Shown one piece after another: positions 1 through 64,000 of a stretch of 64,000 nt of DNA. The first letter of the stretch is position 1, and every line of letters starts with the position of its first letter. The translations under genes and the position numbers were made by a program. The notes beneath the pieces are model-generated. The model had not been told where the DNA came from and ran no database searches. It saw only the letters and a list, made by a program, of their open reading frames with translations. The DNA lies in NCBI GenBank assembly GCA_025938935.1, contig JAPCWB010000001.1, positions 1,736,001-1,800,000 on the forward strand. The letters run 5' to 3'. The DNA is from Novosphingobium sp. MW5 (GTDB lineage: Bacteria > Pseudomonadota > Alphaproteobacteria > Sphingomonadales > Sphingomonadaceae).

Positions 1-5
1 GAATC

Positions 6-20
6 GAACAAATCTGGAAC
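6..20 (+). promoter_or_regulatory. LexA (SOS) box before uvrA
   Basis: GAAC at 6-9 and GAAC at 17-20 are separated by exactly seven bases. This is the direct-repeat SOS box of alphaproteobacteria (GTTC-N7-GTTC read on the other strand), which is known to control uvrA and recA in this class. It ends 10 nt before the uvrA start codon, so bound LexA would block transcription start or early elongation. Both half-sites are perfect. The matching promoter lies outside the window. Confidence 0.8.
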
Positions 21-30
21 AGAGCGGCGC

Positions 31-2925
31 ATGTCGCTCTCCAAAATTGTCGTGCGGGGTGCCCGCGAACACAACCTCAAAGGCTTCGATGTCGAACTGC
101 CGCGCGATGCGCTGATCGTCGTTACGGGGCTGTCGGGCTCGGGCAAGTCGAGCCTCGCCTTCGATACGATCTATGCCGAGGGGCAGCGGCGTTATGTCGA
201 GAGCCTGTCGGCCTATGCTCGCCAGTTCCTCGAGATGATGCAGAAGCCCGATGTCGAGCATATCGACGGGCTTAGCCCTGCGATCTCGATCGAGCAAAAG
301 ACCACCAGCCGCAACCCGCGCTCGACCGTGGCGACGGTGACCGAGATCTATGACTACATGCGCCTGCTCTGGGCGCGGACGGGCATTCCCTATTCGCCCG
401 CCACCGGCCTGCCGATCAGCGCGCAGACCGTCAGCCAGATGGTCGACCGGGTGATGGCCCTGCCCGAGGGGACGCGCGCCTATCTGCTTGCTCCCGTCGT
501 GCGCCAGCGCAAGGGCGAGTACCGCAAGGAGCTCGCCGAGTGGCAGAAGGCCGGTTACACCCGCGTGCGCATCAATGGCGAGATGATGGCCATCGAGGAC
601 GCGCCCGCGCTCGACAAGAAGTTCAAGCATGACATCGAGGTTGTGGTTGACCGCATCGCCGTGCGCGAAGGCATCGAGACGCGGCTGGCGGACTCGTTCG
701 AACAGGTGCTGAAGCTCGCCGAGGGGCTGGTCTATCTCGACCTTGCCGATGGCACTGTCCCCGGCCGTGAAGAGGAAGAGGCGGGCGGCGCGATGAAGGG
801 CGCCGGCCTGCCGCCCAACCGCATCGTGTTCAGCGAGAAGTTCGCCTGCCCGGTCTCCGGCTTCACCATTGAGAGCGTGGAGCCGCGCCTGTTCTCGTTC
901 AACGCGCCGCAGGGGGCATGCCCGGCCTGCGACGGGCTTGGCGAAAAGCTGCTGTTCGATCCGCAGTTGGTGGTGCCGAACGAGCACCTCTCCCTCAAGC
1001 AGGGGGCCATCGTCCCCTGGGCGAAGAGCAACCCGCCGTCGCCCTATTACATGCAGGTGCTCGCCAGCCTCGCCAAGGAGTTCGGCTTCGGGCTCGATAC
1101 GCCGTGGGACGAACTGCCGGGCGAGGTGAAGGTGGTGATCCTCCACGGCACCGCCGGCCGCCCCGTGCCGCTGACGTTCAAGGACGGGCGCAAGGAATAT
1201 ACCGTCAGGAAGGCGTTCGAGGGCGTCATCGGCAACCTCAACCGCCGCATGTTGCAGACCGACTCTGCCTGGATGCGCGAGGAGCTGGGCAAGTACCAGA
1301 CCGCGCAGCCCTGCGAGGTGTGCGAGGGCAAGCGGCTCAAGCCGGAGGCGCTCAGCGTCAAGGTCGCCGGGCGGGACATCTCCTCGGTCACGCGCCTCTC
1401 CGTGGCCGATGCCGTGGCCTGGTTCGCGGGGCTGAATGACCAGCTCACCAGCCAGCAGCAGCAGATCGCCAAGGCCATCCTTAAGGAGATCAACGAGCGG
1501 CTGGGCTTCCTCAACAACGTCGGGCTCGATTACCTCAACCTCGACCGCACCTCCGGCACGCTGTCCGGCGGAGAAAGCCAGCGCATCCGCCTCGCCAGCC
1601 AGATCGGTTCGGGCCTCTCGGGCGTGCTCTACGTGCTCGACGAACCCTCGATCGGCCTCCACCAGCGCGACAATGACCGGCTCTTGGAAACGCTGAAGCG
1701 CCTGCGCGACCTTGGCAACACGGTGATCGTGGTGGAGCATGACGAGGACGCGATCCGCCATGCCGACCATATCGTCGACCTTGGCCCCGGCGCGGGCGTG
1801 CACGGGGGCGAGATCGTCGCCCAGGGCAAGCTCAAGGACATCCTCAAGGCCAAGAACAGCCTCACCGGCCAGTACCTCTCCGGCGCGCGGAAGATCGAGG
1901 TGCCAAAGGTGCGCCGCAAGGGCAACGGCCACAAGGTCGTGGTCGAAAACGCGCGGGCCAACAACCTCAAGGGCGTCACGGCGGAGTTCCCGCTCGGCAC
2001 CTTCTGCTGCGTCACCGGCCTGTCCGGCTCGGGCAAGTCCAGCCTCACGCTCGATACGCTCCACGCCGGTGCGGCGCGGGCGCTGAACGGCGCGCGGGTG
2101 ATCGCCGGGCCGCATGACCGGATCACCGGCCTCGAAATGTGCGACAAGGTGATCGAGATCGACCAGTCGCCCATCGGCCGCACCCCGCGCAGCAACCCCG
2201 CCACCTACACCGGCGCCTTCACGCAGATCCGCGACTGGTTCGCCGGCCTCCCCGAAAGCGCCGCGCGCGGGTACAAGGCGGGGCGCTTCAGCTTCAACGT
2301 CAAGGGCGGCCGCTGCGAAAAGTGCCAGGGCGACGGCCTGATCAAGATCGAAATGCACTTCCTCCCCGACGTTTACGTCACCTGCGAGGAATGCAACGGC
2401 AAGCGCTACAACCGCGAAACGCTGGAAGTGAAGTTCAAGGGCCACTCGATCGCCGACGTGCTCGACATGACGATCGAGGACGCGGAAGATTTCTTCAAGG
2501 CCGTCCCCCCCATCCGTGACAAGATGCACATGCTGAACGAGGTCGGCCTCGGCTACGTCAAGGTCGGCCAGCAGGCGACGACGCTGTCAGGCGGCGAGGC
2601 GCAGCGCGTCAAGCTCGCCAAGGAACTCAGCCGCCGCGCCACCGGGCAGACGCTCTACATCCTCGACGAGCCGACCACCGGCCTCCACTTCGAAGACGTC
2701 CGCAAACTGCTCGAAGTGCTCCAGCGCCTCGTCGATCAGGGCAATTCGGTGGTGGTGATCGAACACAACCTCGACGTGATCAAGGTGGCCGACTGGATCA
2801 TCGACCTCGGCCCGGAAGGCGGCGTACGGGGCGGGGAGATCGTGGCGGTGGGGACGCCGGAGGACGTGGCGAAGAACCCGCGGAGCTATACCGGGCAGTA
2901 TCTGGCGCCGTTGTTGGAGAGGTGA
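31..2925 (+). CDS. uvrA: UvrA, excinuclease ABC subunit A
   Basis: DNA-damage recognition ATPase of nucleotide excision repair; it acts in the cytoplasm as a dimer and loads UvrB on damaged DNA. The 964 residues are full length for the family. The first Walker A (GLSGSGKS) is at residues 33-40, a second identical one lies near residue 663, and both halves carry the SGGESQR or SGGEAQR ABC signature followed by a Walker B (YVLDEPS, YILDEPT). Zinc-binding CxxC pairs are visible (CPACDG, CEVCEG, CEKCQG, CEECNG). The ATG at 31 begins the usual [17 protein letters not shown]-terminus. The LexA box directly upstream says the gene is SOS-induced. It is followed by a low-GC island on the opposite strand. 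Confidence 0.98.
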
Positions 2926-2964
2926 GGGGCATCCAATTAACAAAAGGGCGTAAGAATATTATAA

Positions 2965-3636
2965 TTACAATAATCTTGCCTCTAATCGGCTCAACCAACT
3001 GTCAAAATGAGAGCACTCCTGCCGAATTGTATCCAATCCAATATCGATTGCTGCAATATTACCATAAAGAGGTTTCTCATAGCCCGGGATAATGCCTAAA
3101 ACACGCTTTGATGGGGCGGTCATTGGAGAATCATTTATGTGTTCTGGCGTAGAGAATTGATTGCGGATGCTTTGTAAAGAGGCAAGCTTATTTTCATGAC
3201 CAATCGACGATGCAAATCGAGCGCAGTCACTAAAAAGCAATGCTTCAAACTCGTGCATCAAAACGAACGGCTCAAACCTGTCGCTGTGGGGACTGTGCTC
3301 TGAAAAATCTTCACTAAGTTGTTGTGCGACATGGTTCCCTTTAAGCTCATGCAGCATATTTGTCGCATCTTCACGGCCCGGCCAACTGTTAGGCAGGGCG
3401 TAATAATCGACCATCGTTGTGGCAATGCAACCGGGGTCTGAACTTAGATGTCTGTCGATTTCGCGGCGAACAACCTCCCAAGATTTAATGCCACCCCTAC
3501 TTTTTCGTTGCCTAGAGTTTCCGAGTAACCTAGCGCCGACTGAGTGATAGCCACACGAATACAGGTGAGGTGCAATCACCTCTTTAACGAATGTTTCTTC
3601 CGTTTGACCTTCTACATGCACAAGAATTCGAGTCAT
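2965..3636 (-). CDS. DUF4276 family protein (TOPRIM-like), partner of the upstream ATPase
   Basis: The 223-residue protein starts with the family hallmark VEGQTEE (Glu9), then has MVDYYALP (Asp77) and MHEFEALLFSD (about residues 127-137). These acidic motifs fit a TOPRIM-like nuclease fold, as proposed for DUF4276 and related to RloB and DUF4435. Its ATG shares one base with the TAA of the ATPase gene (TAATG at 3636), so the two are translationally coupled and probably act together. Base composition is far below the neighbours (24 G+C in the 60 bases 3001-3060). From family knowledge such pairs are anti-phage defence modules in which the TOPRIM partner is the effector. That role is inference here; the family assignment is firm. 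Confidence 0.85.
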   Translation of the reverse strand: MTRILVHVEGQTEETFVKEVIAPHLYSCGYHSVGARLLGNSRQRKSRGGIKSWEVVRREIDRHLSSDPGCIATTMVDYYALPNSWPGREDATNMLHELKGNHVAQQLSEDFSEHSPHSDRFEPFVLMHEFEALLFSDCARFASSIGHENKLASLQSIRNQFSTPEHINDSPMTAPSKRVLGIIPGYEKPLYGNIAAIDIGLDTIRQECSHFDSWLSRLEARLL

Positions 3637-4754
3637 TAATCACGCTCCATCTCTGAAGTAGGGCGTCCACCGAGTTCTCCTTTCTCCCACAGTTGACCTA
3701 GGCTGTAATCTTCAAGCCATGCGTCAAGTGAGTCGTCTGTCAACCTACAAAAGACTGTCGCGTTATCTTGTCGATTGGCAACTAGCACATCTTCAGGATC
3801 AAAGTTATCAAGTAGTAGAGCGGATTGTGTAGAAATTATTATTTGAGATTCTATGGATGCTCTCCGTATCATGCTTGCAAGAATTGTGAGAGCGTACGGA
3901 TGAAGTCCTAGTTCTGGCTCGTCAATGATGATGACAGATGGCTTTAGTGCGGCCGGCTGGAGTAGTAATGTAGCTAGTGCAACGAATCGTAGTGTGCCGT
4001 CCGACATAGATGAGGCAGCAAAATATGCATCTGACGATTCGTGGCGCCATTCTAATCTGATTTTATCTTCATTAAGAGCCGATGGTTCTAAAGAAAAATC
4101 CATAAAGTATGGCGCTACACTCTTAATAGTGTTAACAATCATGTTGTATTCTTCGCTATGTTTGTTGCGAAGCATATATAGAAATGGCGCTAAATTTGCA
4201 GCGTCGGCGCGTAGACTGCGATTGTCATTGATCTCTGCTGTTTGCTTCAACGGTGATGTGCGGCTTGTATCATGAAAATGATAAACTCGCCATTTTCCAA
4301 GATGGCCTCTGACGTATTGAGAGATCGCTTGCGATTGTGGCTTGCTAATCGCTGCCTCAAAACCGCTATTAGCTAAAGATCTGTCGTAAGGGTGTTGATA
4401 CTTAGATTTATCCCAGTAATATATAATTTCGTCGAAAGGGATAAGATCACCATCATCTGTCGGTATCAAATCAATTTTATATTGATTTACTTCGCCAGAA
4501 AAAGCAACATGTATTTCTATGTGCTTTGTGCGCTTTGATCCCAAAAACAAAAGTGCTTCAGCGCCGCCCGATCGTCCGACGTATTCTTTCAACCTGCCTT
4601 CGCGGATTGCATTCAAAAAAGAAAAAACCTCGATAAAATTCGATTTGCCCGAGCCATTGGCACCAATGACCACATTCACAGCTCGGAGTTCGAGCTTTTG
4701 CAAGTTTTCAAGGCTTCTGAAGCCTCTCACAGAAATCCAGTCTATCGCGGGCAT
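3636..4754 (-). CDS. AAA/ABC-type ATPase (AAA_21, RloA/AriA-like), probable phage-defence sensor
   Basis: An SMC/OLD-like ATPase of about 372 residues. Walker A GANGSGKS is at residues 31-38, the signature SMSDGTLRF near 249-257, and Walker B VIIIDEPELGLHP with Asp278-Glu279, followed by a switch-like IIISTQSALLL. It begins with the usual IDWISVRGFRSL strand. The ATG at 4754 is chosen over a TTG at 4760 because GGTGAGG sits 7 nt upstream of it. Codon use is A/T-rich (19 G+C in the 60 bases 4081-4140), unlike uvrA, which points to acquisition by transfer. The stop overlaps the start of the DUF4276 gene. Gene order, ATPase first and TOPRIM-like second, matches PARIS and RloAB. The target and the trigger cannot be read from sequence. 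Confidence 0.87.
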   Translation of the reverse strand: MPAIDWISVRGFRSLENLQKLELRAVNVVIGANGSGKSNFIEVFSFLNAIREGRLKEYVGRSGGAEALLFLGSKRTKHIEIHVAFSGEVNQYKIDLIPTDDGDLIPFDEIIYYWDKSKYQHPYDRSLANSGFEAAISKPQSQAISQYVRGHLGKWRVYHFHDTSRTSPLKQTAEINDNRSLRADAANLAPFLYMLRNKHSEEYNMIVNTIKSVAPYFMDFSLEPSALNEDKIRLEWRHESSDAYFAASSMSDGTLRFVALATLLLQPAALKPSVIIIDEPELGLHPYALTILASMIRRASIESQIIISTQSALLLDNFDPEDVLVANRQDNATVFCRLTDDSLDAWLEDYSLGQLWEKGELGGRPTSEMERD

Positions 4755-4784
4755 TTCCAATCCTCACCGCCAGCGAAGTTGGGG

Positions 4785-4813
4785 GGTGTACTCTGGCGGC
4801 GTACTTCTGGCAG
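4785..4813. repeat. imperfect tandem repeat before the ATPase gene
   Basis: Two imperfect copies of a 13-14 nt unit lie side by side, GTACTCTGGCGGC and GTACTTCTGGCAGC, about 30-60 nt upstream of the ATPase start (which reads leftward). The place would suit an operator or promoter element of the defence pair. No promoter match is convincing, so this is only a candidate site. Confidence 0.35.
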
Positions 4814-4962
4814 CCAGTAGGGACATCGGCAAGGCGCATATCAAGCGTTTTGTTTCGCTCATAGGTTGCTTTGTTGCAACATGCCGCGGTGTAAGGCCTG
4901 TCCTACATCCCCAATCCCCTATAAATAGTCCGGTTCCCTTCGCTCCCTTGCACAGGTGAACC

Positions 4963-6027
4963 ATGACCCAGATTTCCGCGCAGGCGCAGTTTGAGCGCCG
5001 CGATTCCGCTCGCTCTGCCGAACTTCCCGATGAGGCCCAGCGCCATTCCGGGCAGGATTGGCGCACCCGCGAGCCTGTCCTTACTCCGCAGCGCAAGATG
5101 CGTTTCCTCGATGAACTCTCGCGCCACGGCAATGTGCGGGTGGCGGCAGGGCGGGTGGGGGTTTCGCGCTCTGCCGTCTATCTGGCGCAGCGGCGGGATG
5201 CGGCTTTTGCTCGCGGGTGGCGGGCAGCGCTTGTGCTCGCGCGCGATCATGCCGAGGCGGTGCTGGCCGAGCGGGCGATCGAGGGGGTGGAAGAGGAGAT
5301 CTGGTATCGCGGCGAGCTGGTCGGCGCGCGGCGGCGCTATGACGGGCGGCTCCTGCTGGCGCACCTCGCGCGGCTCGACCGGCTCTGTGCCGAGGATGCG
5401 GCGGCGCTGGCCGATGCCGCCCGCTTCGACGCCGTGATCGGCGAGGTGGGTGAGCTTCCTGAGGCCGAGGAGCGCCATCCCGAAACCGGCGAGCCGCTGA
5501 CCTGGCCCGCCCGCGCGGACTTCGTCTCGCAGGCGCGGGCCGATGCGGTGGAGGATGCGCGCAGCCTCGTCCGCGGGGACCTCGGCATGGTTGAACTGTT
5601 CGATGCCGAGGCGGTCGACGCGGCGGTTGCGGGGGCGGGCGCGGAGTGGGACGCCTTCCACCTCGCGCTGTGGCAGGCGGTCGATGCGGCGCTGGTGGAC
5701 GGGGGCGGGGAGGATCCCCTGGACTGTGTGCAAAGTGTCCAGTCCATCGCTTGTCCGCCCGTCCCCAACTCCCGTCATCCCCGCGCAGGCGGGGATCCAT
5801 CCGAGGTGGCCGGCTCCCCGTGCCCTTCGCCGGGTTCCCGCTTTCGCGGGGATGACGAGGTTGTGGAAGTGGGACAGGGTCCCGGACCAACCAGCAACAC
5901 CTCCCGTCATCCCCGCGCAGGCGGGGATGCATCCGGGGTGGCCGGCTCTTCGCACCCTTCGCCGGGTTCCCGCCTGCGCGGGAATGACGAGGTGAGGGAC
6001 TGGGCCATCGGCGCGGATGGCGGATGA
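4963..6027 (+). CDS. HTH-containing protein of unknown function with a repeat-encoded C-terminus
   Basis: A 354-residue soluble protein. Around residues 45-75 it has a helix-turn-helix-like stretch (NVRVAAGRVGVSRSAVYLAQRR), followed by a long helical region (ARDHAEAVLAERAIEGVEEEIW). I know this arrangement from unnamed sphingomonad proteins, some likened to phage terminase small subunits; no function can be assigned. The ATG at 4963 follows AGGTGA. From about residue 270 the reading frame runs through two copies of a REP-like palindrome (RHPRAGGDP...GSRFRGDDE, twice), so the last 80 or so residues are probably a late addition and not part of the fold. Confidence 0.7.
   Translation: MTQISAQAQFERRDSARSAELPDEAQRHSGQDWRTREPVLTPQRKMRFLDELSRHGNVRVAAGRVGVSRSAVYLAQRRDAAFARGWRAALVLARDHAEAVLAERAIEGVEEEIWYRGELVGARRRYDGRLLLAHLARLDRLCAEDAAALADAARFDAVIGEVGELPEAEERHPETGEPLTWPARADFVSQARADAVEDARSLVRGDLGMVELFDAEAVDAAVAGAGAEWDAFHLALWQAVDAALVDGGGEDPLDCVQSVQSIACPPVPNSRHPRAGGDPSEVAGSPCPSPGSRFRGDDEVVEVGQGPGPTSNTSRHPRAGGDASGVAGSSHPSPGSRLRGNDEVRDWAIGADGG
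5774..5857. repeat. REP-like palindromic repeat, copy 1
   Basis: An 84-nt palindromic unit that starts GTCATCCCCGCGCAGGCGGG and ends CGCGGGGATGAC. Each arm holds its own small hairpin, and the arms also pair with each other. It is read in frame inside the upstream gene. A second copy follows at 5906 and a relative lies between obgE and proB. Dispersed units of this kind are common between genes in sphingomonads. Confidence 0.85.
5906..5989. repeat. REP-like palindromic repeat, copy 2
   Basis: Second 84-nt copy, with the same left arm GTCATCCCCGCGCAGGCGGG, a right arm GCCTGCGCGGGAATGAC, and about ten base differences from copy 1. The two copies are 48 nt apart, in the same orientation, and both are open in the frame of the HTH gene. 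Confidence 0.85.
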
Positions 6028-6129
6028 ACGGTGGCGCAGGGGCGGCCTGCCGTTTCGCCGGGGGAACCAAACGGACGGGGAAATGGTTTCCATCGCACTA
6101 CCAGAGGGGGCCTTTGGAGTTGTTGATCG

Positions 6130-6594
6130 ATGGACCCGTTCTCGTCCAAGCTCGCTTTTTCCGCCGCGGCCGCCGGTGCGGCGCTGCTGGGTGCGATCTA
6201 TCCGGTGCCCCGCTACGAGGCGCCCGAAATGAGCCGCCCCTGGGCGAAGGCGGGCGCGGTGAACGCGTGGCAGCCGGCGTCTGGCATGGAGGACCGCTAT
6301 TCCTATGCCGGTGCCCTGCCGAACTCTTCGGGGCCGATCGATGTCTATGGCCAGCATCCGTGGATCCTCGCCCGCGTGCGGCAGGAACAGGCACGCGAAG
6401 AGGCGCAGATGCGCGCCCTGCTGGCCGAGCCGGTGGCTTACCGGGCCGAGGACGAGGTGCTTGATGCGCCGCTGCCCGAGGCGGCCCCGGCCAAGCCCCA
6501 GGCGGCGGTGGTCACCGTGACGCGCGGATCGAAGGAGGCGGAGGAAGTGCCGCTCGAACCCGCGCCGCAGTTGGCGGTTGTAAGCGAGCAGTAA
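6130..6594 (+). CDS. hypothetical protein with N-terminal hydrophobic segment
   Basis: A 154-residue protein with a short hydrophobic N-terminal stretch (LAFSAAAAGAALLGAIY), then a polar part rich in Ala, Pro and Glu. The hydrophobic part could be a membrane anchor or an uncleaved signal. I do not recognise a domain. A weak GGAG lies 13 nt before the ATG. It stands alone between the repeat-bearing gene and the next secreted protein; codon use is typical of the chromosome, which supports it being real. Confidence 0.55.
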   Translation: MDPFSSKLAFSAAAAGAALLGAIYPVPRYEAPEMSRPWAKAGAVNAWQPASGMEDRYSYAGALPNSSGPIDVYGQHPWILARVRQEQAREEAQMRALLAEPVAYRAEDEVLDAPLPEAAPAKPQAAVVTVTRGSKEAEEVPLEPAPQLAVVSEQ

Positions 6595-6717
6595 ACGCCC
6601 GCCGCCGAGCCGCTCCGATCCTGCGACGAGCCGCAAACGCTTTATCGCAAGTGCTTTGCGCCGCTCCCTCATGCTGCGTCATAACCTGCCCATAGGGTAG
6701 GAAGGGTCGCGTCAAAC

Positions 6718-7068
6718 ATGAGGAACCGTATTTTTGCGGGCGCTGTCGCGCTCGCGCTGGGCACAGTGGCAGCCGCTCCGGCATTGGCGGACGATCCCAA
6801 CGATCCGGCCATGCGCGATCCGGCGGCGCGGGCGAAGGACAGGGCGATCATTCGCAAGCTGAACCGCGATCAGCTCGCCTATGTGCAAAAGCGCGATGCG
6901 GAATATGCCAAGGGCTGGCAGGCCTGGCGCGAATATCAGGAGCGCGGGCCGGAAGCGGACGAGGGCTATGCCTCGGCGCGGGCCCGCCATGAGCGGGACA
7001 TGGCGGCCTGGCGCCGCGCCGTTGCCGCCTGCGAGGCGGGCCGCTGGGAATACTGCGACCGGCGCTGA
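6718..7068 (+). CDS. small secreted protein of unknown function
   Basis: 116 residues with a clear signal peptide (MRNRIFAGAVALALG...APALADD, cleavage near residue 24) and then a charged helical domain ending in two cysteines (ACEAGRWEYCDRR) that could form a disulphide in the periplasm. AGGAAGGG lies 11 nt before the ATG. No known domain is recognised. It converges with the DUF3617 gene, and the two share a hairpin terminator between them. Confidence 0.75.
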   Translation: MRNRIFAGAVALALGTVAAAPALADDPNDPAMRDPAARAKDRAIIRKLNRDQLAYVQKRDAEYAKGWQAWREYQERGPEADEGYASARARHERDMAAWRRAVAACEAGRWEYCDRR

Positions 7069-7093
7069 CAAGGCGAGGCCGCGGTTGGGAGCG

Positions 7094-7125
7094 GGCTCCC
7101 CCTTTCCATCTGGCGAGGGGGAGCC
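7094..7125. terminator. shared hairpin terminator between convergent genes
   Basis: GGCTCCCCC (7094-7102) pairs perfectly with GGGGGAGCC (7117-7125) across a 14-nt loop. It lies between the ends of two convergent genes, so it could end both transcripts. There is no clear T-run on either side. Confidence 0.6.
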
Positions 7126-7131
7126 TGACCC

Positions 7132-7623
7132 TTACTTCTTGCAGTCACCCGTGCGCTCGGAAACGACGCTCATCTTGATCGAGGCCTTGCCGCCGGGCAG
7201 CGCGGGCTGGTTGATGTCGGCGGACATGGCCATGTCCACCTTGTTGGCATCGTAGGTGCCTTCCATCTTCATGCCGTCAGCGCCGAACATGCCGTTGGTG
7301 CACTTCAGCGTGCCGCTCATCTTGCCGCCGCCCTGACTGTAGGGATCGAGCGTACAATTGCCCTGCTGGCTCTTCTTGGAGAAGTCGCGCACGCCAGCCT
7401 TGGCCTGCTCTGGCGTCATGCAGCTTTCGGTCGACTGGCCCTGGCCCATCATCATGGCCATGCGGTCCTTGATCTGCTTCTGCATCTCCGCCGGGGCGCC
7501 GGGCACTTCGAAGCTGGTGACCTTCATCGTGGTCTTCCAGTTGCCGGGGTTCAGCTCGCCATCGGCCTTGCCGCATGCGGCCAGCATGGCCAGCGCGGCG
7601 AGGGGAAGCACATTGCGGATCAT
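7132..7623 (-). CDS. DUF3617 family lipoprotein
   Basis: 163 residues with a lipoprotein signal (LAALAMLAACGKADGE; Cys near residue 17), so it is probably lipid-anchored in the periplasm. The rest matches DUF3617: NPGNWKTTMKVTSFEVPG, a central SCMTPEQ and a late GTYDANKVDMAMS; conserved cysteines are present. The ATG at 7623 is used because AGGAG lies 6 nt upstream; an ATG six codons earlier overlaps that site. The role of the family is not known. Confidence 0.85.
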   Translation of the reverse strand: MIRNVLPLAALAMLAACGKADGELNPGNWKTTMKVTSFEVPGAPAEMQKQIKDRMAMMMGQGQSTESCMTPEQAKAGVRDFSKKSQQGNCTLDPYSQGGGKMSGTLKCTNGMFGADGMKMEGTYDANKVDMAMSADINQPALPGGKASIKMSVVSERTGDCKK

Positions 7624-8455
7624 CGGGATCTCCTTTTGCATGGGATGTCCGCCCGCAAGTCCTCTCCCGGCCGGTACAGGCGCCAGAGCCTAGCGATTGG
7701 CGCCCCAAGTGCAACGGCTAACCAGACCTGTGGTGGTCCGGCGGGATGAGGGGATTGACCTTGGCGCCGGAAGGAGTGCGGGGAGGCGGCACTGTCCGCA
7801 GGCGGGAGGACACAGCAAAAGGGGCCGGCATTGCTGCCAGCCCCCGCTCACCGTTCTCCTGCGTTCGCAGCTTCTGGTCGACTTTGCCTGGCTCTGCCAG
7901 CGGTGCCTTTGGCCGAAGCCTCAAGCGACCGGTCGCCGTACCTCTGCACCCGCCGAAGTGGTGCCCGGTCCCGTCAGGTGGGTGGCCGATCCGCGCATCG
8001 CTTGCCCTAAGGCAAAGTTTGCCGACCCGTGCCGATCCCGCCTGGCGGTTCCGTGACTGCCTTCTGGTGCTTGGTTCCGGTTCAATGCCTGACCCGAAGG
8101 TCCTGCTTTTCTCCGTTACCGCGCTCCTCGCGAAAGCGGTCTGACGGTAGCGCGCCTCTCACTGCATCTGCGGTTCGCCAGGTCTGTTCCGGGGGAACTC
8201 GCGAGGCGTGTTTTCCGATACTGCTGCGGGCATCACTGCCGTATCTTCAGGTTGCTTTTTTCGTTTCGTTTCAGAGGTTTCCCTCCGTCCCGTCGCGTCT
8301 GAAGCGCCCTTCCGATGACTTGAAGCTGCGCCCCGAAACCGAGTCGCACAAGCGGGATTCGGGGAAGTTATCCACAGGCAGCCGACTCCACGGTGGATAA
8401 GTCGGCTCCCGCGGTGGACATCTTTGGGTGCAGCGCAGCGAGGCGCCGATTCGGA
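7624..8455. other. gene-free stretch of 832 nt with paired DnaA-box-like sites
   Basis: No convincing gene is seen on either strand; open frames here have no start site, family match or typical codon pattern. Near the argG end, a perfect DnaA box TTATCCACA (8368-8376) faces a one-mismatch copy GGTGGATAA (8392-8400). Within the same stretch GCCGACT and AGTCGGC form a 7-bp stem around CCACGGTGG. A T-rich run lies at about 8249-8270. This could hold the argG transcript end or an unrecognised small RNA. Confidence 0.5.
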
Positions 8456-9670
8456 TTAGCGGTCGCGCTGGGCGAGCAGCCTGAGCCGGAGCGCATTGAG
8501 CTTGATGAAGCCCGCCGCGTCCTTCTGGTCGTAAGCGCCGGCGTCGTCCTCGAACGTCACGTGGCGTTCCGAGTAGAGGCTGTTCGGGCTCTTGCGGCCG
8601 ACGACGCTGGCATTGCCCTTGTAGAGCTTCAGCCGGACAGTGCCGCTTACCTTCTCCTGGCTAAGGTCGATCGCCGCCTGCAGCATCTCGCGTTCAGGGG
8701 CGAACCAGAAGCCGTTGTAGATGAGCTCGGCATACTTCGGCATCAGCTCGTCCTTGAGGTGCGCCGCGCCGCGATCGAGCGTGATGGACTCGATGCCACG
8801 GTGCGCGCGGGCATAGATCTCGCCGCCCGGGGTCTCGTACATGCCGCGGCTCTTCATGCCCACAAAGCGGTTCTCGACGAGGTCGAGCCGGCCGATGCCG
8901 TGCTTGCGGCCAAGCGTGTTCAGCTCGGTTAGCAGGGTGGCAGGCGACATGGCCGTGCCGTTCAGGGCAACGCCGTCGCCCTTTTCGAAGTCGATGGTGA
9001 TGTATTCCGGCGCTTCGGGAGCGTCCTCGGGGTTCACCGTGCGCGAATAGACGTAGTCCGGGGTCTCTTCCCACGGATCCTCAAGCACCTTGCCCTCGGA
9101 CGAGGTGTGCAGCAGGTTGGCATCGGTGCTGAACGGGCTCTCGCCGCGCTTGTCCTTGGGCACCGGGATCTGGTGCTTCTCGGCCCAGGCGATCAGCGCA
9201 GTGCGGCTGGTCAGGTCCCACTCGCGCCACGGGGCGATGACCTTGATCGAGGGATCGAGCGCATAGGCGGACAGTTCGAAGCGGACCTGATCATTGCCCT
9301 TGCCGGTGGCGCCGTGGGCGACGGCATCGGCACCGGTTTCATGCGCGATCTCGACAAGGCGCTTGGAGATCAGCGGGCGGGCGATCGAGGTGCCGAGCAG
9401 GTAATCGCCTTCGTAGCGGGCATTGGCGCGCATCATCGGGAAGACGAAATCGCGGACGAATTCCTCGCGCAGGTCGTCGATGTAGATGTGGTGATCGGGC
9501 ACGCCCATCAGCTTGGCCTTGGCGCGCGCCGGTTCCAGTTCCTCGCCCTGGCCAAGATCGGCGGTGAAGGTCACGACCTCGCAATTGTAGGTCACCTGCA
9601 GCCACTTGAGGATGACGGAGGTGTCGAGGCCGCCGCTGTAGGCAAGGACGACTTTCTTGATATCGGACAT
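8456..9670 (-). CDS. argG: argininosuccinate synthase
   Basis: Joins citrulline and aspartate with ATP in arginine synthesis; cytoplasmic. 404 residues, the normal length. The N-terminal ATP-pyrophosphatase loop AYSGGLDTS is at residues 9-17, and [25 protein letters not shown] and the C-terminal tetramer region are present. The ATG at 9670 gives the standard [14 protein letters not shown] start. It is a single gene on the minus strand; argC lies about 11 kb away, so the arginine genes are dispersed. Confidence 0.97.
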
Positions 9671-9838
9671 GAGGCAGACTCGCTCGGAAAAGGGCAGCAA
9701 TTCGCGGGCGCGGCTAGCAGGGTGGGGGCGCAATCGCAACCTTGCGGTGGCGGCCTTGTCCGATGACAGGCTTTGTCATTGGACCGGTGCGCGCCAGCAG
9801 GAGATAAACGGCGAAATCGAGCCTGGGAGGGGAAGCCC

Positions 9839-10948
9839 ATGCGCCGTCCATTTATCTACGCCCTGATCCTTACCGCCTCCGCCTTTTGCGGCAGCCAGCT
9901 CGCTTCGCAGATCAAGGTTGACGATGCGAACCGCAAGCTGGCCTCGCTGGGCCTGCCGGCGATCGACAAGGTCCATCAGGTGCGGTCCAACTGCCACAAC
10001 GCCTATGACATGCTGTTTGCCGAGAATGGCAAGGGGCGCAAGCCAAGCAGCGAAGAGGCCGGATGGGCTGCTGCCTATGAAGCGGCGCGCGGAGCGGGCA
10101 AGCCTTGCCCCGCGCCTCCATCAGGGCTGGCCCTGCGCGCGGACAAGCACGTGATCGAGACCGAGCAGGGCATGAGCGCGGTTGCGGGCTATGCATTGCA
10201 GCAAAAGGATCCGGTGGCGATGTTCGAGGCCGGTCTTGCCATGTGGAACGGCAAGTTTGGCAAGTCGGACGGCAACGAGGGCTACAAGCTGATTTCGCAG
10301 GCCGCCGACCTTGGCGATCCCGAGGCGACCTATACCAAGGGGGTCCTGCTGGCGCGCGGGCAGGTCGACAACAAGGTCGACTACAAGGGCGGCCTCGCGC
10401 TGGTCGAGAAGGCGGCCAATGCCGGCCACGTCGACGCCATGTTCAGTGCGGGCAATTTCTACATGGCCGGTCTGGGCACACCCAAGAACCCGGCCAAGGC
10501 CTTTGCCTGGTTCCGCAAGGCGGCCGAGCGTGGGCATATCTATGGCACATTCCTGGCCTGGGACATGCTCAACGAAGGCAAGGGAACCAAGAAGGACTGG
10601 AACCTTGCCTATCGCCTCGGCCGCAATCTGGCCGAGGACGGGCAGGTCTATGGCGCGGTCATGGCGGCATCGGCGATGCTGCAATCCAGCGACCCGATGA
10701 AGCATCAGGACGAGATCCTGTACTGGATCGATTACTCGATCCGCTATGGCAACAATGATGTGCGCACGCAGATGAGCACGCTCAAGCCCAAGGTCGTGGC
10801 CGTGTTCCAGCGCGCCTCCGCCCCTCCGGCCTACCGCCCGCGTACCTTCAAGGCCTGTCCGATGAAGACCGTCTGCACGGTCAACCACTATTCGGGCCTG
10901 CAAAGCTGCACGACCAACAAGGATTACTGGAACGATTGCGACGGGTGA
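9839..10948 (+). CDS. secreted SEL1-like repeat protein
   Basis: 369 residues. The ATG at 9839 follows GGGAGGGG and starts a signal-like segment (MRRPFIYALILTASAFCGSQ). Between about residues 115 and 260 lie SEL1/TPR-like repeats, for example MFEAGLAMWNGKFGKSDGNEG, GDPEATYTKGVLLARGQ, GHVDAMFSAGNFYMAGLG and AFAWFRKAAERGH. The C-terminus has four cysteines (ACPMKTVCTVNHYSGLQSC). Such repeats usually bind proteins. A role in the envelope is likely, the exact job unknown. Confidence 0.8.
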   Translation: MRRPFIYALILTASAFCGSQLASQIKVDDANRKLASLGLPAIDKVHQVRSNCHNAYDMLFAENGKGRKPSSEEAGWAAAYEAARGAGKPCPAPPSGLALRADKHVIETEQGMSAVAGYALQQKDPVAMFEAGLAMWNGKFGKSDGNEGYKLISQAADLGDPEATYTKGVLLARGQVDNKVDYKGGLALVEKAANAGHVDAMFSAGNFYMAGLGTPKNPAKAFAWFRKAAERGHIYGTFLAWDMLNEGKGTKKDWNLAYRLGRNLAEDGQVYGAVMAASAMLQSSDPMKHQDEILYWIDYSIRYGNNDVRTQMSTLKPKVVAVFQRASAPPAYRPRTFKACPMKTVCTVNHYSGLQSCTTNKDYWNDCDG

Positions 10949-10986
10949 CGGTCCGATATAGCCTGCCCTTCCAAGGAGGACGGGCC

Positions 10987-11424
10987 ATGGCGAAGGCAGA
11001 ACTCAAGACCAAGGCGACCGAGGTGTCGCCAGCAGACTTCATCGCCGCCGTGCCCGATGCGCGCCGGCGTGAGGAAGCGGCGGTGATCGATGCCATACAC
11101 CGCCGGGTGACCGGGCTCGAGCCGAAGATGTGGGGGCCGAGCATCATCGGCTACGGCAGCTACAACTACAAATACGATAGCGGCCGCGAAGGCACCATGT
11201 GCCGCGCCGGTTTCAGCCCGCGCAAGGCGGCGATGACGGTTTACCTGATGGGGACCTATGTCACCTGCAAGGCGGAGTCCGATGCACTGTTCGCGCGGCT
11301 CGGCAAGTACAAGACCGGAAAGTCGTGCCTCTACATCAACAAGCTGGCCGACATTGATCTGGCGGTGCTTGAAGAGCTGGTTGCGCTGAGCTGGCAGTGC
11401 ATGAACGCGAAGTATCCGGAATAG
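10987..11424 (+). CDS. DUF1801 domain protein (YdhG-like)
   Basis: 145 residues, soluble. It matches DUF1801: an N-terminal helical part (VSPADFIAAVPDARRREEAAVIDAIH), then MWGPSIIGYGSYNYKYDSGREG, a mid MTVYLMG and a late GKSCLYINKLADIDLAVLEELV. CCAAGGAGG lies 6 nt before the ATG at 10987, which fixes the start. The gene is convergent with the following large gene, 12 nt apart. Function of the family is not settled. Confidence 0.85.
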   Translation: MAKAELKTKATEVSPADFIAAVPDARRREEAAVIDAIHRRVTGLEPKMWGPSIIGYGSYNYKYDSGREGTMCRAGFSPRKAAMTVYLMGTYVTCKAESDALFARLGKYKTGKSCLYINKLADIDLAVLEELVALSWQCMNAKYPE

Positions 11425-11436
11425 AGGACCGCCCGT

Positions 11437-13650
11437 TTACATTTGCAGAGGCGGCATCGCTGGCTTGGCCTTTCCGCTGGACTTGCTTTTTGCCGGAACC
11501 TTGATCTTCGGATCGGGGTAAGGCTCGCCCAGATCGACCGGATCGATCACGCGCTTGGCGGGGTCCTTGACCAGTTCCCACGCGGCGTTGGCCTCTTCCA
11601 GGGTTTCATAACAGTATTGCCCGGTGCCATCGCCATGTGCGCCTTCGCGGAAGCGCTTGTCCGCGTCCTTGCCGTAATATCCGACCGGCAGATCGGCGCG
11701 GAACATGTTCTTCTCCGGCAGACGCGTGCCGACGGGGACGATCACGCATTTGCGGTAGCGTTTGCAGGCCATTTCTAGCACTTCGTCGCGCTGGTCGGTG
11801 GGCGTCGACTGGCATGAGGCGACCAGCGCCGTGTGGTCGCGGGCAAGGTCATAGGCCTTTGCGTCGATCTTCTCCTCGGCGACCCATTGGCACCTGTCGC
11901 TATGCGGATGCACGGGATTTCCGGCCGCCTTGGCGCAGGTTTCGGCGAGCTTTGCCGGATCGGCGCTGATGGCCTGCCATTCCGCCTCCTCGCGCTTGCT
12001 CTTGAGGTCATCGCATTTGAACTGGAGACTGTTGGGCGCGCGCGCTTCGAGCACCGGCACCGACGCCGCACTGCCTTCGCTTTCCTCCTTGGCTTCAGCG
12101 GCGCGGCGGGCGGCGTCCTGCGCCTCGATCACGGCGCATTGCACGGCAAGCTCGGCAGGCGAGATGGCCTCCACCGCCTTGCGCTCGCGCTGCCATTCCG
12201 CTGCTTCGCGATCGGACTTGATTGCGGCGCAGGCCTCCTCAAGCGGGTCGTCACTAGCGAACTGCGGATACTTGTAAGTACAGCGCCGGTCGTACTCCGC
12301 CGGGCTCTTTTCCATCAGCAGTCGCAGGCGCGTGGACTCCTTGCGATGGAGATCGGCGGCGCGGTCCTGGCATGCCTTGCCGAGTGCGGTGGCGGGGGTA
12401 TCGTACTTGCCGATGGTGACCGCTTTGCACGGCGGATCGAGCGCAGCGGGATTGGCCAGCAGCTTCTTCGCCTCGGCATCGATCCGCGCGCGTTTGGCCT
12501 GCCACTTCACGTGATCGAGAGAGCTCTCGCAGGCCCTGCGTTCGATCGCGGAGCGCTTGTCCGCCGGGGTGCGTACACAAAGTTTGTCGCGCTGAACCGC
12601 ATCGAAGTTGAGCTTCGATTCGAGCTCGGCGAGGGCGTTGCTCTCTTCCTCGTCGGCCTTCAGCTTGGCGCAGCCGCGGCGGGTGTTTTTCTCGAGGAAG
12701 GGGTTCTTGCCGGGTTCGTCGATGTCGCGGCAAATGGTTCGTGCCCAGCGGCCGCCCATCATGCCGACGGGGTGGGCGTCATCGTCCTTTTCGGCGATTA
12801 CCGCGCGCATACGTTCGAGGTAGTCGATCCTGCCGTCGTCATCGCCGCCGTTCATATCGACCACATGCGGGTTCACAGGCCGCTTCGGGCGCTGCGCGTC
12901 AGCCTTCGCATAGAGCGCGTCGATCGCCTTGAGCGCCTCGTCCCAGCGTCCGGTCTCGCGCAGGGCGTTGATGCGGAAGGCGGCGAGCTGGATGGCGAAG
13001 GCGGGAGGGAAACCGGGGGCGGCGGCGAGCGCCTCGCTCTCGTCCGCAATCCGCGTCATCCAGCGCTTGCGGTCCTCGGGAGTCTTGGCGACCCACGCTG
13101 CGCGTTGGAGAAGATGGAAGCGCTGCGAAGCCGGGCGGCCAAGCTTTTCGGAGAGCCAGAGCAGACGCGCCGCGCGGCTGTCCTTGCGCAGGGCCTGATA
13201 TTCGGGCGTCGCGATCAGCGCGGGCAGCTTGGCAATCTCGGCTGGCGTGTATGCCTCCTGACTGTCGCCTTCCGCGTGGCGGTATTCGTTCATCAGGATG
13301 AGGCCGTTGGAGGGACATTCGGGCAGCTGGACGTCGCTCTGCTCCGATCCCGGACCGCCGCCATCGGGGTAGCTTTCGAGCGGGAAGGTGAAGGCGTCGA
13401 TCACCTGAGCGAATTTCTCCCCGCCGACCGGGCAGGTAAATTCCACAGGCTTGCCGTAATTGTGGCGGGGGCCTTCGGTCTCGGCAGGCTCGCTGTCATC
13501 GGCAGCGGCATCGGAAGCAGCCGCCGCGGCCTCGCGCGCGGCTTCCTCGGCGGCTAACCGGGGATCGCGCGACGGTTGCGCCAGCAAGGGGGTTAGCACG
13601 AACGCTCCGGCCAGAATGAAGGCTCCGGCTAGTGCCCGAACGTTACGCAT
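11437..13650 (-). CDS. large secreted protein with cysteine-bearing helical repeats, unknown function
   Basis: 737 residues. The ATG at 13650 has AGGGG upstream and starts a signal peptide (MRNVRALAGAFILAGAF...). After an Ala-rich linker comes a region with CPVGGEKFAQVIDAF and CPSNGLILMNEY, then helical repeats with about 25 cysteines spaced one per helix turn unit (ECDDLKSKREEAEWQ-like, CAAIKSDREAAEWQRER, CQDRAADLHRKEST). The spacing suggests a disulphide-braced, TPR-like rod in the periplasm or outside the cell. I recognise no named family. It is a single gene between convergent and co-directional neighbours. Confidence 0.7.
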   Translation of the reverse strand: MRNVRALAGAFILAGAFVLTPLLAQPSRDPRLAAEEAAREAAAAASDAAADDSEPAETEGPRHNYGKPVEFTCPVGGEKFAQVIDAFTFPLESYPDGGGPGSEQSDVQLPECPSNGLILMNEYRHAEGDSQEAYTPAEIAKLPALIATPEYQALRKDSRAARLLWLSEKLGRPASQRFHLLQRAAWVAKTPEDRKRWMTRIADESEALAAAPGFPPAFAIQLAAFRINALRETGRWDEALKAIDALYAKADAQRPKRPVNPHVVDMNGGDDDGRIDYLERMRAVIAEKDDDAHPVGMMGGRWARTICRDIDEPGKNPFLEKNTRRGCAKLKADEEESNALAELESKLNFDAVQRDKLCVRTPADKRSAIERRACESSLDHVKWQAKRARIDAEAKKLLANPAALDPPCKAVTIGKYDTPATALGKACQDRAADLHRKESTRLRLLMEKSPAEYDRRCTYKYPQFASDDPLEEACAAIKSDREAAEWQRERKAVEAISPAELAVQCAVIEAQDAARRAAEAKEESEGSAASVPVLEARAPNSLQFKCDDLKSKREEAEWQAISADPAKLAETCAKAAGNPVHPHSDRCQWVAEEKIDAKAYDLARDHTALVASCQSTPTDQRDEVLEMACKRYRKCVIVPVGTRLPEKNMFRADLPVGYYGKDADKRFREGAHGDGTGQYCYETLEEANAAWELVKDPAKRVIDPVDLGEPYPDPKIKVPAKSKSSGKAKPAMPPLQM

Positions 13651-13753
13651 GACGTGATCCCCTTCGGCCAAATGCGGCCTCCCACGGGGAACTTGGCAGA
13701 TATGCTCCGCGCGTCAACCGATTGAATATGCGGTGAAGTGCGCGCGGGAGAGG

Positions 13754-15013
13754 CTATTCCGCTGCCTGCTTTTCCAAATGCCACTCCGGTGCCTTTTCCG
13801 CCGCCAGCAGGCGCAGCATCTCGGCCTCGATATAGTCGCGCGTGTTGGGCACGGCGTCACGGCGCTTCACCGTCTGGAACTGGAAGTTGACGAGGTTGCC
13901 GTGGCGGAAGCCCTGTTCGGCACCGGCCAGGTAGAACTGCCACATGCGGAAGAAGCGGGCATCGTAAAGCTGCTCGATCTCCTCGCGGTGGAGCGTTGCG
14001 CGGCGGTACCATTCGGCCAGCGTGTAAGCGTAGTGGTAGCGCATCATTTCGAGGTCGGCGATCTCCCAGCCGGTCCGTTCGAGCGACGCGGACATTTCGC
14101 TCACCGCCGGCAGGTAGTGCCCGGGGAAAATGTACTTGCGGTTCCACTTGTCGGTCGCACCGCTCTGTTTCAAGCGGCCGATGGTGTGGGTCAGCATGAC
14201 GCCATCAGGTGCGAGGAGGTCCCAGGTCTTGGAGAAATACTCGTCGTAATTCTTCAGGCCGACATGCTCGAACATGCCGACACTGGCGATGCGGTCAAAC
14301 TGGACATTGACGTCGCGGTAATCGGTCAGCTGGAACTTCACCTTGTCCGCAACGCCGGCCGCCTCGGCGCGTTCGTTGGCGAAGCGCACCTGATCGGGCG
14401 CAAGGCTCACGCCGAGCACTTCGCAGCCGTAGTGCCGGTTGAGGAACAGGCCAAAGCCGCCCCAGCCCGAACCAATATCCAGCACCCGCATTCCGGGTTC
14501 GATCCGCAACTTCGCGGCGATCAGCGCCTTCTTGTCGAGCTGCGCCTGTTCCAGCGTGCCGTTCGGATCGCGCCAATAGGCCATCGTATACTGGCGATCG
14601 GCATCGAGGAACAGCTCGTAGAAACGCCGCGTAAGATCGTAATGATGTTCGACATTCTTGGCGGCGCGGGCGCGGTAGTTGTTCTGGTCGAGCCTTGACG
14701 CAACCTTGTCCAGCACCCGCCGCAGCGGGTTGCGTGCGCGCACCTTGTCGCCCGAACCCTGGCTCATGACAAACAGGATAAAGTCGCGCACGTCGTGCGG
14801 CGGCTCGATTACCAATCGGCCATCCATATAGGCCTCACCCGCGCCGATGCGTGGGTCCTTGGCGATGTGCAGCGCCGCGCCCTTGTCGGTCAGGCAGATG
14901 TGGAGGGGATCGGCGGCAGGCTCACCATAGGTGTAGGTCTTGCCGTCATAGTCGGTCAGCACGAGCCGACCCTTGCGGATCAGCGCGCGCAGCATCTTGT
15001 CTAGCAGCCACAT
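13754..15013 (-). CDS. cfa: cyclopropane-fatty-acyl-phospholipid synthase
   Basis: SAM-dependent enzyme that adds a methylene across the double bond of membrane phospholipid acyl chains. 419 residues with the N-terminal lipid-binding part and a class I methyltransferase domain: NVEHHYDLTRRFYELFLD, the SAM loop VLDIGSGWGGFG near residue 180, MFEHVGLKNYDEYF and HTIGRLKQ. The C-terminal half has YAYTLAEWYRR and RMWQFYLAGAEQGFR, typical of Cfa. The start is the ATG at 15013, MWLLDKMLRALIRKG. Confidence 0.95.
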   Translation of the reverse strand: MWLLDKMLRALIRKGRLVLTDYDGKTYTYGEPAADPLHICLTDKGAALHIAKDPRIGAGEAYMDGRLVIEPPHDVRDFILFVMSQGSGDKVRARNPLRRVLDKVASRLDQNNYRARAAKNVEHHYDLTRRFYELFLDADRQYTMAYWRDPNGTLEQAQLDKKALIAAKLRIEPGMRVLDIGSGWGGFGLFLNRHYGCEVLGVSLAPDQVRFANERAEAAGVADKVKFQLTDYRDVNVQFDRIASVGMFEHVGLKNYDEYFSKTWDLLAPDGVMLTHTIGRLKQSGATDKWNRKYIFPGHYLPAVSEMSASLERTGWEIADLEMMRYHYAYTLAEWYRRATLHREEIEQLYDARFFRMWQFYLAGAEQGFRHGNLVNFQFQTVKRRDAVPNTRDYIEAEMLRLLAAEKAPEWHLEKQAAE

Positions 15014-15057
15014 GCGGCAAGCCTATGCCACTTGTGCACAAAGGCAAGTTCGATCTG

Positions 15058-15639
15058 TCAGCCGAGCCAGCCGAGCGCCGAACCGAGTTGCCAGACGCCG
15101 AGAACGAAGAACAGCGCCGCTGCCGCCGTGCGCGCGGCCTTCAGCGAGACGCGTTTCACCAGTTCCTCGCCGAGGAAAACAGCTGGCACATTGGCGATCA
15201 TCATGCCCAGCGTAGTGCCGGCGGCGACGGTGAGCACGTCACGATAGTGCGCGGCCAGGGCGATCGTGGCGACCTGGGTCTTGTCCCCGATCTCGACGAA
15301 AAAGAACGAGACCAGCGTGGTGAGGAAGGCACTGCTTTTGGTGCGAACCGATGCTTCCTCGTCGTCGTCCAGCTTGTCAGGCACCAGCGTCCACGCGGCC
15401 ATCGCAATGAAGCCGAGGGCGACCGCGACGCGAAACCATTGCGACTCAACCAGTCCGGCCACCTCGCGCCCGACCAGTGCGGCCAGCGCATGGTTGGCAA
15501 TGGTCGCGAAGAAGATACCGGCGACGATCTGCCACGGCGCGCGCAGGCGGGCGGCGAGGACGATGGCCAGCAGCATGGTCTTGTCGCCGACTTCGGCAAG
15601 CGCGACGACAGCGGTGGAGGTAAGCAGGGCTTCGAGCAT
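15058..15639 (-). CDS. TMEM165/GDT1 (UPF0016) family Mn(2+) exporter
   Basis: Inner-membrane cation transporter; bacterial members export manganese. 193 residues, about six membrane helices in two halves. Each half has the family motif E-x-G-D-K-T (EVGDKT at 16-21, EIGDKT at 116-121), and an acidic loop (LDDDEEAS) lies between. The ATG at 15639 is preferred to longer frames, which would run into the riboswitch. The upstream leader holds a yybP-ykoY Mn riboswitch and a hairpin next to the ribosome site, so expression should rise with manganese. This link supports the Mn role. Confidence 0.92.
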   Translation of the reverse strand: MLEALLTSTAVVALAEVGDKTMLLAIVLAARLRAPWQIVAGIFFATIANHALAALVGREVAGLVESQWFRVAVALGFIAMAAWTLVPDKLDDDEEASVRTKSSAFLTTLVSFFFVEIGDKTQVATIALAAHYRDVLTVAAGTTLGMMIANVPAVFLGEELVKRVSLKAARTAAAALFFVLGVWQLGSALGWLG

Positions 15640-15706
15640 GAAAGGACTCCGGGCCGGGTGAAGGCGATACAACGACACCGTCCCTTCCACCCGGCCGGGC
15701 GAAGGT
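15640..15706 (-). promoter_or_regulatory. expression platform of the Mn riboswitch
   Basis: Between the aptamer and the start codon, GGCCGGGTG can pair perfectly over 9 bp with CACCCGGCC. The second arm runs directly into CCGGAGTCC, which holds the ribosome-binding sequence, so the hairpin could open or close translation start. There is no T-run, so control of translation is more likely than termination. Confidence 0.6.
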
Positions 15707-15711
15707 TCGAT

Positions 15712-15822
15712 GTCATTGGTCTCGCCCGAACGTTTCCGTTCTCCGCATGCCACAGCCTCTCGGCCAAGTATGTTGACAGTGCGGGGCCGCAGGGACTTGC
15801 GGCTGGCTACTCCCCAGATGAC
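15712..15822 (-). ncRNA. yybP-ykoY manganese riboswitch (aptamer)
   Basis: Read on the minus strand, the leader has the conserved marks of this class: CTGGGGAGTAGC (15816-15805), then CTGTCAACATACTTGGC, a CATGCGG arm, and GGGCGAGACC. A closing stem pairs GTCAT-c-TGG with CCAATGAC. The element is about 110 nt long and sits 72 nt before the start of a TMEM165/UPF0016 gene, a usual partner. The class senses Mn(2+), and binding typically turns the exporter on. Confidence 0.92.
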
Positions 15823-15866
15823 GCGCTCCCCTTAGCAAGCAGGGCTGCAATGGCAATCGCGAAGTT

Positions 15867-16625
15867 TTACTGCCGGGCGAGGTACAGCACGTCGCGCGGC
15901 TGGCTGAGCAAGTGCTGGCCCGAATCGATGAACAGGCTTTCGCCGCTCGCCAGCCAGCCTTCGGACAGCCACAGCGCGGCGTGGGCCAACTCCTGCGGAT
16001 CGGTGATGCGGCCCAGCAGGTTCATCCGGCCCGAAAGTTCGTGCTCCTCGTCGCGCTGGTCATGGCTGGGCAGCATGGCGCCCGGGGCAAGTCCGTAAAC
16101 CCGGTCGCACGGGTCATCCTGCGCCATCGCCAGTGTCCGCACCGACGCCGCCAGCGCGTTCTTGGCCATGGTATAGGAGAAGAAATCGGGATTCGGATTG
16201 GCCACTTTCATGTCGGTGAACTGGATCACGCGACGGCCGCCCTGCGCCCTGGCCGAGCGCAGGAAGGCCTGCGCCATGCGCACCGGCGCGGCGGCGTTGA
16301 CTGCCATGGCCTCGGCAAAGACGGCGGGATTGATGCGGTCTGCGCGGTCTTCATGGAACACGGCAGCGTTGTTCACCAGCACGCGCCAGTCGGGCAGGCG
16401 GGCTGCGAGGTCTTCGACCATCGCCTCCGCCGCGTCGCCGTTGGATAGGTCGCACTGCACCACTTCCGCGCTGGGGAGCTCGGCGGCGAGCGCCTCTGCC
16501 TCGTCATGCGAGAAGCCATGGTGGATGACCACGTGCCAACCGGCCGCGCCGAATGCGCGCGCCAGCACCGCGCCGATGCGGCGGGCGGCTCCGGTGATCA
16601 GGACGGCGGGTTTTCCCTTGGACAT
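15867..16625 (-). CDS. SDR family oxidoreductase, possibly pteridine/dihydromonapterin reductase-like
   Basis: A 252-residue Rossmann enzyme of the classical short-chain dehydrogenase type. The cofactor loop is TGAARRIGAVLA near residues 11-22, with an Arg pair that favours NADPH and is typical of FolM and PTR1-like reductases. VLVNNAAV and the catalytic YTMAK follow; the usual Ser position reads IQFTDMK. The substrate is not certain. It is divergent from the PhzF gene, with starts 65 nt apart. The ATG at 16625 fits the family start. Confidence 0.85.
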   Translation of the reverse strand: MSKGKPAVLITGAARRIGAVLARAFGAAGWHVVIHHGFSHDEAEALAAELPSAEVVQCDLSNGDAAEAMVEDLAARLPDWRVLVNNAAVFHEDRADRINPAVFAEAMAVNAAAPVRMAQAFLRSARAQGGRRVIQFTDMKVANPNPDFFSYTMAKNALAASVRTLAMAQDDPCDRVYGLAPGAMLPSHDQRDEEHELSGRMNLLGRITDPQELAHAALWLSEGWLASGESLFIDSGQHLLSQPRDVLYLARQ

Positions 16626-16690
16626 GCGTGTCTTGGAGCATAAGCCGTCCGTCCAAGGAAGGCCGCTCGTGCGGTTTCAGGGGAAATGCG

Positions 16691-17530
16691 ATGAAACTCG
16701 ATCTGGTCGACGTGTTCTGCAACGGCCCGCTCAGCGGCAATCCGCTGGGCGTCGTGCACGGAGGGGAGGACCTCAGCTCCGAACAGATGCAGGCAATCAC
16801 CCGCTGGCTGGGCTATTCGGAAACCACCTTCCTGCTGCCGCCGATCGACCCGGCGGCCGATTACCGGGTGCGGATATTCTACCCGGCGGGTGAACTGCCC
16901 TTCGCCGGACATCCGACCCTGGGCAGTGCCCACGCCTGGCTGGAGGCCGGCGGAGCACCGAAGCAGGCGGGCCGGGTGGTGCAGGAATGCGGCGTTGGTC
17001 TGGTCGAGGTGCGGCTAGACGGCGAGCGGCTCGCCTTCCGCGCGCCGCCGCTGATCCGAACCGGCGCGCTTTCGGACGCCGAACTGGTTGAAGCCCTGCG
17101 CGTCTCCGGTGCCGATCCGGCGCGGGTGGTGGAGGCGGTCCATGTCGCCAATGGGCCGAAGTGGGTCCTGCTGCGCATGGACAGCGCCGATGCCGTGCTG
17201 GCCTCGGAACCGGCTTCCAAGGCGCCGCCGGGAACCGATGTCGGCCTCGCCGGGCCCTGCGCTCCGGGCAGCGCAGCCGACTGGGAACTGCGCGCCTTCT
17301 TTGCCAATGGGCTGGGACAGATCGTTGAGGATCCGGTCACCGGTAGCTTCAACGCCGGGGTAGCCATGCACCTTTTCGGCTCGCGCCTGGCGCAGGGCAG
17401 CTACATCGCTGCCCAAGGCCGGAAAACGGGCGCAGATGGACTGGTCTATGCGAACGAGGACGCCGAGGGAGTCTGGATCGGCGGATCGGTAAGAACGGTT
17501 TCGCAGGGAGGGGACCTGCTACCCGTCTAG
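16691..17530 (+). CDS. PhzF family isomerase-like protein
   Basis: 279 residues of the diaminopimelate-epimerase-like PhzF fold. Seen in order: DVFCNGPLSGNPLGVVHGG (residues 6-24), IFYPAGELPFAGHPTLGSAH, and the second-half signature EDPVTGSFNAGVAMHLF. A Glu in the first half is the usual catalytic acid. The ATG at 16691 has AGGGGAAA upstream. No phenazine genes are near, so this is a housekeeping paralogue with unknown substrate. It converges with a glycine-zipper gene, one base apart. Confidence 0.9.
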   Translation: MKLDLVDVFCNGPLSGNPLGVVHGGEDLSSEQMQAITRWLGYSETTFLLPPIDPAADYRVRIFYPAGELPFAGHPTLGSAHAWLEAGGAPKQAGRVVQECGVGLVEVRLDGERLAFRAPPLIRTGALSDAELVEALRVSGADPARVVEAVHVANGPKWVLLRMDSADAVLASEPASKAPPGTDVGLAGPCAPGSAADWELRAFFANGLGQIVEDPVTGSFNAGVAMHLFGSRLAQGSYIAAQGRKTGADGLVYANEDAEGVWIGGSVRTVSQGGDLLPV

Positions 17531-17531
17531 G

Positions 17532-17900
17532 CTACTTGCACTTCATGTTGCCCTTGGCCAGTTCGCGTCCAAGCACGGCCCCGCCGACAGCACCGACGAT
17601 CGTGCCAAGGGTCCGGTTGCCGCGACCGGCGATGCGGTTGCCGAGGAAACCGCCCAGTGCCGCGCCGATGACGAGGCCGGTCGTACCGTTCTTGCGCTTG
17701 CAATAGTACTGGCCGTCCTCACCCTGCCAGACGCGGTCATTCGAGTTCAGCGTCTGGGGGTTAACGTATTGGCCGTTCGCGTCGTATGCGACGGAGTTCT
17801 CGGTAGTGGCGCCGCCGTAGGTGTAGGCGGGTTGCGCCATCAGGGGAGCCGACAGGCTGGCAGAAGCGGCCATGGTGAGAGCGACGAGCGACTTGCGCAT
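17532..17900 (-). CDS. glycine-zipper 2TM domain protein (copy A)
   Basis: 122 residues with a signal peptide (MRKSLVALTMAASASLSAPLMAQ). The exported part has DRVWQGEDGQYYCKRKNGTTG and then a glycine zipper of two hydrophobic helices (GLVIGAALGGFLGNRIAG and GTIVGAVGGAVLGRELAKG), ending MKCK. Such proteins insert in or bind the outer membrane. It is a tandem paralogue of the next gene, with the same YYCKR-NGTTG-IGAA core. AGGAT lies 7 nt before the ATG. Confidence 0.85.
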   Translation of the reverse strand: MRKSLVALTMAASASLSAPLMAQPAYTYGGATTENSVAYDANGQYVNPQTLNSNDRVWQGEDGQYYCKRKNGTTGLVIGAALGGFLGNRIAGRGNRTLGTIVGAVGGAVLGRELAKGNMKCK

Positions 17901-18027
17901 GAAGCGATCCTTTTGCGTGGACGAACCGTGCGAAAGTTATGCCCGAACGAAGCGGGCCGCTCCAGCAATGAGTCAGGCCGTGCCACCCGCACGACCAACC
18001 GTGCGGGTGAAACGTCGGTTAACAGCT

Positions 18028-18381
18028 TTAACGGCAGCGCGAATTGCTGCGTTCGATCTCGCGGCCGAGAAGGGCGCCCGCGGCAGCGCCGATGATCGTG
18101 CCGGTAGCGCGGTCACCGCGCGTGTCGATCGCACGGCCCACCAAGGCACCCCCAGCGGCACCGATCAGCAGGCCGGTGGTGCCGTTGCTGCGCTTGCAGT
18201 AATAGCGGCCATCGCGGCCCTGCCAGTAACGCACGCCATTGTCAGTCTGGCGATAGGCGATGTTGCCGTTTTTGGCGCGATAGCCATTGGCCGGGGCCCA
18301 CGACGGCGGAGCGGCATAGGCGGTGGCAACGGGCAGCGCCATCGTGGCGAGGCCGGCGGCGATCAGTGTCTTGCGCATCAT
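18028..18381 (-). CDS. glycine-zipper 2TM domain protein (copy B)
   Basis: 117 residues from the first of two adjacent ATGs, with AGGAG upstream. It has a signal peptide (MMRKTLIAAGLATMALPVATAYA), then GVRYWQGRDGRYYCKRSNGTTG and a glycine zipper (GLLIGAAGGALVGRAID, GTIIGAAAGALLGREIE) ending NSRCR. Layout and key residues match the neighbouring copy, so the two arose by duplication. The leader peptides differ. Envelope location inferred. Confidence 0.85.
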   Translation of the reverse strand: MMRKTLIAAGLATMALPVATAYAAPPSWAPANGYRAKNGNIAYRQTDNGVRYWQGRDGRYYCKRSNGTTGLLIGAAGGALVGRAIDTRGDRATGTIIGAAAGALLGREIERSNSRCR

Positions 18382-18482
18382 GAGTGCAGTCTCCTTTTGC
18401 GTGTCTAAACGTGTGGGGACACAAAAGGGTTCCGCGGCTGAACGCCGGATTGCCGCAGCGTTGGACTGCCCGGAAGGCACGA

Positions 18483-19742
18483 TCAGCCGAGCGCGGCCTG
18501 CTTTTCCTCTGCCAGCCGGTCTAGTTCGGCGCGGCTCATTTTCTGCGCAGCAGTCTTGAGCTGGCCGCAGGCGGCATCGATGTCACGCCCGCGCGGGGTG
18601 CGCACCGGGGCGCTGATCCCCGCCTCGAACACGATCTCGCTGAAGCGGCGGATCCTCTCCGGCGTGGAGCATTCGTAAATCGCGCCGGGCCAGGGGTTGA
18701 AGGGGATCAGGTTGACCTTGGCGGGCAGCTTGTACTGCTTGATCAGCCGCACCAGCTCGCGCGCGTCTGCGTCGCTGTCGTTCTTGTCCTTCAGCATCAC
18801 GTATTCAAAGGTGATGCGCCGTGCGTTGGAAGCACCCGGATAGTCGGCGCAGGCCTGAAGCAGTTCTTCAAGCCCGTACTTGCGGTTGATCGGCACGATC
18901 TCGTCGCGAACGTCCTTGCTCACCGCGTGGAGAGATACCGCAAGATTGACGCCGATTTCCTCGCCCGCGCGCGCCATCATCGGCACCACGCCCGATGTAG
19001 AAAGCGTAATCCGCCGCTTCGAAAGGGCGAGTCCATCGCCGTCCATGACGATCTTCAACGCATCGCGGACATGGTCGAAATTGTAGAGCGGCTCGCCCAT
19101 GCCCATCATCACGATATTGGTGAGCAGGCGCCCGTCGGGGGAATAGCCGCCGCCATCCTCGTCCTCGACATCGTCGAGACCCGCCATGGTGCCGCCGCCA
19201 CGCGGCCATTCGCCCAGTTCGTCACGCGCCAGCATGACCTGGCCCACGATCTCGCCCGGGGTCAGGTTGCGCACGAGCCGCATGGTGCCCGTGTGGCAAA
19301 AGCGGCAGTTGAGCGTGCAGCCCACTTGGCTGGAAACGCAGAGCGTGCCGCGGTCCGCGTCCGGGATGAAGACCATCTCGAATTCGTGATTGTCGGCGGT
19401 GCGGAGCAGCCACTTGCGGGTGCCGTCGCTGGAATGCTGGGCCAGCACGACGTCGGGACGGCCGATGACGAACCGTTCGGCAAGCCACGGCCGCATGGTC
19501 TTGGCGATGTCGGTCATCGCTTCGAAATCGGTGACGCCGCGATGGTAGAGCCAGTGGAACACCTGCTTCGCGCGCAGCTTGGCGGCCTTGGCATCGAGGC
19601 CCGCCGCTTCGAACAGCGCGGCGATCGCCTTCTTGGGCAGGCCGATCAGGTCAACGCGGCCATCCTCGCGCGGGGTCACCTCGCGCGGGGTGGGGACGGG
19701 ATCGATCATTCCCGGAATCGGCATCAGTGCTGTGTCGGCCAT
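18483..19742 (-). CDS. rlmN: 23S rRNA/tRNA adenine C2-methyltransferase RlmN
   Basis: Radical-SAM enzyme that methylates C2 of A2503 in 23S rRNA and A37 in some tRNAs. About 419 residues. The iron-sulphur motif CTLNCRFC has Cys142, Cys146 and Cys149; upstream is the RlmN/Cfr region [18 protein letters not shown], then [21 protein letters not shown] and [11 protein letters not shown] late Cys in the C-terminal part ([11 protein letters not shown]) is the methyl-carrying catalytic residue. The ATG at 19742 is chosen; one four codons earlier is also possible. Confidence 0.96.
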
Positions 19743-19782
19743 GGCCGCGCACATAGGGATTGTGCGCCGGTTTGGCTAGCGG

Positions 19783-20273
19783 TCAGCGAATCCCGGCGCA
19801 GCCGATCTGGGCGGCATCCATCGCGGTAGCCGCACCGGCAAGGTCATATACATTGGCAAAATTGCGGCCCGAGGCATCGCGCGCGCTGACCGTCATCGAT
19901 CCGGCATTGCGCATCGCGGCGGCAATAGCCGCGTCCATCCGCTTGTCCGCCGCCCAGGCATCGCCGCCCCCGGCGCTCAGTTCGAAGCGCTGACCGCTGA
20001 CGGTGAGGATGACGCGACTTCCAGGGCAAGGTTGCGCGAAAGGCGGAAATGCACCTGTCCGCGCTCATTGCGGCGGGGCCAGGTGCCGATCGCGGCATAG
20101 GGCTGGAAATCGCGCTGGAGGCGGCTCGGCTCGGCCATGGCGATAGCGTAACAGCGCGGCACGGCGGGATCGCGGAAGGCGGCCCACTTGCCGAACACGC
20201 CAAGGCTGTCCCGCGCATGAGCGGGCATCGCGCAAAGCAGGGCAATCAGCAGCAAGGGAAGGCGGCGCGACAT
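19783..20273 (-). pseudogene. secreted IalB-like protein gene, broken by a one-base deletion
   Basis: The gene starts at 20273 with a signal peptide (MSRRLPLLLIALLCAMPAHA) and continues SLGVFGKWAAFRDPAVPRCYAIA, which resembles IalB-type secreted proteins. After HFRLSRNLA the frame is lost at the GGG of 20024-20026. If one C is restored on the minus strand (CCCTGG to CCCCTGG), the frame goes on as PGSRVILTVSGQRFELSAGG and ends at TGA 19783-19785, giving about 163 residues. Codon use stays normal on both sides. The indel is at a CCWGG motif like those in the dcw genes, so a sequencing error is likely. Confidence 0.7.
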
Positions 20274-20280
20274 CACGGGT

Positions 20281-20460
20281 TCAATCGCTCTCGCGCTTGT
20301 GTCCGTCAAGTTCGCGTGCGGCGCGGTCCTGCTCGGCGCGGTCTTTCTGCTTCTGCGCCTTGGTGCGTCCGCTGAGCGCGCGGTTCTGCGCGGCGGTCGC
20401 GGCATCCTCGGAGCGCTTGCGGGCCTTGCGGGCCATGCGCAGGTTGACGATCTCCGCCAT
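20281..20460 (-). CDS. DUF4169 family small protein
   Basis: 59 residues, MAEIVNLRMARKARKR..., very basic and helical; this is the full DUF4169 pattern found across alphaproteobacteria. Its ATG (20460) shares a base with the greB stop (TAATG), so it is co-translated with greB. It ends 7 nt before the next gene starts. Function unknown; the charge suggests nucleic-acid or ribosome contact, which is a guess. Confidence 0.85.
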   Translation of the reverse strand: MAEIVNLRMARKARKRSEDAATAAQNRALSGRTKAQKQKDRAEQDRAARELDGHKRESD

Positions 20461-20948
20461 TAGCGCGGCTCGGGATAGGAAATGGCCATGACTTCCCATT
20501 CCTTCTCGCCGCCGGGCAGGCGGACCTTGCGCAGATCACCCACGGCGGCGCCGCGCAGCGCGCGGGCGAGGGGCGCGGACCAGCCGATCAGGCCCTTGGA
20601 GGCGTCCTGCTCGTCATCGCCGACCAGCGTGAGCGTGCGGTGTTCGTCATCCTCGTCGGCGATGGTAACCGTCGCGCCGAACCATGCGCGGCTGCGGTCG
20701 GTCTGCGCGGAGGGATCGATCACCCGGCACAGCTTCATGCGCTTGGCGAGGAAGGCCAGTTCGCGGTCGATCTCGCGCATGCGCTTGCGGCCATAGAGGT
20801 AATCGCCGTTCTCGCTGCGGTCGCCGTTGCCGGCCGCCCAGGAGACGATCTCGACGATGGCGGGTCGCTCGGTGCCGAGCAGGTGGTCATAACGCGCCCG
20901 CAGTGCGGCCATGCCGGCTGGCGTGATCGGCGGCGCCTTGGGATCCAC
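20460..20948 (-). CDS. greB: transcription elongation factor GreB
   Basis: Rescues backtracked RNA polymerase by stimulating transcript cleavage. 162 residues from a GTG at 20948, two bases after the argC stop. The N-terminal coiled coil has WAAGNGDRSENGDYLYGRKRMREIDREL with the acidic tip seen in Gre factors, and the C-terminal FKBP-like domain ends GEKEWEVMAISYPEP. The length equals the E. coli protein. A longer frame upstream overlaps argC and lacks family similarity, so it was dropped. Confidence 0.9.
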   Translation of the reverse strand: MDPKAPPITPAGMAALRARYDHLLGTERPAIVEIVSWAAGNGDRSENGDYLYGRKRMREIDRELAFLAKRMKLCRVIDPSAQTDRSRAWFGATVTIADEDDEHRTLTLVGDDEQDASKGLIGWSAPLARALRGAAVGDLRKVRLPGGEKEWEVMAISYPEPR

Positions 20949-20950
20949 GC

Positions 20951-21874
20951 TCAGAGCGAGAGGCCCGCGGTTTCGGGCAGGCCGGCCATCAGGTTGAGGT
21001 TCTGCACGGCGGCCCCACTCGCGCCCTTGCCGAGGTTGTCGAGCACGGCAACGAGGCGCGCCTGCCGACCATCCTTCGCGCCGAAGACATAGAGGTCGAG
21101 CCGGTCCGAAGGCTTGGCCGAGCGGCGCAGCAGCACTTCGTCGGGCGTGTCTTCGTGGAGCGTGACGACCTCGCTGTCCTGGTAGAACAGTTGCAGGCAC
21201 TGGCGCAGCCCGTCGACTGGCGCAGCGCGCTCCATCATCGACAAGTGCAGCGGCACTTCCACCACCATGCCGCGGTGCGCGGGGATGACGGCGGGGGCGA
21301 AGACAGGCTCGTGGCCGAGCCCGGCGTAACGCTGCATTTCGGGCACGTGCTTGTGGCCGAGGCCAAGGCCGTAGTCGCGATAAGCGATGTCGGTATCGTC
21401 TTCGAACCGGGCGATCAGCGCCTTGCCGCCACCCGAATAGCCCGAGACGGCATGGCAGACATAGGGCCAGTCAGCAGGCAGCAGGCCATTGCGGATCAGT
21501 GGGGCGAGCAGGCCGATAAAACCGGTGGGATAGCACCCCGGATTGCTGACCCGCGCGGCGCCCGCAATCTTTTCGCGCCCGGTGATCTCGGGGAAACCAT
21601 AGGTCCAGCCATCGGCCACGCGGTGCGCGGAACTGGCATCGACGATGCGCACCTTGCTTCCTTCGGCAAGCGTCACCGCTTCCTTGGCGGCATCGTCAGG
21701 CAGGCAGAGCACGGCGAAATCGGCGGCGTGGTAGGCGTCGCGGCGCGCTCCGGCGCTCTTGCGCTGTACATCGTCGAGCACGATGAGCTCAAACTCGCTG
21801 CGCGGTTCCAGCCGCTCGAGGATTTCGAGGCCGGTGGTTCCTGCTGCGCCGTCGATGAAGACCTTTGCCGTCAT
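20951..21874 (-). CDS. argC: N-acetyl-gamma-glutamyl-phosphate reductase
   Basis: Third step of arginine synthesis: NADPH reduction of acetylglutamyl phosphate. At 307 residues it is the short form (type 2). The cofactor loop FIDGAAGTTGLEI is at residues 6-18 and the catalytic Cys is in SNPGCYPTGF; HKHVPEM and PAVIPAHRGM follow. The start ATG overlaps the preceding stop by 4 nt (ATGA), and greB follows after 2 nt, so it is part of one operon with the SH3 protein, greB and DUF4169. Confidence 0.96.
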   Translation of the reverse strand: MTAKVFIDGAAGTTGLEILERLEPRSEFELIVLDDVQRKSAGARRDAYHAADFAVLCLPDDAAKEAVTLAEGSKVRIVDASSAHRVADGWTYGFPEITGREKIAGAARVSNPGCYPTGFIGLLAPLIRNGLLPADWPYVCHAVSGYSGGGKALIARFEDDTDIAYRDYGLGLGHKHVPEMQRYAGLGHEPVFAPAVIPAHRGMVVEVPLHLSMMERAAPVDGLRQCLQLFYQDSEVVTLHEDTPDEVLLRRSAKPSDRLDLYVFGAKDGRQARLVAVLDNLGKGASGAAVQNLNLMAGLPETAGLSL

Positions 21875-22227
21875 GGCGCGGGCTGGAGCTGGTCGAGCGT
21901 CACATAGCCGACCGGGCCGTTCTCATCCCCCGCCTGTCCCCAGGCCTTGCCGCCGGCCACATCAAGCACATCGAAAGGCGATCCGGCTTCCAGCGCGGCC
22001 AGAACTTCGGCATCGACGCGCGGCGAGGAGAGCAGTTGCGCGCCGCCGCTGACGATCACGTGCGGCGCAGGGACGGCGTAATGCGGCACGAAATAGCGGC
22101 CCGCGAGGCGGATGTGCGCGAGATCCCCGCGCACAGGCGTGTGCGCCGGATCGGCGATCTTCATCGGCCCCGTCATCGTGAAGCTGCGGCCGTCGAGACC
22201 GTTTCCAAGGCTGGCTTTATCGCTCAA
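21871..22227 (-). CDS. SH3-domain protein, resembling the N-terminal part of an NlpC/P60 peptidase
   Basis: 118 residues without a signal peptide. ADPAHTPVRGDLAHIRLAGR and FVPHYAVPAP resemble the start of sphingomonad NlpC/P60 (C40) peptidases, and VDAEVLAALEAGSPFDVLD to GPVGYVTLDQLQP is one bacterial SH3 unit. The catalytic Cys/His domain that would follow is missing; the gene stops inside the argC start codon (ATGA). It may be a wall-binding stub or adaptor. The family link is from memory and moderate. Confidence 0.65.
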   Translation of the reverse strand: MSDKASLGNGLDGRSFTMTGPMKIADPAHTPVRGDLAHIRLAGRYFVPHYAVPAPHVIVSGGAQLLSSPRVDAEVLAALEAGSPFDVLDVAGGKAWGQAGDENGPVGYVTLDQLQPAP

Positions 22228-22295
22228 TTGCCCACTCGTTCCCCGTTAGGATGCGCGCGCTTATACAATAGCGCCCTTTCAGGCAAGTTTATGCC

Positions 22296-23681
<1,386 letters not shown>

Positions 23682-23784
23682 CGAGCTAGGCAATAGCCCC
23701 AGTCAGGGCCTCAAAGCGAATGGTTTCGTGGGCGATTGTGGGTAATTATTCGGCTGGGACGCGAGTCGTAATAGGAGAGAGGAT

Positions 23785-24111
23785 ATGCAAACAAGCAGAT
23801 GGGTAGTTGGCTTTGCGGCGGCCATCGCGATCGGTTCGATCGCTCAGGCGCAGATTGCGCCGCGCACCGGGACCGAGGCACGTTTGGTTGCCGACCCGCA
23901 GATCGCTGCGCTGCGGACCGAAATTGCTTCGCTAAAGGCCGTCAATCAGAATCAGGAAGTGAAGTTACTTGAGCTGAATGGGAAAGTTGCGAACCTTCAA
24001 GCCCTGGTGACAACCAAAGCACCAATCGCCCATCGGCACAAAGTTGTAGGCGGCATGACAGACGTCGCATTTTGCGGTGCTCCGATGGGCGGTGCGATCG
24101 TACCTTGTTAG
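23785..24111 (+). CDS. small secreted coiled-coil protein, unknown function
   Basis: 108 residues with a signal peptide (MQTSRWVVGFAAAIAIGSIAQAQ), then a short coiled coil (IAALRTEIASLKAVNQNQEVKLLELNGKVANLQALV) and a tail with two cysteines (VAFCGAPMGGAIVPC). AGGAGAGAGGAT stands right before the ATG. The sample 23941-24000 has 25 G+C in 60, clearly lower than the neighbours, so it may be acquired. No family recognised. The following 200 nt hold nothing I can identify. Confidence 0.65.
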   Translation: MQTSRWVVGFAAAIAIGSIAQAQIAPRTGTEARLVADPQIAALRTEIASLKAVNQNQEVKLLELNGKVANLQALVTTKAPIAHRHKVVGGMTDVAFCGAPMGGAIVPC

Positions 24112-24313
24112 CCGAGACGGAGGCGGACTGGCGCTTGGCAGCTTGTTGCCTCTCAAATTGGTTGGGGGTGGGCTCTCCGCCGGTGGACGCGCATCAAGCA
24201 CGCTCGCCCCCATTCAACAGCGATTAGGCTGCTTCGCGACCAAGCTTCCGTATCCCTCCCACGAAAGGGGGAAAAGGGTGTCAAATGGAGACATCAGAGA
24301 CTATATCCGCCCC

Positions 24314-25138
24314 ATGACCCAATACCAGACCGTCGAATCCACCGATGTCCTCCTGCGCGATGGCACGATCAAGCTGCATGCCCCCGAGCATTTCGAGGGC
24401 ATGCGCAAGGCCGGACGCCTTGCCGCCGAAATCCTCGATGAAATGGCGGCATTCGTGCAGCCGGGCGTCACCACCGGACAGATCGACGATCTCGTTCGCA
24501 AGCTGACGCTCGATGGCGGCGCGGTGCCGGCGACGCTGGGCTATCGCGGTTACGCGCACTCGTGCTGCGTCTCGATCAACCACGTGGTCTGCCACGGCAT
24601 CCCCTCGGACAAGGTCCTGAAGGACGGTGACATCGTCAATGTCGACGTCACCCCGCTGCTCGACGGCTGGCACGGCGATTCAAGCCGCATGTACCTCGTC
24701 GGCGATGTGCCGCTGAAGGCGCGGCGGCTGGTCGATGTGACCTATGAATGCCTGATGATCGGCATCGAACAGGCCAAGCCCGGCGCACGGCTGGGCGATA
24801 TCGGCGCGGCCATTCAGAAGCACGCCGAGGCCAACCGCTATGGCGTGGTGCGCGAATTCTGCGGCCACGGCCTCGGCCGCCTGTTCCATGACGCGCCCGA
24901 GGTGGTCCACGCCGCGCACCGGGGCACCGGTCCAGTGCTCAAGCCGGGAATGTTCTTCACCATCGAACCGATGATCAACCTCGGCAAGCCGGGGGTGAAG
25001 CTGCTCGACGACGGCTGGACGGCGGTTACGCGCGACCGCTCGCTTTCGGCGCAGTTCGAGCATTCGATCGGGATTACCGAGACCGGCTGCGAGATATTTA
25101 CGGCAAGTCCGAAGGGGCTGGATAAGCCGCCTTATTGA
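24314..25138 (+). CDS. map: type I methionine aminopeptidase
   Basis: Removes the N-terminal Met from new proteins; cytoplasmic, two-metal enzyme. 274 residues. Metal ligands are in VDVTPLLDGWHGDSSRMY (two Asp), EFCGHGLGRLFH (His), FTIEPMI (Glu) and FEHSIGIT (Glu). The ATG at 24314 gives MTQYQTVESTDVLLRDG, a slightly long N-terminus; longer frames have no ribosome site. Convergent with a small gene 15 nt away. Confidence 0.95.
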   Translation: MTQYQTVESTDVLLRDGTIKLHAPEHFEGMRKAGRLAAEILDEMAAFVQPGVTTGQIDDLVRKLTLDGGAVPATLGYRGYAHSCCVSINHVVCHGIPSDKVLKDGDIVNVDVTPLLDGWHGDSSRMYLVGDVPLKARRLVDVTYECLMIGIEQAKPGARLGDIGAAIQKHAEANRYGVVREFCGHGLGRLFHDAPEVVHAAHRGTGPVLKPGMFFTIEPMINLGKPGVKLLDDGWTAVTRDRSLSAQFEHSIGITETGCEIFTASPKGLDKPPY

Positions 25139-25153
25139 GGGCGCTTGAAGTCC

Positions 25154-25360
25154 CTAGTCACGCAGATGGACGCTAATGCACGCTTCATAGTCGTCGGTCT
25201 CGCCTTTTGAGCGATACCAAACCTCCACGACATGGAAATATTTGAAGTAATCATCCCTCTGCCGCGAAATGTACTCGCCCGTTCGAGGGAGAAAATCGAA
25301 GTTGCCCACAAATTCAGGGTCACTGTCGTTGTCGCCGACATAAACATGCACCAACGGCAT
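25154..25360 (-). CDS. small hypothetical protein
   Basis: 68 residues from an ATG at 25360 with AGGAG 7 nt upstream. The sequence MPLVHVYVGDNDSDPEFVGN...HVVEVWYRSKGETDDYEACISVHLRD looks like a compact alpha/beta protein, acidic and soluble. G+C is lower than around it (32 in 60 at 25261-25320). No family recognised. A second open frame over the same bases was dropped because it has no ribosome site. Confidence 0.65.
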   Translation of the reverse strand: MPLVHVYVGDNDSDPEFVGNFDFLPRTGEYISRQRDDYFKYFHVVEVWYRSKGETDDYEACISVHLRD

Positions 25361-25383
25361 TGTTATCTCCTTCGAAGTCCCAT

Positions 25384-26043
25384 TTACCCCCGCCCGTTCC
25401 GCACCGCCGCCCCGGCAGCAAACGGCGCAATCGCCAGCAGCACCAGGCTCGCCGCGCCGCACAGCGCGAGTCCGCTTTCGCCGCCTACAGCAAGGCTCCC
25501 CGCGCCGAACACCAGGAGCGGCACGGCCAGCGGGATTACCAGCAGTCCGCCGAGCGCCGCGCCGCCGCGCAGGCCGGCGGTGAGCGCGGCGACCATGACG
25601 CCGAGCGCGGCGAGGCCGGGCGTTCCGGCCAAGAGGCCAATTTCGACGATCTGCAGCTTCTCGCCATCCAGCCCCAGCAGGGCGGCGGCGGGGAGGGCGG
25701 CGAGCATCAGCGGCGGGCCGAAGCTCAGCCAGTGGGCGACGATGCGGACGCCCATGACGGCCTCTTCAGAAATGCCGCGCAAGGCCCACTGGTCAAACAT
25801 GCCCTGTTCGAGGTCGGGCTCGACCAGCCGGTCAATCGGCAGAATCGCCGCGAGCAGCGCCGCCACCCAGATCACCCCGCCGCCGGTGCGCGCCAGCAGC
25901 GTCGGGTCCGGCCCCACGGCAAAGGGAAACAGCATGGCGACCGAGAGGAAGAACAGCAGCGGCAGCGTCGCCCCGCCGCGCCGTCCGCCGAGCAGCAGCA
26001 GCGCCAAGTCACGCCGCAGGATGGCAAGGAGGGCCCGGCTCAC
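25384..26043 (-). CDS. ccmB: heme exporter protein CcmB
   Basis: Membrane subunit of the CcmABC transporter needed for cytochrome c maturation. 219 residues with six hydrophobic segments; the start LLAILRRDLALLLLGGRRGGATLPLLFF and the motif LFPFAVGPDPTLLARTGGGVIWVAALLA are typical. GTG start at 26043 overlaps the ccmA stop by 4 nt (GTGA). ccmC and other ccm genes do not follow here. Confidence 0.93.
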   Translation of the reverse strand: MSRALLAILRRDLALLLLGGRRGGATLPLLFFLSVAMLFPFAVGPDPTLLARTGGGVIWVAALLAAILPIDRLVEPDLEQGMFDQWALRGISEEAVMGVRIVAHWLSFGPPLMLAALPAAALLGLDGEKLQIVEIGLLAGTPGLAALGVMVAALTAGLRGGAALGGLLVIPLAVPLLVFGAGSLAVGGESGLALCGAASLVLLAIAPFAAGAAVRNGRG

Positions 26044-26618
26044 GCGGCGAACTCCGCCAGATCGAGCACCCGCTCACCCGGTAAGGCCATCGGCTGGTGC
26101 GAGGCGACGAGGGCAATCCCGCCGCCGGCGCAATGCCCTGCCACCAGCGCCTCGACCATGGCAACGGCTGCCGTATCCAGTCCGTTGAGCGGCTCGTCGA
26201 GCAGCCAGATCGGCGCGTTCTGGCCGACAAGCCGCGCCAATGCCGCGCGCTTCTTCTGGCCGGTGGAGAGATAGCGCACGGGTACGTCGTCCAGGTGCTG
26301 CAGGCCCAGCCGGTCGAGCGGCAAGTCCGCCCAGCCGTCGATCCGCTGCCAGAAGCCCAGTGCCTTTCCGAGAGGCAGGTGAGGGTCAAGCGCAGGCCGT
26401 TCGTCGATCAGCGCCAAGGTGCCTTCAGCCTCGACCGAGCCGACCAGTGGGCGCAGCAGGCCAGCGATGATGCGAAGCAGGCTCGATTTGCCGGTGCCGT
26501 TGGCCCCAGCCACACGCATGGCCTCGCCAGAATTGAGAGAAAAGGATAGCCCGCGAAACAGCAGCCGCTCGCCGCGTTGGCAGGCGAGATCGGTCGCTTT
26601 CAGGCTGGCCCCTTGCAT
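26040..26618 (-). CDS. ccmA: heme exporter ATP-binding protein CcmA
   Basis: ATPase of the CcmAB complex, which releases holo-CcmE during cytochrome c maturation. 192 residues from the ATG at 26618 ([21 protein letters not shown]), close to the normal length. Walker A is GANGTGKSS, the signature [15 protein letters not shown] and Walker [13 protein letters not shown]. It is divergent from the pterin dehydratase gene, with 49 nt between the starts, and coupled to ccmB downstream. Confidence 0.93.
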
Positions 26619-26667
26619 GAGGCAGCGCCTTAGGGGAAAGCTGGCCCACTGCCAAGGAGTGCGCCTG

Positions 26668-26958
26668 ATGACGATTGCCCGCCTTACCGACGCCCAGCGC
26701 GATGCCCTGCTGGCTGAGTACCCCGGCTGGCATCTCCGCGCCGATGGCAAGGCTATCGAGCGCGAGTTCCGCTTTGGCGATTTCAACGCGGCCTTCGGCT
26801 TCATGACCCGTGTCGCGCTTTATGCCGACAAGGCCGACCACCACCCCGAATGGTCAAACGTCTACAACCGGGTCAACATCACGCTGACCACGCATGACGC
26901 GGACGGGCTTTCCCAGCGCGATGCCGATATGGCGCGCGCGATCGAGACCATGCTGTGA
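26668..26958 (+). CDS. phhB: 4a-hydroxytetrahydrobiopterin dehydratase (PCD/DCoH family)
   Basis: Recycles the pterin cofactor after aromatic hydroxylation. 96 residues, normal size. The active-site region [25 protein letters not shown] carries the paired His and the PEW motif. AAGGAG lies 8 nt before the ATG at 26668. The stop overlaps the GTG of the next gene (GTGA), so the two are co-translated. No phenylalanine hydroxylase is in the window, so the physiological partner is open. Confidence 0.92.
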
Positions 26959-28073
26959 GACGCTTCGCCGCGCTGCTGGCGGTCCTTGCGCTGGCCCCGG
27001 CGGCCATGGCTGATGAAGCGCCGCCGCCCCAGTGGCAGGGCACCTGGCGCGGCACCATCGGGGCGATCCCGGTGCACGCCTGCTTCTCCTCGATGGGAGA
27101 TAACTACCGCAAGGGCGCCTATTTCTATCTCTCGTCCAAACGCCTGATCGGTCTCGACAGCGACGAGCACGACGGCTGGATCGAGCGCGCGGGCAAGGGC
27201 GGGGCGGAAAGCGGGCGCTGGGCCCTGTCGGTATCGCCCGATGGCAAGCTGCGCGGCGAATGGCGCGGTGGCGGCAAGGTGCTGCCCGTCACCTTGACCC
27301 GCTCCGGCAGCGCGGGCGAGCAGGAGGAAGGCTGCACCAGCCGCGCCTTTATCGCGCCGCGGCTGCAACCGGCCAAGGTCACGTTGAAGCAGGCGAAAGT
27401 TCCGGGCCTGGCCTACAGCCTGCGCACCTATGACGTTGGGCCGCTTTTTCCCGAAGTGTCATTGCAGGACTTCACCTTTGTCCCGGTCCAGAAGGGCGAT
27501 CTGGCAATCCTTTCGGCGATCCGGCTCCAGCCTGACAAGCCCGGCGGCAGGGGCGACTATGCTTCCTGCATGCAGGGGGCGATCGGCCTCACCGGATCGG
27601 ACGGCGAGTACGGCATCGATGTCAATCCCGAATGGGCGACGCCGGCCTTTCTTGCGGTTCACGAAAGCACCGGCGGCTTCTGCGGCGGCGCGCATCCCAG
27701 CTTCGACTATGAACGCCAGCTTTGGGACCGCCAGAGCGGCCAGCGGGTGGACATGGCGCGCTGGTTCCTTTCATCTGCCGTGACGCCCAGCAGCGATGGC
27801 CGTGCGGTTTCGGTGCACGAAATCTCGGAAGACCTGAGAACCGCTGTTCTGCCCTATTTCAAGGCTGATGATGCCGAGTGCAAGGACGCCGCGGCCAGCC
27901 AGGAATGGTGGAATATCGGGGCCAATTCAAAAGGCTTTGTCTTCACCCCTTCAATGCCGCACGTGATCGCCGCCTGTGTGGACGATGCCTTTGTCCCCTA
28001 CGCAGCGGTCAGCCGCTTCCTCTCGATCTTGGGCAGGAAGCAGGTCGCGCGGCTGCGCGACGGCGGCTGGTAA
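26955..28073 (+). CDS. secreted protein with a DUF3298/RsiV-like C-terminal part
   Basis: 372 residues from a GTG that overlaps the previous stop. A signal peptide ([19 protein letters not shown]) leads into a domain with [18 protein letters not shown] and, later, [34 protein letters not shown]. The GGAHP-x-Y-x(4)-D-x(3)-G pattern resembles the C-terminal domain of RsiV and DUF3298 proteins. Several cysteines suggest disulphides in the periplasm. Specific role unknown. It is convergent with the next gene, 3 nt apart. Confidence 0.7.
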
Positions 28074-28076
28074 GCC

Positions 28077-29348
28077 TTACCAGACCGGGCGCTGCAACTG
28101 CGCCGCGCGGCGTTCGCGGATGATTGCCTGGCGCTGCTCCGGCGTGACCGTGCCGGTATCGGCGGGGAGGTGTGAGCGGACTTCGCCAAGCTTGACCTTG
28201 GTAACCATCGGTACTGGCTGGCTGTCGCACTCCATCCAGCGGCCCTGGATCAGGCCCTTCGCATGACCGGCGGTATCGAGCCAGTTCGGCACGCCCGGAT
28301 CCTTGCCGGATACGACAATGCGCAGCCTGCCGTCGCTGTCCGGCGCGGCCTGAGCATGGTTGAGGCTCGAGTGGTTGTTGTACCAGTCGGTCGTCTCGTA
28401 AAGCTCGTTGGTCAGGATCAGTGAGCGGTATCGGCAAGTCTTCGGTACGGCGCTCTCGACGATTAGCGCCTCGTCCTCGGCAAGGTCATAGGCGCCTTCG
28501 TAATAGAACTGCCCGGCGAGCCCCCCGGCGCTGGTGATGTCGAAGGTCTTGACCTTGTTCACATATCCTTCCGCGCGCAGCTTTTCGACGTGATCGACGA
28601 ACATCAGCGCCATCATGTCGACCATGCCGGGCAGCGCACGCAGCCGCGCCTCCAGATCGGCGGCTGGGCGGCGCGGTCGGGCGGCGGGCTTGTCGAGCCG
28701 CTCGATCGACAGGGTCGGTGCCTGCTCCTTCGCCCAGTCGGCGCTGACCATGCGGATCATCAGGCGGCTGGCCTGCGGGCGCAGTTCCCACCAGTCGCCG
28801 CGGTGGCCCTTGGGCTTCACCGGGCTGAGCAGAACGTCAAAGCGGCCATGCTTGTCGAGCTTGAGTTTTGACAAATCTATATGGCCCCGGCCTTTGCCAG
28901 TCTCTGCATTGCGCGGGACAATCTGGCTGATGATCGCCTGGTTGAGCGACCCGGCCTTGCCGCGAAGCCGGTAGGTGCCCGCGCCATCGACCCGCGCCGA
29001 GCGATAGATCGTATCGGCATTGGGCTGGCCGACGTTGAACAGATAGCCGATCGTCGGCAGGAATTCCGGCGCATTAACATCGCCACCTATCGCGTCGAGG
29101 CTTTGCGAGCTGAGCGATTCCAACGCCAGCCGGGCCACTTCCTGCTGCACCTGCGGATCGCGGCGCATCGCCTCTGGCAAGCGGGCGAGCATGCGGTCGG
29201 GCAGGTCGGAAAGCTTGCCGATCAGCTCGTTCCAGCCGGGCACCGCCGAGCCTTTCGGGCTAGTGGTGGCGGGCTGGGCCTGCGCGGCAAGCGGCGCAAT
29301 GGCCGCCGCGCCAAGGGCAAGCAGGGCGAGCAGGCGCTTGGGTTTCAT
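28077..29348 (-). CDS. secreted DUF1214-type protein
   Basis: 423 residues. The ATG at 29348 starts a signal peptide (MKPKRLLALLALGAAAIAPLAAQAQ), with AGAGGAT upstream. The mature part has NADTIYRSARVDGAGTYRLRGK, a form seen in DUF1254/DUF1214 proteins, and the C-terminal LILTNELYETTDWYNNHSSLN with IVVSGKDPGVPNWLDTAGHAKG, which is the DUF1214 hallmark. Function of the family is not defined. It is probably the second gene after the 30363-29446 gene on the same strand. Confidence 0.8.
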   Translation of the reverse strand: MKPKRLLALLALGAAAIAPLAAQAQPATTSPKGSAVPGWNELIGKLSDLPDRMLARLPEAMRRDPQVQQEVARLALESLSSQSLDAIGGDVNAPEFLPTIGYLFNVGQPNADTIYRSARVDGAGTYRLRGKAGSLNQAIISQIVPRNAETGKGRGHIDLSKLKLDKHGRFDVLLSPVKPKGHRGDWWELRPQASRLMIRMVSADWAKEQAPTLSIERLDKPAARPRRPAADLEARLRALPGMVDMMALMFVDHVEKLRAEGYVNKVKTFDITSAGGLAGQFYYEGAYDLAEDEALIVESAVPKTCRYRSLILTNELYETTDWYNNHSSLNHAQAAPDSDGRLRIVVSGKDPGVPNWLDTAGHAKGLIQGRWMECDSQPVPMVTKVKLGEVRSHLPADTGTVTPEQRQAIIRERRAAQLQRPVW

Positions 29349-29445
29349 GGTCAGGCATCCTCTGCGAACTAGGTTTCGTCGCAGGGTTGCATGAGCATCG
29401 CGCAGGGCAAAGCGGCAGGCCCGCTCCATCGCCCCCGCGTCAGGC

Positions 29446-30363
29446 CTATTTGCTGGTCGCCAGCGCGCTCGATACGTCCTTGACCAGACGTCCGCGATGA
29501 TAGCGGCCCTCGCGGTCCATCGGCATCTTGTAGAGCGCCTTTAGCAGCGCCTCGTCCTGCGGAGTGATCTCACCCGGGGCCGGCCTGCCTTCGAACAGCG
29601 AGAGGATCGAATCCCCCGGCATCGGACCCTGCGGCCAGACTTCGGCCAAGGTAACCATCGCGGCATAGTCGATCACCGCGTCGAATTGCTTGCCCTCAGC
29701 CAGCTTCACATCGACCACCACCGTGGCAAGGTCGATCGACCGCTTGGTCTGGGTGGCGACAACGCTGGTGCGGTAGGAGTTCGTGAAGGTCCCGGTGACG
29801 TTGGACGACGCGCCCGAGGTGGATTCCGTGCCGCCTCCGCCGCCGCCCTCGTTCGACATGTTCATCCACGGCGGCGGGGCGCCCATTCCTGGCATGCCGT
29901 CATGGCTGCGGACCTGGCTGGAATACCACCAGCGCACGGGATCGTTGCCGGTCAGCAGGCGTTCGCGCTGCGAATGCGGGACTTCGGACAGCTGGCGCGG
30001 GTCCATCGAATTGATCCGCTGGATCAGGTCGGTGCCAAGCTCGGTAAAGGTGATCAGGATGTTCGGTTTGCACCCTTCCTTGGCCACCCGCGCGCCGATG
30101 TTGGCGGCGACCTGCCGGATCCGGCTTGTGACCATCGCCGCCTTGTCATCAACGATGCCCACGGCTTTCGGACAGATCGGATCGACCCACCGCGCTGCCG
30201 GTTTGACGGTGGTGACAATGCCGATGTTCTGGACGAAGGCCTGCGCCTGCTCGCGCGCCTGCTCCTTGCTCAGCGCCTTGCCTTTCACGACAATGTCATC
30301 GGCCAGCGCTGGCTGGGCCAAAAGGCCAAGGCCGGTTGCCAGAAGCAAACTCTTACCCTGCAT
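29446..30363 (-). CDS. secreted protein of unknown function
   Basis: 305 residues from the ATG at 30363, with a signal peptide (MQGKSLLLATGLGLLAQPALAD). The body has KEQAREQAQAFVQNIG, WVDPICPKAVGIVDDKAAMVTSRI and a paired Cys (EGCKPNILITFTE), then a Gly/Ser-rich spacer (NMSNEGGGGGGTESTSGA) and a second alpha/beta part. I have seen this layout only in unnamed sphingomonad proteins. Periplasmic or secreted location is likely. No enzyme motif is seen. Confidence 0.7.
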   Translation of the reverse strand: MQGKSLLLATGLGLLAQPALADDIVVKGKALSKEQAREQAQAFVQNIGIVTTVKPAARWVDPICPKAVGIVDDKAAMVTSRIRQVAANIGARVAKEGCKPNILITFTELGTDLIQRINSMDPRQLSEVPHSQRERLLTGNDPVRWWYSSQVRSHDGMPGMGAPPPWMNMSNEGGGGGGTESTSGASSNVTGTFTNSYRTSVVATQTKRSIDLATVVVDVKLAEGKQFDAVIDYAAMVTLAEVWPQGPMPGDSILSLFEGRPAPGEITPQDEALLKALYKMPMDREGRYHRGRLVKDVSSALATSK

Positions 30364-30470
30364 AGGTTTTCTCCCGCTCACCGCAGCTTAACCCCGGCAT
30401 GGGAAATCAGATAGCGGCAGAATACCGGCGCGCCCTCCGCTCGTCGCAGCCTTAAGGCGCTCTGGCGGCA

Positions 30471-31283
30471 CTACTCGAGCGCGGCGCGCGCCTTCATCAG
30501 GTTGCGGCTTCGTTCGCGCAGCTTGCCGGGCATCCACTTGGCGGCAAAGGCCATCGACTTGGCCGTCTTGCCGACAAGGTTGTGCACCTTGGTGCCGCCG
30601 TTGACCGCGTTCCACACCGTTTCCGCCGCGACTTCCACCGGCGTGAATTCCAGCCCGGCGCGCACCACGCTGTCGCGCTTGGAGACGTTGCTCTTCTTGT
30701 TCGCCGGCCCCGCAAGGATGCCGGTATCGATGAAGCTGGGCATCAGCGAGCAGACGTGGATGCCATCGTCGCGCCATTCGATGTCGAGCGCCTCGGTAAA
30801 GCCGCGCACCGCGAACTTGGTGGCGGAATAGAGCGCCAACCCGCCCGAGCCGTAAAGGCCCGCCGCGCTCGCCGTGTTGACCAGAGAGGAGCCGGGCGCT
30901 GCCGCCTTGAGGTAGGGATAGGCCGCCTGCGCGCCATAGACCACGCCGGTGACGTTGATCGCGATCAGCGTGTCGATCTCGTCCTTGTCGAGCTCGGCCA
31001 GCATTCCGCCGGTGCCGATGCCGGCATTGTTGAACAACACGTCGATGCGCCCGCCGCTGGCCTTGGCGAATGCGGCCAGTTGGTCGTCCCAAGCCTCGCG
31101 GTCACGCACGTCGAGCTTGTGGGTGGAGCAGGAGCCCGGCGGCAGCAGCGATTTCGTCTCGGCCATGCCGCTGTCGGATATGTCGGCAACCCCGATGAAC
31201 CACCCGCGCGCGGCGAACCAGATGGCCACCGCCCGGCCAATGCCCGACCCGCCGCCGGTAATGAAAATGGCTTTGCGTTCCAT
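30471..31283 (-). CDS. SDR family oxidoreductase
   Basis: 270 residues of the classical short-chain dehydrogenase family. Cofactor loop TGGGSGIGRAVA (residues 9-20), an acidic GVADISD that favours NAD(H), then NNAGIGTGG, a catalytic Ser in VNTASAAG and YSATK. The ATG at 31283 follows GGGAGAG. It is close to the SDRs often found with sphingomonad lipid or aromatic metabolism, but the substrate cannot be read. Longer frames upstream have no start site. Confidence 0.9.
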   Translation of the reverse strand: MERKAIFITGGGSGIGRAVAIWFAARGWFIGVADISDSGMAETKSLLPPGSCSTHKLDVRDREAWDDQLAAFAKASGGRIDVLFNNAGIGTGGMLAELDKDEIDTLIAINVTGVVYGAQAAYPYLKAAAPGSSLVNTASAAGLYGSGGLALYSATKFAVRGFTEALDIEWRDDGIHVCSLMPSFIDTGILAGPANKKSNVSKRDSVVRAGLEFTPVEVAAETVWNAVNGGTKVHNLVGKTAKSMAFAAKWMPGKLRERSRNLMKARAALE

Positions 31284-31490
31284 ATGCGTCTCTCCCGTTG
31301 GCGGGGAGGTTAAGCCGATTGGGCGGGGCTTGTCGATTCCGTTACGGAACGGCGGGTGGGCTTGCGGCGGGATGACGAGGCATTTGGTCAGAGCACTGCA
31401 TTTTGGTGACAATACGCAGGCTAATAGCGGTTTCAGCTGACAACATTGCAGCCAATTGCCTAGCATCGACAATTCGGCGATACGAAGACG

Positions 31491-31940
31491 ATGAAATTGC
31501 GGTCAAAACTGTTGTTGTGCTTACCGGCTTTGATGGCTTTTGGCTGCATGGAAAGTAGCCCGGAGAAGCCTTCAAGACCTGATCATGTGCCTCAGGACGC
31601 CGAGTGGATTGGCGGTTTGGATGGTGGGAGGTGGCACCACTGCAAGCTCCGAACGAACGGTTTGGTAGATTGCACACAGTGGGAGAGGGACTTTATATAT
31701 ACCACTCAAACATTTAAGCTTTGTGGAGGGCAGAATCCATCTAAGTGGGCAGGCTTCATCTCAGGTAGTGGCGAAGACCGAGTACGCACCAAAGATACCG
31801 CATTCGAACTTGTCCCAATCGGTCCAATGACAGTCTATCGTGATGGCAAAGTTTGGAAGGATGAGACTGAAAACGCCCGTTCATCATTTCCGGGCAAATT
31901 AGATATATCCTGCCCAATCCGGCTTGTCCCAGGATCGTAA
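31491..31940 (+). CDS. hypothetical lipoprotein in a low-GC patch
   Basis: 149 residues. MKLRSKLLLCLPALMAFGCMESS is a lipoprotein signal with Cys at residue 19. The mature part has four more cysteines (HHCKLRTNGLVDC, KLCGG, ISCPIRL), probably two disulphides. The bases 31681-31740 contain 25 G+C in 60, far under the surroundings, which suggests acquired DNA. No family recognised. The ribosome site is weak (GAAG). Confidence 0.6.
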   Translation: MKLRSKLLLCLPALMAFGCMESSPEKPSRPDHVPQDAEWIGGLDGGRWHHCKLRTNGLVDCTQWERDFIYTTQTFKLCGGQNPSKWAGFISGSGEDRVRTKDTAFELVPIGPMTVYRDGKVWKDETENARSSFPGKLDISCPIRLVPGS

Positions 31941-32031
31941 GCTCAAAAGAGAATGGCAAAAAACCACGATAAATCAGTCGTTGCGGCTGTGGTTTAAACC
32001 ACCCGATAGCGGACAGAGAGCAGCCTGCCGA

Positions 32032-32649
32032 CTACAACGCCGCATTATTATAACAATGCCACGTAAAAATCGCCGCCGCCCCCCTGTGCGGACGCCAGCC
32101 TTCCGCGAGCACCCGCGTCTCCTTCTCCGAAGGTCGCTCCTCCAGCCCCAGAATCCGGTGCAGCCCCGCCTGCACGGCCAGGTCGCCCGCCGGCCAGATG
32201 TCGGGCCGCCCTTCAGCGAACAGCAGGTAGATCTCGGCGCTCCAGCGGCCGATGCCCTTGATGCGGGTGAGGAGTTCGATGGCTTCCTCGTCATCGGCCG
32301 GCAGGGCGTCGAAGGTCAGGTCGCCGGAAAGGACCATTTCGCACAGACTGCGGGCATATCCCTGTTTCTGCCGCGAAAGGCCGCAGGCGCGCAGTTCGTC
32401 GAACTCGCTGGCGATCAGCTTTTCCGGGGCAACGTCCTCGCCCAGGTGCGCCTCCAGCTTGCGCCACATAGAGGCGGCGGCGGCGACGCTGACTTGCTGG
32501 CCGACGATGGTGCGCAGCAGGGTGGCATAGCCGCGTTCCCGGATACGCGGTTCGGGGTAGCCGGCGATCTCCAGCGCGCGGGCCATCTTGGGTTCGGCGG
32601 CGGCGATGGCATCCAGCCCTTCGCGGATCGCCTCTGCGCTCAATCCCAT
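32032..32649 (-). CDS. DNA-3-methyladenine glycosylase (AlkA-like, HhH-GPD)
   Basis: Base-excision repair of alkylated bases. 205 residues. The helix-hairpin-helix LLTRIKGIGRWSAEIYLLFA is followed by the GPD part RPDIWPAGDLAVQ, whose Asp is the catalytic residue. The N-terminal region has TIVGQQVSVAAAASMWRKL. It lacks the N-terminal extra domain of E. coli AlkA, as many alphaproteobacterial forms do. The ATG at 32649 is used; an in-frame earlier start has no support. Confidence 0.92.
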   Translation of the reverse strand: MGLSAEAIREGLDAIAAAEPKMARALEIAGYPEPRIRERGYATLLRTIVGQQVSVAAAASMWRKLEAHLGEDVAPEKLIASEFDELRACGLSRQKQGYARSLCEMVLSGDLTFDALPADDEEAIELLTRIKGIGRWSAEIYLLFAEGRPDIWPAGDLAVQAGLHRILGLEERPSEKETRVLAEGWRPHRGAAAIFTWHCYNNAAL

Positions 32650-32763
32650 GATCCACCGTATATCATATCTTGACGCGCTTTCCTGTCTTGCCAAAGGCAG
32701 GCCGCATCATTAGCAGCGCCGCCAAAGCCCGCAACCGGGCCGCGCTACATAGGGAAAACAGCA

Positions 32764-33081
32764 ATGGCCAAGCTTGTTATCGTCAACCGCGAAGGCGAGG
32801 AAACCGAAGTCGACGTGAAGAACGGTTATACCGTCATGGAAGCCATCCGTGACAACGGCTTTGACGAACTGCTGGCGCTGTGCGGCGGCTGCTGCTCCTG
32901 CGCAACCTGCCACGTCGTCGTCGACCCGGCCTTTGCCGACAAGATCCCCGCCATGGGCCCGGATGAGAACGACCTGCTCGACAGCTCGGACCACCGCGTC
33001 GAAACCTCGCGCCTGTCGTGCCAGATCAAGATGACCGACGATCTGGACGGCCTGCGCGTGACGATCGCCGAAGAAGACTGA
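32764..33081 (+). CDS. 2Fe-2S ferredoxin (adrenodoxin/putidaredoxin type)
   Basis: Electron carrier of 105 residues. The cluster ligands are in [15 protein letters not shown] (C-x5-C-x2-C) with a last Cys in [27 protein letters not shown] is the acidic partner-binding helix. The normal Ser or Ala before the second ligand is Cys here (GGCCSC), a small variant. It could serve a P450 or Fe-S assembly; no partner is adjacent. It is followed by cysK on the same strand. Confidence 0.94.
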
Positions 33082-33156
33082 GTTAAGAGTCAGGCTTTCC
33101 GGGGGCAAAGCGCAAATCGATTGCGCCGCGCCCATGTCGCTCTTACCTTTCGCGGT

Positions 33157-34170
33157 ATGACTGCAACGGCTGTCCGCAATTCGCTCGACCTGATTGGCAA
33201 CACCCCGCTCGTCCTCCTGAAGGGGCCGAGCGAGGCGGCTGGCTGCGAGATCTGGGGCAAGTGCGAATTCGCCAACCCCGGCGCCTCGGTGAAAGACCGG
33301 GCGGCGCTGTGGATCGTCCGCGATGCCGAGGCGCGCGGCGAACTCAAGCCCGGCGGCACGGTGGTGGAAGGCACGGCGGGTAATACCGGCATTGGCATCG
33401 CGCTGGTCGCCAATGCGCTCGGTTACAAGACCGTGATCGTCATGCCGGACAACCAGTCCAAGGAAAAGATGGACACGCTGCGGGCGCTGGGCGCGCAGCT
33501 GGTGCTGGTGCCGCCGACCAAGTTTTCCGACCCGGCGCACTTCGTCCACACCTCGCGCCGCCTGGCGGAGGAGACCGAGGGCGCGGTCTGGGCCAACCAG
33601 TTCGACAATGTCGCCAACCGCAAGGCGCATATCGAAAGCACCGCGCCGGAAATCTGGGAGCAGATGGGCGGGCGGATCGACGGCTTCACCTGCGCCGCCG
33701 GTACCGGTGGGACCATCGCGGGCGTGGGCCTCGGCCTCAAGGAATTCGACGAGAACATCCGCATCGCGCTGACCGATCCGCACGGCGCGGCGCTCTACAA
33801 CTATTACGCGAACGGAGAGCTTCTGGCCGAAGGGTCCTCTGTGGCTGAAGGCATCGGGCAGGGGCGCATCACCGCCAATCTCGAAGGCGCCCCGATCGAC
33901 ACGCAGTTCCGCATTTCCGATGAGCAAGGCCTTGAATGGGTCAGCCGCCTGCTGAGCGAGGAAGGCCTGTGCCTGGGCCTGTCCAGCGGGATCAACGTTG
34001 CCGGTGCGGTGGCGCTTGGCCAGCAGCTGGTGGCCGAAGGGCGCAAGGACGTGCGCGTGGCGACGATCCTGTGCGATACCGGCTTCCGTTACCTCTCCTC
34101 GCTCTACAATGCCGATTGGCTGGCTTCCAAGGGCCTCCCCGTATTCCCATGGTTGCGCGCCGCCGAGTGA
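33157..34170 (+). CDS. cysK: cysteine synthase (O-acetylserine sulfhydrylase)
   Basis: PLP enzyme that makes cysteine from O-acetylserine and sulfide. 337 residues. LIGNTPLVLL (14-23), the PLP lysine in NPGASVKDRAA, the substrate loop VEGTAGNTGIGIALV and the phosphate-binding GTGGTIAGVG are all present. In this loop TAGNTG replaces the usual TSGNTG, a change also seen in other alphaproteobacterial forms. The ATG at 33157 is used rather than a TTG at 33121. Follows the ferredoxin gene. Confidence 0.93.
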   Translation: MTATAVRNSLDLIGNTPLVLLKGPSEAAGCEIWGKCEFANPGASVKDRAALWIVRDAEARGELKPGGTVVEGTAGNTGIGIALVANALGYKTVIVMPDNQSKEKMDTLRALGAQLVLVPPTKFSDPAHFVHTSRRLAEETEGAVWANQFDNVANRKAHIESTAPEIWEQMGGRIDGFTCAAGTGGTIAGVGLGLKEFDENIRIALTDPHGAALYNYYANGELLAEGSSVAEGIGQGRITANLEGAPIDTQFRISDEQGLEWVSRLLSEEGLCLGLSSGINVAGAVALGQQLVAEGRKDVRVATILCDTGFRYLSSLYNADWLASKGLPVFPWLRAAE

Positions 34171-34189
34171 AGTTGTAAACCGCATTCCA

Positions 34190-34513
34190 ATGGCAACACG
34201 GCCGAACGATAGTCCGACGGGTCCCGGACCGCAGCACCTGCAGCTGCCCAATGCGCGAGAGCTTCGCGCACAGGCTGTGCATCGCCTGCAGATCGGCGTC
34301 TTCGGGCTTGCCGCCATGCTCCTCCTCGTCGGCCTCGCCAACATCATCATGGACCGCGCCAGGCAGGCGGAAGCCGGCGTTGCCGGCGCATCGACCGAGC
34401 AGGTGGACGCGCCGAAGAAGGCCAACAGCGACCCGCTTGCCGATATCGGCGCCGTGCCATCGCCCGAGGCGGACAAGCCCGCCGCCAGCGCTGCCGCGGC
34501 ACCCGCACGCTGA
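34190..34513 (+). CDS. single-pass membrane protein, unknown function
   Basis: 107 residues. After a polar N-terminus (MATRPNDSPTGPGP...) and a basic helix (ARELRAQAVHRLQ) comes one membrane helix (IGVFGLAAMLLLVGLANIIM), then an Ala/Pro-rich periplasmic tail. It is 19 nt after cysK and its stop touches the next gene, so the three may be one transcript. No domain recognised. Confidence 0.65.
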   Translation: MATRPNDSPTGPGPQHLQLPNARELRAQAVHRLQIGVFGLAAMLLLVGLANIIMDRARQAEAGVAGASTEQVDAPKKANSDPLADIGAVPSPEADKPAASAAAAPAR

Positions 34514-34539
34514 TCCGCCAAAGCGCGATCGTCGCGGCT

Positions 34540-35211
34540 ATGGCTGCCGCGCTTCTGGGTGCCTGCACCGGTCAGGCCAGTACGCAGCGCAATGTTGCCG
34601 TGATGACCAGCCTGCCCATCCTGTGGACCGAGGAACCGAGCATCGGCGCGATGCTCGGCGCGCGTGACAAACCGCCGCATTGGGCGAAGGCCTTGCTGGA
34701 GGGCAGGGGCGCGCTTGTGCCGCTTGATCGGATCGCAAACGAAACCATGCGCGGGGTGGACCTCGCCGTTCTCGCCCAACCGCGCCCGCTCGCGCCCGAA
34801 GAGATGGTCGCGCTCGACCGCTGGGTGCGTGGAGGCGGGCGTTTGCTGCTCTTCGCCGATCCGATGCTCACCGCGCACTCGATCTTCCCGCTGGGTGACC
34901 CGCGCCGGCCGCAGGCCATTGCCATGGTCGATCCCCTGCTGGCGCATTGGGGGCTGCAACTGGACTACGATGATGATGCGGTGGAGGGCGAGAAGGTCAT
35001 GAGGGCGGGCGCGATAGACCTGCCGGTGAACTTGCCTGGCTCGCTGAAAGGCCGTGGCTCGCGGTGTTCGGTCGACGGATCGGGTCTCGTCGCCACATGC
35101 CGGATCGGACAGGGCCGGGCGGTGGTGGTTGCCGACGCGAACCTGCTTGAAAGCGAAAGCGGAGCGAGTGCCCCGGATCTCGCGCAAGTCTGCGCTCTCT
35201 GCCCTGCTTGA
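34540..35211 (+). CDS. GldG/DUF4350-like lipoprotein
   Basis: At least 223 residues. LLGACTGQ is a lipobox. The mature part PILWTEEPSIGAML, LDLAVLAQPRPLAPEEMVALDRWVRGGGRLLLFADPML is close to the uncharacterised ABC-type GldG or DUF4350 fold, an alpha/beta domain with no enzyme motif. The ATG at 34540 leaves a signal with no basic residues. A CTG at 34510, overlapping the preceding TGA, would add IRQSAIVAA and give a proper signal peptide; that start is inference. Confidence 0.65.
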   Translation: MAAALLGACTGQASTQRNVAVMTSLPILWTEEPSIGAMLGARDKPPHWAKALLEGRGALVPLDRIANETMRGVDLAVLAQPRPLAPEEMVALDRWVRGGGRLLLFADPMLTAHSIFPLGDPRRPQAIAMVDPLLAHWGLQLDYDDDAVEGEKVMRAGAIDLPVNLPGSLKGRGSRCSVDGSGLVATCRIGQGRAVVVADANLLESESGASAPDLAQVCALCPA

Positions 35212-35590
35212 CCTTGTGGATAAACGGCCATGACGGGCGCTTCGGGGAAAACCGGGGTGAACCCGGGGACGTGTCGGGCGCGCCAAAAGTTCCTATGTAA
35301 AATCAATAAGATAATCGCTTCCCAAATTCATGGTTTCACGCTCGTTAACTGTCATAGAATAGAATAAAAACAGTGCTTTAACGAGAATTTCCCGAAAAAA
35401 CCGAGTCTACCCCTTTCCACCCCGCCGGACCTGCGATATGCATAGGGTCCGGTCGGGATGAATCCATTTGCCGATTCCTCAAGCAGGGGAGTCAGCCGGC
35501 AGCGAGGGCGCGCTGCCGGGCGAGGAAGATTTTGTCCCGTTGACGGGTTGGATTTCGGTGGGGCTGGGGCGAGTGAGCGACGGGCCGGTC
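35212..35590. other. upstream region of the dcw cluster
   Basis: This 379-nt stretch precedes mraZ. It starts with a perfect DnaA box TGTGGATAA (35215-35223). From about 35290 to 35400 it is A/T-rich, in contrast to the cluster, which suggests the main dcw promoter is here; no -35/-10 pair is clear. I see no MraZ-type TGGG direct repeats. A longer mraZ reading from TTG at 35468 would occupy its last part. Confidence 0.5.
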
Positions 35591-36079
35591 ATGTACAGCG
35601 GGAAGGAGGTCACGGCCAAGGTTGGCGGTGATCGCTTCGTGCTGCCGCCCGAATTCCGCCACCTCGTCCGCGAAAGCTCCGGCGGCCAGCGCATCGTCTG
35701 CCTTCAGGCACATCCCACCCGTCCCTGCCTCATGGGTTTCGGCCTTTCCCACCGGACCGAACTCGAAGCGCGCATCGACAAGGAAGAGGCGATGGCGCTC
35801 GAACTGGGCAAGAGCTTCGAGCGCGAAGACCGCGAGATCGAGCTGTTCAGCTTCGAAAAGATCCCCTTCGATGATAGCGGCCGGTTCGCCCTGCCGGTCG
35901 ACCTGCTCGAACACGCCGGGATCACCGACAAGGTCTATTTCCAGGCCTCGATGCGCCACTTCCTGATCTACAATCCCGATCTGGTTGCGGACATGAGCGA
36001 CGAGGACGCGAGCCCCACGATCAAGCGCAACTGCGCCGCCGCGCTCGCCCGCTTCAAGGCCGGAAAGGGCGCGAAATGA
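35591..36079 (+). CDS. mraZ: MraZ, transcriptional regulator of the dcw cluster
   Basis: DNA-binding regulator, first gene of the dcw cluster. 162 residues from the ATG at 35591 ([23 protein letters not shown]). It has the two SpoVT/AbrB-like units: [14 protein letters not shown] and, in the second half, [18 protein letters not shown]. The open frame extends 41 codons upstream to a TTG at 35468, so the true start is open; the ATG fits other MraZ proteins. The stop overlaps rsmH by 4 nt. Confidence 0.9.
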
Positions 36080-37044
36080 CCGGCGCGCCGCACATCCCCG
36101 TCCTGCTCGACGAAGTGATCGAGGCGCTGGCCCCTGCGCCCGGTTCGCTGATCGTCGATGCCACCTTCGGCGCAGGCGGTTACACCCGCCGCCTGCTCGA
36201 TGCCGGGGCGACCGTCCACGCCTTTGACCGCGATCCCGATGCCATTGCCGCCGGGCAGCGCTGGGCCGAGACTCAGGGCGAGGAGCCCCGCCTCGTCCTC
36301 CACCCGCGCCGCTTCTCCGAAATGGTTGCCGCCCTGGCCGAGGCCGGCGTTGCCCGCGTCGACGGCGTGGTCATGGACATCGGCGTCTCCTCGATGCAGC
36401 TCGACCAGGCGGAGCGCGGTTTCGCCTTTTCCTCGGATGGCCCGCTAGACATGCGCATGTCGCAGTCCGGCCCGAGCGCGGCCGACTTCCTCAACGAGGC
36501 GGACGAAGCCGACATTGCCGACGTGCTCTACACGCTCGGCGAAGAGCGTCAGTCGCGCCGCGTGGCCCGCGCTATTGTTGCGGCGCGCCCGCTTAGCACC
36601 ACTGGCCAGCTTGCCCATGTCATCCGCAAGGCGCTCGGCTACCGCCCGGGCGCGCCGAAAGACCCGGCCACCCGCTCGTTCCAGGCGATCCGCATTCACA
36701 TCAATGCCGAGCTTGACGAGCTTGAGGCGGCGCTGGCCGCTTCGGAAGTCCTGCTCGGTGAAGGCGGGCGGCTGGCCGTCGTCTCCTTCCATTCCCTTGA
36801 AGACCGCGTCGTGAAGCAGTTTCTCCGCAGGGCCAGCGGTTCCATGCCCTCGGGTTCGCGCTACCTGCCAGAGGCCAACAATGGCCCGGCAGCAACCTTT
36901 GCCGAAGTGTCGAAGGCGGTTCGTCCGTCCGAGGCCGAAACCTCACGCAATCCGCGGGCACGCTCCGCAACCCTGCGCAGCGCCACCCGCACGGCCGCAC
37001 CGCCGCGGCCAGACCTGTCCCGTTCCGAGAGGAGGGCCGCATGA
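36076..37044 (+). CDS. rsmH: 16S rRNA m4C1402 methyltransferase RsmH
   Basis: SAM-dependent enzyme that N4-methylates C1402 of 16S rRNA (formerly MraW). 322 residues. [13 protein letters not shown], the SAM motif [15 protein letters not shown], then [39 protein letters not shown] and [14 protein letters not shown]. Overlaps mraZ before it and ftsL after it, each by the 4-nt ATGA, so translation is linked. The C-terminal tail is basic. Confidence 0.97.
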
Positions 37045-37556
37045 TCGTAACCCGTTCGCGTATGCAGAAGATCGGTTGGGCCGCGATACTCACGGTCTGT
37101 TTCGCCATGCTCGTCGCGCTGACTTTCCGGGTCAACGCGGTGAAGAGCGAAGTGCGGCTGGTCGAGCGCAAGCTCGTTTCGGTGCAGCAGCAGAAGGAAC
37201 TGCTGAAGACCGAGTTCCAGACCCGCGCCAGCCAGCGCAAGCTGACCGCGCTCAACGATTTCGAATTCGGCTTTAAGGCACCGTCACCGGGCCAGTACCT
37301 CGAAAACGAGCGCCAGCTCGCTGCGCTGGGCAAGCCGCGCGGTGCCGATGCGCCGGCGCCGATCATGGTCGCCAGCGCCGAACGAGACGACGAAGGCACC
37401 AGCAGCTTCCCGACGCTGGTCAACCCGCTCTCCGGCCGCGCCGAAGCCGCTGAGGCCAAGCCTGACAAGCCGCGCCGCGTCGCCACGACCGCCGGGAACC
37501 TCGGTGCGCGGCTGAGCCAGGTGGGTTCGGCCAAGGCCGGTTCGATCCGCGAATGA
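37041..37556 (+). CDS. ftsL: cell division protein FtsL
   Basis: Small bitopic division protein that joins FtsQ and FtsB and helps activate FtsWI. 171 residues. One membrane helix (residues about 9-28, [19 protein letters not shown]) is followed by a coiled coil ([26 protein letters not shown]). It is longer than E. coli FtsL because of a low-complexity tail. Assigned partly by position between rsmH and ftsI, with which it overlaps by 4 nt on each side. Confidence 0.88.
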
Positions 37557-39283
37557 CCGCACTGGCCATCTCGTCACGGACAAGTTCGGGACGGCTCCAG
37601 CTCGTCAACGTGCGCCAGCGGATGCTGCACGTCGCCAAGTGGCGGCTGCTGCTCGTCGCCGCCGGTTTTGGCGCACTCGCGCTCGCCTCGACCGCGCGGA
37701 TTGCCTACATGGGTGTCGATGGCGATGCGCCCGAAAGCCTTTCCATGGCAGAGGCGCTTCGCCCGCCGCGCGCCGAAATTACCGATCGCAACGGCGTCCC
37801 GCTCGCCCGCGCGCTGCCTACCTTTGCGTTGTGGTTCGATGCCCGCCCGATGGACGGTGGCCCGGCCCTCGTCAAAAGTCCGGAAGAACTCGCCCGCGAG
37901 TTGATGCAGATCTTCCCGGACGAGAATTACGACAACCTCGTCCGCCTGCTCGCCTCGGGCAAGTCCGGCTATATCCGCCACCGCGTACTGCCTGAAGAGG
38001 CGGACAAGGTGCAGGCGCTGGGTGAGGCCGCGCTCCAGTTCCCGCGCGAGGAAGAGCGTTTCTATCCGCAGGGCACCATGGCCGCCTTCGTGCTGGGCTA
38101 TGTCGACCGTGACGGCAAGGGCCTGATCGGCATGGAGCAGGTACTCGACGAGCGGCTCAAGGACCCCGCCATGCGCGGCCAGCCGGTCGCTCTGTCGATC
38201 GACGCGCGCGTGCAGGGCGCGCTGGAAGACGAACTTTCCAAGCAGATCGCGGCGACCGAAGCCAAGGGCGGCGGCGGCATCGTGCTCGACGTCGAAACCG
38301 GCGAGGTGCTTGCCTTTGCGTCCGGCCCCTCGTTCGATCCCAACCGCCCTTCGGTGCTCGACGCCAATGGCGAAGGGCTGATGCATAATGTGATGACCGG
38401 CCAGAACTACGAGCTTGGCTCGGTGTTCAAGCCGATCACCGTGGCCGCCGCGATCGACGCGGGGCTGATTACCGACATCGCCAAGCGCTGGCCGGCGGGA
38501 AGCGAAATGGTCATCGCCGGCCGCCCGGTTCACGATCACAAGAGCTATGGCGCCTCGCTCAACGTGCCCGAAGCGCTGATCCACTCGTCCAACATCGTGC
38601 TGGCCCAGATCGGCGAAGCGCTGGGACCGCAGGCGCTCAGCGCCAATTTGAAGTCACTGGGCTTCTTCGAAAAGCCCTATATCGAGCTGCCCGGCCGCCG
38701 TAATCCGCAGCTGCCGCGCGAATGGTCGAACATCACCACCACCCGCGTCGCTTTCGGCCACGGCATTTCGCTCACCCCGCTACACCTCGCCTCTGCTTAT
38801 GCGGCGATGGTCAATGGGGGCATCTGGCGGCCGGCCACGCTGATGAAGATCGACCCGTCCAAGGCTCCGCAGGGCCGCCGCGTGTTCAAGGCATCGACCA
38901 GCGCCCGCATGCGCCAGCTGCTCCGGCTGATCGTCTCGCTCGGTACCGGCAAGAAAGCCGATGCCGCCGGGTACCGCGTCGGCGGCAAGACTGGCACGGC
39001 CGAAGTGGCGGACCAGTTTGGCTATCACAAGGACCGCGTCGTTTCGACCTTCGCCTCGGCCTTCCCGATGGACGCGCCGCGCTATGTCGTGGTGACAACC
39101 ATGGTCGAGCCGAAGGGTACCATGGCCGTATCGGGCCAGCGCACCGCCGGTTACACTGCCGCGCCAATCGTTGGCCGCCTCGTTCCCCGTATCGGCCCCC
39201 TGCTCGGTGTGATGCCCGAGGATGGCCGCGACATCGACCTCACCGACCTTGCGCCGCTGGTGGCGAGTGGGGAAGGCGAATGA
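37553..39283 (+). CDS. ftsI: septal peptidoglycan transpeptidase FtsI (PBP3)
   Basis: Cross-links septal peptidoglycan in the periplasm; works with FtsW. 576 residues. A short cytoplasmic part and a membrane helix near residues 35-52 are followed by the dimerisation domain and the class B transpeptidase domain. The active site shows Ser290 in SVFK, Ser345-Ser346-Asn347 (SxN) and Lys479-Thr480-Gly481. ATGA overlaps with ftsL before and murE after. Confidence 0.97.
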   Translation: MTALAISSRTSSGRLQLVNVRQRMLHVAKWRLLLVAAGFGALALASTARIAYMGVDGDAPESLSMAEALRPPRAEITDRNGVPLARALPTFALWFDARPMDGGPALVKSPEELARELMQIFPDENYDNLVRLLASGKSGYIRHRVLPEEADKVQALGEAALQFPREEERFYPQGTMAAFVLGYVDRDGKGLIGMEQVLDERLKDPAMRGQPVALSIDARVQGALEDELSKQIAATEAKGGGGIVLDVETGEVLAFASGPSFDPNRPSVLDANGEGLMHNVMTGQNYELGSVFKPITVAAAIDAGLITDIAKRWPAGSEMVIAGRPVHDHKSYGASLNVPEALIHSSNIVLAQIGEALGPQALSANLKSLGFFEKPYIELPGRRNPQLPREWSNITTTRVAFGHGISLTPLHLASAYAAMVNGGIWRPATLMKIDPSKAPQGRRVFKASTSARMRQLLRLIVSLGTGKKADAAGYRVGGKTGTAEVADQFGYHKDRVVSTFASAFPMDAPRYVVVTTMVEPKGTMAVSGQRTAGYTAAPIVGRLVPRIGPLLGVMPEDGRDIDLTDLAPLVASGEGE

Positions 39284-40736
39284 AACTGGGAGCGATCGCC
39301 CAGTGCCGCGGGGATCGCTCTGCCTTCCGGCGCGGAGCTTCCCGTTACCGGCTTTGCCATCGACAACCGCAAGGTGGCGCAGGGCTGCGTCTTCGGCGCG
39401 TTCCAGTGGCGCGGCGGTCAATGGCGAGGACTTCATCCCGGCGGCGGTTCAGGCCGGGGCCGTGGCCGTTGTCGCCCGACCAGAGGCGAGGGTTGAGGGC
39501 GCGGTGCACATCGCCGATGCCAATCCCCGCCGCGCCTTCGCGCGCCTTGCCGCCCAGTTCTATACTCCCGTGCCGGAAACCGTGGTTGCCGTGACGGGGA
39601 CTAACGGCAAGACCTCCACCGTCGAGATGACACGCCAGATCTGGCACATGTGCGGCCACCGCGCGGCCTCGATCGGTACACTCGGTGTCACCACCAACGA
39701 CGAGAGTGTCTCGACCGGTCTGACGACGCCTGACATTGTCACTTTCTTCGCCAACATGACCGGCCTGGCGCGCGAAGGCGTGAGCCATGTCGCTTACGAG
39801 GCATCGAGCCATGGCCTCTCGCAGTTCCGCAACGAAGGGCTGCGGGTGCGCGCCGGGGCCTTTACCAATCTCAGCCGCGACCACCTCGACTACCATAAGG
39901 ACATGGAAGACTATTTCGCCGCCAAGATGCGGCTGTTTTCCGAAGTAGTCGAAGTCGGCGGCACGGCAGTTGTCTGGGCGGACGATGGCGAGTGGTCTGC
40001 CCGGGCCAGCGAGCAGGCTGTTGCACGGGGCCTCAGCCTGTTCACGGTGGGCGAGAAGGGGGAGTCTATCCGCCTTCTCGCCCGTCAGCCCGGCCAGTTG
40101 GGCCAGGTGCTGGAAATCGAATTCGATGGGCAGAAGCGCAAGGTCAACCTGCCGCTGATCGGGGCCTATCAGGCCGCCAACGCGCTGGTTTCTGCGGGGC
40201 TTGCCATCACCACGGGCGAAGATCCGGCCCGCGTGTTTGATGCCGTCTCGCGCCTGCAACCGGTGCGCGGAAGGCTCGAACGCGCGGCGATTACCCGCAG
40301 CGGCGCGCCGGTCTATGTCGACTATGCCCACACGCCAGACGCGCTCGAAGCCGCGATTGCAGCGCTCCGCCCGCACGTTTCGGGCCGCCTCATCACGGTG
40401 TTCGGCTGCGGCGGGGACCGGGATACCGGCAAGCGCCCGGAAATGGGCCGCATTGCCGTCGAGCAGGCGGACCTCGCGATCGTCACCGACGACAATCCGC
40501 GCGGTGAGGATGCCGCAGATATCCGCCGCCAGGTTATGGCGGGGGCGCCCGGCGCGCGTGAGATCGGCGACCGGCGTGAGGCCATCGCTGCCGCTATTGC
40601 CGAGGCGGGCCGCGATGACATCGTGCTTGTCGCCGGCAAGGGCCACGAACAGGGCCAGATCATCGGGCGCGGGGCCGAAACCCGCGTCCTGCCTTTCGAT
40701 GACGTCACCGTAGCACGGGAGTGTGCCGGACAATGA
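39280..40736 (+). CDS. murE: MurE, UDP-MurNAc-tripeptide synthetase (two frameshifts in this sequence)
   Basis: Adds meso-diaminopimelate to UDP-MurNAc-dipeptide; VTGTNGKTSTVEM is the ATP loop and DDNPRGED has the DNPR motif of mDAP ligases. The ATG (39280) overlaps the ftsI stop and starts MKLGAIAQ; then a single extra T at 39304 breaks the frame. After it the protein reads AAGIALPSGAELPVTGFAID...VFGAFQ until another extra T at 39407, then GAAVNGEDFIPAAV to the end. Both extra bases turn CCAGG into CCAGTG. Without them the enzyme is 484 residues. It is essential, so these are probably sequence errors. A shorter reading from 39222 would give a wrong N-terminus. Confidence 0.93.
39304..39304 (+). 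other. frameshift 1 in murE (extra T in CCAG-T-G)
   Basis: Removing this T joins MKLGAIAQ with AAGIALPSG in one frame. The repaired site reads CCAGG. Confidence 0.8.
39407..39407 (+). other. frameshift 2 in murE (extra T in CCAG-T-G)
   Basis: Removing this T joins VFGAFQ with GAAVNGEDF in one frame. The repaired site reads CCAGG. Confidence 0.8.
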
Positions 40737-42187
40737 ACATCGCCGCCCTTATCGACTGGCCGATCGAAGCGATTGATGACGCCGGTCTCGCCCTGTGGAC
40801 CTCTGAAGCCATCGTGCGCGCCACGGCTGGCACCGCCAGTGCCCATTTCCAGGTCTCGGGCGTCGAGATCGACAGCCGCGACGTGCTGCCGGGCGATCTG
40901 TTCTTCGCGCTCAAGGGCGAGGCGATGGACGGCCACCGCTTCGTCGAGGCGGCGTTCGAACGCGGCGCGGCGGCGGCGATTGTCGACCGTCCGGTGCGGG
41001 GACCGCATATCCTGGTCAAGGACACCTTTGTTGCGCTCCAGCAGCTTGCCAAGGCGGCGCGCGAACGCAGCCATGCGCGGATCGTCGGCGTGACGGGATC
41101 GGTCGGTAAGACCGGGGTCAAGGAAGCGATCTTTGCCGCGCTCGATCGCGGCTCGAACGGGCAGGCGCACCGTTCGGTCAAGAGCTACAACAACCACGTC
41201 GGCGTGCCGCTCAGCCTTGCCCGCCTGCCCGAACGCGCCAAGTTCGGCGTATTCGAAATGGGCATGAACCACGCGGGCGAAATCGCCGCGCTGACGACGC
41301 AAGTCTGCCCGCATGTCGCCGTGGTCACGACGATAGCCCCGGCGCACATCGAGAACCTTGGCAGCGAGGAAGCGATTGCCGATGCCAAGGCGGAGATATT
41401 CCTCGGCCTTGAGCCCGGCGGTACCGCGGTAATCCCGGCGGACAGCCCGCATTACTGGCGTCTGCGCGCCGCAGCGGAAAAGCAGGGGGCCAAGGTCGTC
41501 TCCTTCGGCACGGCGGCCCACGCCAGCGTGCGCCTGCTCGATGCCGTGCCCGCACCGGGTGGTGGCTCGCTCGTGACGGCGGACCTTGGCGACCGGCGAC
41601 TGTGCTACACCGTTGCGGCACCGGGAGATCACTGGGTGGCAAACTCGCTCGGCGTGATCGCCGCCGTCCGCGCTGCGGGCGGTGATCTTGGCGCTGCGGG
41701 CCTCGCACTGGCCGAGATGGAAGGGTTGAAGGGCCGCGGTGCGCGCCATACCATTGAAGTCAAAGGCGGAACTGCTCTGCTGATCGACGAGAGCTACAAC
41801 GCCAATCCCGCTTCGATGCGCGCCACGCTGGCGCAGCTGGGTGCCACCAAGGCCACCCGCCGCATCGCTGTGCTGGGCGCGATGAAGGAACTGGGAGACT
41901 TTGGTCCGAAGTTCCATGCCGCACTGGCCGAACCGATTGCCGAGGCGCATGTCGACTACCTGGTCCTCGTCGGCGACGAGATGGCCGCGCTGGCCGACGA
42001 ACTGGGGAAATCTGCGGGCTCCGCGCTTCCCTTTGCCCCGCCCTTCGCGCATTGCCAATCGCCTGCGGAAGCGCTCGAAGTGCTTTCGCAATTCGGGTTG
42101 GAGCAGGGCGATGCCGTGCTTGTGAAGGGATCGAATTCGGTAGGGCTGGGGGCCGTGGTGGCCGCGCTCGTCGAAGGGAAGGAATAG
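40733..42187 (+). CDS. murF: MurF, UDP-MurNAc-tripeptide D-Ala-D-Ala ligase
   Basis: Adds D-Ala-D-Ala to complete the pentapeptide precursor. 484 residues: the N-terminal UDP-binding domain (VEIDSRDVLPGDLFFALKGE), ATP loop VGVTGSVGKTGVKEA, the central YNNHVGVPLSLARL and the C-terminal LIDESYNANPASMRATL. Starts in the murE stop (ATGA) and ends 12 nt before mraY. Uses the dipeptide made by Ddl further down the cluster. Confidence 0.97.
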   Translation: MNIAALIDWPIEAIDDAGLALWTSEAIVRATAGTASAHFQVSGVEIDSRDVLPGDLFFALKGEAMDGHRFVEAAFERGAAAAIVDRPVRGPHILVKDTFVALQQLAKAARERSHARIVGVTGSVGKTGVKEAIFAALDRGSNGQAHRSVKSYNNHVGVPLSLARLPERAKFGVFEMGMNHAGEIAALTTQVCPHVAVVTTIAPAHIENLGSEEAIADAKAEIFLGLEPGGTAVIPADSPHYWRLRAAAEKQGAKVVSFGTAAHASVRLLDAVPAPGGGSLVTADLGDRRLCYTVAAPGDHWVANSLGVIAAVRAAGGDLGAAGLALAEMEGLKGRGARHTIEVKGGTALLIDESYNANPASMRATLAQLGATKATRRIAVLGAMKELGDFGPKFHAALAEPIAEAHVDYLVLVGDEMAALADELGKSAGSALPFAPPFAHCQSPAEALEVLSQFGLEQGDAVLVKGSNSVGLGAVVAALVEGKE

Positions 42188-42199
42188 GATCGCCGCGGA

Positions 42200-43270
42200 A
42201 TGCTGTACCTCATTGCCGAATGGCTGCATTTCCCGGGTATCGCGAACCTGATCCGCTACCAGTCATTCCGCGCGGGCGCCGCGCTGATGACCGCGCTGGT
42301 CATCGGCCTGATCATCGGACCGCGCTTCATCAACATGCTGCGACTGCGCCAGGGCAAGGGCCAGCCGATCCGCACGGACGGCCCGCAGACCCACCTCGCC
42401 AAGCGCGGCACGCCGACCATGGGCGGGCTGATGATCCTGGTGTCGCTGGTGATCTCGATGGTCCTGTGGATGGACCTCGGCAACCCGTTCCTGTGGGCGT
42501 GCCTTGCCGTGACCATCGGCTTTGGCGTTATCGGCTTCATGGACGATTACGACAAGGTGAAGAAGCGCTCCACCGCCGGGCTTTCCAGCAAGCTGCGCCT
42601 GGGTCTGGAGTTCGTCGTTGCCGGCATCGCGAGCTATATCATCGTCAGCCAGATCGACACCAACCTCTACGTGCCGTTCTTCTCGGGCCGCTATATCCCG
42701 CTGGGGCCGTTCTACTACGTTTTCGCGGCAGTGGTGATCGTGGGTGCGGGCAATGCGGTGAACCTGACGGACGGGCTGGATGGCCTCGCCACCATGCCGG
42801 TGATTATCGCGGCGGGGACCTTCGCGATTATCGCCTATCTCGCCGGCCGCATCGACTATGCCGGCTACCTGGGCATCCCGCACGTGCCGCGTGCGGGTGA
42901 GCTGGCGATACTGTGCGCCGGGATCATGGGGGCAGGGCTCGCCTTCCTTTGGTTCAACGCGCCGCCGGCCGCCGTATTCATGGGCGATACCGGCAGCCTT
43001 GCCCTCGGCGGAGCGCTGGGTGCCATCGCGGTTGCCGCACACCACGAGATCGTGCTGGCCATCGTCGGCGGGCTCTTCGTGATGGAGGCGCTGTCGGTGA
43101 TCATCCAGGTGTTCTGGTTCAAGCGAACCGGGCGCCGCGTGTTCAAGATGGCGCCAATTCACCACCACTTCGAACAGAAGGGCTGGAAGGAAGAAACCGT
43201 CGTCATCCGCTTCTGGATCGTCTCGATCATCCTCGCGCTGATCGGCCTCTCCACGCTGAAGCTGCGCTAG
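42200..43270 (+). CDS. mraY: MraY, phospho-MurNAc-pentapeptide transferase
   Basis: Makes lipid I at the inner membrane from UDP-MurNAc-pentapeptide and undecaprenyl phosphate. 356 residues with about ten membrane helices. GDYDKVKK-type motif DDYDKVKKR, the nucleotide loop [23 protein letters not shown] and the cytosolic [13 protein letters not shown] are all present. AAGGA lies upstream of the ATG. murD starts 8 nt after its stop. Confidence 0.97.
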
Positions 43271-43278
43271 AGCCGCGT

Positions 43279-44616
43279 GTGATCACTTCCTCAGCCTTCG
43301 CCGGAAAGCGTTACGCGGTCCTCGGCCTTGCCCGTTCGGGCATGGCCGTGGTGCGTACGCTGGTGAAGAGCGGGGCGCACGTCATGGCCTGGGACAGCCG
43401 CGACGAACCGCGCCAGCAGATCATGGCGGAATTCGGCGACAAGGTGGAACTGGCCGATCCGGTCGGCGCGGACCTTGCCGGGTTCGACGGCGTGGTGGTT
43501 TCCCCCGGCGTCCCGCTCAACACGCATCCGATAGCCAGCGAGGCGGCGGCGGTCGGCGTGCCGGTGATCGGCGACATCGAACTGTTTGCGCTCGCCCGTG
43601 CGGACCTGCCCGCGCACCGCGTGGTGGGCATTACCGGCACCAACGGCAAGTCTACCACCACCGCGCTGGTTCACCACCTGCTCAAGAGCGCGGCGCTGCC
43701 CGTGCGCATGGGCGGCAACATTGGCCTGCCGATCCTGGGGCAGGACCCGCTCCCGGCGGGCGGCGTCTATGTGCTCGAACTGTCGAGCTACCAGATCGAC
43801 CTGACGCACAGCCTCGCCTGCGAAGTCGCGGCGCTGCTCAACATCACGCCCGATCACCTTGACCGTTACGATGGTTTTGCCGGTTACGTAGCATCCAAGG
43901 CCCGGCTTTCCGCGATGCAGCGCGCCGAGCAGCACGCCGTGTTCGGCACGGGCGATGCCGAAACACTTGCTATCGCCAGCCGTGAGCAGGCTCGCCGCGC
44001 GCCGGGGCACGTCCACTTTGCCGATGGCTCGCGCATCGCCGCGATGCAGGCCGATTGGCCGACGCTGCAAGGCCCGCACAACTTGCAGAACGCCGCTGTC
44101 GCGGTGGAGATCGTTGAGGCGCTGGGGCTGACCGAAGGGCAGTGGCGCCCCGCCATGGCGACCTTCAAGGGCCTGCCGCACCGCATGGAGCGCGTGGCCG
44201 AGGCCAATGGCGTACTCTACATCAACGACAGCAAGGCGACCAATCCGGCTAGCACTGCCCCTGCGCTTGCCGCTTTCCCGCCCAAGCCCGAGCCCCGCGT
44301 CCACTGGATCCTTGGCGGTCTGCCCAAGGGTGACGACCTTGACGAATGCGCGCCGTTTTTCGCCAATGTCGCCGCCGCCTATACCATTGGCGAGGCCGGC
44401 CCGAAGTTCGCCAACCTGCTCGAACCCTATATGCCCGTGCGCCGCAGCGAGATGATGTGCGAGGCGATCCGGCAGGCAATGGAGGCCGCGCATCCCGGCG
44501 ATGTCGTGCTGCTTTCCCCGGCCTGCGCCAGCTTCGACCAGTTCCGCGACTATGAAGCGCGCGGCGACTCCTTCCGCCAGATCGTCGATGCCCTGCTTGA
44601 GGGAGGGTCCTGCTGA
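43279..44616 (+). CDS. murD: MurD, UDP-MurNAc-L-alanine D-glutamate ligase
   Basis: Adds D-glutamate to UDP-MurNAc-L-Ala. 445 residues from a GTG at 43279 (MITSSAFAGKRYAVLGLARSG). VVGITGTNGKSTTTALV is the ATP loop; LELSSYQID, LNITPDHLDRYDGF and YINDSKATNPAST are MurD marks. The stop shares one base with the ftsW start (TGATG). The earlier open frame inside mraY is not part of the gene. Confidence 0.96.
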   Translation: MITSSAFAGKRYAVLGLARSGMAVVRTLVKSGAHVMAWDSRDEPRQQIMAEFGDKVELADPVGADLAGFDGVVVSPGVPLNTHPIASEAAAVGVPVIGDIELFALARADLPAHRVVGITGTNGKSTTTALVHHLLKSAALPVRMGGNIGLPILGQDPLPAGGVYVLELSSYQIDLTHSLACEVAALLNITPDHLDRYDGFAGYVASKARLSAMQRAEQHAVFGTGDAETLAIASREQARRAPGHVHFADGSRIAAMQADWPTLQGPHNLQNAAVAVEIVEALGLTEGQWRPAMATFKGLPHRMERVAEANGVLYINDSKATNPASTAPALAAFPPKPEPRVHWILGGLPKGDDLDECAPFFANVAAAYTIGEAGPKFANLLEPYMPVRRSEMMCEAIRQAMEAAHPGDVVLLSPACASFDQFRDYEARGDSFRQIVDALLEGGSC

Positions 44617-45834
44617 TGGCCAGCAATCCTCCCTTCGTCCCCCGCTCGGGCATTACCCCGGGGTCTGCGCGCCGTCGCAGCAAGTGGCAGGAAATCGCCG
44701 TCTGGTGGCGCGAGATCGACCGCGTCGCGCTGGTGCTCGTGCTGTTTTTGATGGCCATGGGCGCGGCCGCCGTTGCGGCGGCCAGCCCGGCCAGCGCGCG
44801 CAAGCTTTCGACCGCGAATGTGAAGCTCGATGACCTGCACTTCTTCTGGATGCAGCTGCGCATCCAGTTCGCCGGCATCCTGTTGATGCTGGGCGCATCG
44901 TTCATGTCGAAGGAATGGGCACGGCGCGTGGGCATCGTGCTTGGCGCGGCCATGCTGGTGGGTCTCGTGCTCGCACTGCTCCCGGGGATCGGCCACGCGG
45001 TGAAGGGCTCTCGGCGCTGGGTGAACCTCGGGCCTCGGAACCCTGCAGCCTTCGGAATTCCTCAAACCCGCCTACGCCATCCTGATGGCCTGGATCCTGA
45101 GCTGGAAGGCGCGCGATCCGCAGATCCCGGTCATTCCGATCACTGCGGCCCTGATGGTCGTGGTTTCAGGCCTGCTGATGGCAGAGCCGGACTTTGGTTC
45201 GACCGTGCTGTTCGTCGGCGTGTGGTTCGTGCTCGTCATGCTTTCGGGCATGGACATGAAGAAAATTTCGATCCTGATCGGCAGCGGGCTGGTCGGTGTG
45301 GTGGCGACCTATTTCCTTTATGACAACGCGCGCCATCGTATCGACAACTTCCTTGGCGGCGGCACGGCCTATGACCAGGTCGACCTTGCCCACAAGACGA
45401 TCACCGCGGGCGGCTGGACCGGCAGCGGACTGTGGCTCGGCATGCGCAAGCTTGCCCTGCCTGAGGCGCATACCGACTATATCTTCTCGGTCATCGGCGA
45501 GGAATTCGGCCTGCTGTTCTGCCTGGCCATCGTCGTCGTTTACCTCGCGCTGATCGTGCGGGTGCTGCTGCGCCTGATTGACGAGGAAGACCTGTTCACC
45601 CTCCTCGCGGGTGCAGGACTTGCCGTACAGATCGGGGGGCAGGCTTTCATCAACATCCTCGTTAATCTCGGCCTGTTCCCTTCGAAGGGCATGACCTTGC
45701 CGCTGATTTCATACGGCGGTTCGTCCACCCTGGCGCTGTGCTTCGGCATTGGGCTGATGCTGGCGATCACCCGTCGCAACCCGTTCCTGCGGCGCGAACC
45801 GTTCAACCTATTTCCCCCGGAGACCCAGCGATGA
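44616..45834 (+). CDS. ftsW: FtsW, septal peptidoglycan polymerase (one frameshift in this sequence)
   Basis: SEDS glycosyltransferase that builds septal glycan from lipid II together with FtsI. The first part (to VKGSRRWVNLGP) and the second part (TLQPSEFLKPAYAILMAW...) are in different frames. An extra C at 45036 turns CCTGG into CCTCGG; without it the join reads LGPGTLQPSEFLKP, the conserved SEDS motif, and the protein has 405 residues with ten or so membrane helices. PEAHTDYIFSVIGEEFG and PLISYGGSSTLALC follow. An essential gene, so the extra base is probably a sequence error. Confidence 0.92.
45036..45036 (+). other. frameshift in ftsW (extra C in CCT-C-GG)
   Basis: Removing this C restores LGPGTLQPSEF and one open frame from 44616 to 45834. 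The repaired site reads CCTGG. Confidence 0.8.
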
Positions 45835-47015
45835 CCGCCGTCAGCCGCCACTTCGTGCTGGCCGCAGGCGGCACGGGCGGGCACCTGATCCCCGCCTTCG
45901 TGCTTGCCGAAGAGCTTGAGAGGCGCGGCCACCATGTCGCGTTGATTACCGACGCACGCGGCGCGCAAATCCCCGGCAAGCCAGCCAGCCTGACCGCCCA
46001 CGTGCTCCCCGCCGGGCGCCTGCAGGGCAAGAACCCGCTGAGCTGGATCAAGGGCATTCGCGCGATCATGGAAGGGCGGCGCATGGCGCTTCGCCTGTTC
46101 GAAAGCTTTGAGCCGAGCTGCGTCGTTGGCTTCGGCGGTTATCCGGCCTTCCCGGCGCTGCTCGCCGCGCAATCGGCAGGTATTCCCACCGTTGTCCATG
46201 AGCAGAACGCTGTGCTGGGCCGGGTGAACCGCTTCCTTGCGGGCAAGGTCAATGCCATCGCCACGGCTTACAGCCACATCGATCGGCTGGCCCCCAAGCA
46301 CGAAGGCAAGGTGCACCTCGTCGGCAATCCGATCCGCTCGGACGTTCTGGCGCTGCGTGACAAGCCCTATCCGCCTTTCACCGAAGACGGCCTGCTGCGA
46401 GTCCTCGTCACCGGCGGCAGCCAGGGCGCGCGGGTGCTGTCCGAGGTCGTGCCTGACGGCCTCGCCATGCTCCAGCCCGCGCTGCGTGAGCGGCTGCAGG
46501 TCACCCAGCAGTGCCGCGCCGAGGATATCGAGGCGGTGCGCGCGCGCTATGCCGGGCATGACATTCCCGCCGAGCTTGGCACCTATTTCGAGGACATGGC
46601 GAGCCGCCTTGCCGACGCGCACCTGTTCATTGGCCGCGCGGGGGCCTCTACGGTATCCGAGCTGACCGCCGTGGGCCGCCCGGCCATCCTGATCCCGCTG
46701 CCCATTGCCACTGACGACCACCAGGCCGCCAATTGCCGCGACATCGTCGAGGCTGGCGGCGCACGGGCGATCCGGCAGGAGAAGTTCACCGCCGTCGAAC
46801 TCGCCAAGCAGATCCAGGCCATGGCGCAGAACCCGGGCAGCCTCGCCAATGCCGCCCATGCCGCTTGGAACTGCGGCTATCCCAATGCGGCAGCGGATCT
46901 TGCCGACCTTATCGAAAGCTTCGGCGGCGAACCGTTGATGGACGTGATCCGCGTGGCCGGTTCGGCGCAGGCCGCCAGCGGCAAGGAAGCGCTGGCAATG
47001 GAGACGCCGGAATGA
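45831..47015 (+). CDS. murG: MurG, lipid II-forming N-acetylglucosaminyltransferase
   Basis: Adds GlcNAc to lipid I at the cytoplasmic face. 394 residues. The N-terminal Gly-rich loop [52 protein letters not shown], and the C-terminal donor site ITGGSQGA-like [13 protein letters not shown] and [15 protein letters not shown] are clear. ATGA overlap with ftsW; it ends in the murC start. The C-terminal tail is longer than in E. coli. Confidence 0.96.
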
Positions 47016-48424
47016 AGGGCGTCGGCACAGACATTGGCACCATCCACTTTGTCGGCATCGGCGGCATTGGCATGTCGGGCATTGCCGAGGTGATGAACAA
47101 CCTCGGCTATTCGGTGCAGGGCAGCGACATTGCCGAGGGCTATGTCGTCGAAGGGCTGCGCAAGCGCGGGATCAAGGTCTTCATCGGCCACGCTGCCGAG
47201 AACGCGGTGGATGCCGCCGTGGTCGTCACCTCGACCGCGGTGAAGCGCGACAACCCCGAGGTCGCCTATGCGCTCGAACACCGCATCCCGGTGGTGCGCC
47301 GCGCGGAAATGCTGGCCGAGTTGATGCGGCTGAAGAGCACGGTCGCGGTGGCGGGAACGCATGGCAAGACCACGACCACCTCGATGGTCGCCGCGCTGCT
47401 CGATGCTGGGGGCGTCGATCCCACGGTGATCAACGGCGGTATCATCAATTCCTACGGCTCCAACGCCCGCCTCGGTGCGAGCGACTGGATAGTGGTGGAG
47501 GCCGACGAGAGCGACGGCTCCTTCCTGCGACTCGACGGCACGATTGCGGTCGTCACCAACATCGATCCAGAACACCTCGATCACTACGGCTCGTTCGATG
47601 CGGTGAAGGACGCCTTCGTCGAATTCATCGAGAACGTGCCCTTCTATGGCTGCGCGGTGCTGTGCATCGATCACCCCGAAGTCCAGGCCGTGATCCCCAA
47701 GGTCCGCGATCGCCGCGTGGTGACTTATGGCTTCTCCGCCCAGGCTGATGTGCGGGGCGAAAACGTGACGCCCTATCCCGGCGGCAACCGTTTCGACGCG
47801 GTGATCCGCAACCGCGACGGCTCGCAGCGCCGGATCGAGGGGATCGAACTGCCGATGCCGGGCCGCCACAACGTGCAGAACGCACTCGCTGCCGTTGCAG
47901 TCGCGGCGGAGATGGGTTGCAGCGATAATGTAATCCAGACGGGCTTTTCCAAGTTCCACGGGGTCAAGCGGCGCTTCACCAAGGTGGGCGAGGTCGATGG
48001 TATTACCGTGATCGACGATTACGGCCATCACCCGGTCGAAATCCGCGCCGTGCTCGCCGCCGCGCGCGAGGGCGTGGGTTCGGGCCGGGTCATCGCCGTG
48101 GTCCAGCCGCACCGCTTCACCCGCCTACGCGACCATATGGAAGACTTCCAGTCGGCCTTCAACGACGCCGACGTGGTCTATGCCGCACCGGTCTATGCCG
48201 CGGGTGAACAGCCGATCGAGGGTGTGGATTCCGCTGCGCTGGTCGAAGGTATCAAGGCGCGCGGCCACCGTGCGGTCTTCGCTATCAGCGGCGCGGACGA
48301 GCTGGCTGAGGCGCTTGCCAATTCGGCTCAGGCTGGTGACATGGTCGTCTGCCTCGGCGCAGGAGACATCACCAAGTGGGCCGCTGGCCTTGCCGATGCG
48401 ATCAAGCTGAGGAGGGGGGCATGA
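47012..48424 (+). CDS. murC: MurC, UDP-MurNAc L-alanine ligase
   Basis: First amino-acid ligase of the muropeptide path. 470 residues. The N-terminal motif [20 protein letters not shown] loop [40 protein letters not shown] and late [16 protein letters not shown] and PHRFTRLRD fit MurC. ATGA overlaps at both ends link it with murG and murB. Confidence 0.97.
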
Positions 48425-49368
48425 GCGCAACCTTCCGAGAAGTCAGCGCCGGAGCTTTTGAGTTCCAATCAGCTGAGGGAAGTTTCACTATCGGCGAGCC
48501 AAATGGCAAGTTGACAGCGAATGCATCATTGTCCCCTCTGACTTGGTTTAAGACTGGCGGGCCCGCTGAATTTCTTTTTGAGCCAGCTTCTGTTGCAGCG
48601 TTGCAAGCGTTTTTGAACGATCTGCCTGCGTGGGTACCCGTCATGGCGTTAGGCCTCGGCTCGAACATGATCGTGCGCGATGGCGGCGTTCCCGGCGTGG
48701 TCGTACGGCTGGGCAAAGCCTTTGCCAAGGTGAGCAAGACCGACGACCTGACGCTGGAATGCGGGGGCGGTGCCTCTGGCATCCTCGTCTCCTCGACCGC
48801 GCGTGACAACGGCATTGCCGGCCTCGAATTCCTGCGCTCGATCCCCGGCACGGTCGGCGGCTTCGTGCGGATGAATGGCGGGGCCTATGGCGGCGAGGTC
48901 AAGGATATCCTGATAGACTGCGATGTCGTCCTGCGCTCGGGCGAACTGGTGACGCTGCCAGTAGCCGACCTGCACTACACGTACCGCCATTCCGAACTGC
49001 CCGAAGGCGCTATCGTCGTCGCCGCGCGGTTCAAGGGCCGCCCGGGCGAGCCTGCCGCGATCCAGGCCGAAATGGACCGCATCTCCGCCAGCCGCGAGGC
49101 CAGCCAGCCGCTGCGCTCGAAGACGGGCGGTTCCACCTTCAAGAACCCCGATGGGCACAAGGCATGGGAACTGGTCGACAAGGCCGGCTGCCGCGGCCTC
49201 CAGATCGGCGGCGCGCAGGTGAGTGAGAAGCACACCAACTTCCTGATCAACACCGGCGTCGCCACCAGCGCCGATATCGAGGCGCTGGGCGAGGAAGTGC
49301 GGCGGCGGGTAAAGGACAACTCGGGCGTCGAGCTCGAATGGGAAATACAAAGGGTCGGTAAGAAGTGA
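48421..49368 (+). CDS. murB: MurB, UDP-N-acetylenolpyruvoylglucosamine reductase
   Basis: FAD enzyme that reduces UDP-GlcNAc-enolpyruvate to UDP-MurNAc. 315 residues of the short (type II) form: [31 protein letters not shown] and [13 protein letters not shown] with the catalytic Ser, and a last Glu in the C-terminal region. The first 240 bases are odd: 128 of 240 are G or C (53%), with codons rare in the rest of the cluster (TTT, TCA, ACT, GGA), and then 68% in the next 60. This suggests that the 5-prime end has another history. Confidence 0.95.
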
Positions 49369-50313
49369 GCCTGCAGAAACTCCATGTCGCGGTCCTGATG
49401 GGCGGGTGGTCTTCGGAACGCCCGGTCAGCCTCATGTCGGGCGAGGGCGTTGCCAAGGCACTGGAATCGCGCGGCCACAAGGTCACGCGGATCGATATGG
49501 ACCGCGATGTCGCGCTGCGCTTGGCAGAGGCCAAGCCCGAGGTCGTGTTCAACGCGCTCCACGGTTGCCCAGTGCGAGGATGGCACGGTGCAGGGCATGA
49601 TGGACCTCATGGGCCTGACCTACACCCATTCCGGCCTCGCCACCTCGGTCATCGCGATCGACAAGGAACTGACCAAGCAGGCGCTGGTGCCGCACGGCAT
49701 TCCCATGCCCGGCGGCCGCGTGGTGCAGAGCGAGGAGCTGTACGAGCGCGATCCGCTGGCGCGGCCCTATGTGCTCAAACCCGTCAACGAAGGCTCGTCG
49801 GTCGGCGTCGCCATCGTCACTGACGAAGGCAATTACGGCCAGCCGATCAGCAGGGAGGCCAAGGGCCCGTGGCAGGAGTTTTCCTCGCTGCTGGCCGAAC
49901 CCTTCATCCGGGGGCTGGAACTGACCACGGCGGTTATCGGCGACCGCGCTCTGCTGGTCACCGAACTGAAGCCCAAGTCCGGCTTCTACGACTTCGATTC
50001 CAAGTACACTGACGGCATGACCGAACACGTCTGCCCGGCCGAAATCCCGGACGAGATTGCCGAGGCCTGCAAGGACATCGCGCTCCGCGCCCACAAGCTG
50101 CTCGGCTGCAAGGGCACCAGCCGCTCGGACTTCCGCTGGGACGACCAGCGCGGCGTCGAAGGCCTGTTCCTGCTCGAGGTCAACACCCAGCCGGGCATGA
50201 CGCCGCTCAGCCTCGTGCCCGAGCAGGCCAAGCACTGCGGCATGACTTATGAAGACCTTGTCGAGGCGATCGTCGCCGAGGCATTGAAGGACAAAGCCGG
50301 GGGACAGGAATGA
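49365..50313 (+). CDS. ddl: D-alanine-D-alanine ligase (one frameshift in this sequence)
   Basis: ATP-grasp enzyme that makes the D-Ala-D-Ala used by MurF. GTG start overlaps murB (GTGA); the N-terminal part [29 protein letters not shown] runs to VFNALHG, then an extra T at 49573 (CCAGG read as CCAGTG) breaks the frame. Without it the join is [20 protein letters not shown], followed by [11 protein letters not shown]-type [27 protein letters not shown] and [20 protein letters not shown]. The whole enzyme is 315 residues. Essential, so probably a sequence error. Confidence 0.93.
49573..49573 (+). other. frameshift in ddl (extra T in CCAG-T-G)
   Basis: Removing this T restores [15 protein letters not shown] and one open frame from 49365 to 50313. 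The repaired site reads CCAGG. Confidence 0.8.
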
Positions 50314-51347
50314 GCCAGACGATCCGCCGCAAGGGAACCCCGGTCCGCAAGGTCGCCGCGCAGCAGTCCAAGGCGCGTTCGGTCCGCAATGCCAAGGCCA
50401 AGACCGGCTCAGCGCTCGACAGCTTCATGAACTGGCTGCCGGTCAGCGAGGAAGTGCTGCACCGCATGTTCCTGCTTGCCATTCTTGCCGTGGCGGCAAT
50501 CGCCGTCGTCGTGATTGCGCGACTGGCGGGCGTGCCCGAGCTGATCGGGCGGCAGTTCGCCATTGCGGCGGGTGATGTCGGCTTTTCGGTCAACAAGGTC
50601 GAGGTGCGCGGAGTCAAGCACCTGAACGAGCTAAAGATTTACGAACGCGTCGATGCTGCAATGGGCCGCCCGATGCCTGAGGTCGATGTGGACCAGATCC
50701 GCAGCGAGCTCGTCCAGATCAACTGGATCGAGGATGCGCGCGTCTCGCGCCAGCTGCCTGACCGGCTCGTCATCGACGTGGTCGAGCGCAAGCCCCATGC
50801 CGTGCTGCGCAAGCCTGACAAGCTCGTGCTGATCGACGCCACGGGCCACGAGCTTGAGCCGATCTCGCCCGATCGCGCCAAGGGCAAGCTGGTGGTCTTC
50901 GGCCCTGGTTCGGCCAAGCAGGTCGAGGCGCTTACCGCCCTGCTGGGGGCCGCCCCGGCGCTCAAGCCGCAGGTGGCCGAGGCCGAATGGGTCGGCAACC
51001 GCCGCTGGAACGTCGCCTTCAAGACCGGCCAGATTCTTGCGCTCCCTGAAGGCGAAAAGGAATCGGCCAACGCACTGATGACCTTCGCCCGGCTCGATGG
51101 GGTCAACCGCCTGCTGGGCGGCAAGGTCGCCGTGTTCGACATGCGCACCGAGGGCCGCATCTATTTCCGCGTGCCGGACCGGGCGGCAGACGCAGCCACT
51201 GCATCGGCCAAGGCCGCTGCGGCCAAGGCCGCGGAGAAGAGCGAGTCTGCCGAAAGCAAGCCCGCAGCCGACAAGAAGGACACCAAGGTCGCCAGCTCGG
51301 CTTCCGAAAAGCCGAAGCCCGGCGAGAAGAAGAAGGAGCAGCAATAG
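50310..51347 (+). CDS. ftsQ: cell division protein FtsQ
   Basis: Bitopic divisome protein that bridges early and late division proteins. 345 residues. A basic cytoplasmic part is followed by one membrane helix (MFLLAILAVAAIAVVVIARLA), the POTRA domain (FSVNKVEVRGVKHLNELKIYERVDAA) and the FtsQ beta domain (WIEDARVSRQLPDRLVIDVVERKPHAVL). The C-terminus is a long Lys/Ala/Glu tail (KAAAAKAAEKSES), longer than usual. Overlaps ddl and ftsA. Confidence 0.94.
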   Translation: MSQTIRRKGTPVRKVAAQQSKARSVRNAKAKTGSALDSFMNWLPVSEEVLHRMFLLAILAVAAIAVVVIARLAGVPELIGRQFAIAAGDVGFSVNKVEVRGVKHLNELKIYERVDAAMGRPMPEVDVDQIRSELVQINWIEDARVSRQLPDRLVIDVVERKPHAVLRKPDKLVLIDATGHELEPISPDRAKGKLVVFGPGSAKQVEALTALLGAAPALKPQVAEAEWVGNRRWNVAFKTGQILALPEGEKESANALMTFARLDGVNRLLGGKVAVFDMRTEGRIYFRVPDRAADAATASAKAAAAKAAEKSESAESKPAADKKDTKVASSASEKPKPGEKKKEQQ

Positions 51348-52628
51348 TGGCTCAGCCCCGCATTGCGCGCCTGTTCGGCGCGGTGAACATCGGCTCCTTC
51401 CGCATCTCGGCGATGATCGCCGGCCTGACCGAGACCAACGAGATGGTGGTGCTCGGTTCCGCCCATCGCGCGGCGCAGGGGGTGAAGCGCGGCTATGTGA
51501 CCGATATGAGCGCGGCGACCTATGCCGTGCGCGACGCGCTGGAACGCGCGGAGAAGATTGCCGGGGTGACTGTCAATTCGGTATGGATTGGCACATCGGG
51601 CGCTGGGCTCGCCAGCCAGACCGCGCAGGTCGAGATTGAGATCGGCGGCCGCCGCATAGAGCAGGACGATATTGACCACCTTCTGGTTGCCGGGCGTGAC
51701 GTGATCCAACCCGACGGGCGCATGGTGCTCCATGCCCAGCCGGCACATTACACGCTTGATGGCGCGCATGGGGTGGCCAACCCCAAGGGACTCCATGCCG
51801 AGCGGCTTGGCGTGGATATCCACGTAATGCTGGCTGACGGCGCGCCGATCCGCAACATCACCGAAGCGGTGCAGAATGCGCATATCGATGTCGAGGCCGT
51901 GGTCGCCTCTCCGATCGCCGCCGGCCATGCCTGCCTCTCCGCCGAAGAACGCGATCTTGGCGTGGCGCTGGTCGAGATGGGTGCCGAAGTCACCAACGTC
52001 TCGGTCCATGCGGGCGGCATGCTGCTTGGCCTCGGCATCGATCCCCATGGGCTCGGGCGACATTACCGATGCCATCGCCTCGGCCTTTGGCATCCGCCGC
52101 TTTCAGGCAGAGCGCCTGAAATGCGTCAACGGTTCGGCCATCGCCAGCCCGGCCGACCACCGCGAGATGATCGCGATCAACGCGCCGGGCGAAGAGAATG
52201 CCGGCCCTGTTGCGCGCCATGCCGATGAAGCGAACCGCATCCCGCGCGCCGAACTGGTCGCGGTGATCACCCAGCAGCTTGGCCGCCTCATGGAAGAAGT
52301 GAACAAGGCGCTCAAGGTGCTTGGATTCACGGGAACAAAGGGCCAGCTCGTCGTGTTCACCGGGGGCGGGGCGGAGCTGACCGGCCTTGCCGATTTTGCC
52401 CAGGCCGCGCTCGGCAAGCCGGTGCGGGTGGCCAAGGCGCCGGAAATCCGGGGGCTTGCCGATGCTCACGCCAAGCCGGGTTTTGCCACTCTGGCGGGCC
52501 TCATTCTCTACGCCGCAGCCGATCCGGTGGACATCCGGGCGGTCGGGCCGAACTATCAGCAGACCCATACCTATGCGGGCATGGGTCTGGTCTTCCGGGT
52601 CTGGAGGGCCATTCGTGAGTATTTCTAG
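51347..52628 (+). CDS. ftsA: FtsA, actin-like division protein (one frameshift in this sequence)
   Basis: Anchors FtsZ to the membrane. GTG start in the ftsQ stop (TAGTG), with AGAAGGAG upstream. The first part runs FGAVNIGSFRISAMIAGL to MLLGL; an extra C at 52033 (CCTGG read as CCTCGG) then shifts the frame. Without it the join is LLGLASIPMGSGDITDAIASAF, as expected in FtsA. Later VVFTGGGAELTGL is the second ATP motif, and the end VFRVWRAIREYF is the amphipathic membrane-binding helix. 426 residues when repaired. Probably a sequence error. Confidence 0.92.
52033..52033 (+). other. frameshift in ftsA (extra C in CCT-C-GG)
   Basis: Removing this C restores LLGLASIPMGSGDITDA and one open frame from 51347 to 52628. 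The repaired site reads CCTGG. Confidence 0.8.
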
Positions 52629-52751
52629 ACGGTTTCCCTTAGGCTTGGCCTGTGGACAACGCCGGAAATCGGCTTGGGAAACCGGACTTTTGCGTGTCAA
52701 TGTCGGACATGCGCACCTGAACCCGCCGCACGGGTCTATTTGGAGAGCGAG

Positions 52752-54287
52752 ATGAGCATCAACATCGGTCCACCGGCAGTGGAGGAACTGCGTCCGCGGA
52801 TCACCGTGATCGGTGTCGGCGGTGCTGGCGGCAATGCGATTGCCAACATGATCCAGGCGGAGATCGAAGGCGTCGATTTCGTCATCGCCAACACCGATGC
52901 CCAGGCGCTGAACAATTCGGTTGCCGAACAGCGCATCCAGCTTGGCCCTGACATCACCCAGGGCCTTGGTGCCGGTTCGCGCCCCGAAGTGGGCAAGGCC
53001 GCGGCCGAGGAAACGCTTGCCGAGATCGAGCGTTCGCTTGACGGCGTCCACATGGTCTTCATCGCCGCCGGCATGGGCGGCGGTACGGGCACTGGCGCAG
53101 CGCCGGTCATCGCCAAGGCTGCGCGCGACAAGGGCGTGCTCACTGTCGGCGTCGTCACCAAGCCGTTCCTGTTCGAAGGCACGCGCCGCATGCGCGCGGC
53201 CGAAGCGGGCATCGAGGAACTGCAGAAGCACGTCGACACGCTGATCGTCATCCCGAACCAGAACCTGTTCCTAGTCGCCAAGGCGGAAACGACCTTCAAG
53301 GAAGCCTTCAGCCTCGCTGACGAAGTCCTGCAGCAGGGCGTGCGTTCGATCACCGACCTCATGGTCATGCCGGGCCTGATCAACCTCGACTTTGCCGACG
53401 TCCGCTCGGTCATGGGCGAAATGGGCAAGGCGATGATGGGCACGGGCGAAGGCTCGGGCGAAAACCGCGCTCTGGAAGCGGCGGAACGCGCCATCTCGAA
53501 CCCGCTGCTCGACGGCGTGTCGATGCAGGGCGCGAAGGGCGTGATCATCTCGATCATCGGCGGCGACGACATGAAGCTGCTCGAGGTCGACGAGGCTGCG
53601 AACCACATCCGCGAACTGGTCGATCCCAACGCCAACATCATCTGGGGCTCGGCCTTCAACCCGGACCTGCAGGGCAAGATCCGCGTCTCGGTCGTCGCTA
53701 CCGGCATCGAACAGACCGCCGAAATGGCGCAGGAAGCGGCGCGTCCGTTCAACCTCGGCGCCTCGCGCGGCCCCGTGCTGCCGACTTCCGAGCCTGAAGA
53801 GGCACCGGCTCCGGTCGCGGCGGCCCCGGTCGTGCCCGAGCCTTATGAGCCTGCTCCCGAGCCTGAAGCGGCTGCGGCAGAGGAAGATGCCTTCGAACTG
53901 GGCGATTTTGCCGCTGACGAGGCTGAAGAGGAAGCTGCCCCCGAAAGCCAGGGCTGGACTACCTCGGAAGCGCAGGATGAACCGGTAGAGGCGTCCGAAC
54001 CGGCAGTGGGTGACGACGACCTGCTGGGCAGCGCCAGCCGCCTGGTCGAGGAAGACGAAGGCTCGCCGCTGCTGCGCAAGCGTCCGCTGGTCTCCTCCTC
54101 CTCCGAGGATGACGGCAAGGCCCCGCGCCTTTCGTCAAGCTCGGGCAGCACGCTGTTCGAACGCATGGCGAACCTCTCGCGCGGCGGCAGCGCCGCTGAA
54201 GAGGAAGACGAGGAAGAGGACAAGGGCGAGGCTGATGCCCCGTCGATCTCGATCCCGCGCTTCCTCGGACGGCAGAACAACCAGTAA
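52752..54287 (+). CDS. ftsZ: cell division protein FtsZ
   Basis: Tubulin-like GTPase that forms the Z ring. 511 residues. [15 protein letters not shown] near the start, the tubulin signature GMGGGTGTG at residues 107-115 and the T7-loop [11 protein letters not shown] are seen. A long acidic, Pro/Glu-rich linker (from about residue 335) ends in the conserved tail [14 protein letters not shown], which binds FtsA. The ATG at 52752 has GGAGAGCGAG upstream. A 123-nt gap before it probably holds its own promoter; earlier start candidates are unlikely. Confidence 0.97.
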
Positions 54288-54293
54288 CCGGTA

Positions 54294-54329
54294 GCCCGGT
54301 GCCGGCGGGATTTGCCTGCCGCGCCGGGC
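54294..54329 (+). terminator. stem-loop after ftsZ
   Basis: GCCCGG with GGCGGG on the left pairs with CCTGCC and CCGGGC on the right (54294-54329, a few mismatches). It follows the ftsZ stop by 6 nt and could end the dcw transcript, though no T-run follows. Confidence 0.45.
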
Positions 54330-54414
54330 CGCCCCGTTCGTGCGCCGTTCAGCATCGCTGCACCATTGTTTCAGTAGCCTTGCTGTGTCACGCCGCAAGG
54401 GATCGGGGTAGCGC

Positions 54415-56073
54415 GTGGGTGGAGTGGACGTGTCGCATTTTCTGAAGTCGGGCAGCCTGCTTGCGCTGGCTATGGCCGGTGGCCTAGCCGCGCCGCTTCC
54501 TGCGCACGCACAGTCCGCAGCCACATCGAAAGCGGTGGTCCAGCCGCTGCCGGGGCCGGAATCGCAGGCGCTCAATTCCGCGCTCGCCCGGCTTGGTCGC
54601 AATCCCAAGGACGTTGGCGCCCTGATCGACGCGGGCAATGCGGCGCTCGCCATGGGCGATGTCGATGCCGCCGTGGGCTTCTTTGCCAATGCCGACCAGA
54701 TCACGCCGAACAGCCCCCGCGTCCGCGCCGGCCTTGCGGCGGCGCTGGTGCAGAACGGCAATCCCTATGACGCGATCCCGCTTTTCACCGAGGCTGAGAC
54801 GGCGGGCGGCATGGACCCGCGGCTCAATTCGGATCGGGGCCTCGCCTATGACCTCGTCGGCGACAATGCCTCGGCGCAGAAATATTACCGCATGGCACTC
54901 GCCGCCGCGCCCAGCGACGAAGTGACTCGCCGCCTCGCGCTCAGTCTTGCCATCGGCGGTAACCGGGACGGCATGGAATCCGCGCTGCTGCCGCTGCTTC
55001 AGCGCGGGGACAAGCCCGCATACCGCACTCGCGCCTTTGCCCTTGCCATCCTCGGCAAGCCTGACGAGGCCGTGTCGATCGCCTATCAGTCGATGCCGCA
55101 GGACCTTGCCGCCGGGATCTCGCCATACCTCCGCTACATGCCGCGCCTGACCAAGGCGCAGCAGGCGGCGGCGGCTACCTTTGGCCATTTCCCCCGCGCT
55201 GCCGAGATCGGCCGCGATGATCCGCGCGTGCTGCGCTATGCCCCGCCGGTCCATGTCGCGACGGCCGAGGCGACGCTGGTTCCCACAGGCAAACCGCTCG
55301 GCAAGCCGGTGAAGGGCTCTGACAAGCCGAAGGATGACAAGGGCAAGGACAGCAAGGGCCAGAAGGGCACCCAGCTTGCCGTCGCCACGCCGCCCAGCAC
55401 CCCGGCGCGCACGGCTCTGCCCGAGATAAAGGCCGGCCGCGAAGAGACGGTTACGCCACTGCTGGTCAAGCCGCCGGTTGTTACGCCCGCTGCCACCCCT
55501 GCGGCCAAGCCCGCGGTGCTCGCGGCGCAGACCCCGGCCAAGCCATCCGTCCAACCCGCCGTTACTCCGCCGACAACTTCGCTGGCTGTCGTGACGCCGC
55601 AGCCCGCACCAGTGCAGGCCGCTCCGGTCACTCCGGCTCCGAAACCTGCAGTCGTTGCTGCAGTGGCCCCCAAGCCCAGCTTCTCCGACGCGTTCGACGA
55701 TCTCGGTGCCCCGGTGGCCGTCGCCAAGCCTGTTTCCGGCGCAGTCGACGTCAGCAAGATTGCCGCTGCCAAGCCCAAGGTCGAGACCAAGCCCGCCAAG
55801 CCGGTTAATCCCAGCCGGATCTGGGTCCAGGTCGGCGTCGGTCGCGGCAAGGCGGCCTTGCAGGCGGATTGGAAGCGGCTGGTCAAGGATGTGCCGGAAG
55901 TGCTGCGGGGCAAGTCGGCCGCCACCACGGAGTGGGGCAAGACCAACCGGCTCCTGGCGGGCCCCTTTGATTCCGAAAGCGCGGCCAAGGCAGTGCTGAC
56001 GAAGCTGAAGAAGGAAAAGATCGACGCCTTCGTCTGGACGAGCCCGACCGGACAGGTGGTCGATCCGCTCTAA
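54415..56073 (+). CDS. secreted TPR and SPOR domain protein
   Basis: 552 residues from a GTG. A signal peptide (LLALAMAGGLAAPLPAHAQ) leads to a TPR region (residues about 40-260: LIDAGNAALAMGDVDAAVGFFANADQI, NSDRGLAYDLVGDNASAQKYYRMAL), a long Pro/Ala/Lys linker, and a C-terminal SPOR domain (WVQVGVGRGKAALQADWKRLVKD...LAGPFDSESAAKAVLTKLKK). SPOR domains bind denuded septal glycan, so a role at the division site is likely and fits its place after ftsZ. Confidence 0.85.
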   Translation: MGGVDVSHFLKSGSLLALAMAGGLAAPLPAHAQSAATSKAVVQPLPGPESQALNSALARLGRNPKDVGALIDAGNAALAMGDVDAAVGFFANADQITPNSPRVRAGLAAALVQNGNPYDAIPLFTEAETAGGMDPRLNSDRGLAYDLVGDNASAQKYYRMALAAAPSDEVTRRLALSLAIGGNRDGMESALLPLLQRGDKPAYRTRAFALAILGKPDEAVSIAYQSMPQDLAAGISPYLRYMPRLTKAQQAAAATFGHFPRAAEIGRDDPRVLRYAPPVHVATAEATLVPTGKPLGKPVKGSDKPKDDKGKDSKGQKGTQLAVATPPSTPARTALPEIKAGREETVTPLLVKPPVVTPAATPAAKPAVLAAQTPAKPSVQPAVTPPTTSLAVVTPQPAPVQAAPVTPAPKPAVVAAVAPKPSFSDAFDDLGAPVAVAKPVSGAVDVSKIAAAKPKVETKPAKPVNPSRIWVQVGVGRGKAALQADWKRLVKDVPEVLRGKSAATTEWGKTNRLLAGPFDSESAAKAVLTKLKKEKIDAFVWTSPTGQVVDPL

Positions 56074-56243
56074 GATGGCCATGACGGAACCATGCGGGTC
56101 CGCGATGCTTTTCCACATGGTGTAAACAGGCTTGTAAAGTCATGCACAGGCCATCGCGGCCACTGGATTGTCCTTAATGCCAAGGCAACGCATCCAGCCG
56201 CCATGGATAGGAACACACTTTCGTGAGGACTGGTCAGGCTTCG

Positions 56244-56729
56244 ATGAACCAGGACGATGACGCCGCTCCTGTCGAGATGCTGGCCTCGCTGTGCGAAGCG
56301 CGCGGCTGGCAGTACGAATTCGTCGGTGAGGACGAACTAACCACGGAAATCCAGGGTTCCTGGGCGACGTACCAGCTCCGCGCGGTCTGGCGGCGTGAGG
56401 ATCACGTGCTCCAGCTGATCTGCCTGCCCGACATCCGCGTGCCTGATGACAAGAAAGCCCCGATGTACGAGGTGCTTTCGCTGGTTAACGAGCAGCTCTG
56501 GCTCGGCCACTTCGATGTCTGGTCGAACGGCATGGTCCTGCTTTACCGGCATGCGATGATGCTGGGTGACGAGGGCCTGCTTTCCCTTGCCCAGGCGCAG
56601 ACCGCGATCGAGGTAGCGGTGGAAGAGTGTGACCGCTTCTATCCTGCCTTCCAGTTCATCCTGTGGGGCGACAAGAGCCCGGCAGACGCACTCGCCAGCG
56701 CGCTGGTTGACGCGGCGGGTGAGGCCTGA
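56244..56729 (+). CDS. YbjN domain-containing protein
   Basis: 161 residues, cytoplasmic, of the bacterial YbjN family (type III secretion chaperone-like fold). LASLCEARGWQYEFVGEDELTTEIQGSWATYQLRAVWRRED and the C-terminal CDRFYPAFQFILWGDKSPADAL are typical of alphaproteobacterial members. The ATG at 56244 is preferred; a GTG seven codons earlier is possible. Often beside proC in this order of bacteria, as here. Confidence 0.88.
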   Translation: MNQDDDAAPVEMLASLCEARGWQYEFVGEDELTTEIQGSWATYQLRAVWRREDHVLQLICLPDIRVPDDKKAPMYEVLSLVNEQLWLGHFDVWSNGMVLLYRHAMMLGDEGLLSLAQAQTAIEVAVEECDRFYPAFQFILWGDKSPADALASALVDAAGEA

Positions 56730-56793
56730 GGCGCTTGCCGCGCGCGCGGCGCGTGGCTAACGCCGGTCCGGCAAACAGGGCAGGACGGCGCGC

Positions 56794-57591
56794 ATGAGCT
56801 TGTTGATCATCGGATGCGGGAACATGGGCGGCGCCATGCTGGGCGGCTGGCTGGCTGGCGGCATGGACCCGGCGAGCGTCACTGTGGTCGATCCGCTGCG
56901 TGCCGAGGTGCCCGAGGGTGTCACCCTGCTGCGCGAACTGCCGGATTCCGGATATTTCGAGACCATCCTGCTCGGCATCAAGCCTCAGCAACTGGCCGAA
57001 GCGGCCCCGGCGATCTCGCGCCTCGCGCCGATCCAGACATCGATCCTGTCCGTTCTCGCGGGCGTGGATCTTGAGACTCTGCACAAGGCCTTTCCCGAAG
57101 CGGGGGGCATTGTCCGCGTCATGCCCAACCTTGCCGCCGCGCTCGGCAAGTCGCCGATAGCCGTTGCCGGTGACGTGACCTTCAGCTTCCGCGTTGCGGT
57201 CGAACACCTGCTTTCGCCCCTTGGTCGGGTCGAATGGATCGAGGACGAGGGCCTGATGGACCTGATGACCGCACTGGTCGGCTCTGGTCCCGCTTTCGTT
57301 TACCGCGTGATCGATGCCTTGGCGGGAGGCGCGGAAAGCCTGGGCCTGCCGCGTGAACAGGCGGACCGGCTGGCGCTTGCCATGGTCGAGGGTGCGACGG
57401 CGCTCGCCTCGGTCTCTCCTGACAGCCCGGCAGAGCTGGCGCGCAAGGTTTCAAGCCCCGGCGGAACGACTGTTGCCGGGCTCTCCGCACTGGACGAGAA
57501 CGACGCACTTGCGTCCTTAATGGAAGAAACCCTGCGACGCGCACGCGACCGCGGGCGCGAATTGGCTGAGGCTGCGCGGCAGGCCGGCTGA
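56794..57591 (+). CDS. proC: pyrroline-5-carboxylate reductase
   Basis: Last step of proline synthesis: NAD(P)H reduction of pyrroline-5-carboxylate. 265 residues. LLIIGCGNMGGAMLGGWL is the cofactor loop, ILLGIKPQQLAEAAP follows, and the C-terminal half has VGSGPAFVYRVIDALAGGAESLGL and KVSSPGGTTVAGLSAL, the proC signature. proB lies 4 kb downstream on the same strand, but not in the same operon. Confidence 0.96.
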   Translation: MSLLIIGCGNMGGAMLGGWLAGGMDPASVTVVDPLRAEVPEGVTLLRELPDSGYFETILLGIKPQQLAEAAPAISRLAPIQTSILSVLAGVDLETLHKAFPEAGGIVRVMPNLAAALGKSPIAVAGDVTFSFRVAVEHLLSPLGRVEWIEDEGLMDLMTALVGSGPAFVYRVIDALAGGAESLGLPREQADRLALAMVEGATALASVSPDSPAELARKVSSPGGTTVAGLSALDENDALASLMEETLRRARDRGRELAEAARQAG

Positions 57592-57631
57592 TCCTGATAC
57601 AATCTGCGACATATCGCCTTGTCCGGTTTCG

Positions 57632-57660
57632 CTTGAAAGCGAATGCGATAAGCCCGATAT
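57632..57660 (+). promoter_or_regulatory. possible RpoH (heat-shock) promoter
   Basis: CTTGAAA (57632-57638), 14 bases, then CCCGATAT (57653-57660). The heat-shock sigma consensus is CTTGAAA, 11-16 bases, CCCCATNT, so only one base of the -10 differs. It lies 46 nt before the Bax-inhibitor-1 gene. Read as a sigma-70 site the match is weaker. Confidence 0.5.
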
Positions 57661-57705
57661 TGCTGTCACCGGCTTGTCGTCGCTCGGCGCCGGAAGGAGA
57701 GAACA

Positions 57706-58446
57706 ATGGCTAACTGGAACGACCCTACCCGGACGGGCTTTGGTGCGTCTCCCAGCATTGACGGCAGGAGCCTTAATCAGACCGCGTCGTATGACATGGG
57801 TCTGCGCAAGTACATGCTGTCGATCTACAACTACATGGCTTCGGGCGTGCTGCTTTCGGGCATCGTCGCGCTCGTTTTCGCGTCCTCGGGCATGGCGGAA
57901 GCCGTGTTCGCAACGCCGCTGCGCTGGGTGCTGATCCTGGCCCCGCTCGGCTTTGTCATGGCGATGAGCTTCGGCCTCAACAAGATGCAGACCTCCACTC
58001 TGCAAATGCTCTTCTGGGCATTCGCTGTGGTCATGGGCCTGTCGATGTCGTCGATCTTCCTCGTCTATACCGGTCCTTCGATCGCGGCGACCTTCTTCGC
58101 CACGGCGGGCGCCTTCGCGGGTCTCAGCCTGGTGGGTTACACCACCAAGAAGAACCTGTCGGGCATGGGCTCGTTCCTGACGATGGGCGTCTTCGGCCTG
58201 ATCATCGCGATGCTGATCAACGCGTTCTTCCCGATGCCGGGGCTTGGCCTCGCCATCTCGATCCTGGGCGTGCTGATCTTCGCGGGCCTCACCGCCTATG
58301 ATACGCAGCGCCTGAAGGAAACCTACGCTTACGTTGCCGGAACCGACATGATGGGCAAGGTCGTGATCATGGGGGCGCTCAGCCTCTACCTCGACTTCAT
58401 CAACATGTTCCAGTTCCTGCTGAGCATCCTTGGCAACCGTGAGTAA
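57706..58446 (+). CDS. Bax inhibitor-1 / YccA family membrane protein
   Basis: 246 residues with seven hydrophobic helices. MGLRKYMLSIYNYMASGVLLSGI, then MALSM-like VMGLSMSSIFLVYTGPSIAATFF and the late DTQRLKETY and ALSLYLDFINMFQFLLSIL motifs mark the BI-1 family; E. coli YccA of this family interacts with FtsH. GGAAGGAG lies upstream of the ATG. A heat-shock-like promoter precedes it and a strong terminator follows. Confidence 0.93.
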   Translation: MANWNDPTRTGFGASPSIDGRSLNQTASYDMGLRKYMLSIYNYMASGVLLSGIVALVFASSGMAEAVFATPLRWVLILAPLGFVMAMSFGLNKMQTSTLQMLFWAFAVVMGLSMSSIFLVYTGPSIAATFFATAGAFAGLSLVGYTTKKNLSGMGSFLTMGVFGLIIAMLINAFFPMPGLGLAISILGVLIFAGLTAYDTQRLKETYAYVAGTDMMGKVVIMGALSLYLDFINMFQFLLSILGNRE

Positions 58447-58491
58447 ACATCACGGCTAAGCCGAGGTTCAGGCAAGCAATGGTTTGATCGT

Positions 58492-58528
58492 GCCCGGTGC
58501 GCAGATTGGCGCGCCGGGCATTTTCTTT
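58492..58528 (+). terminator. rho-independent terminator
   Basis: GCCCGG-T-GCGC (58492-58502) pairs with GCGC-G-CCGGGC (58509-58519) with one G-T pair and a 6-nt loop, and ATTTTCTTT follows. It ends the Bax-inhibitor transcript, 45 nt after the stop. Confidence 0.85.
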
Positions 58529-58606
58529 GTGGCCGAACGGGGCTAGGGAAACAAAGCTGTTTCCTCCGGCGTTAAGCGCGGGTTCGAGGGTTGAGGGTTT
58601 GCTTTA

Positions 58607-59326
58607 ATGATCAAGTTCACAAAGATGTCCTGCGTCCAGGTGGCCGTGATCGCCAGCCTGGTGATTTCCGGCTGTGCCGAGGCGAAGAAGAAGAAGCCCG
58701 AGCCGCTTCCCCCGCCGCCGCCCCCCGCGCCAAAGATGGTGGTCGTGGCGTGGAAGCCAATCCCGCCCGAATGGGCCGCCCCCAACACCCAGGTTCCGCC
58801 GCTGCTGCCCGATGGTCTGCGCCAGAGCGTGAACCGCAACATCTCGCCATCGCAGACCACCTGGAACCTGCGTTCAGGTTACAATGTCGCCGCGCTCAAC
58901 TGCCTGGATCCGAAGCACGCGGAAATCCTCGTCAACTACCGCACCTTCCTCAAGACCCATGCCAAGACGCTGAAGGCGGTGAACGCCAAGGTCGATGCCG
59001 AATGGCGCGCAAAGTATGGCGCCGGCTTCATCAAGGTACGCGAAAAGTACATGACCGAGGTGTACAACCACTTCGCCATCCCGCCGACGCTGCCGGCCTT
59101 CTGTGACGCCGCCCTGGTGATGAGCCGCGAGGCGAAGCTGATCAAATCGGCGGACCTGAACAATTTCGCCGCCCGCAGCCTGCCGAACCTTGAGATCGTG
59201 TTCGACGATTTCTTCAAGCGGTTCGACCAGTACCGGCTCGACATGGCCGCCTGGGAAACGAAATGGGGCAAGGATGCCGTGCCCGGATCGACCGTGCTGG
59301 CAACGCCGACCAACTCAACCATGTAA
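58607..59326 (+). CDS. hypothetical lipoprotein
   Basis: 239 residues with a lipoprotein signal ([19 protein letters not shown]; Cys23), a run of Pro ([10 protein letters not shown]) and a mostly helical domain with [27 protein letters not shown] and [15 protein letters not shown]. Two cysteines in the domain may pair. I know it only as an unnamed protein conserved in sphingomonads. Its neighbours, a terminator before and a tRNA after, give no hint. Confidence 0.75.
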
Positions 59327-59439
59327 GGCCTAGCGCCTGCGCTGGCGCAAAATTGGGCTTTCGCGCGCGGTTCCCTTTCGCTAAGGGAGCCGCTCTGCGG
59401 ACGAGGGCTGCTCCTCTCGCACCGCAATCGCACTGGAAC

Positions 59440-59515
<76 letters not shown>

Positions 59516-59670
59516 GTGCATCGAAAATAGCCAAATCCTGGCCTGCGAACGGCACCTTTTTGCGCTTACGGTGCTCACGGCCCTGACGGCCGCTGCGCTC
59601 CGGTTCTCGAAAGGCACATTCTCGGCACAGGCTGAGGCTATTCTCGACGCACTGGACCAACCCTGAGTCC

Positions 59671-60790
<1,120 letters not shown>

Positions 60791-60791
<1 letters not shown>

Positions 60792-60880
60792 CGTCGTCCC
60801 GGACTTGATCCGGGACCGCTGGCCATTGGAGCCTGTCAGTTACACAGGCCAGCGATCCCGGCCTTCGCCGGGATGACGGG
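60791..60880. repeat. REP-like palindromic repeat between obgE and proB
   Basis: It begins ACGTCGTCCCGGACTTGATC, then CGGGACCGCTGGCC, and ends GCGATCCCGGCCTTCGCCGG with GATGACGG. Both arms hold hairpins and pair with each other. It is of the same class as the two copies at 5774 and 5906, though it differs in many bases. It fills almost the whole gap between the two genes. Confidence 0.8.
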
Positions 60881-60917
60881 AGTTGCATCCTCTGCCGTTT
60901 TCCTTAATCCCGCCGCG

Positions 60918-62048
60918 ATGAAGATCGCCGCGCTGACTGACCTGGCCGACAAGGCCAAGTGCCCCCGCCTCGTTGTGAAGGTTGGCTCGGCCCTGCTCGT
61001 TGGCAAGGATGGACCTCGCCGCGCCTGGATCGAGGGACTGGTCGGCGAGATCGCCGCCGCACGGGCGCGCGAACAGGAAGTGATTGTCGTCTCCTCCGGC
61101 TCGATTGCGCTGGGCGCGCGCACACTGGGACTGGACAAGGGCGGGCGCGGCAGCCTCGCCGATGCGCAAGCCGCCGCGGCAGTGGGCCAAATCGCCCTCT
61201 CCGGGCTCTGGGCTGAACTGCTGCGGGCACACGGGCTGACCGCCGCGCAATTGCTGCTGACGCTAGAAGACTTGGAGGATCGCCGCCGCTACCTCAACGC
61301 TACGGCCACGCTCACCCGCCTGCTCGATGCCGGCGCGGTGCCGGTGGTGAACGAGAACGATTCGGTTGCCACGCAAGAAATCCGTTTCGGTGACAATGAC
61401 CGATTGGCCGCGCGCGTAGCGCAGGCCGCGCGGGCGAGTGCGGTGCTTCTGCTGTCGGACGTGGACGGCCTCTATGACCGCAACCCGAAGGACCCTGCGG
61501 CGAAATTGCTGCAAGAAGTGCGCGGCGTGACCCCGGCCATTCACGCAATGGCGGACGGCGGCTCGGCCTCTGGCCTCGGCTCGGGCGGCATGACGTCGAA
61601 GCTGCAGGCCGCCGAAATCGCCGAACGCGCTGGGATTGCGCTGGTCATTGGCAATGGCACGCACGATGCGCCGATTGCTCGCGTGATCGAACAAGGCGTG
61701 GGCACGCTGTTCCTGCCCAAGCGCAAGGCGGCGGCTCGCAAGGCCTGGCTGGGCGGGCGGCTGCGGCTCAAAGGCACGCTGGTGGTCGATGCTGGCGCGG
61801 CAGGGGCTCTGACCAAGGGATCGAGCCTGCTGGCGGCGGGCATCACTGCTGTAGAGGGCAGTTTCCAGCGCGGCGATGCTGTCGCCATCCGCGATGCCGG
61901 GGGCACGCCTCTGGCCCATGGCCTCGCCGAATACGACGCGGAGGAATGCCGCAAGCTGGTCGGGCACCACAGCCGTGAGCACGAGGCACTTCTGGGCTAT
62001 GCGCCGCGTTCGGCGATCGTCCACCGCGACCAGATGGTCCTGCTGTGA
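60918..62048 (+). CDS. proB: glutamate 5-kinase
   Basis: First step of proline synthesis: phosphorylates glutamate. 376 residues. The amino-acid kinase domain has RLVVKVGSALLVGKDG, VVSSGSIALGARTL, VVNENDSVATQEIRFGDND and GSGGMTSKLQAAEIAERAG; the C-terminal third is a PUA domain. The ATG at 60918 is chosen, next to the REP element. Its TGA lies in the GTG of the following gene (GTGA). Confidence 0.96.
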   Translation: MKIAALTDLADKAKCPRLVVKVGSALLVGKDGPRRAWIEGLVGEIAAARAREQEVIVVSSGSIALGARTLGLDKGGRGSLADAQAAAAVGQIALSGLWAELLRAHGLTAAQLLLTLEDLEDRRRYLNATATLTRLLDAGAVPVVNENDSVATQEIRFGDNDRLAARVAQAARASAVLLLSDVDGLYDRNPKDPAAKLLQEVRGVTPAIHAMADGGSASGLGSGGMTSKLQAAEIAERAGIALVIGNGTHDAPIARVIEQGVGTLFLPKRKAAARKAWLGGRLRLKGTLVVDAGAAGALTKGSSLLAAGITAVEGSFQRGDAVAIRDAGGTPLAHGLAEYDAEECRKLVGHHSREHEALLGYAPRSAIVHRDQMVLL

Positions 62049-62956
62049 CCATTGCGGTTACCGGCGCGACGGGCTTCGTCGGTCAGGCGCTGCTCGACCG
62101 CGCCGCCCAGGTGAACCAGCCGGTCCGCGCGCTTGCCCGCCAGTTGCAGGACCCGCGTGAAGGCGTGGAATGGCTCAAGGGAGAACTTGCCGATGCGCAG
62201 GCGCTGGATCGGCTGATGCGCGGAGCGGAAGCGGTGATCCATGTCGCCGGGGCCGTCAGCGCGCCCGATGCGGATGGGTTCGAGGCGGCCAATGTCACCG
62301 GCACGCTCAACGTTATTGAAGCCGCCAAGCGCGCCGGTGTGCCTCGGCTGGTCTTCGTTTCCTCGCTCTCCGCCCGGGAGCCGCAGTTGTCGCTGTACGG
62401 CGCTTCCAAGGCGCGGGCCGAAAAGCTCGTCATGGCAAGCGGGCTTGACTGGACCATCGTCCGCCCGCCCGCGATCTACGGCTTCCGTGACAAGGAAATG
62501 CTCGATCTGTTCAAGGCGGCGAAATGGGGCGTCATGCCCATGCCGGCGAAGGAAGGCCGGGCCAGCTATATCCACGTCGAGGACCTCGTCCGCCTGCTGC
62601 TGAAGCTCGTGCCTGGCGGAGAAGGGGTGACCGGCAAGGTCTTCGAACCTGATGACGGCCGCGAACAGGGCTGGGGCCACCGCGAGATTGCCCGGGCCAT
62701 CGGCTGGGCCGTGGGCAGGCGGCCTGTGGTGATCCACCTGTCCTCTGCCTGGCTGCACCGCGCAGCGCGCTGGGGCGGCAAGCTGACGCGCGGCCGCTTC
62801 AAGCTGACGGCGGACCGCGCCGGCTACATGGCGCACCCGGACTGGGTCGCAAGTTCGGCTTTCAAAGTACCGGAATCACTGTGGAAACCAATCGTTCCTA
62901 CCCGCGAGGGACTGAAGGCAACCGCCAAGTGGTACCGCGAGGCGGGCTGGCTCTGA
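62045..62956 (+). CDS. NAD(P)-dependent epimerase/dehydratase-like protein (extended SDR)
   Basis: 303 residues from a GTG that overlaps the proB stop. The cofactor loop VTGATGFVGQAL is at residues 5-16; then VIHVAGAVSAPDADGFEAANVTGT, VFVSSLSAREPQ and the catalytic YGASK. WTIVRPPAIYG and YIHVEDLVRL follow, as in the atypical complex-I-like and nucleoside-sugar epimerase groups. Substrate unknown. The overlap suggests joint expression with proB. Confidence 0.88.
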   Translation: MTIAVTGATGFVGQALLDRAAQVNQPVRALARQLQDPREGVEWLKGELADAQALDRLMRGAEAVIHVAGAVSAPDADGFEAANVTGTLNVIEAAKRAGVPRLVFVSSLSAREPQLSLYGASKARAEKLVMASGLDWTIVRPPAIYGFRDKEMLDLFKAAKWGVMPMPAKEGRASYIHVEDLVRLLLKLVPGGEGVTGKVFEPDDGREQGWGHREIARAIGWAVGRRPVVIHLSSAWLHRAARWGGKLTRGRFKLTADRAGYMAHPDWVASSAFKVPESLWKPIVPTREGLKATAKWYREAGWL

Positions 62957-62975
62957 GCGCCGCCGCGCGTGCCGA

Positions 62976-63785
62976 TCAGAAAACCGGATCGTAACCCGGC
63001 GGCAGGTCGCCCTCGTCGCTGCTCGGTGCGCCCGGCACATGGATGCCGCATTCGGTCTTGTCCCAGCCTTTCCAGCGGCCCGAGCGCGGGTCTTCGCCTT
63101 CTGCCACCTTGTGGGTGCAGGGCGAGCAGCCGATCGAGGGATATCCTTCCGCCACCAGCGGGTGCGGCGGCAGGCCGTGCTTGGCGAAATAGGCAGCGAG
63201 ATCGTCCGATGACCAGTCAGCCAGCGGATTGATCTTCAGGCGGCCCTGGGCGTCCGAATTGTCGATTTCGAAGCGCGGCAGCCCGGCGCGGGTGGCGGAC
63301 TGGAAGCCTTTGCGGCCGGTGATCGATGCATCGAAGCGTTCGAGCGCGCGGGCCAGCGGCTCCACCTTGCGGATTTCGCAGCAGCCATCGGGGTCATAGG
63401 ACCAGCGCAGGCCGCTTTCGTCGCGTGCCTTGAGCTTTTCCGGATCGGGCGTCAGGATTTCGATCCCGGTCAGGCCAAGGTGCGCGACAAGCTGGTCGCG
63501 GTAGGCCAAGGTTTCCGGGAAATGCTTGCCGGTATCGAGAAACAGGACGGGCGTTGCTGGATCCACACTGGCAACAAGATGAAGCAGAACAGCACTTTCT
63601 GCGCCAAAGCTCGAAACCACAGCAAGATCACCAGCCATCCGTTCGCGAAGCACCGTACGCAGCATGTCCGCCGTTTCCGTGCCGCGGAACAGGCGGTTGA
63701 GCTGCACCGCATCGGCCTCGCTGAAGCGCGGGCCGGTGTCAATCCGGTCAATCTTGCGGCTGGGCGCGGTCACCGGCTCAGCCAT
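62976..63785 (-). CDS. cysH: adenylylsulfate (APS) reductase-type CysH
   Basis: Reduces activated sulfate to sulfite in assimilation. 269 residues. SSFGAESAVLLHL is the nucleotide loop. The Cys pairs PDGCCEIRK and IGCSPCTHK (CC...CxxC) are ligands of a 4Fe-4S cluster, which marks the APS-using form rather than the PAPS form. The end KTECGIH holds the catalytic Cys. The ATG at 63785 overlaps the end of the DUF934 gene by 8 nt, so both are in one operon. Confidence 0.95.
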   Translation of the reverse strand: MAEPVTAPSRKIDRIDTGPRFSEADAVQLNRLFRGTETADMLRTVLRERMAGDLAVVSSFGAESAVLLHLVASVDPATPVLFLDTGKHFPETLAYRDQLVAHLGLTGIEILTPDPEKLKARDESGLRWSYDPDGCCEIRKVEPLARALERFDASITGRKGFQSATRAGLPRFEIDNSDAQGRLKINPLADWSSDDLAAYFAKHGLPPHPLVAEGYPSIGCSPCTHKVAEGEDPRSGRWKGWDKTECGIHVPGAPSSDEGDLPPGYDPVF

Positions 63786-64000
63786 GCCTCTTGGCCCAGA
63801 CGGGCGCGCGGCCGTCCACCGTCGGCTGATAGACCTCGGCATAGCGCTCCATGGCGGCTTCGGCATCGGCCGTGTTGAGCGGATGTTCGGGGGCAAAGCT
63901 GTCAAACCCGCAGCGGCGCATATAGGCGAGCTGGTCGACCAGTACGTCGCCAACCGCGCGCAGTTCGCCCTTGTAGCCGGCCTCGCGGAGGATCCGCGCC
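63778..64000 (-). CDS. DUF934 family protein, C-terminal part (cut by the window edge)
   Basis: The last 73 residues are in the window: ARILREAGYKGELRAVGDVL, then DQLAYMRRCGFDSFA and EAAMERYAEVYQPTVDG to the TGA at 63780-63778. This is the C-terminal part of DUF934, a family usually found with cysH, cysI and sirohaem genes; it helps sulfite reduction in an unclear way. The start lies past base 64000. Confidence 0.88.
   Translation of the reverse strand, partial: ARILREAGYKGELRAVGDVLVDQLAYMRRCGFDSFAPEHPLNTADAEAAMERYAEVYQPTVDGRAPVWAKRHG

Follow-up and report, generated by a model that had tools for sequence, protein, structure and literature searches.

The locus described here lies on the minus strand of a 64,000-nucleotide stretch of the genome of Novosphingobium sp. 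MW5, which was analysed as a whole, is referred to below as the window, and is numbered from its first letter. Minus strand 15822-15640 is a yybP-ykoY manganese riboswitch upstream of a GDT1/UPF0016 gene. The leader stands between a gene of the SDR family (15867-16625) and the transporter gene, all three on the minus strand, and a cyclopropane fatty acid synthase-like gene (13754-15013, minus strand) lies behind the transporter at a distance of 44 bases. The coordinates of the individual features are collected in Table 1.

Table 1. Features of the riboswitch locus, in window coordinates.
Feature	Position	Strand	Basis or remark
Likely -35 element TTGCCA	15851..15856	-	begins at -41 from GGGGAGTAG
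Likely -10 element TAAGGG	15829..15834	-	T/A enrichment at -19/-18
Mn2+ riboswitch aptamer (yybP-ykoY, RF00080)	15718..15822	-	42.3 bits, E 3.8e-10
Strand A, P1 5' strand plus conserved loop, GUCAUCUGGGGAGUAG	15807..15822	-	P1 covariation
Conserved aptamer loop GUCAACAUACUUGG	15764..15777	-	sequence; columns conserved in 62 leaders
Strand B, P1 3' strand (15719-15712) and anti-P1 helix 5' strand (15718-15708)	15708..15719	-	
Strand C, 5' strand of the RBS-adjoining hairpin	15686..15696	-	C:E helix covariation
Strand D, anti-P1 strand CGGUGUCGUUG	15670..15680	-	B:D covariation; partner shuffling 0/5000
Strand E, 3' strand of the RBS-adjoining hairpin	15652..15662	-	C:E pairing, covariation, permutation
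Ribosome-binding region CCCGGAG	15647..15653	-	possible pairing of CCCGGA to UCUGGG (strand A, 15818-15813)
GDT1/UPF0016 (TMEM165-family) cation transporter, 193 aa	15058..15639	-	PF01169, two E-x-G-D-K-T motifs

The aptamer, its target gene and the promoter region

When 501 bases were searched with the RF00080 (yybP-ykoY) covariance model, a match was obtained at 15642-15816 of the minus strand (42.3 bits, E 3.8e-10), the range of which takes in the expression platform, within the 3' part of the model. The leader is absent from the Rfam cut-off listing because this score falls short of the gathering score (45); a search of the window at the Rfam gathering thresholds returned a tRNA as its sole entry. 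Sub-threshold scores of this kind are common in the family to which the window genome belongs, where 397 genomes were searched: 166 have a match at E <= 0.001, and the cut-off is reached in 102. The whole genome holds one RF00080 match, with two more at E 3.7 and 5.7. The leader also folds better than 200 of 200 dinucleotide shuffles (z -2.5). Regarding membership of the class, the two conserved metal-site loops, GGGGAGUAG and GUCAACAUACUUGG, are present together with the 3' segment GGCGAGACC, and the aptamer is closed by the P1 switch helix, whose 8 pairs have 96.9% of their cells paired in an alignment of 62 leaders (described below). The original prediction, which had been made from the letters alone, named three yybP-ykoY core strings, and these are found on the minus strand where it had placed them (GGGGAGTAG at 15815-15807, GTCAACATACTTG at 15777-15765 and GGCGAGACC at 15726-15718). 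The closing stem that it proposed is likewise present, GUCAU(c)UGG (15822-15814) pairing with CCAAUGAC (15719-15712), and the RF00080 check suggested for the manganese-riboswitch identity gave the significant, though sub-threshold, match reported above. The leader of the window can be expected to bind Mn2+.

The protein encoded downstream matches PF01169 in two stretches with 134.5 bits (cut-off 27), in agreement with the TMEM165-family assignment made beforehand, and carries EVGDKT and EIGDKT, i.e. the duplicated E-x-G-D-[KR]-[ST] motif that the GDT1 family requires. A search for further GDT1 matches in the genome found none, leaving the window gene as the sole one. The same genome contains one Nramp gene and TerC matches in three stretches at two places, and no match was found when MntP was sought in it; on this inventory, Mn export in this organism may fall mainly to GDT1. 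In the published accounts, as far as they were available to us, the Vibrio UPF0016 member MneA exports Mn and its gene is induced by Mn. The Vibrio system resembles that of the window in transporter family and in riboswitch class, with a gene that is Mn-induced, a likeness that is known from gene and riboswitch class, and by family and by analogy with MneA the window protein is probably a Mn exporter. We do not retain the suggestion that the leader ties an uncharacterised membrane protein to Mn balance: according to the portions of the literature at hand the family is already known as one of Mn transporters and its link to the riboswitch is published, one review placing the UPF0016 gene under a yybP-ykoY riboswitch in 328 of the 333 screened strains having a UPF0016 gene. 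Both riboswitch and target gene are of ordinary, known kinds, and their pairing is already in print.

In the case of the promoter, 61 upstream regions were compared by counting from GGGGAGTAG. T occurs at -42 in 46 and at -41 in 39 of them, position -19 is T in 34 and position -18 is A in 41, and a TTG...TA spacing is seen in 51 of the 61, a raw count uncorrected for chance. A consensus scan for sigma-70 sites in 14900-16000 found none. Transcription would start near 15825-15820.

Strands and crossing helices of the expression platform

Five strands describe the platform: A is the 5' strand of P1 (GUCAUCUGGGGAG) and B its 3' strand (CCAAUGACAUCG), followed by C (GGCCGGGUGGA), D (CGGUGUCGUUG), E (UUCACCCGGCC) and the Shine-Dalgarno sequence (SD) CGGAG. 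They allow the helices A:B (P1), B:D (11 pairs) and C:E (11 pairs), as well as a pairing of A with the end of E and the SD (UCUGGG/CCCGGA). P1 and B:D are mutually exclusive because both use the same bases of strand B, and the helices B:D and C:E cross each other. The C:E hairpin joins 15696-15686 to 15662-15652 by 11 contiguous pairs, the outer 9 of which are free of G-U, and its 3' end lies 2 bases upstream of the GGAG at 15650-15647, the start ATG being at 15639-15637. A scan of the minus strand at 15640-15830 for terminator-like sites, and thus for an intrinsic terminator in the leader, found none. The 9-bp hairpin that the original prediction had set at the ribosome-binding sequence is present and somewhat longer than described, and the view of the platform as translation-type rather than terminator-type agrees with the empty scan and with a hairpin that stops just short of the GGAG. 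The description was incomplete in that the crossing second helix B:D had been missed, and the sequestering role implied for the hairpin is not kept in the reading that we prefer (see below), in which C:E would be a partner of the ON state and the 5' strand of P1 would cover the SD.

Several samples of leaders underlie the comparison of these helices. A protein search yielded 402 confirmed relatives, the best 80 of which were taken as related loci; core and platform lie upstream of the gene in 61 of these 80, and the 62-leader alignment is made up of those 61 and the window. For the 19 of the 80 loci without a core string, the search for a riboswitch gave no RF00080 match at E <= 0.01. The distant set comprised 50 loci (L085-L136 minus L115 and L116), from which 2 without core and 6 with doubtful starts or genes were dropped to give 42 leaders, 29 of them non-redundant and used in the permutation of distant alphaproteobacterial leaders. 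A draw across the phylum consisted of 65 loci and E. coli mntP, of which 61 yielded a start; these 61 include E. coli mntP and 7 alphaproteobacterial leaders, and the genes behind them, assigned by motif or by eye, include GDT1, MntP and TerC-like ones. For permutation, 10 doubtful, 7 alphaproteobacterial and 10 redundant leaders were removed from the 61, leaving 34. Finally, 35 new loci were collected, 2 of them without core, so that 33 were usable and 8 were non-redundant.

Within the 62 leaders, B:D and C:E taken together have 93.1% of their cells paired, with changes on both sides in 11 of 20 pairs (5.8 in shuffles, 0/500) and in 87 cells (12.8 in shuffles, 0/500). Individually, B:D has 90.0% of cells paired and both-side changes in 7 of 11 pairs, and C:E 96.9% and 4 of 9, respectively. 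In P1 both sides changed in 3 of 8 pairs, amounting to 9 such cells against 0.7 in shuffles (0/500), and further pair types numbered 5, under the shuffled mean of 5.6. Permutation of partners gave 0/5000 for B:D and 0/5000 for C:E. The best crossing pair of the B-C-D-E type beats all 40 dinucleotide shuffles in 54 of the 62 close leaders (beaten by at most two in 61), in 31 of the 42 distant alphaproteobacterial ones (38) and in 46 of the 61 leaders of the phylum draw (58). Of the 42 distant leaders, 38 have a C:E helix that ends 9-17 nt upstream of the start codon, i.e. short of the SD. As for the riboswitch class itself, RF00080 matches occur in 57 of 385 alphaproteobacterial genomes, in 127 of 398 genomes of the phylum, and in 8 of 43 and 47 of 76 genomes of two further orders.

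Judged from these alignments, P1, B:D and C:E exist and covary, and P1 excludes B:D. We take the platform, with its two crossing helices, to be a switch by strand exchange whose conservation reaches well outside the genome of the window. A four-strand partner exchange beside the start codon seems to be widely recurrent and little described; in the literature searched, as far as its contents were available, we recognised no published description of this platform, and we do not claim that it is absent from print.

Proposed cover of the Shine-Dalgarno sequence and direction of switching

The reading that we favour, and hold to be fairly probable, is that the Mn riboswitch controls the translation of a GDT1-family Mn exporter and turns it on with Mn, by a partner exchange among four strands. 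With Mn bound, P1 (A:B) would be held and strand D left free, while C would pair with E in a helix that stops just before the SD and so leaves it open. Without Mn, D would take B into the anti-P1 helix B:D, C would sit in the loop of that helix and E would be free, and the released A would pair with the 3' end of E and with the SD, thus blocking it. We infer an ON direction and an output that lies mainly in translation, rather than in RNA stability or in termination by Rho.

Two strands are candidates for covering the SD, namely A and C' (the linker before C), and both pairings are possible. In the 29 non-redundant distant alphaproteobacterial leaders, the pairing of A with the 16 nt that precede the start codon is specific to the cognate leader (19/10000), to about the same degree as P1 (37/10000), and in 23 of the 29 it covers 4 or more of the positions from -13 to -6. 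A control of A against the first codons of the same leaders leaned likewise (324/10000), so part of this signal may be composition, and the value of 19/10000 does not come from an independent test, because the idea of A:SD pairing arose partly from leaders L094, L102 and L105, which were among those tested. Among the new leaders the pairing of A with the ribosome-binding site (RBS) gave 25/10000 for all 33 usable and 817/10000 for the 8 non-redundant ones, and the first-codon control in the 33 gave 4843/10000. The same pairing was not cognate-specific in the 34 non-redundant leaders of other Proteobacteria (3276/10000; P1 there, 0/10000), nor in the 62 close leaders (3574/5000; P1, 2437/5000 by the same test, which has low power there), where neither helix is specific because strand A hardly varies. 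A CCC is present within -22 to -9 in 61/62, 35/42 and 35/43 riboswitch leaders, versus 7/19 GDT1 genes without riboswitch; this could reflect base pairing to the invariant GGGG in strand A or, alternatively, an avoidance of G runs near the start. Over these comparisons the proposed A:SD pairing is partly supported.

Energy folding was of less help regarding direction. When nested folds were computed for the 62 leaders with P1 or B:D imposed, the SD was more open under P1 in 20; with P1 imposed it paired with the C' linker at a mean probability of 0.46, and with B:D imposed the mean probability of SD:A was 0.19, the value for the window leader being 0.00. A 6-pair A:SD helix does appear when 15840-15640 is folded to minimum energy, whereas it is missing from the constrained fold that includes the gene start. 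Across the 62 leaders the Mn-free balance favours B:D against P1, the mean difference being about 9 kcal/mol, and a switch that worked by thermodynamics alone would therefore require a large contribution from the ligand. Direction derived from nested folding is not decisive, and more often opposite to the preferred reading. Since imposed folding leaves the matter unsettled, the ON direction is taken from comparison: the family exports Mn, Vibrio mneA is Mn-induced, E. coli mntP is switched on by Mn and has the same crossing order, and inactive and active forms have been described for E. coli alx.

According to the published material available to us, the E. coli mntP leader is a Mn-induced translational riboswitch. 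It shares the crossing order with the window (8/200 shuffles, at the annotated start), and in it C:E stops 12 nt upstream of the start codon; unlike the window leader it controls MntP and not GDT1, and its B:D begins later in the P1 strand, the overlap with P1 being judged by eye. For E. coli alx (PRE element), the available accounts describe hairpin C as the inactive form, stem C/D as the active form and G134A as locked active, in a switch published as driven by pH and pausing whose RBS is blocked by another hairpin. As in the window, an anti-P1-like hairpin (C) is there in the inactive form and its loop pairs downstream in the active one. By residue numbers hairpin C would map to B:D and stem C/D to C:E, a mapping that is tentative because the best crossing pair found by the program in alx differs, and the downstream helix of that pair would form part of hairpin D, which in the published scheme is inactive. 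Differently from the proposed platform, A:RBS pairing in alx is weak (-4.5 kcal/mol). In the L. lactis yoaB type, again as far as the published description at hand goes, the 3' strand of the switch helix P1.1 enters an intrinsic terminator in the Mn-free state. This RF00080 type shares with the window an aptamer core and a switch helix whose 3' strand is contested without Mn, but in the window that strand passes into the anti-P1 helix, and the scan for terminator-like sites was empty.

The opposite sign would follow if Mn, by holding P1, let C:E extend through C' into the SD and block it, and if in its absence B:D held C and left the SD open, so that Mn would repress the gene. The pairing of the SD with C' under imposed P1 speaks for this arrangement, as do matching changes in C', noted by eye, in leaders with an unusual SD (L024, L026 and L060), and a C':SD test of 312/5000 in the 62 close leaders after trimming of 2 nt. 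However, as a conserved sequestering helix C':SD had to be rejected, the C':RBS tests not being cognate-specific in the 29 distant alphaproteobacterial leaders (6010/10000), in other Proteobacteria (7872/10000) or in the new leaders (6218/10000). The halt of C:E before the SD in the distant leaders, the export of Mn by the gene family and the published Mn induction of mneA also argue against repression, which we regard as unlikely. A further arrangement keeps B:D and C:E together without Mn, as an H-type pseudoknot that would form the OFF fold by the SD and from which Mn would remove B:D only. The helices do cross, in principle the linkers have sufficient length (medians 11, 6 and 10 nt over the 62 leaders) and both duplex energies are strong in each of the 62, yet linker L2 spans 0 to 17 nt and an SD-covering role of strand A would be left unexplained; such a pseudoknot seems improbable to us.

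Control of transcription, with premature termination, intrinsic or Rho-dependent, as the main output, is in our view very unlikely. Published accounts, in the parts available, describe the E. coli mntP leader as being also a Rho termination site and include terminator-type members in the riboswitch class. Against this stand the lack of a terminator-like site on the minus strand of the leader and a platform whose length and C:E placement are fixed relative to the start codon, and Rho action could also add to a translational effect. The preferred reading, i.e. partner exchange with Mn turning translation on, might have a wider validity, although we put this forward tentatively and would not call it probable. 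It would make the exclusion of {B:D + A:SD} by {A:B + C:E} the common translational output of proteobacterial yybP-ykoY riboswitches (those of GDT1, MntP and TerC-like genes), in which the RBS region would mimic the P1 3' strand and D would mimic A, Mn sensing thereby being passed to the SD via the closing strand of the aptamer itself. If the partner-exchange platform holds, it would offer a single testable account of the route by which Mn acts on the ribosome-binding site across much of the Proteobacteria, and it would explain both the C-rich strand beside the SD and the second helix that crosses the hairpin.

Presence of the riboswitch at related loci and the wider neighbourhood

In a FastTree tree of 81 proteins the window protein pairs with L004 (support 0.935) within an 11-member clade (0.994). 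At each of these 11 loci the SDR gene lies upstream, and the riboswitch is found in 2 only (the window and L007), being absent from L004, L005, L006, L008, L009, L010, L013, L015 and L042. At the riboswitch-less loci of the clade gdt1 begins close to the SDR stop or overlaps it, and translational coupling may have replaced the riboswitch at those nine SDR-gdt1 loci. The presence or absence of the riboswitch at one locus within a small clade makes a natural comparison possible.

Some minor observations were made on the same loci. The order of transporter and cyclopropane fatty acid synthase-like gene recurs in 5 of the best 80 of 402 relatives, all of them without riboswitch. At L061, D- and E-like sequence was seen by eye about 90 bases upstream of position 2001, with no aptamer match, and this is possibly a decayed riboswitch. 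L040 and L046 are on contigs labelled as Acidobacteria MAGs; their gdt1 genes and leaders are very like those of the Hyphomonas locus L043, and the contigs are likely mis-binned. Elsewhere in the window, the minus strand at 11437-13671 holds an open reading frame of 744 aa with no Pfam match at E <= 0.001, and two small glycine-zipper proteins (PF05433) are encoded in tandem at 17532-17900 and 18028-18480 of the minus strand, before an RlmN-like gene.
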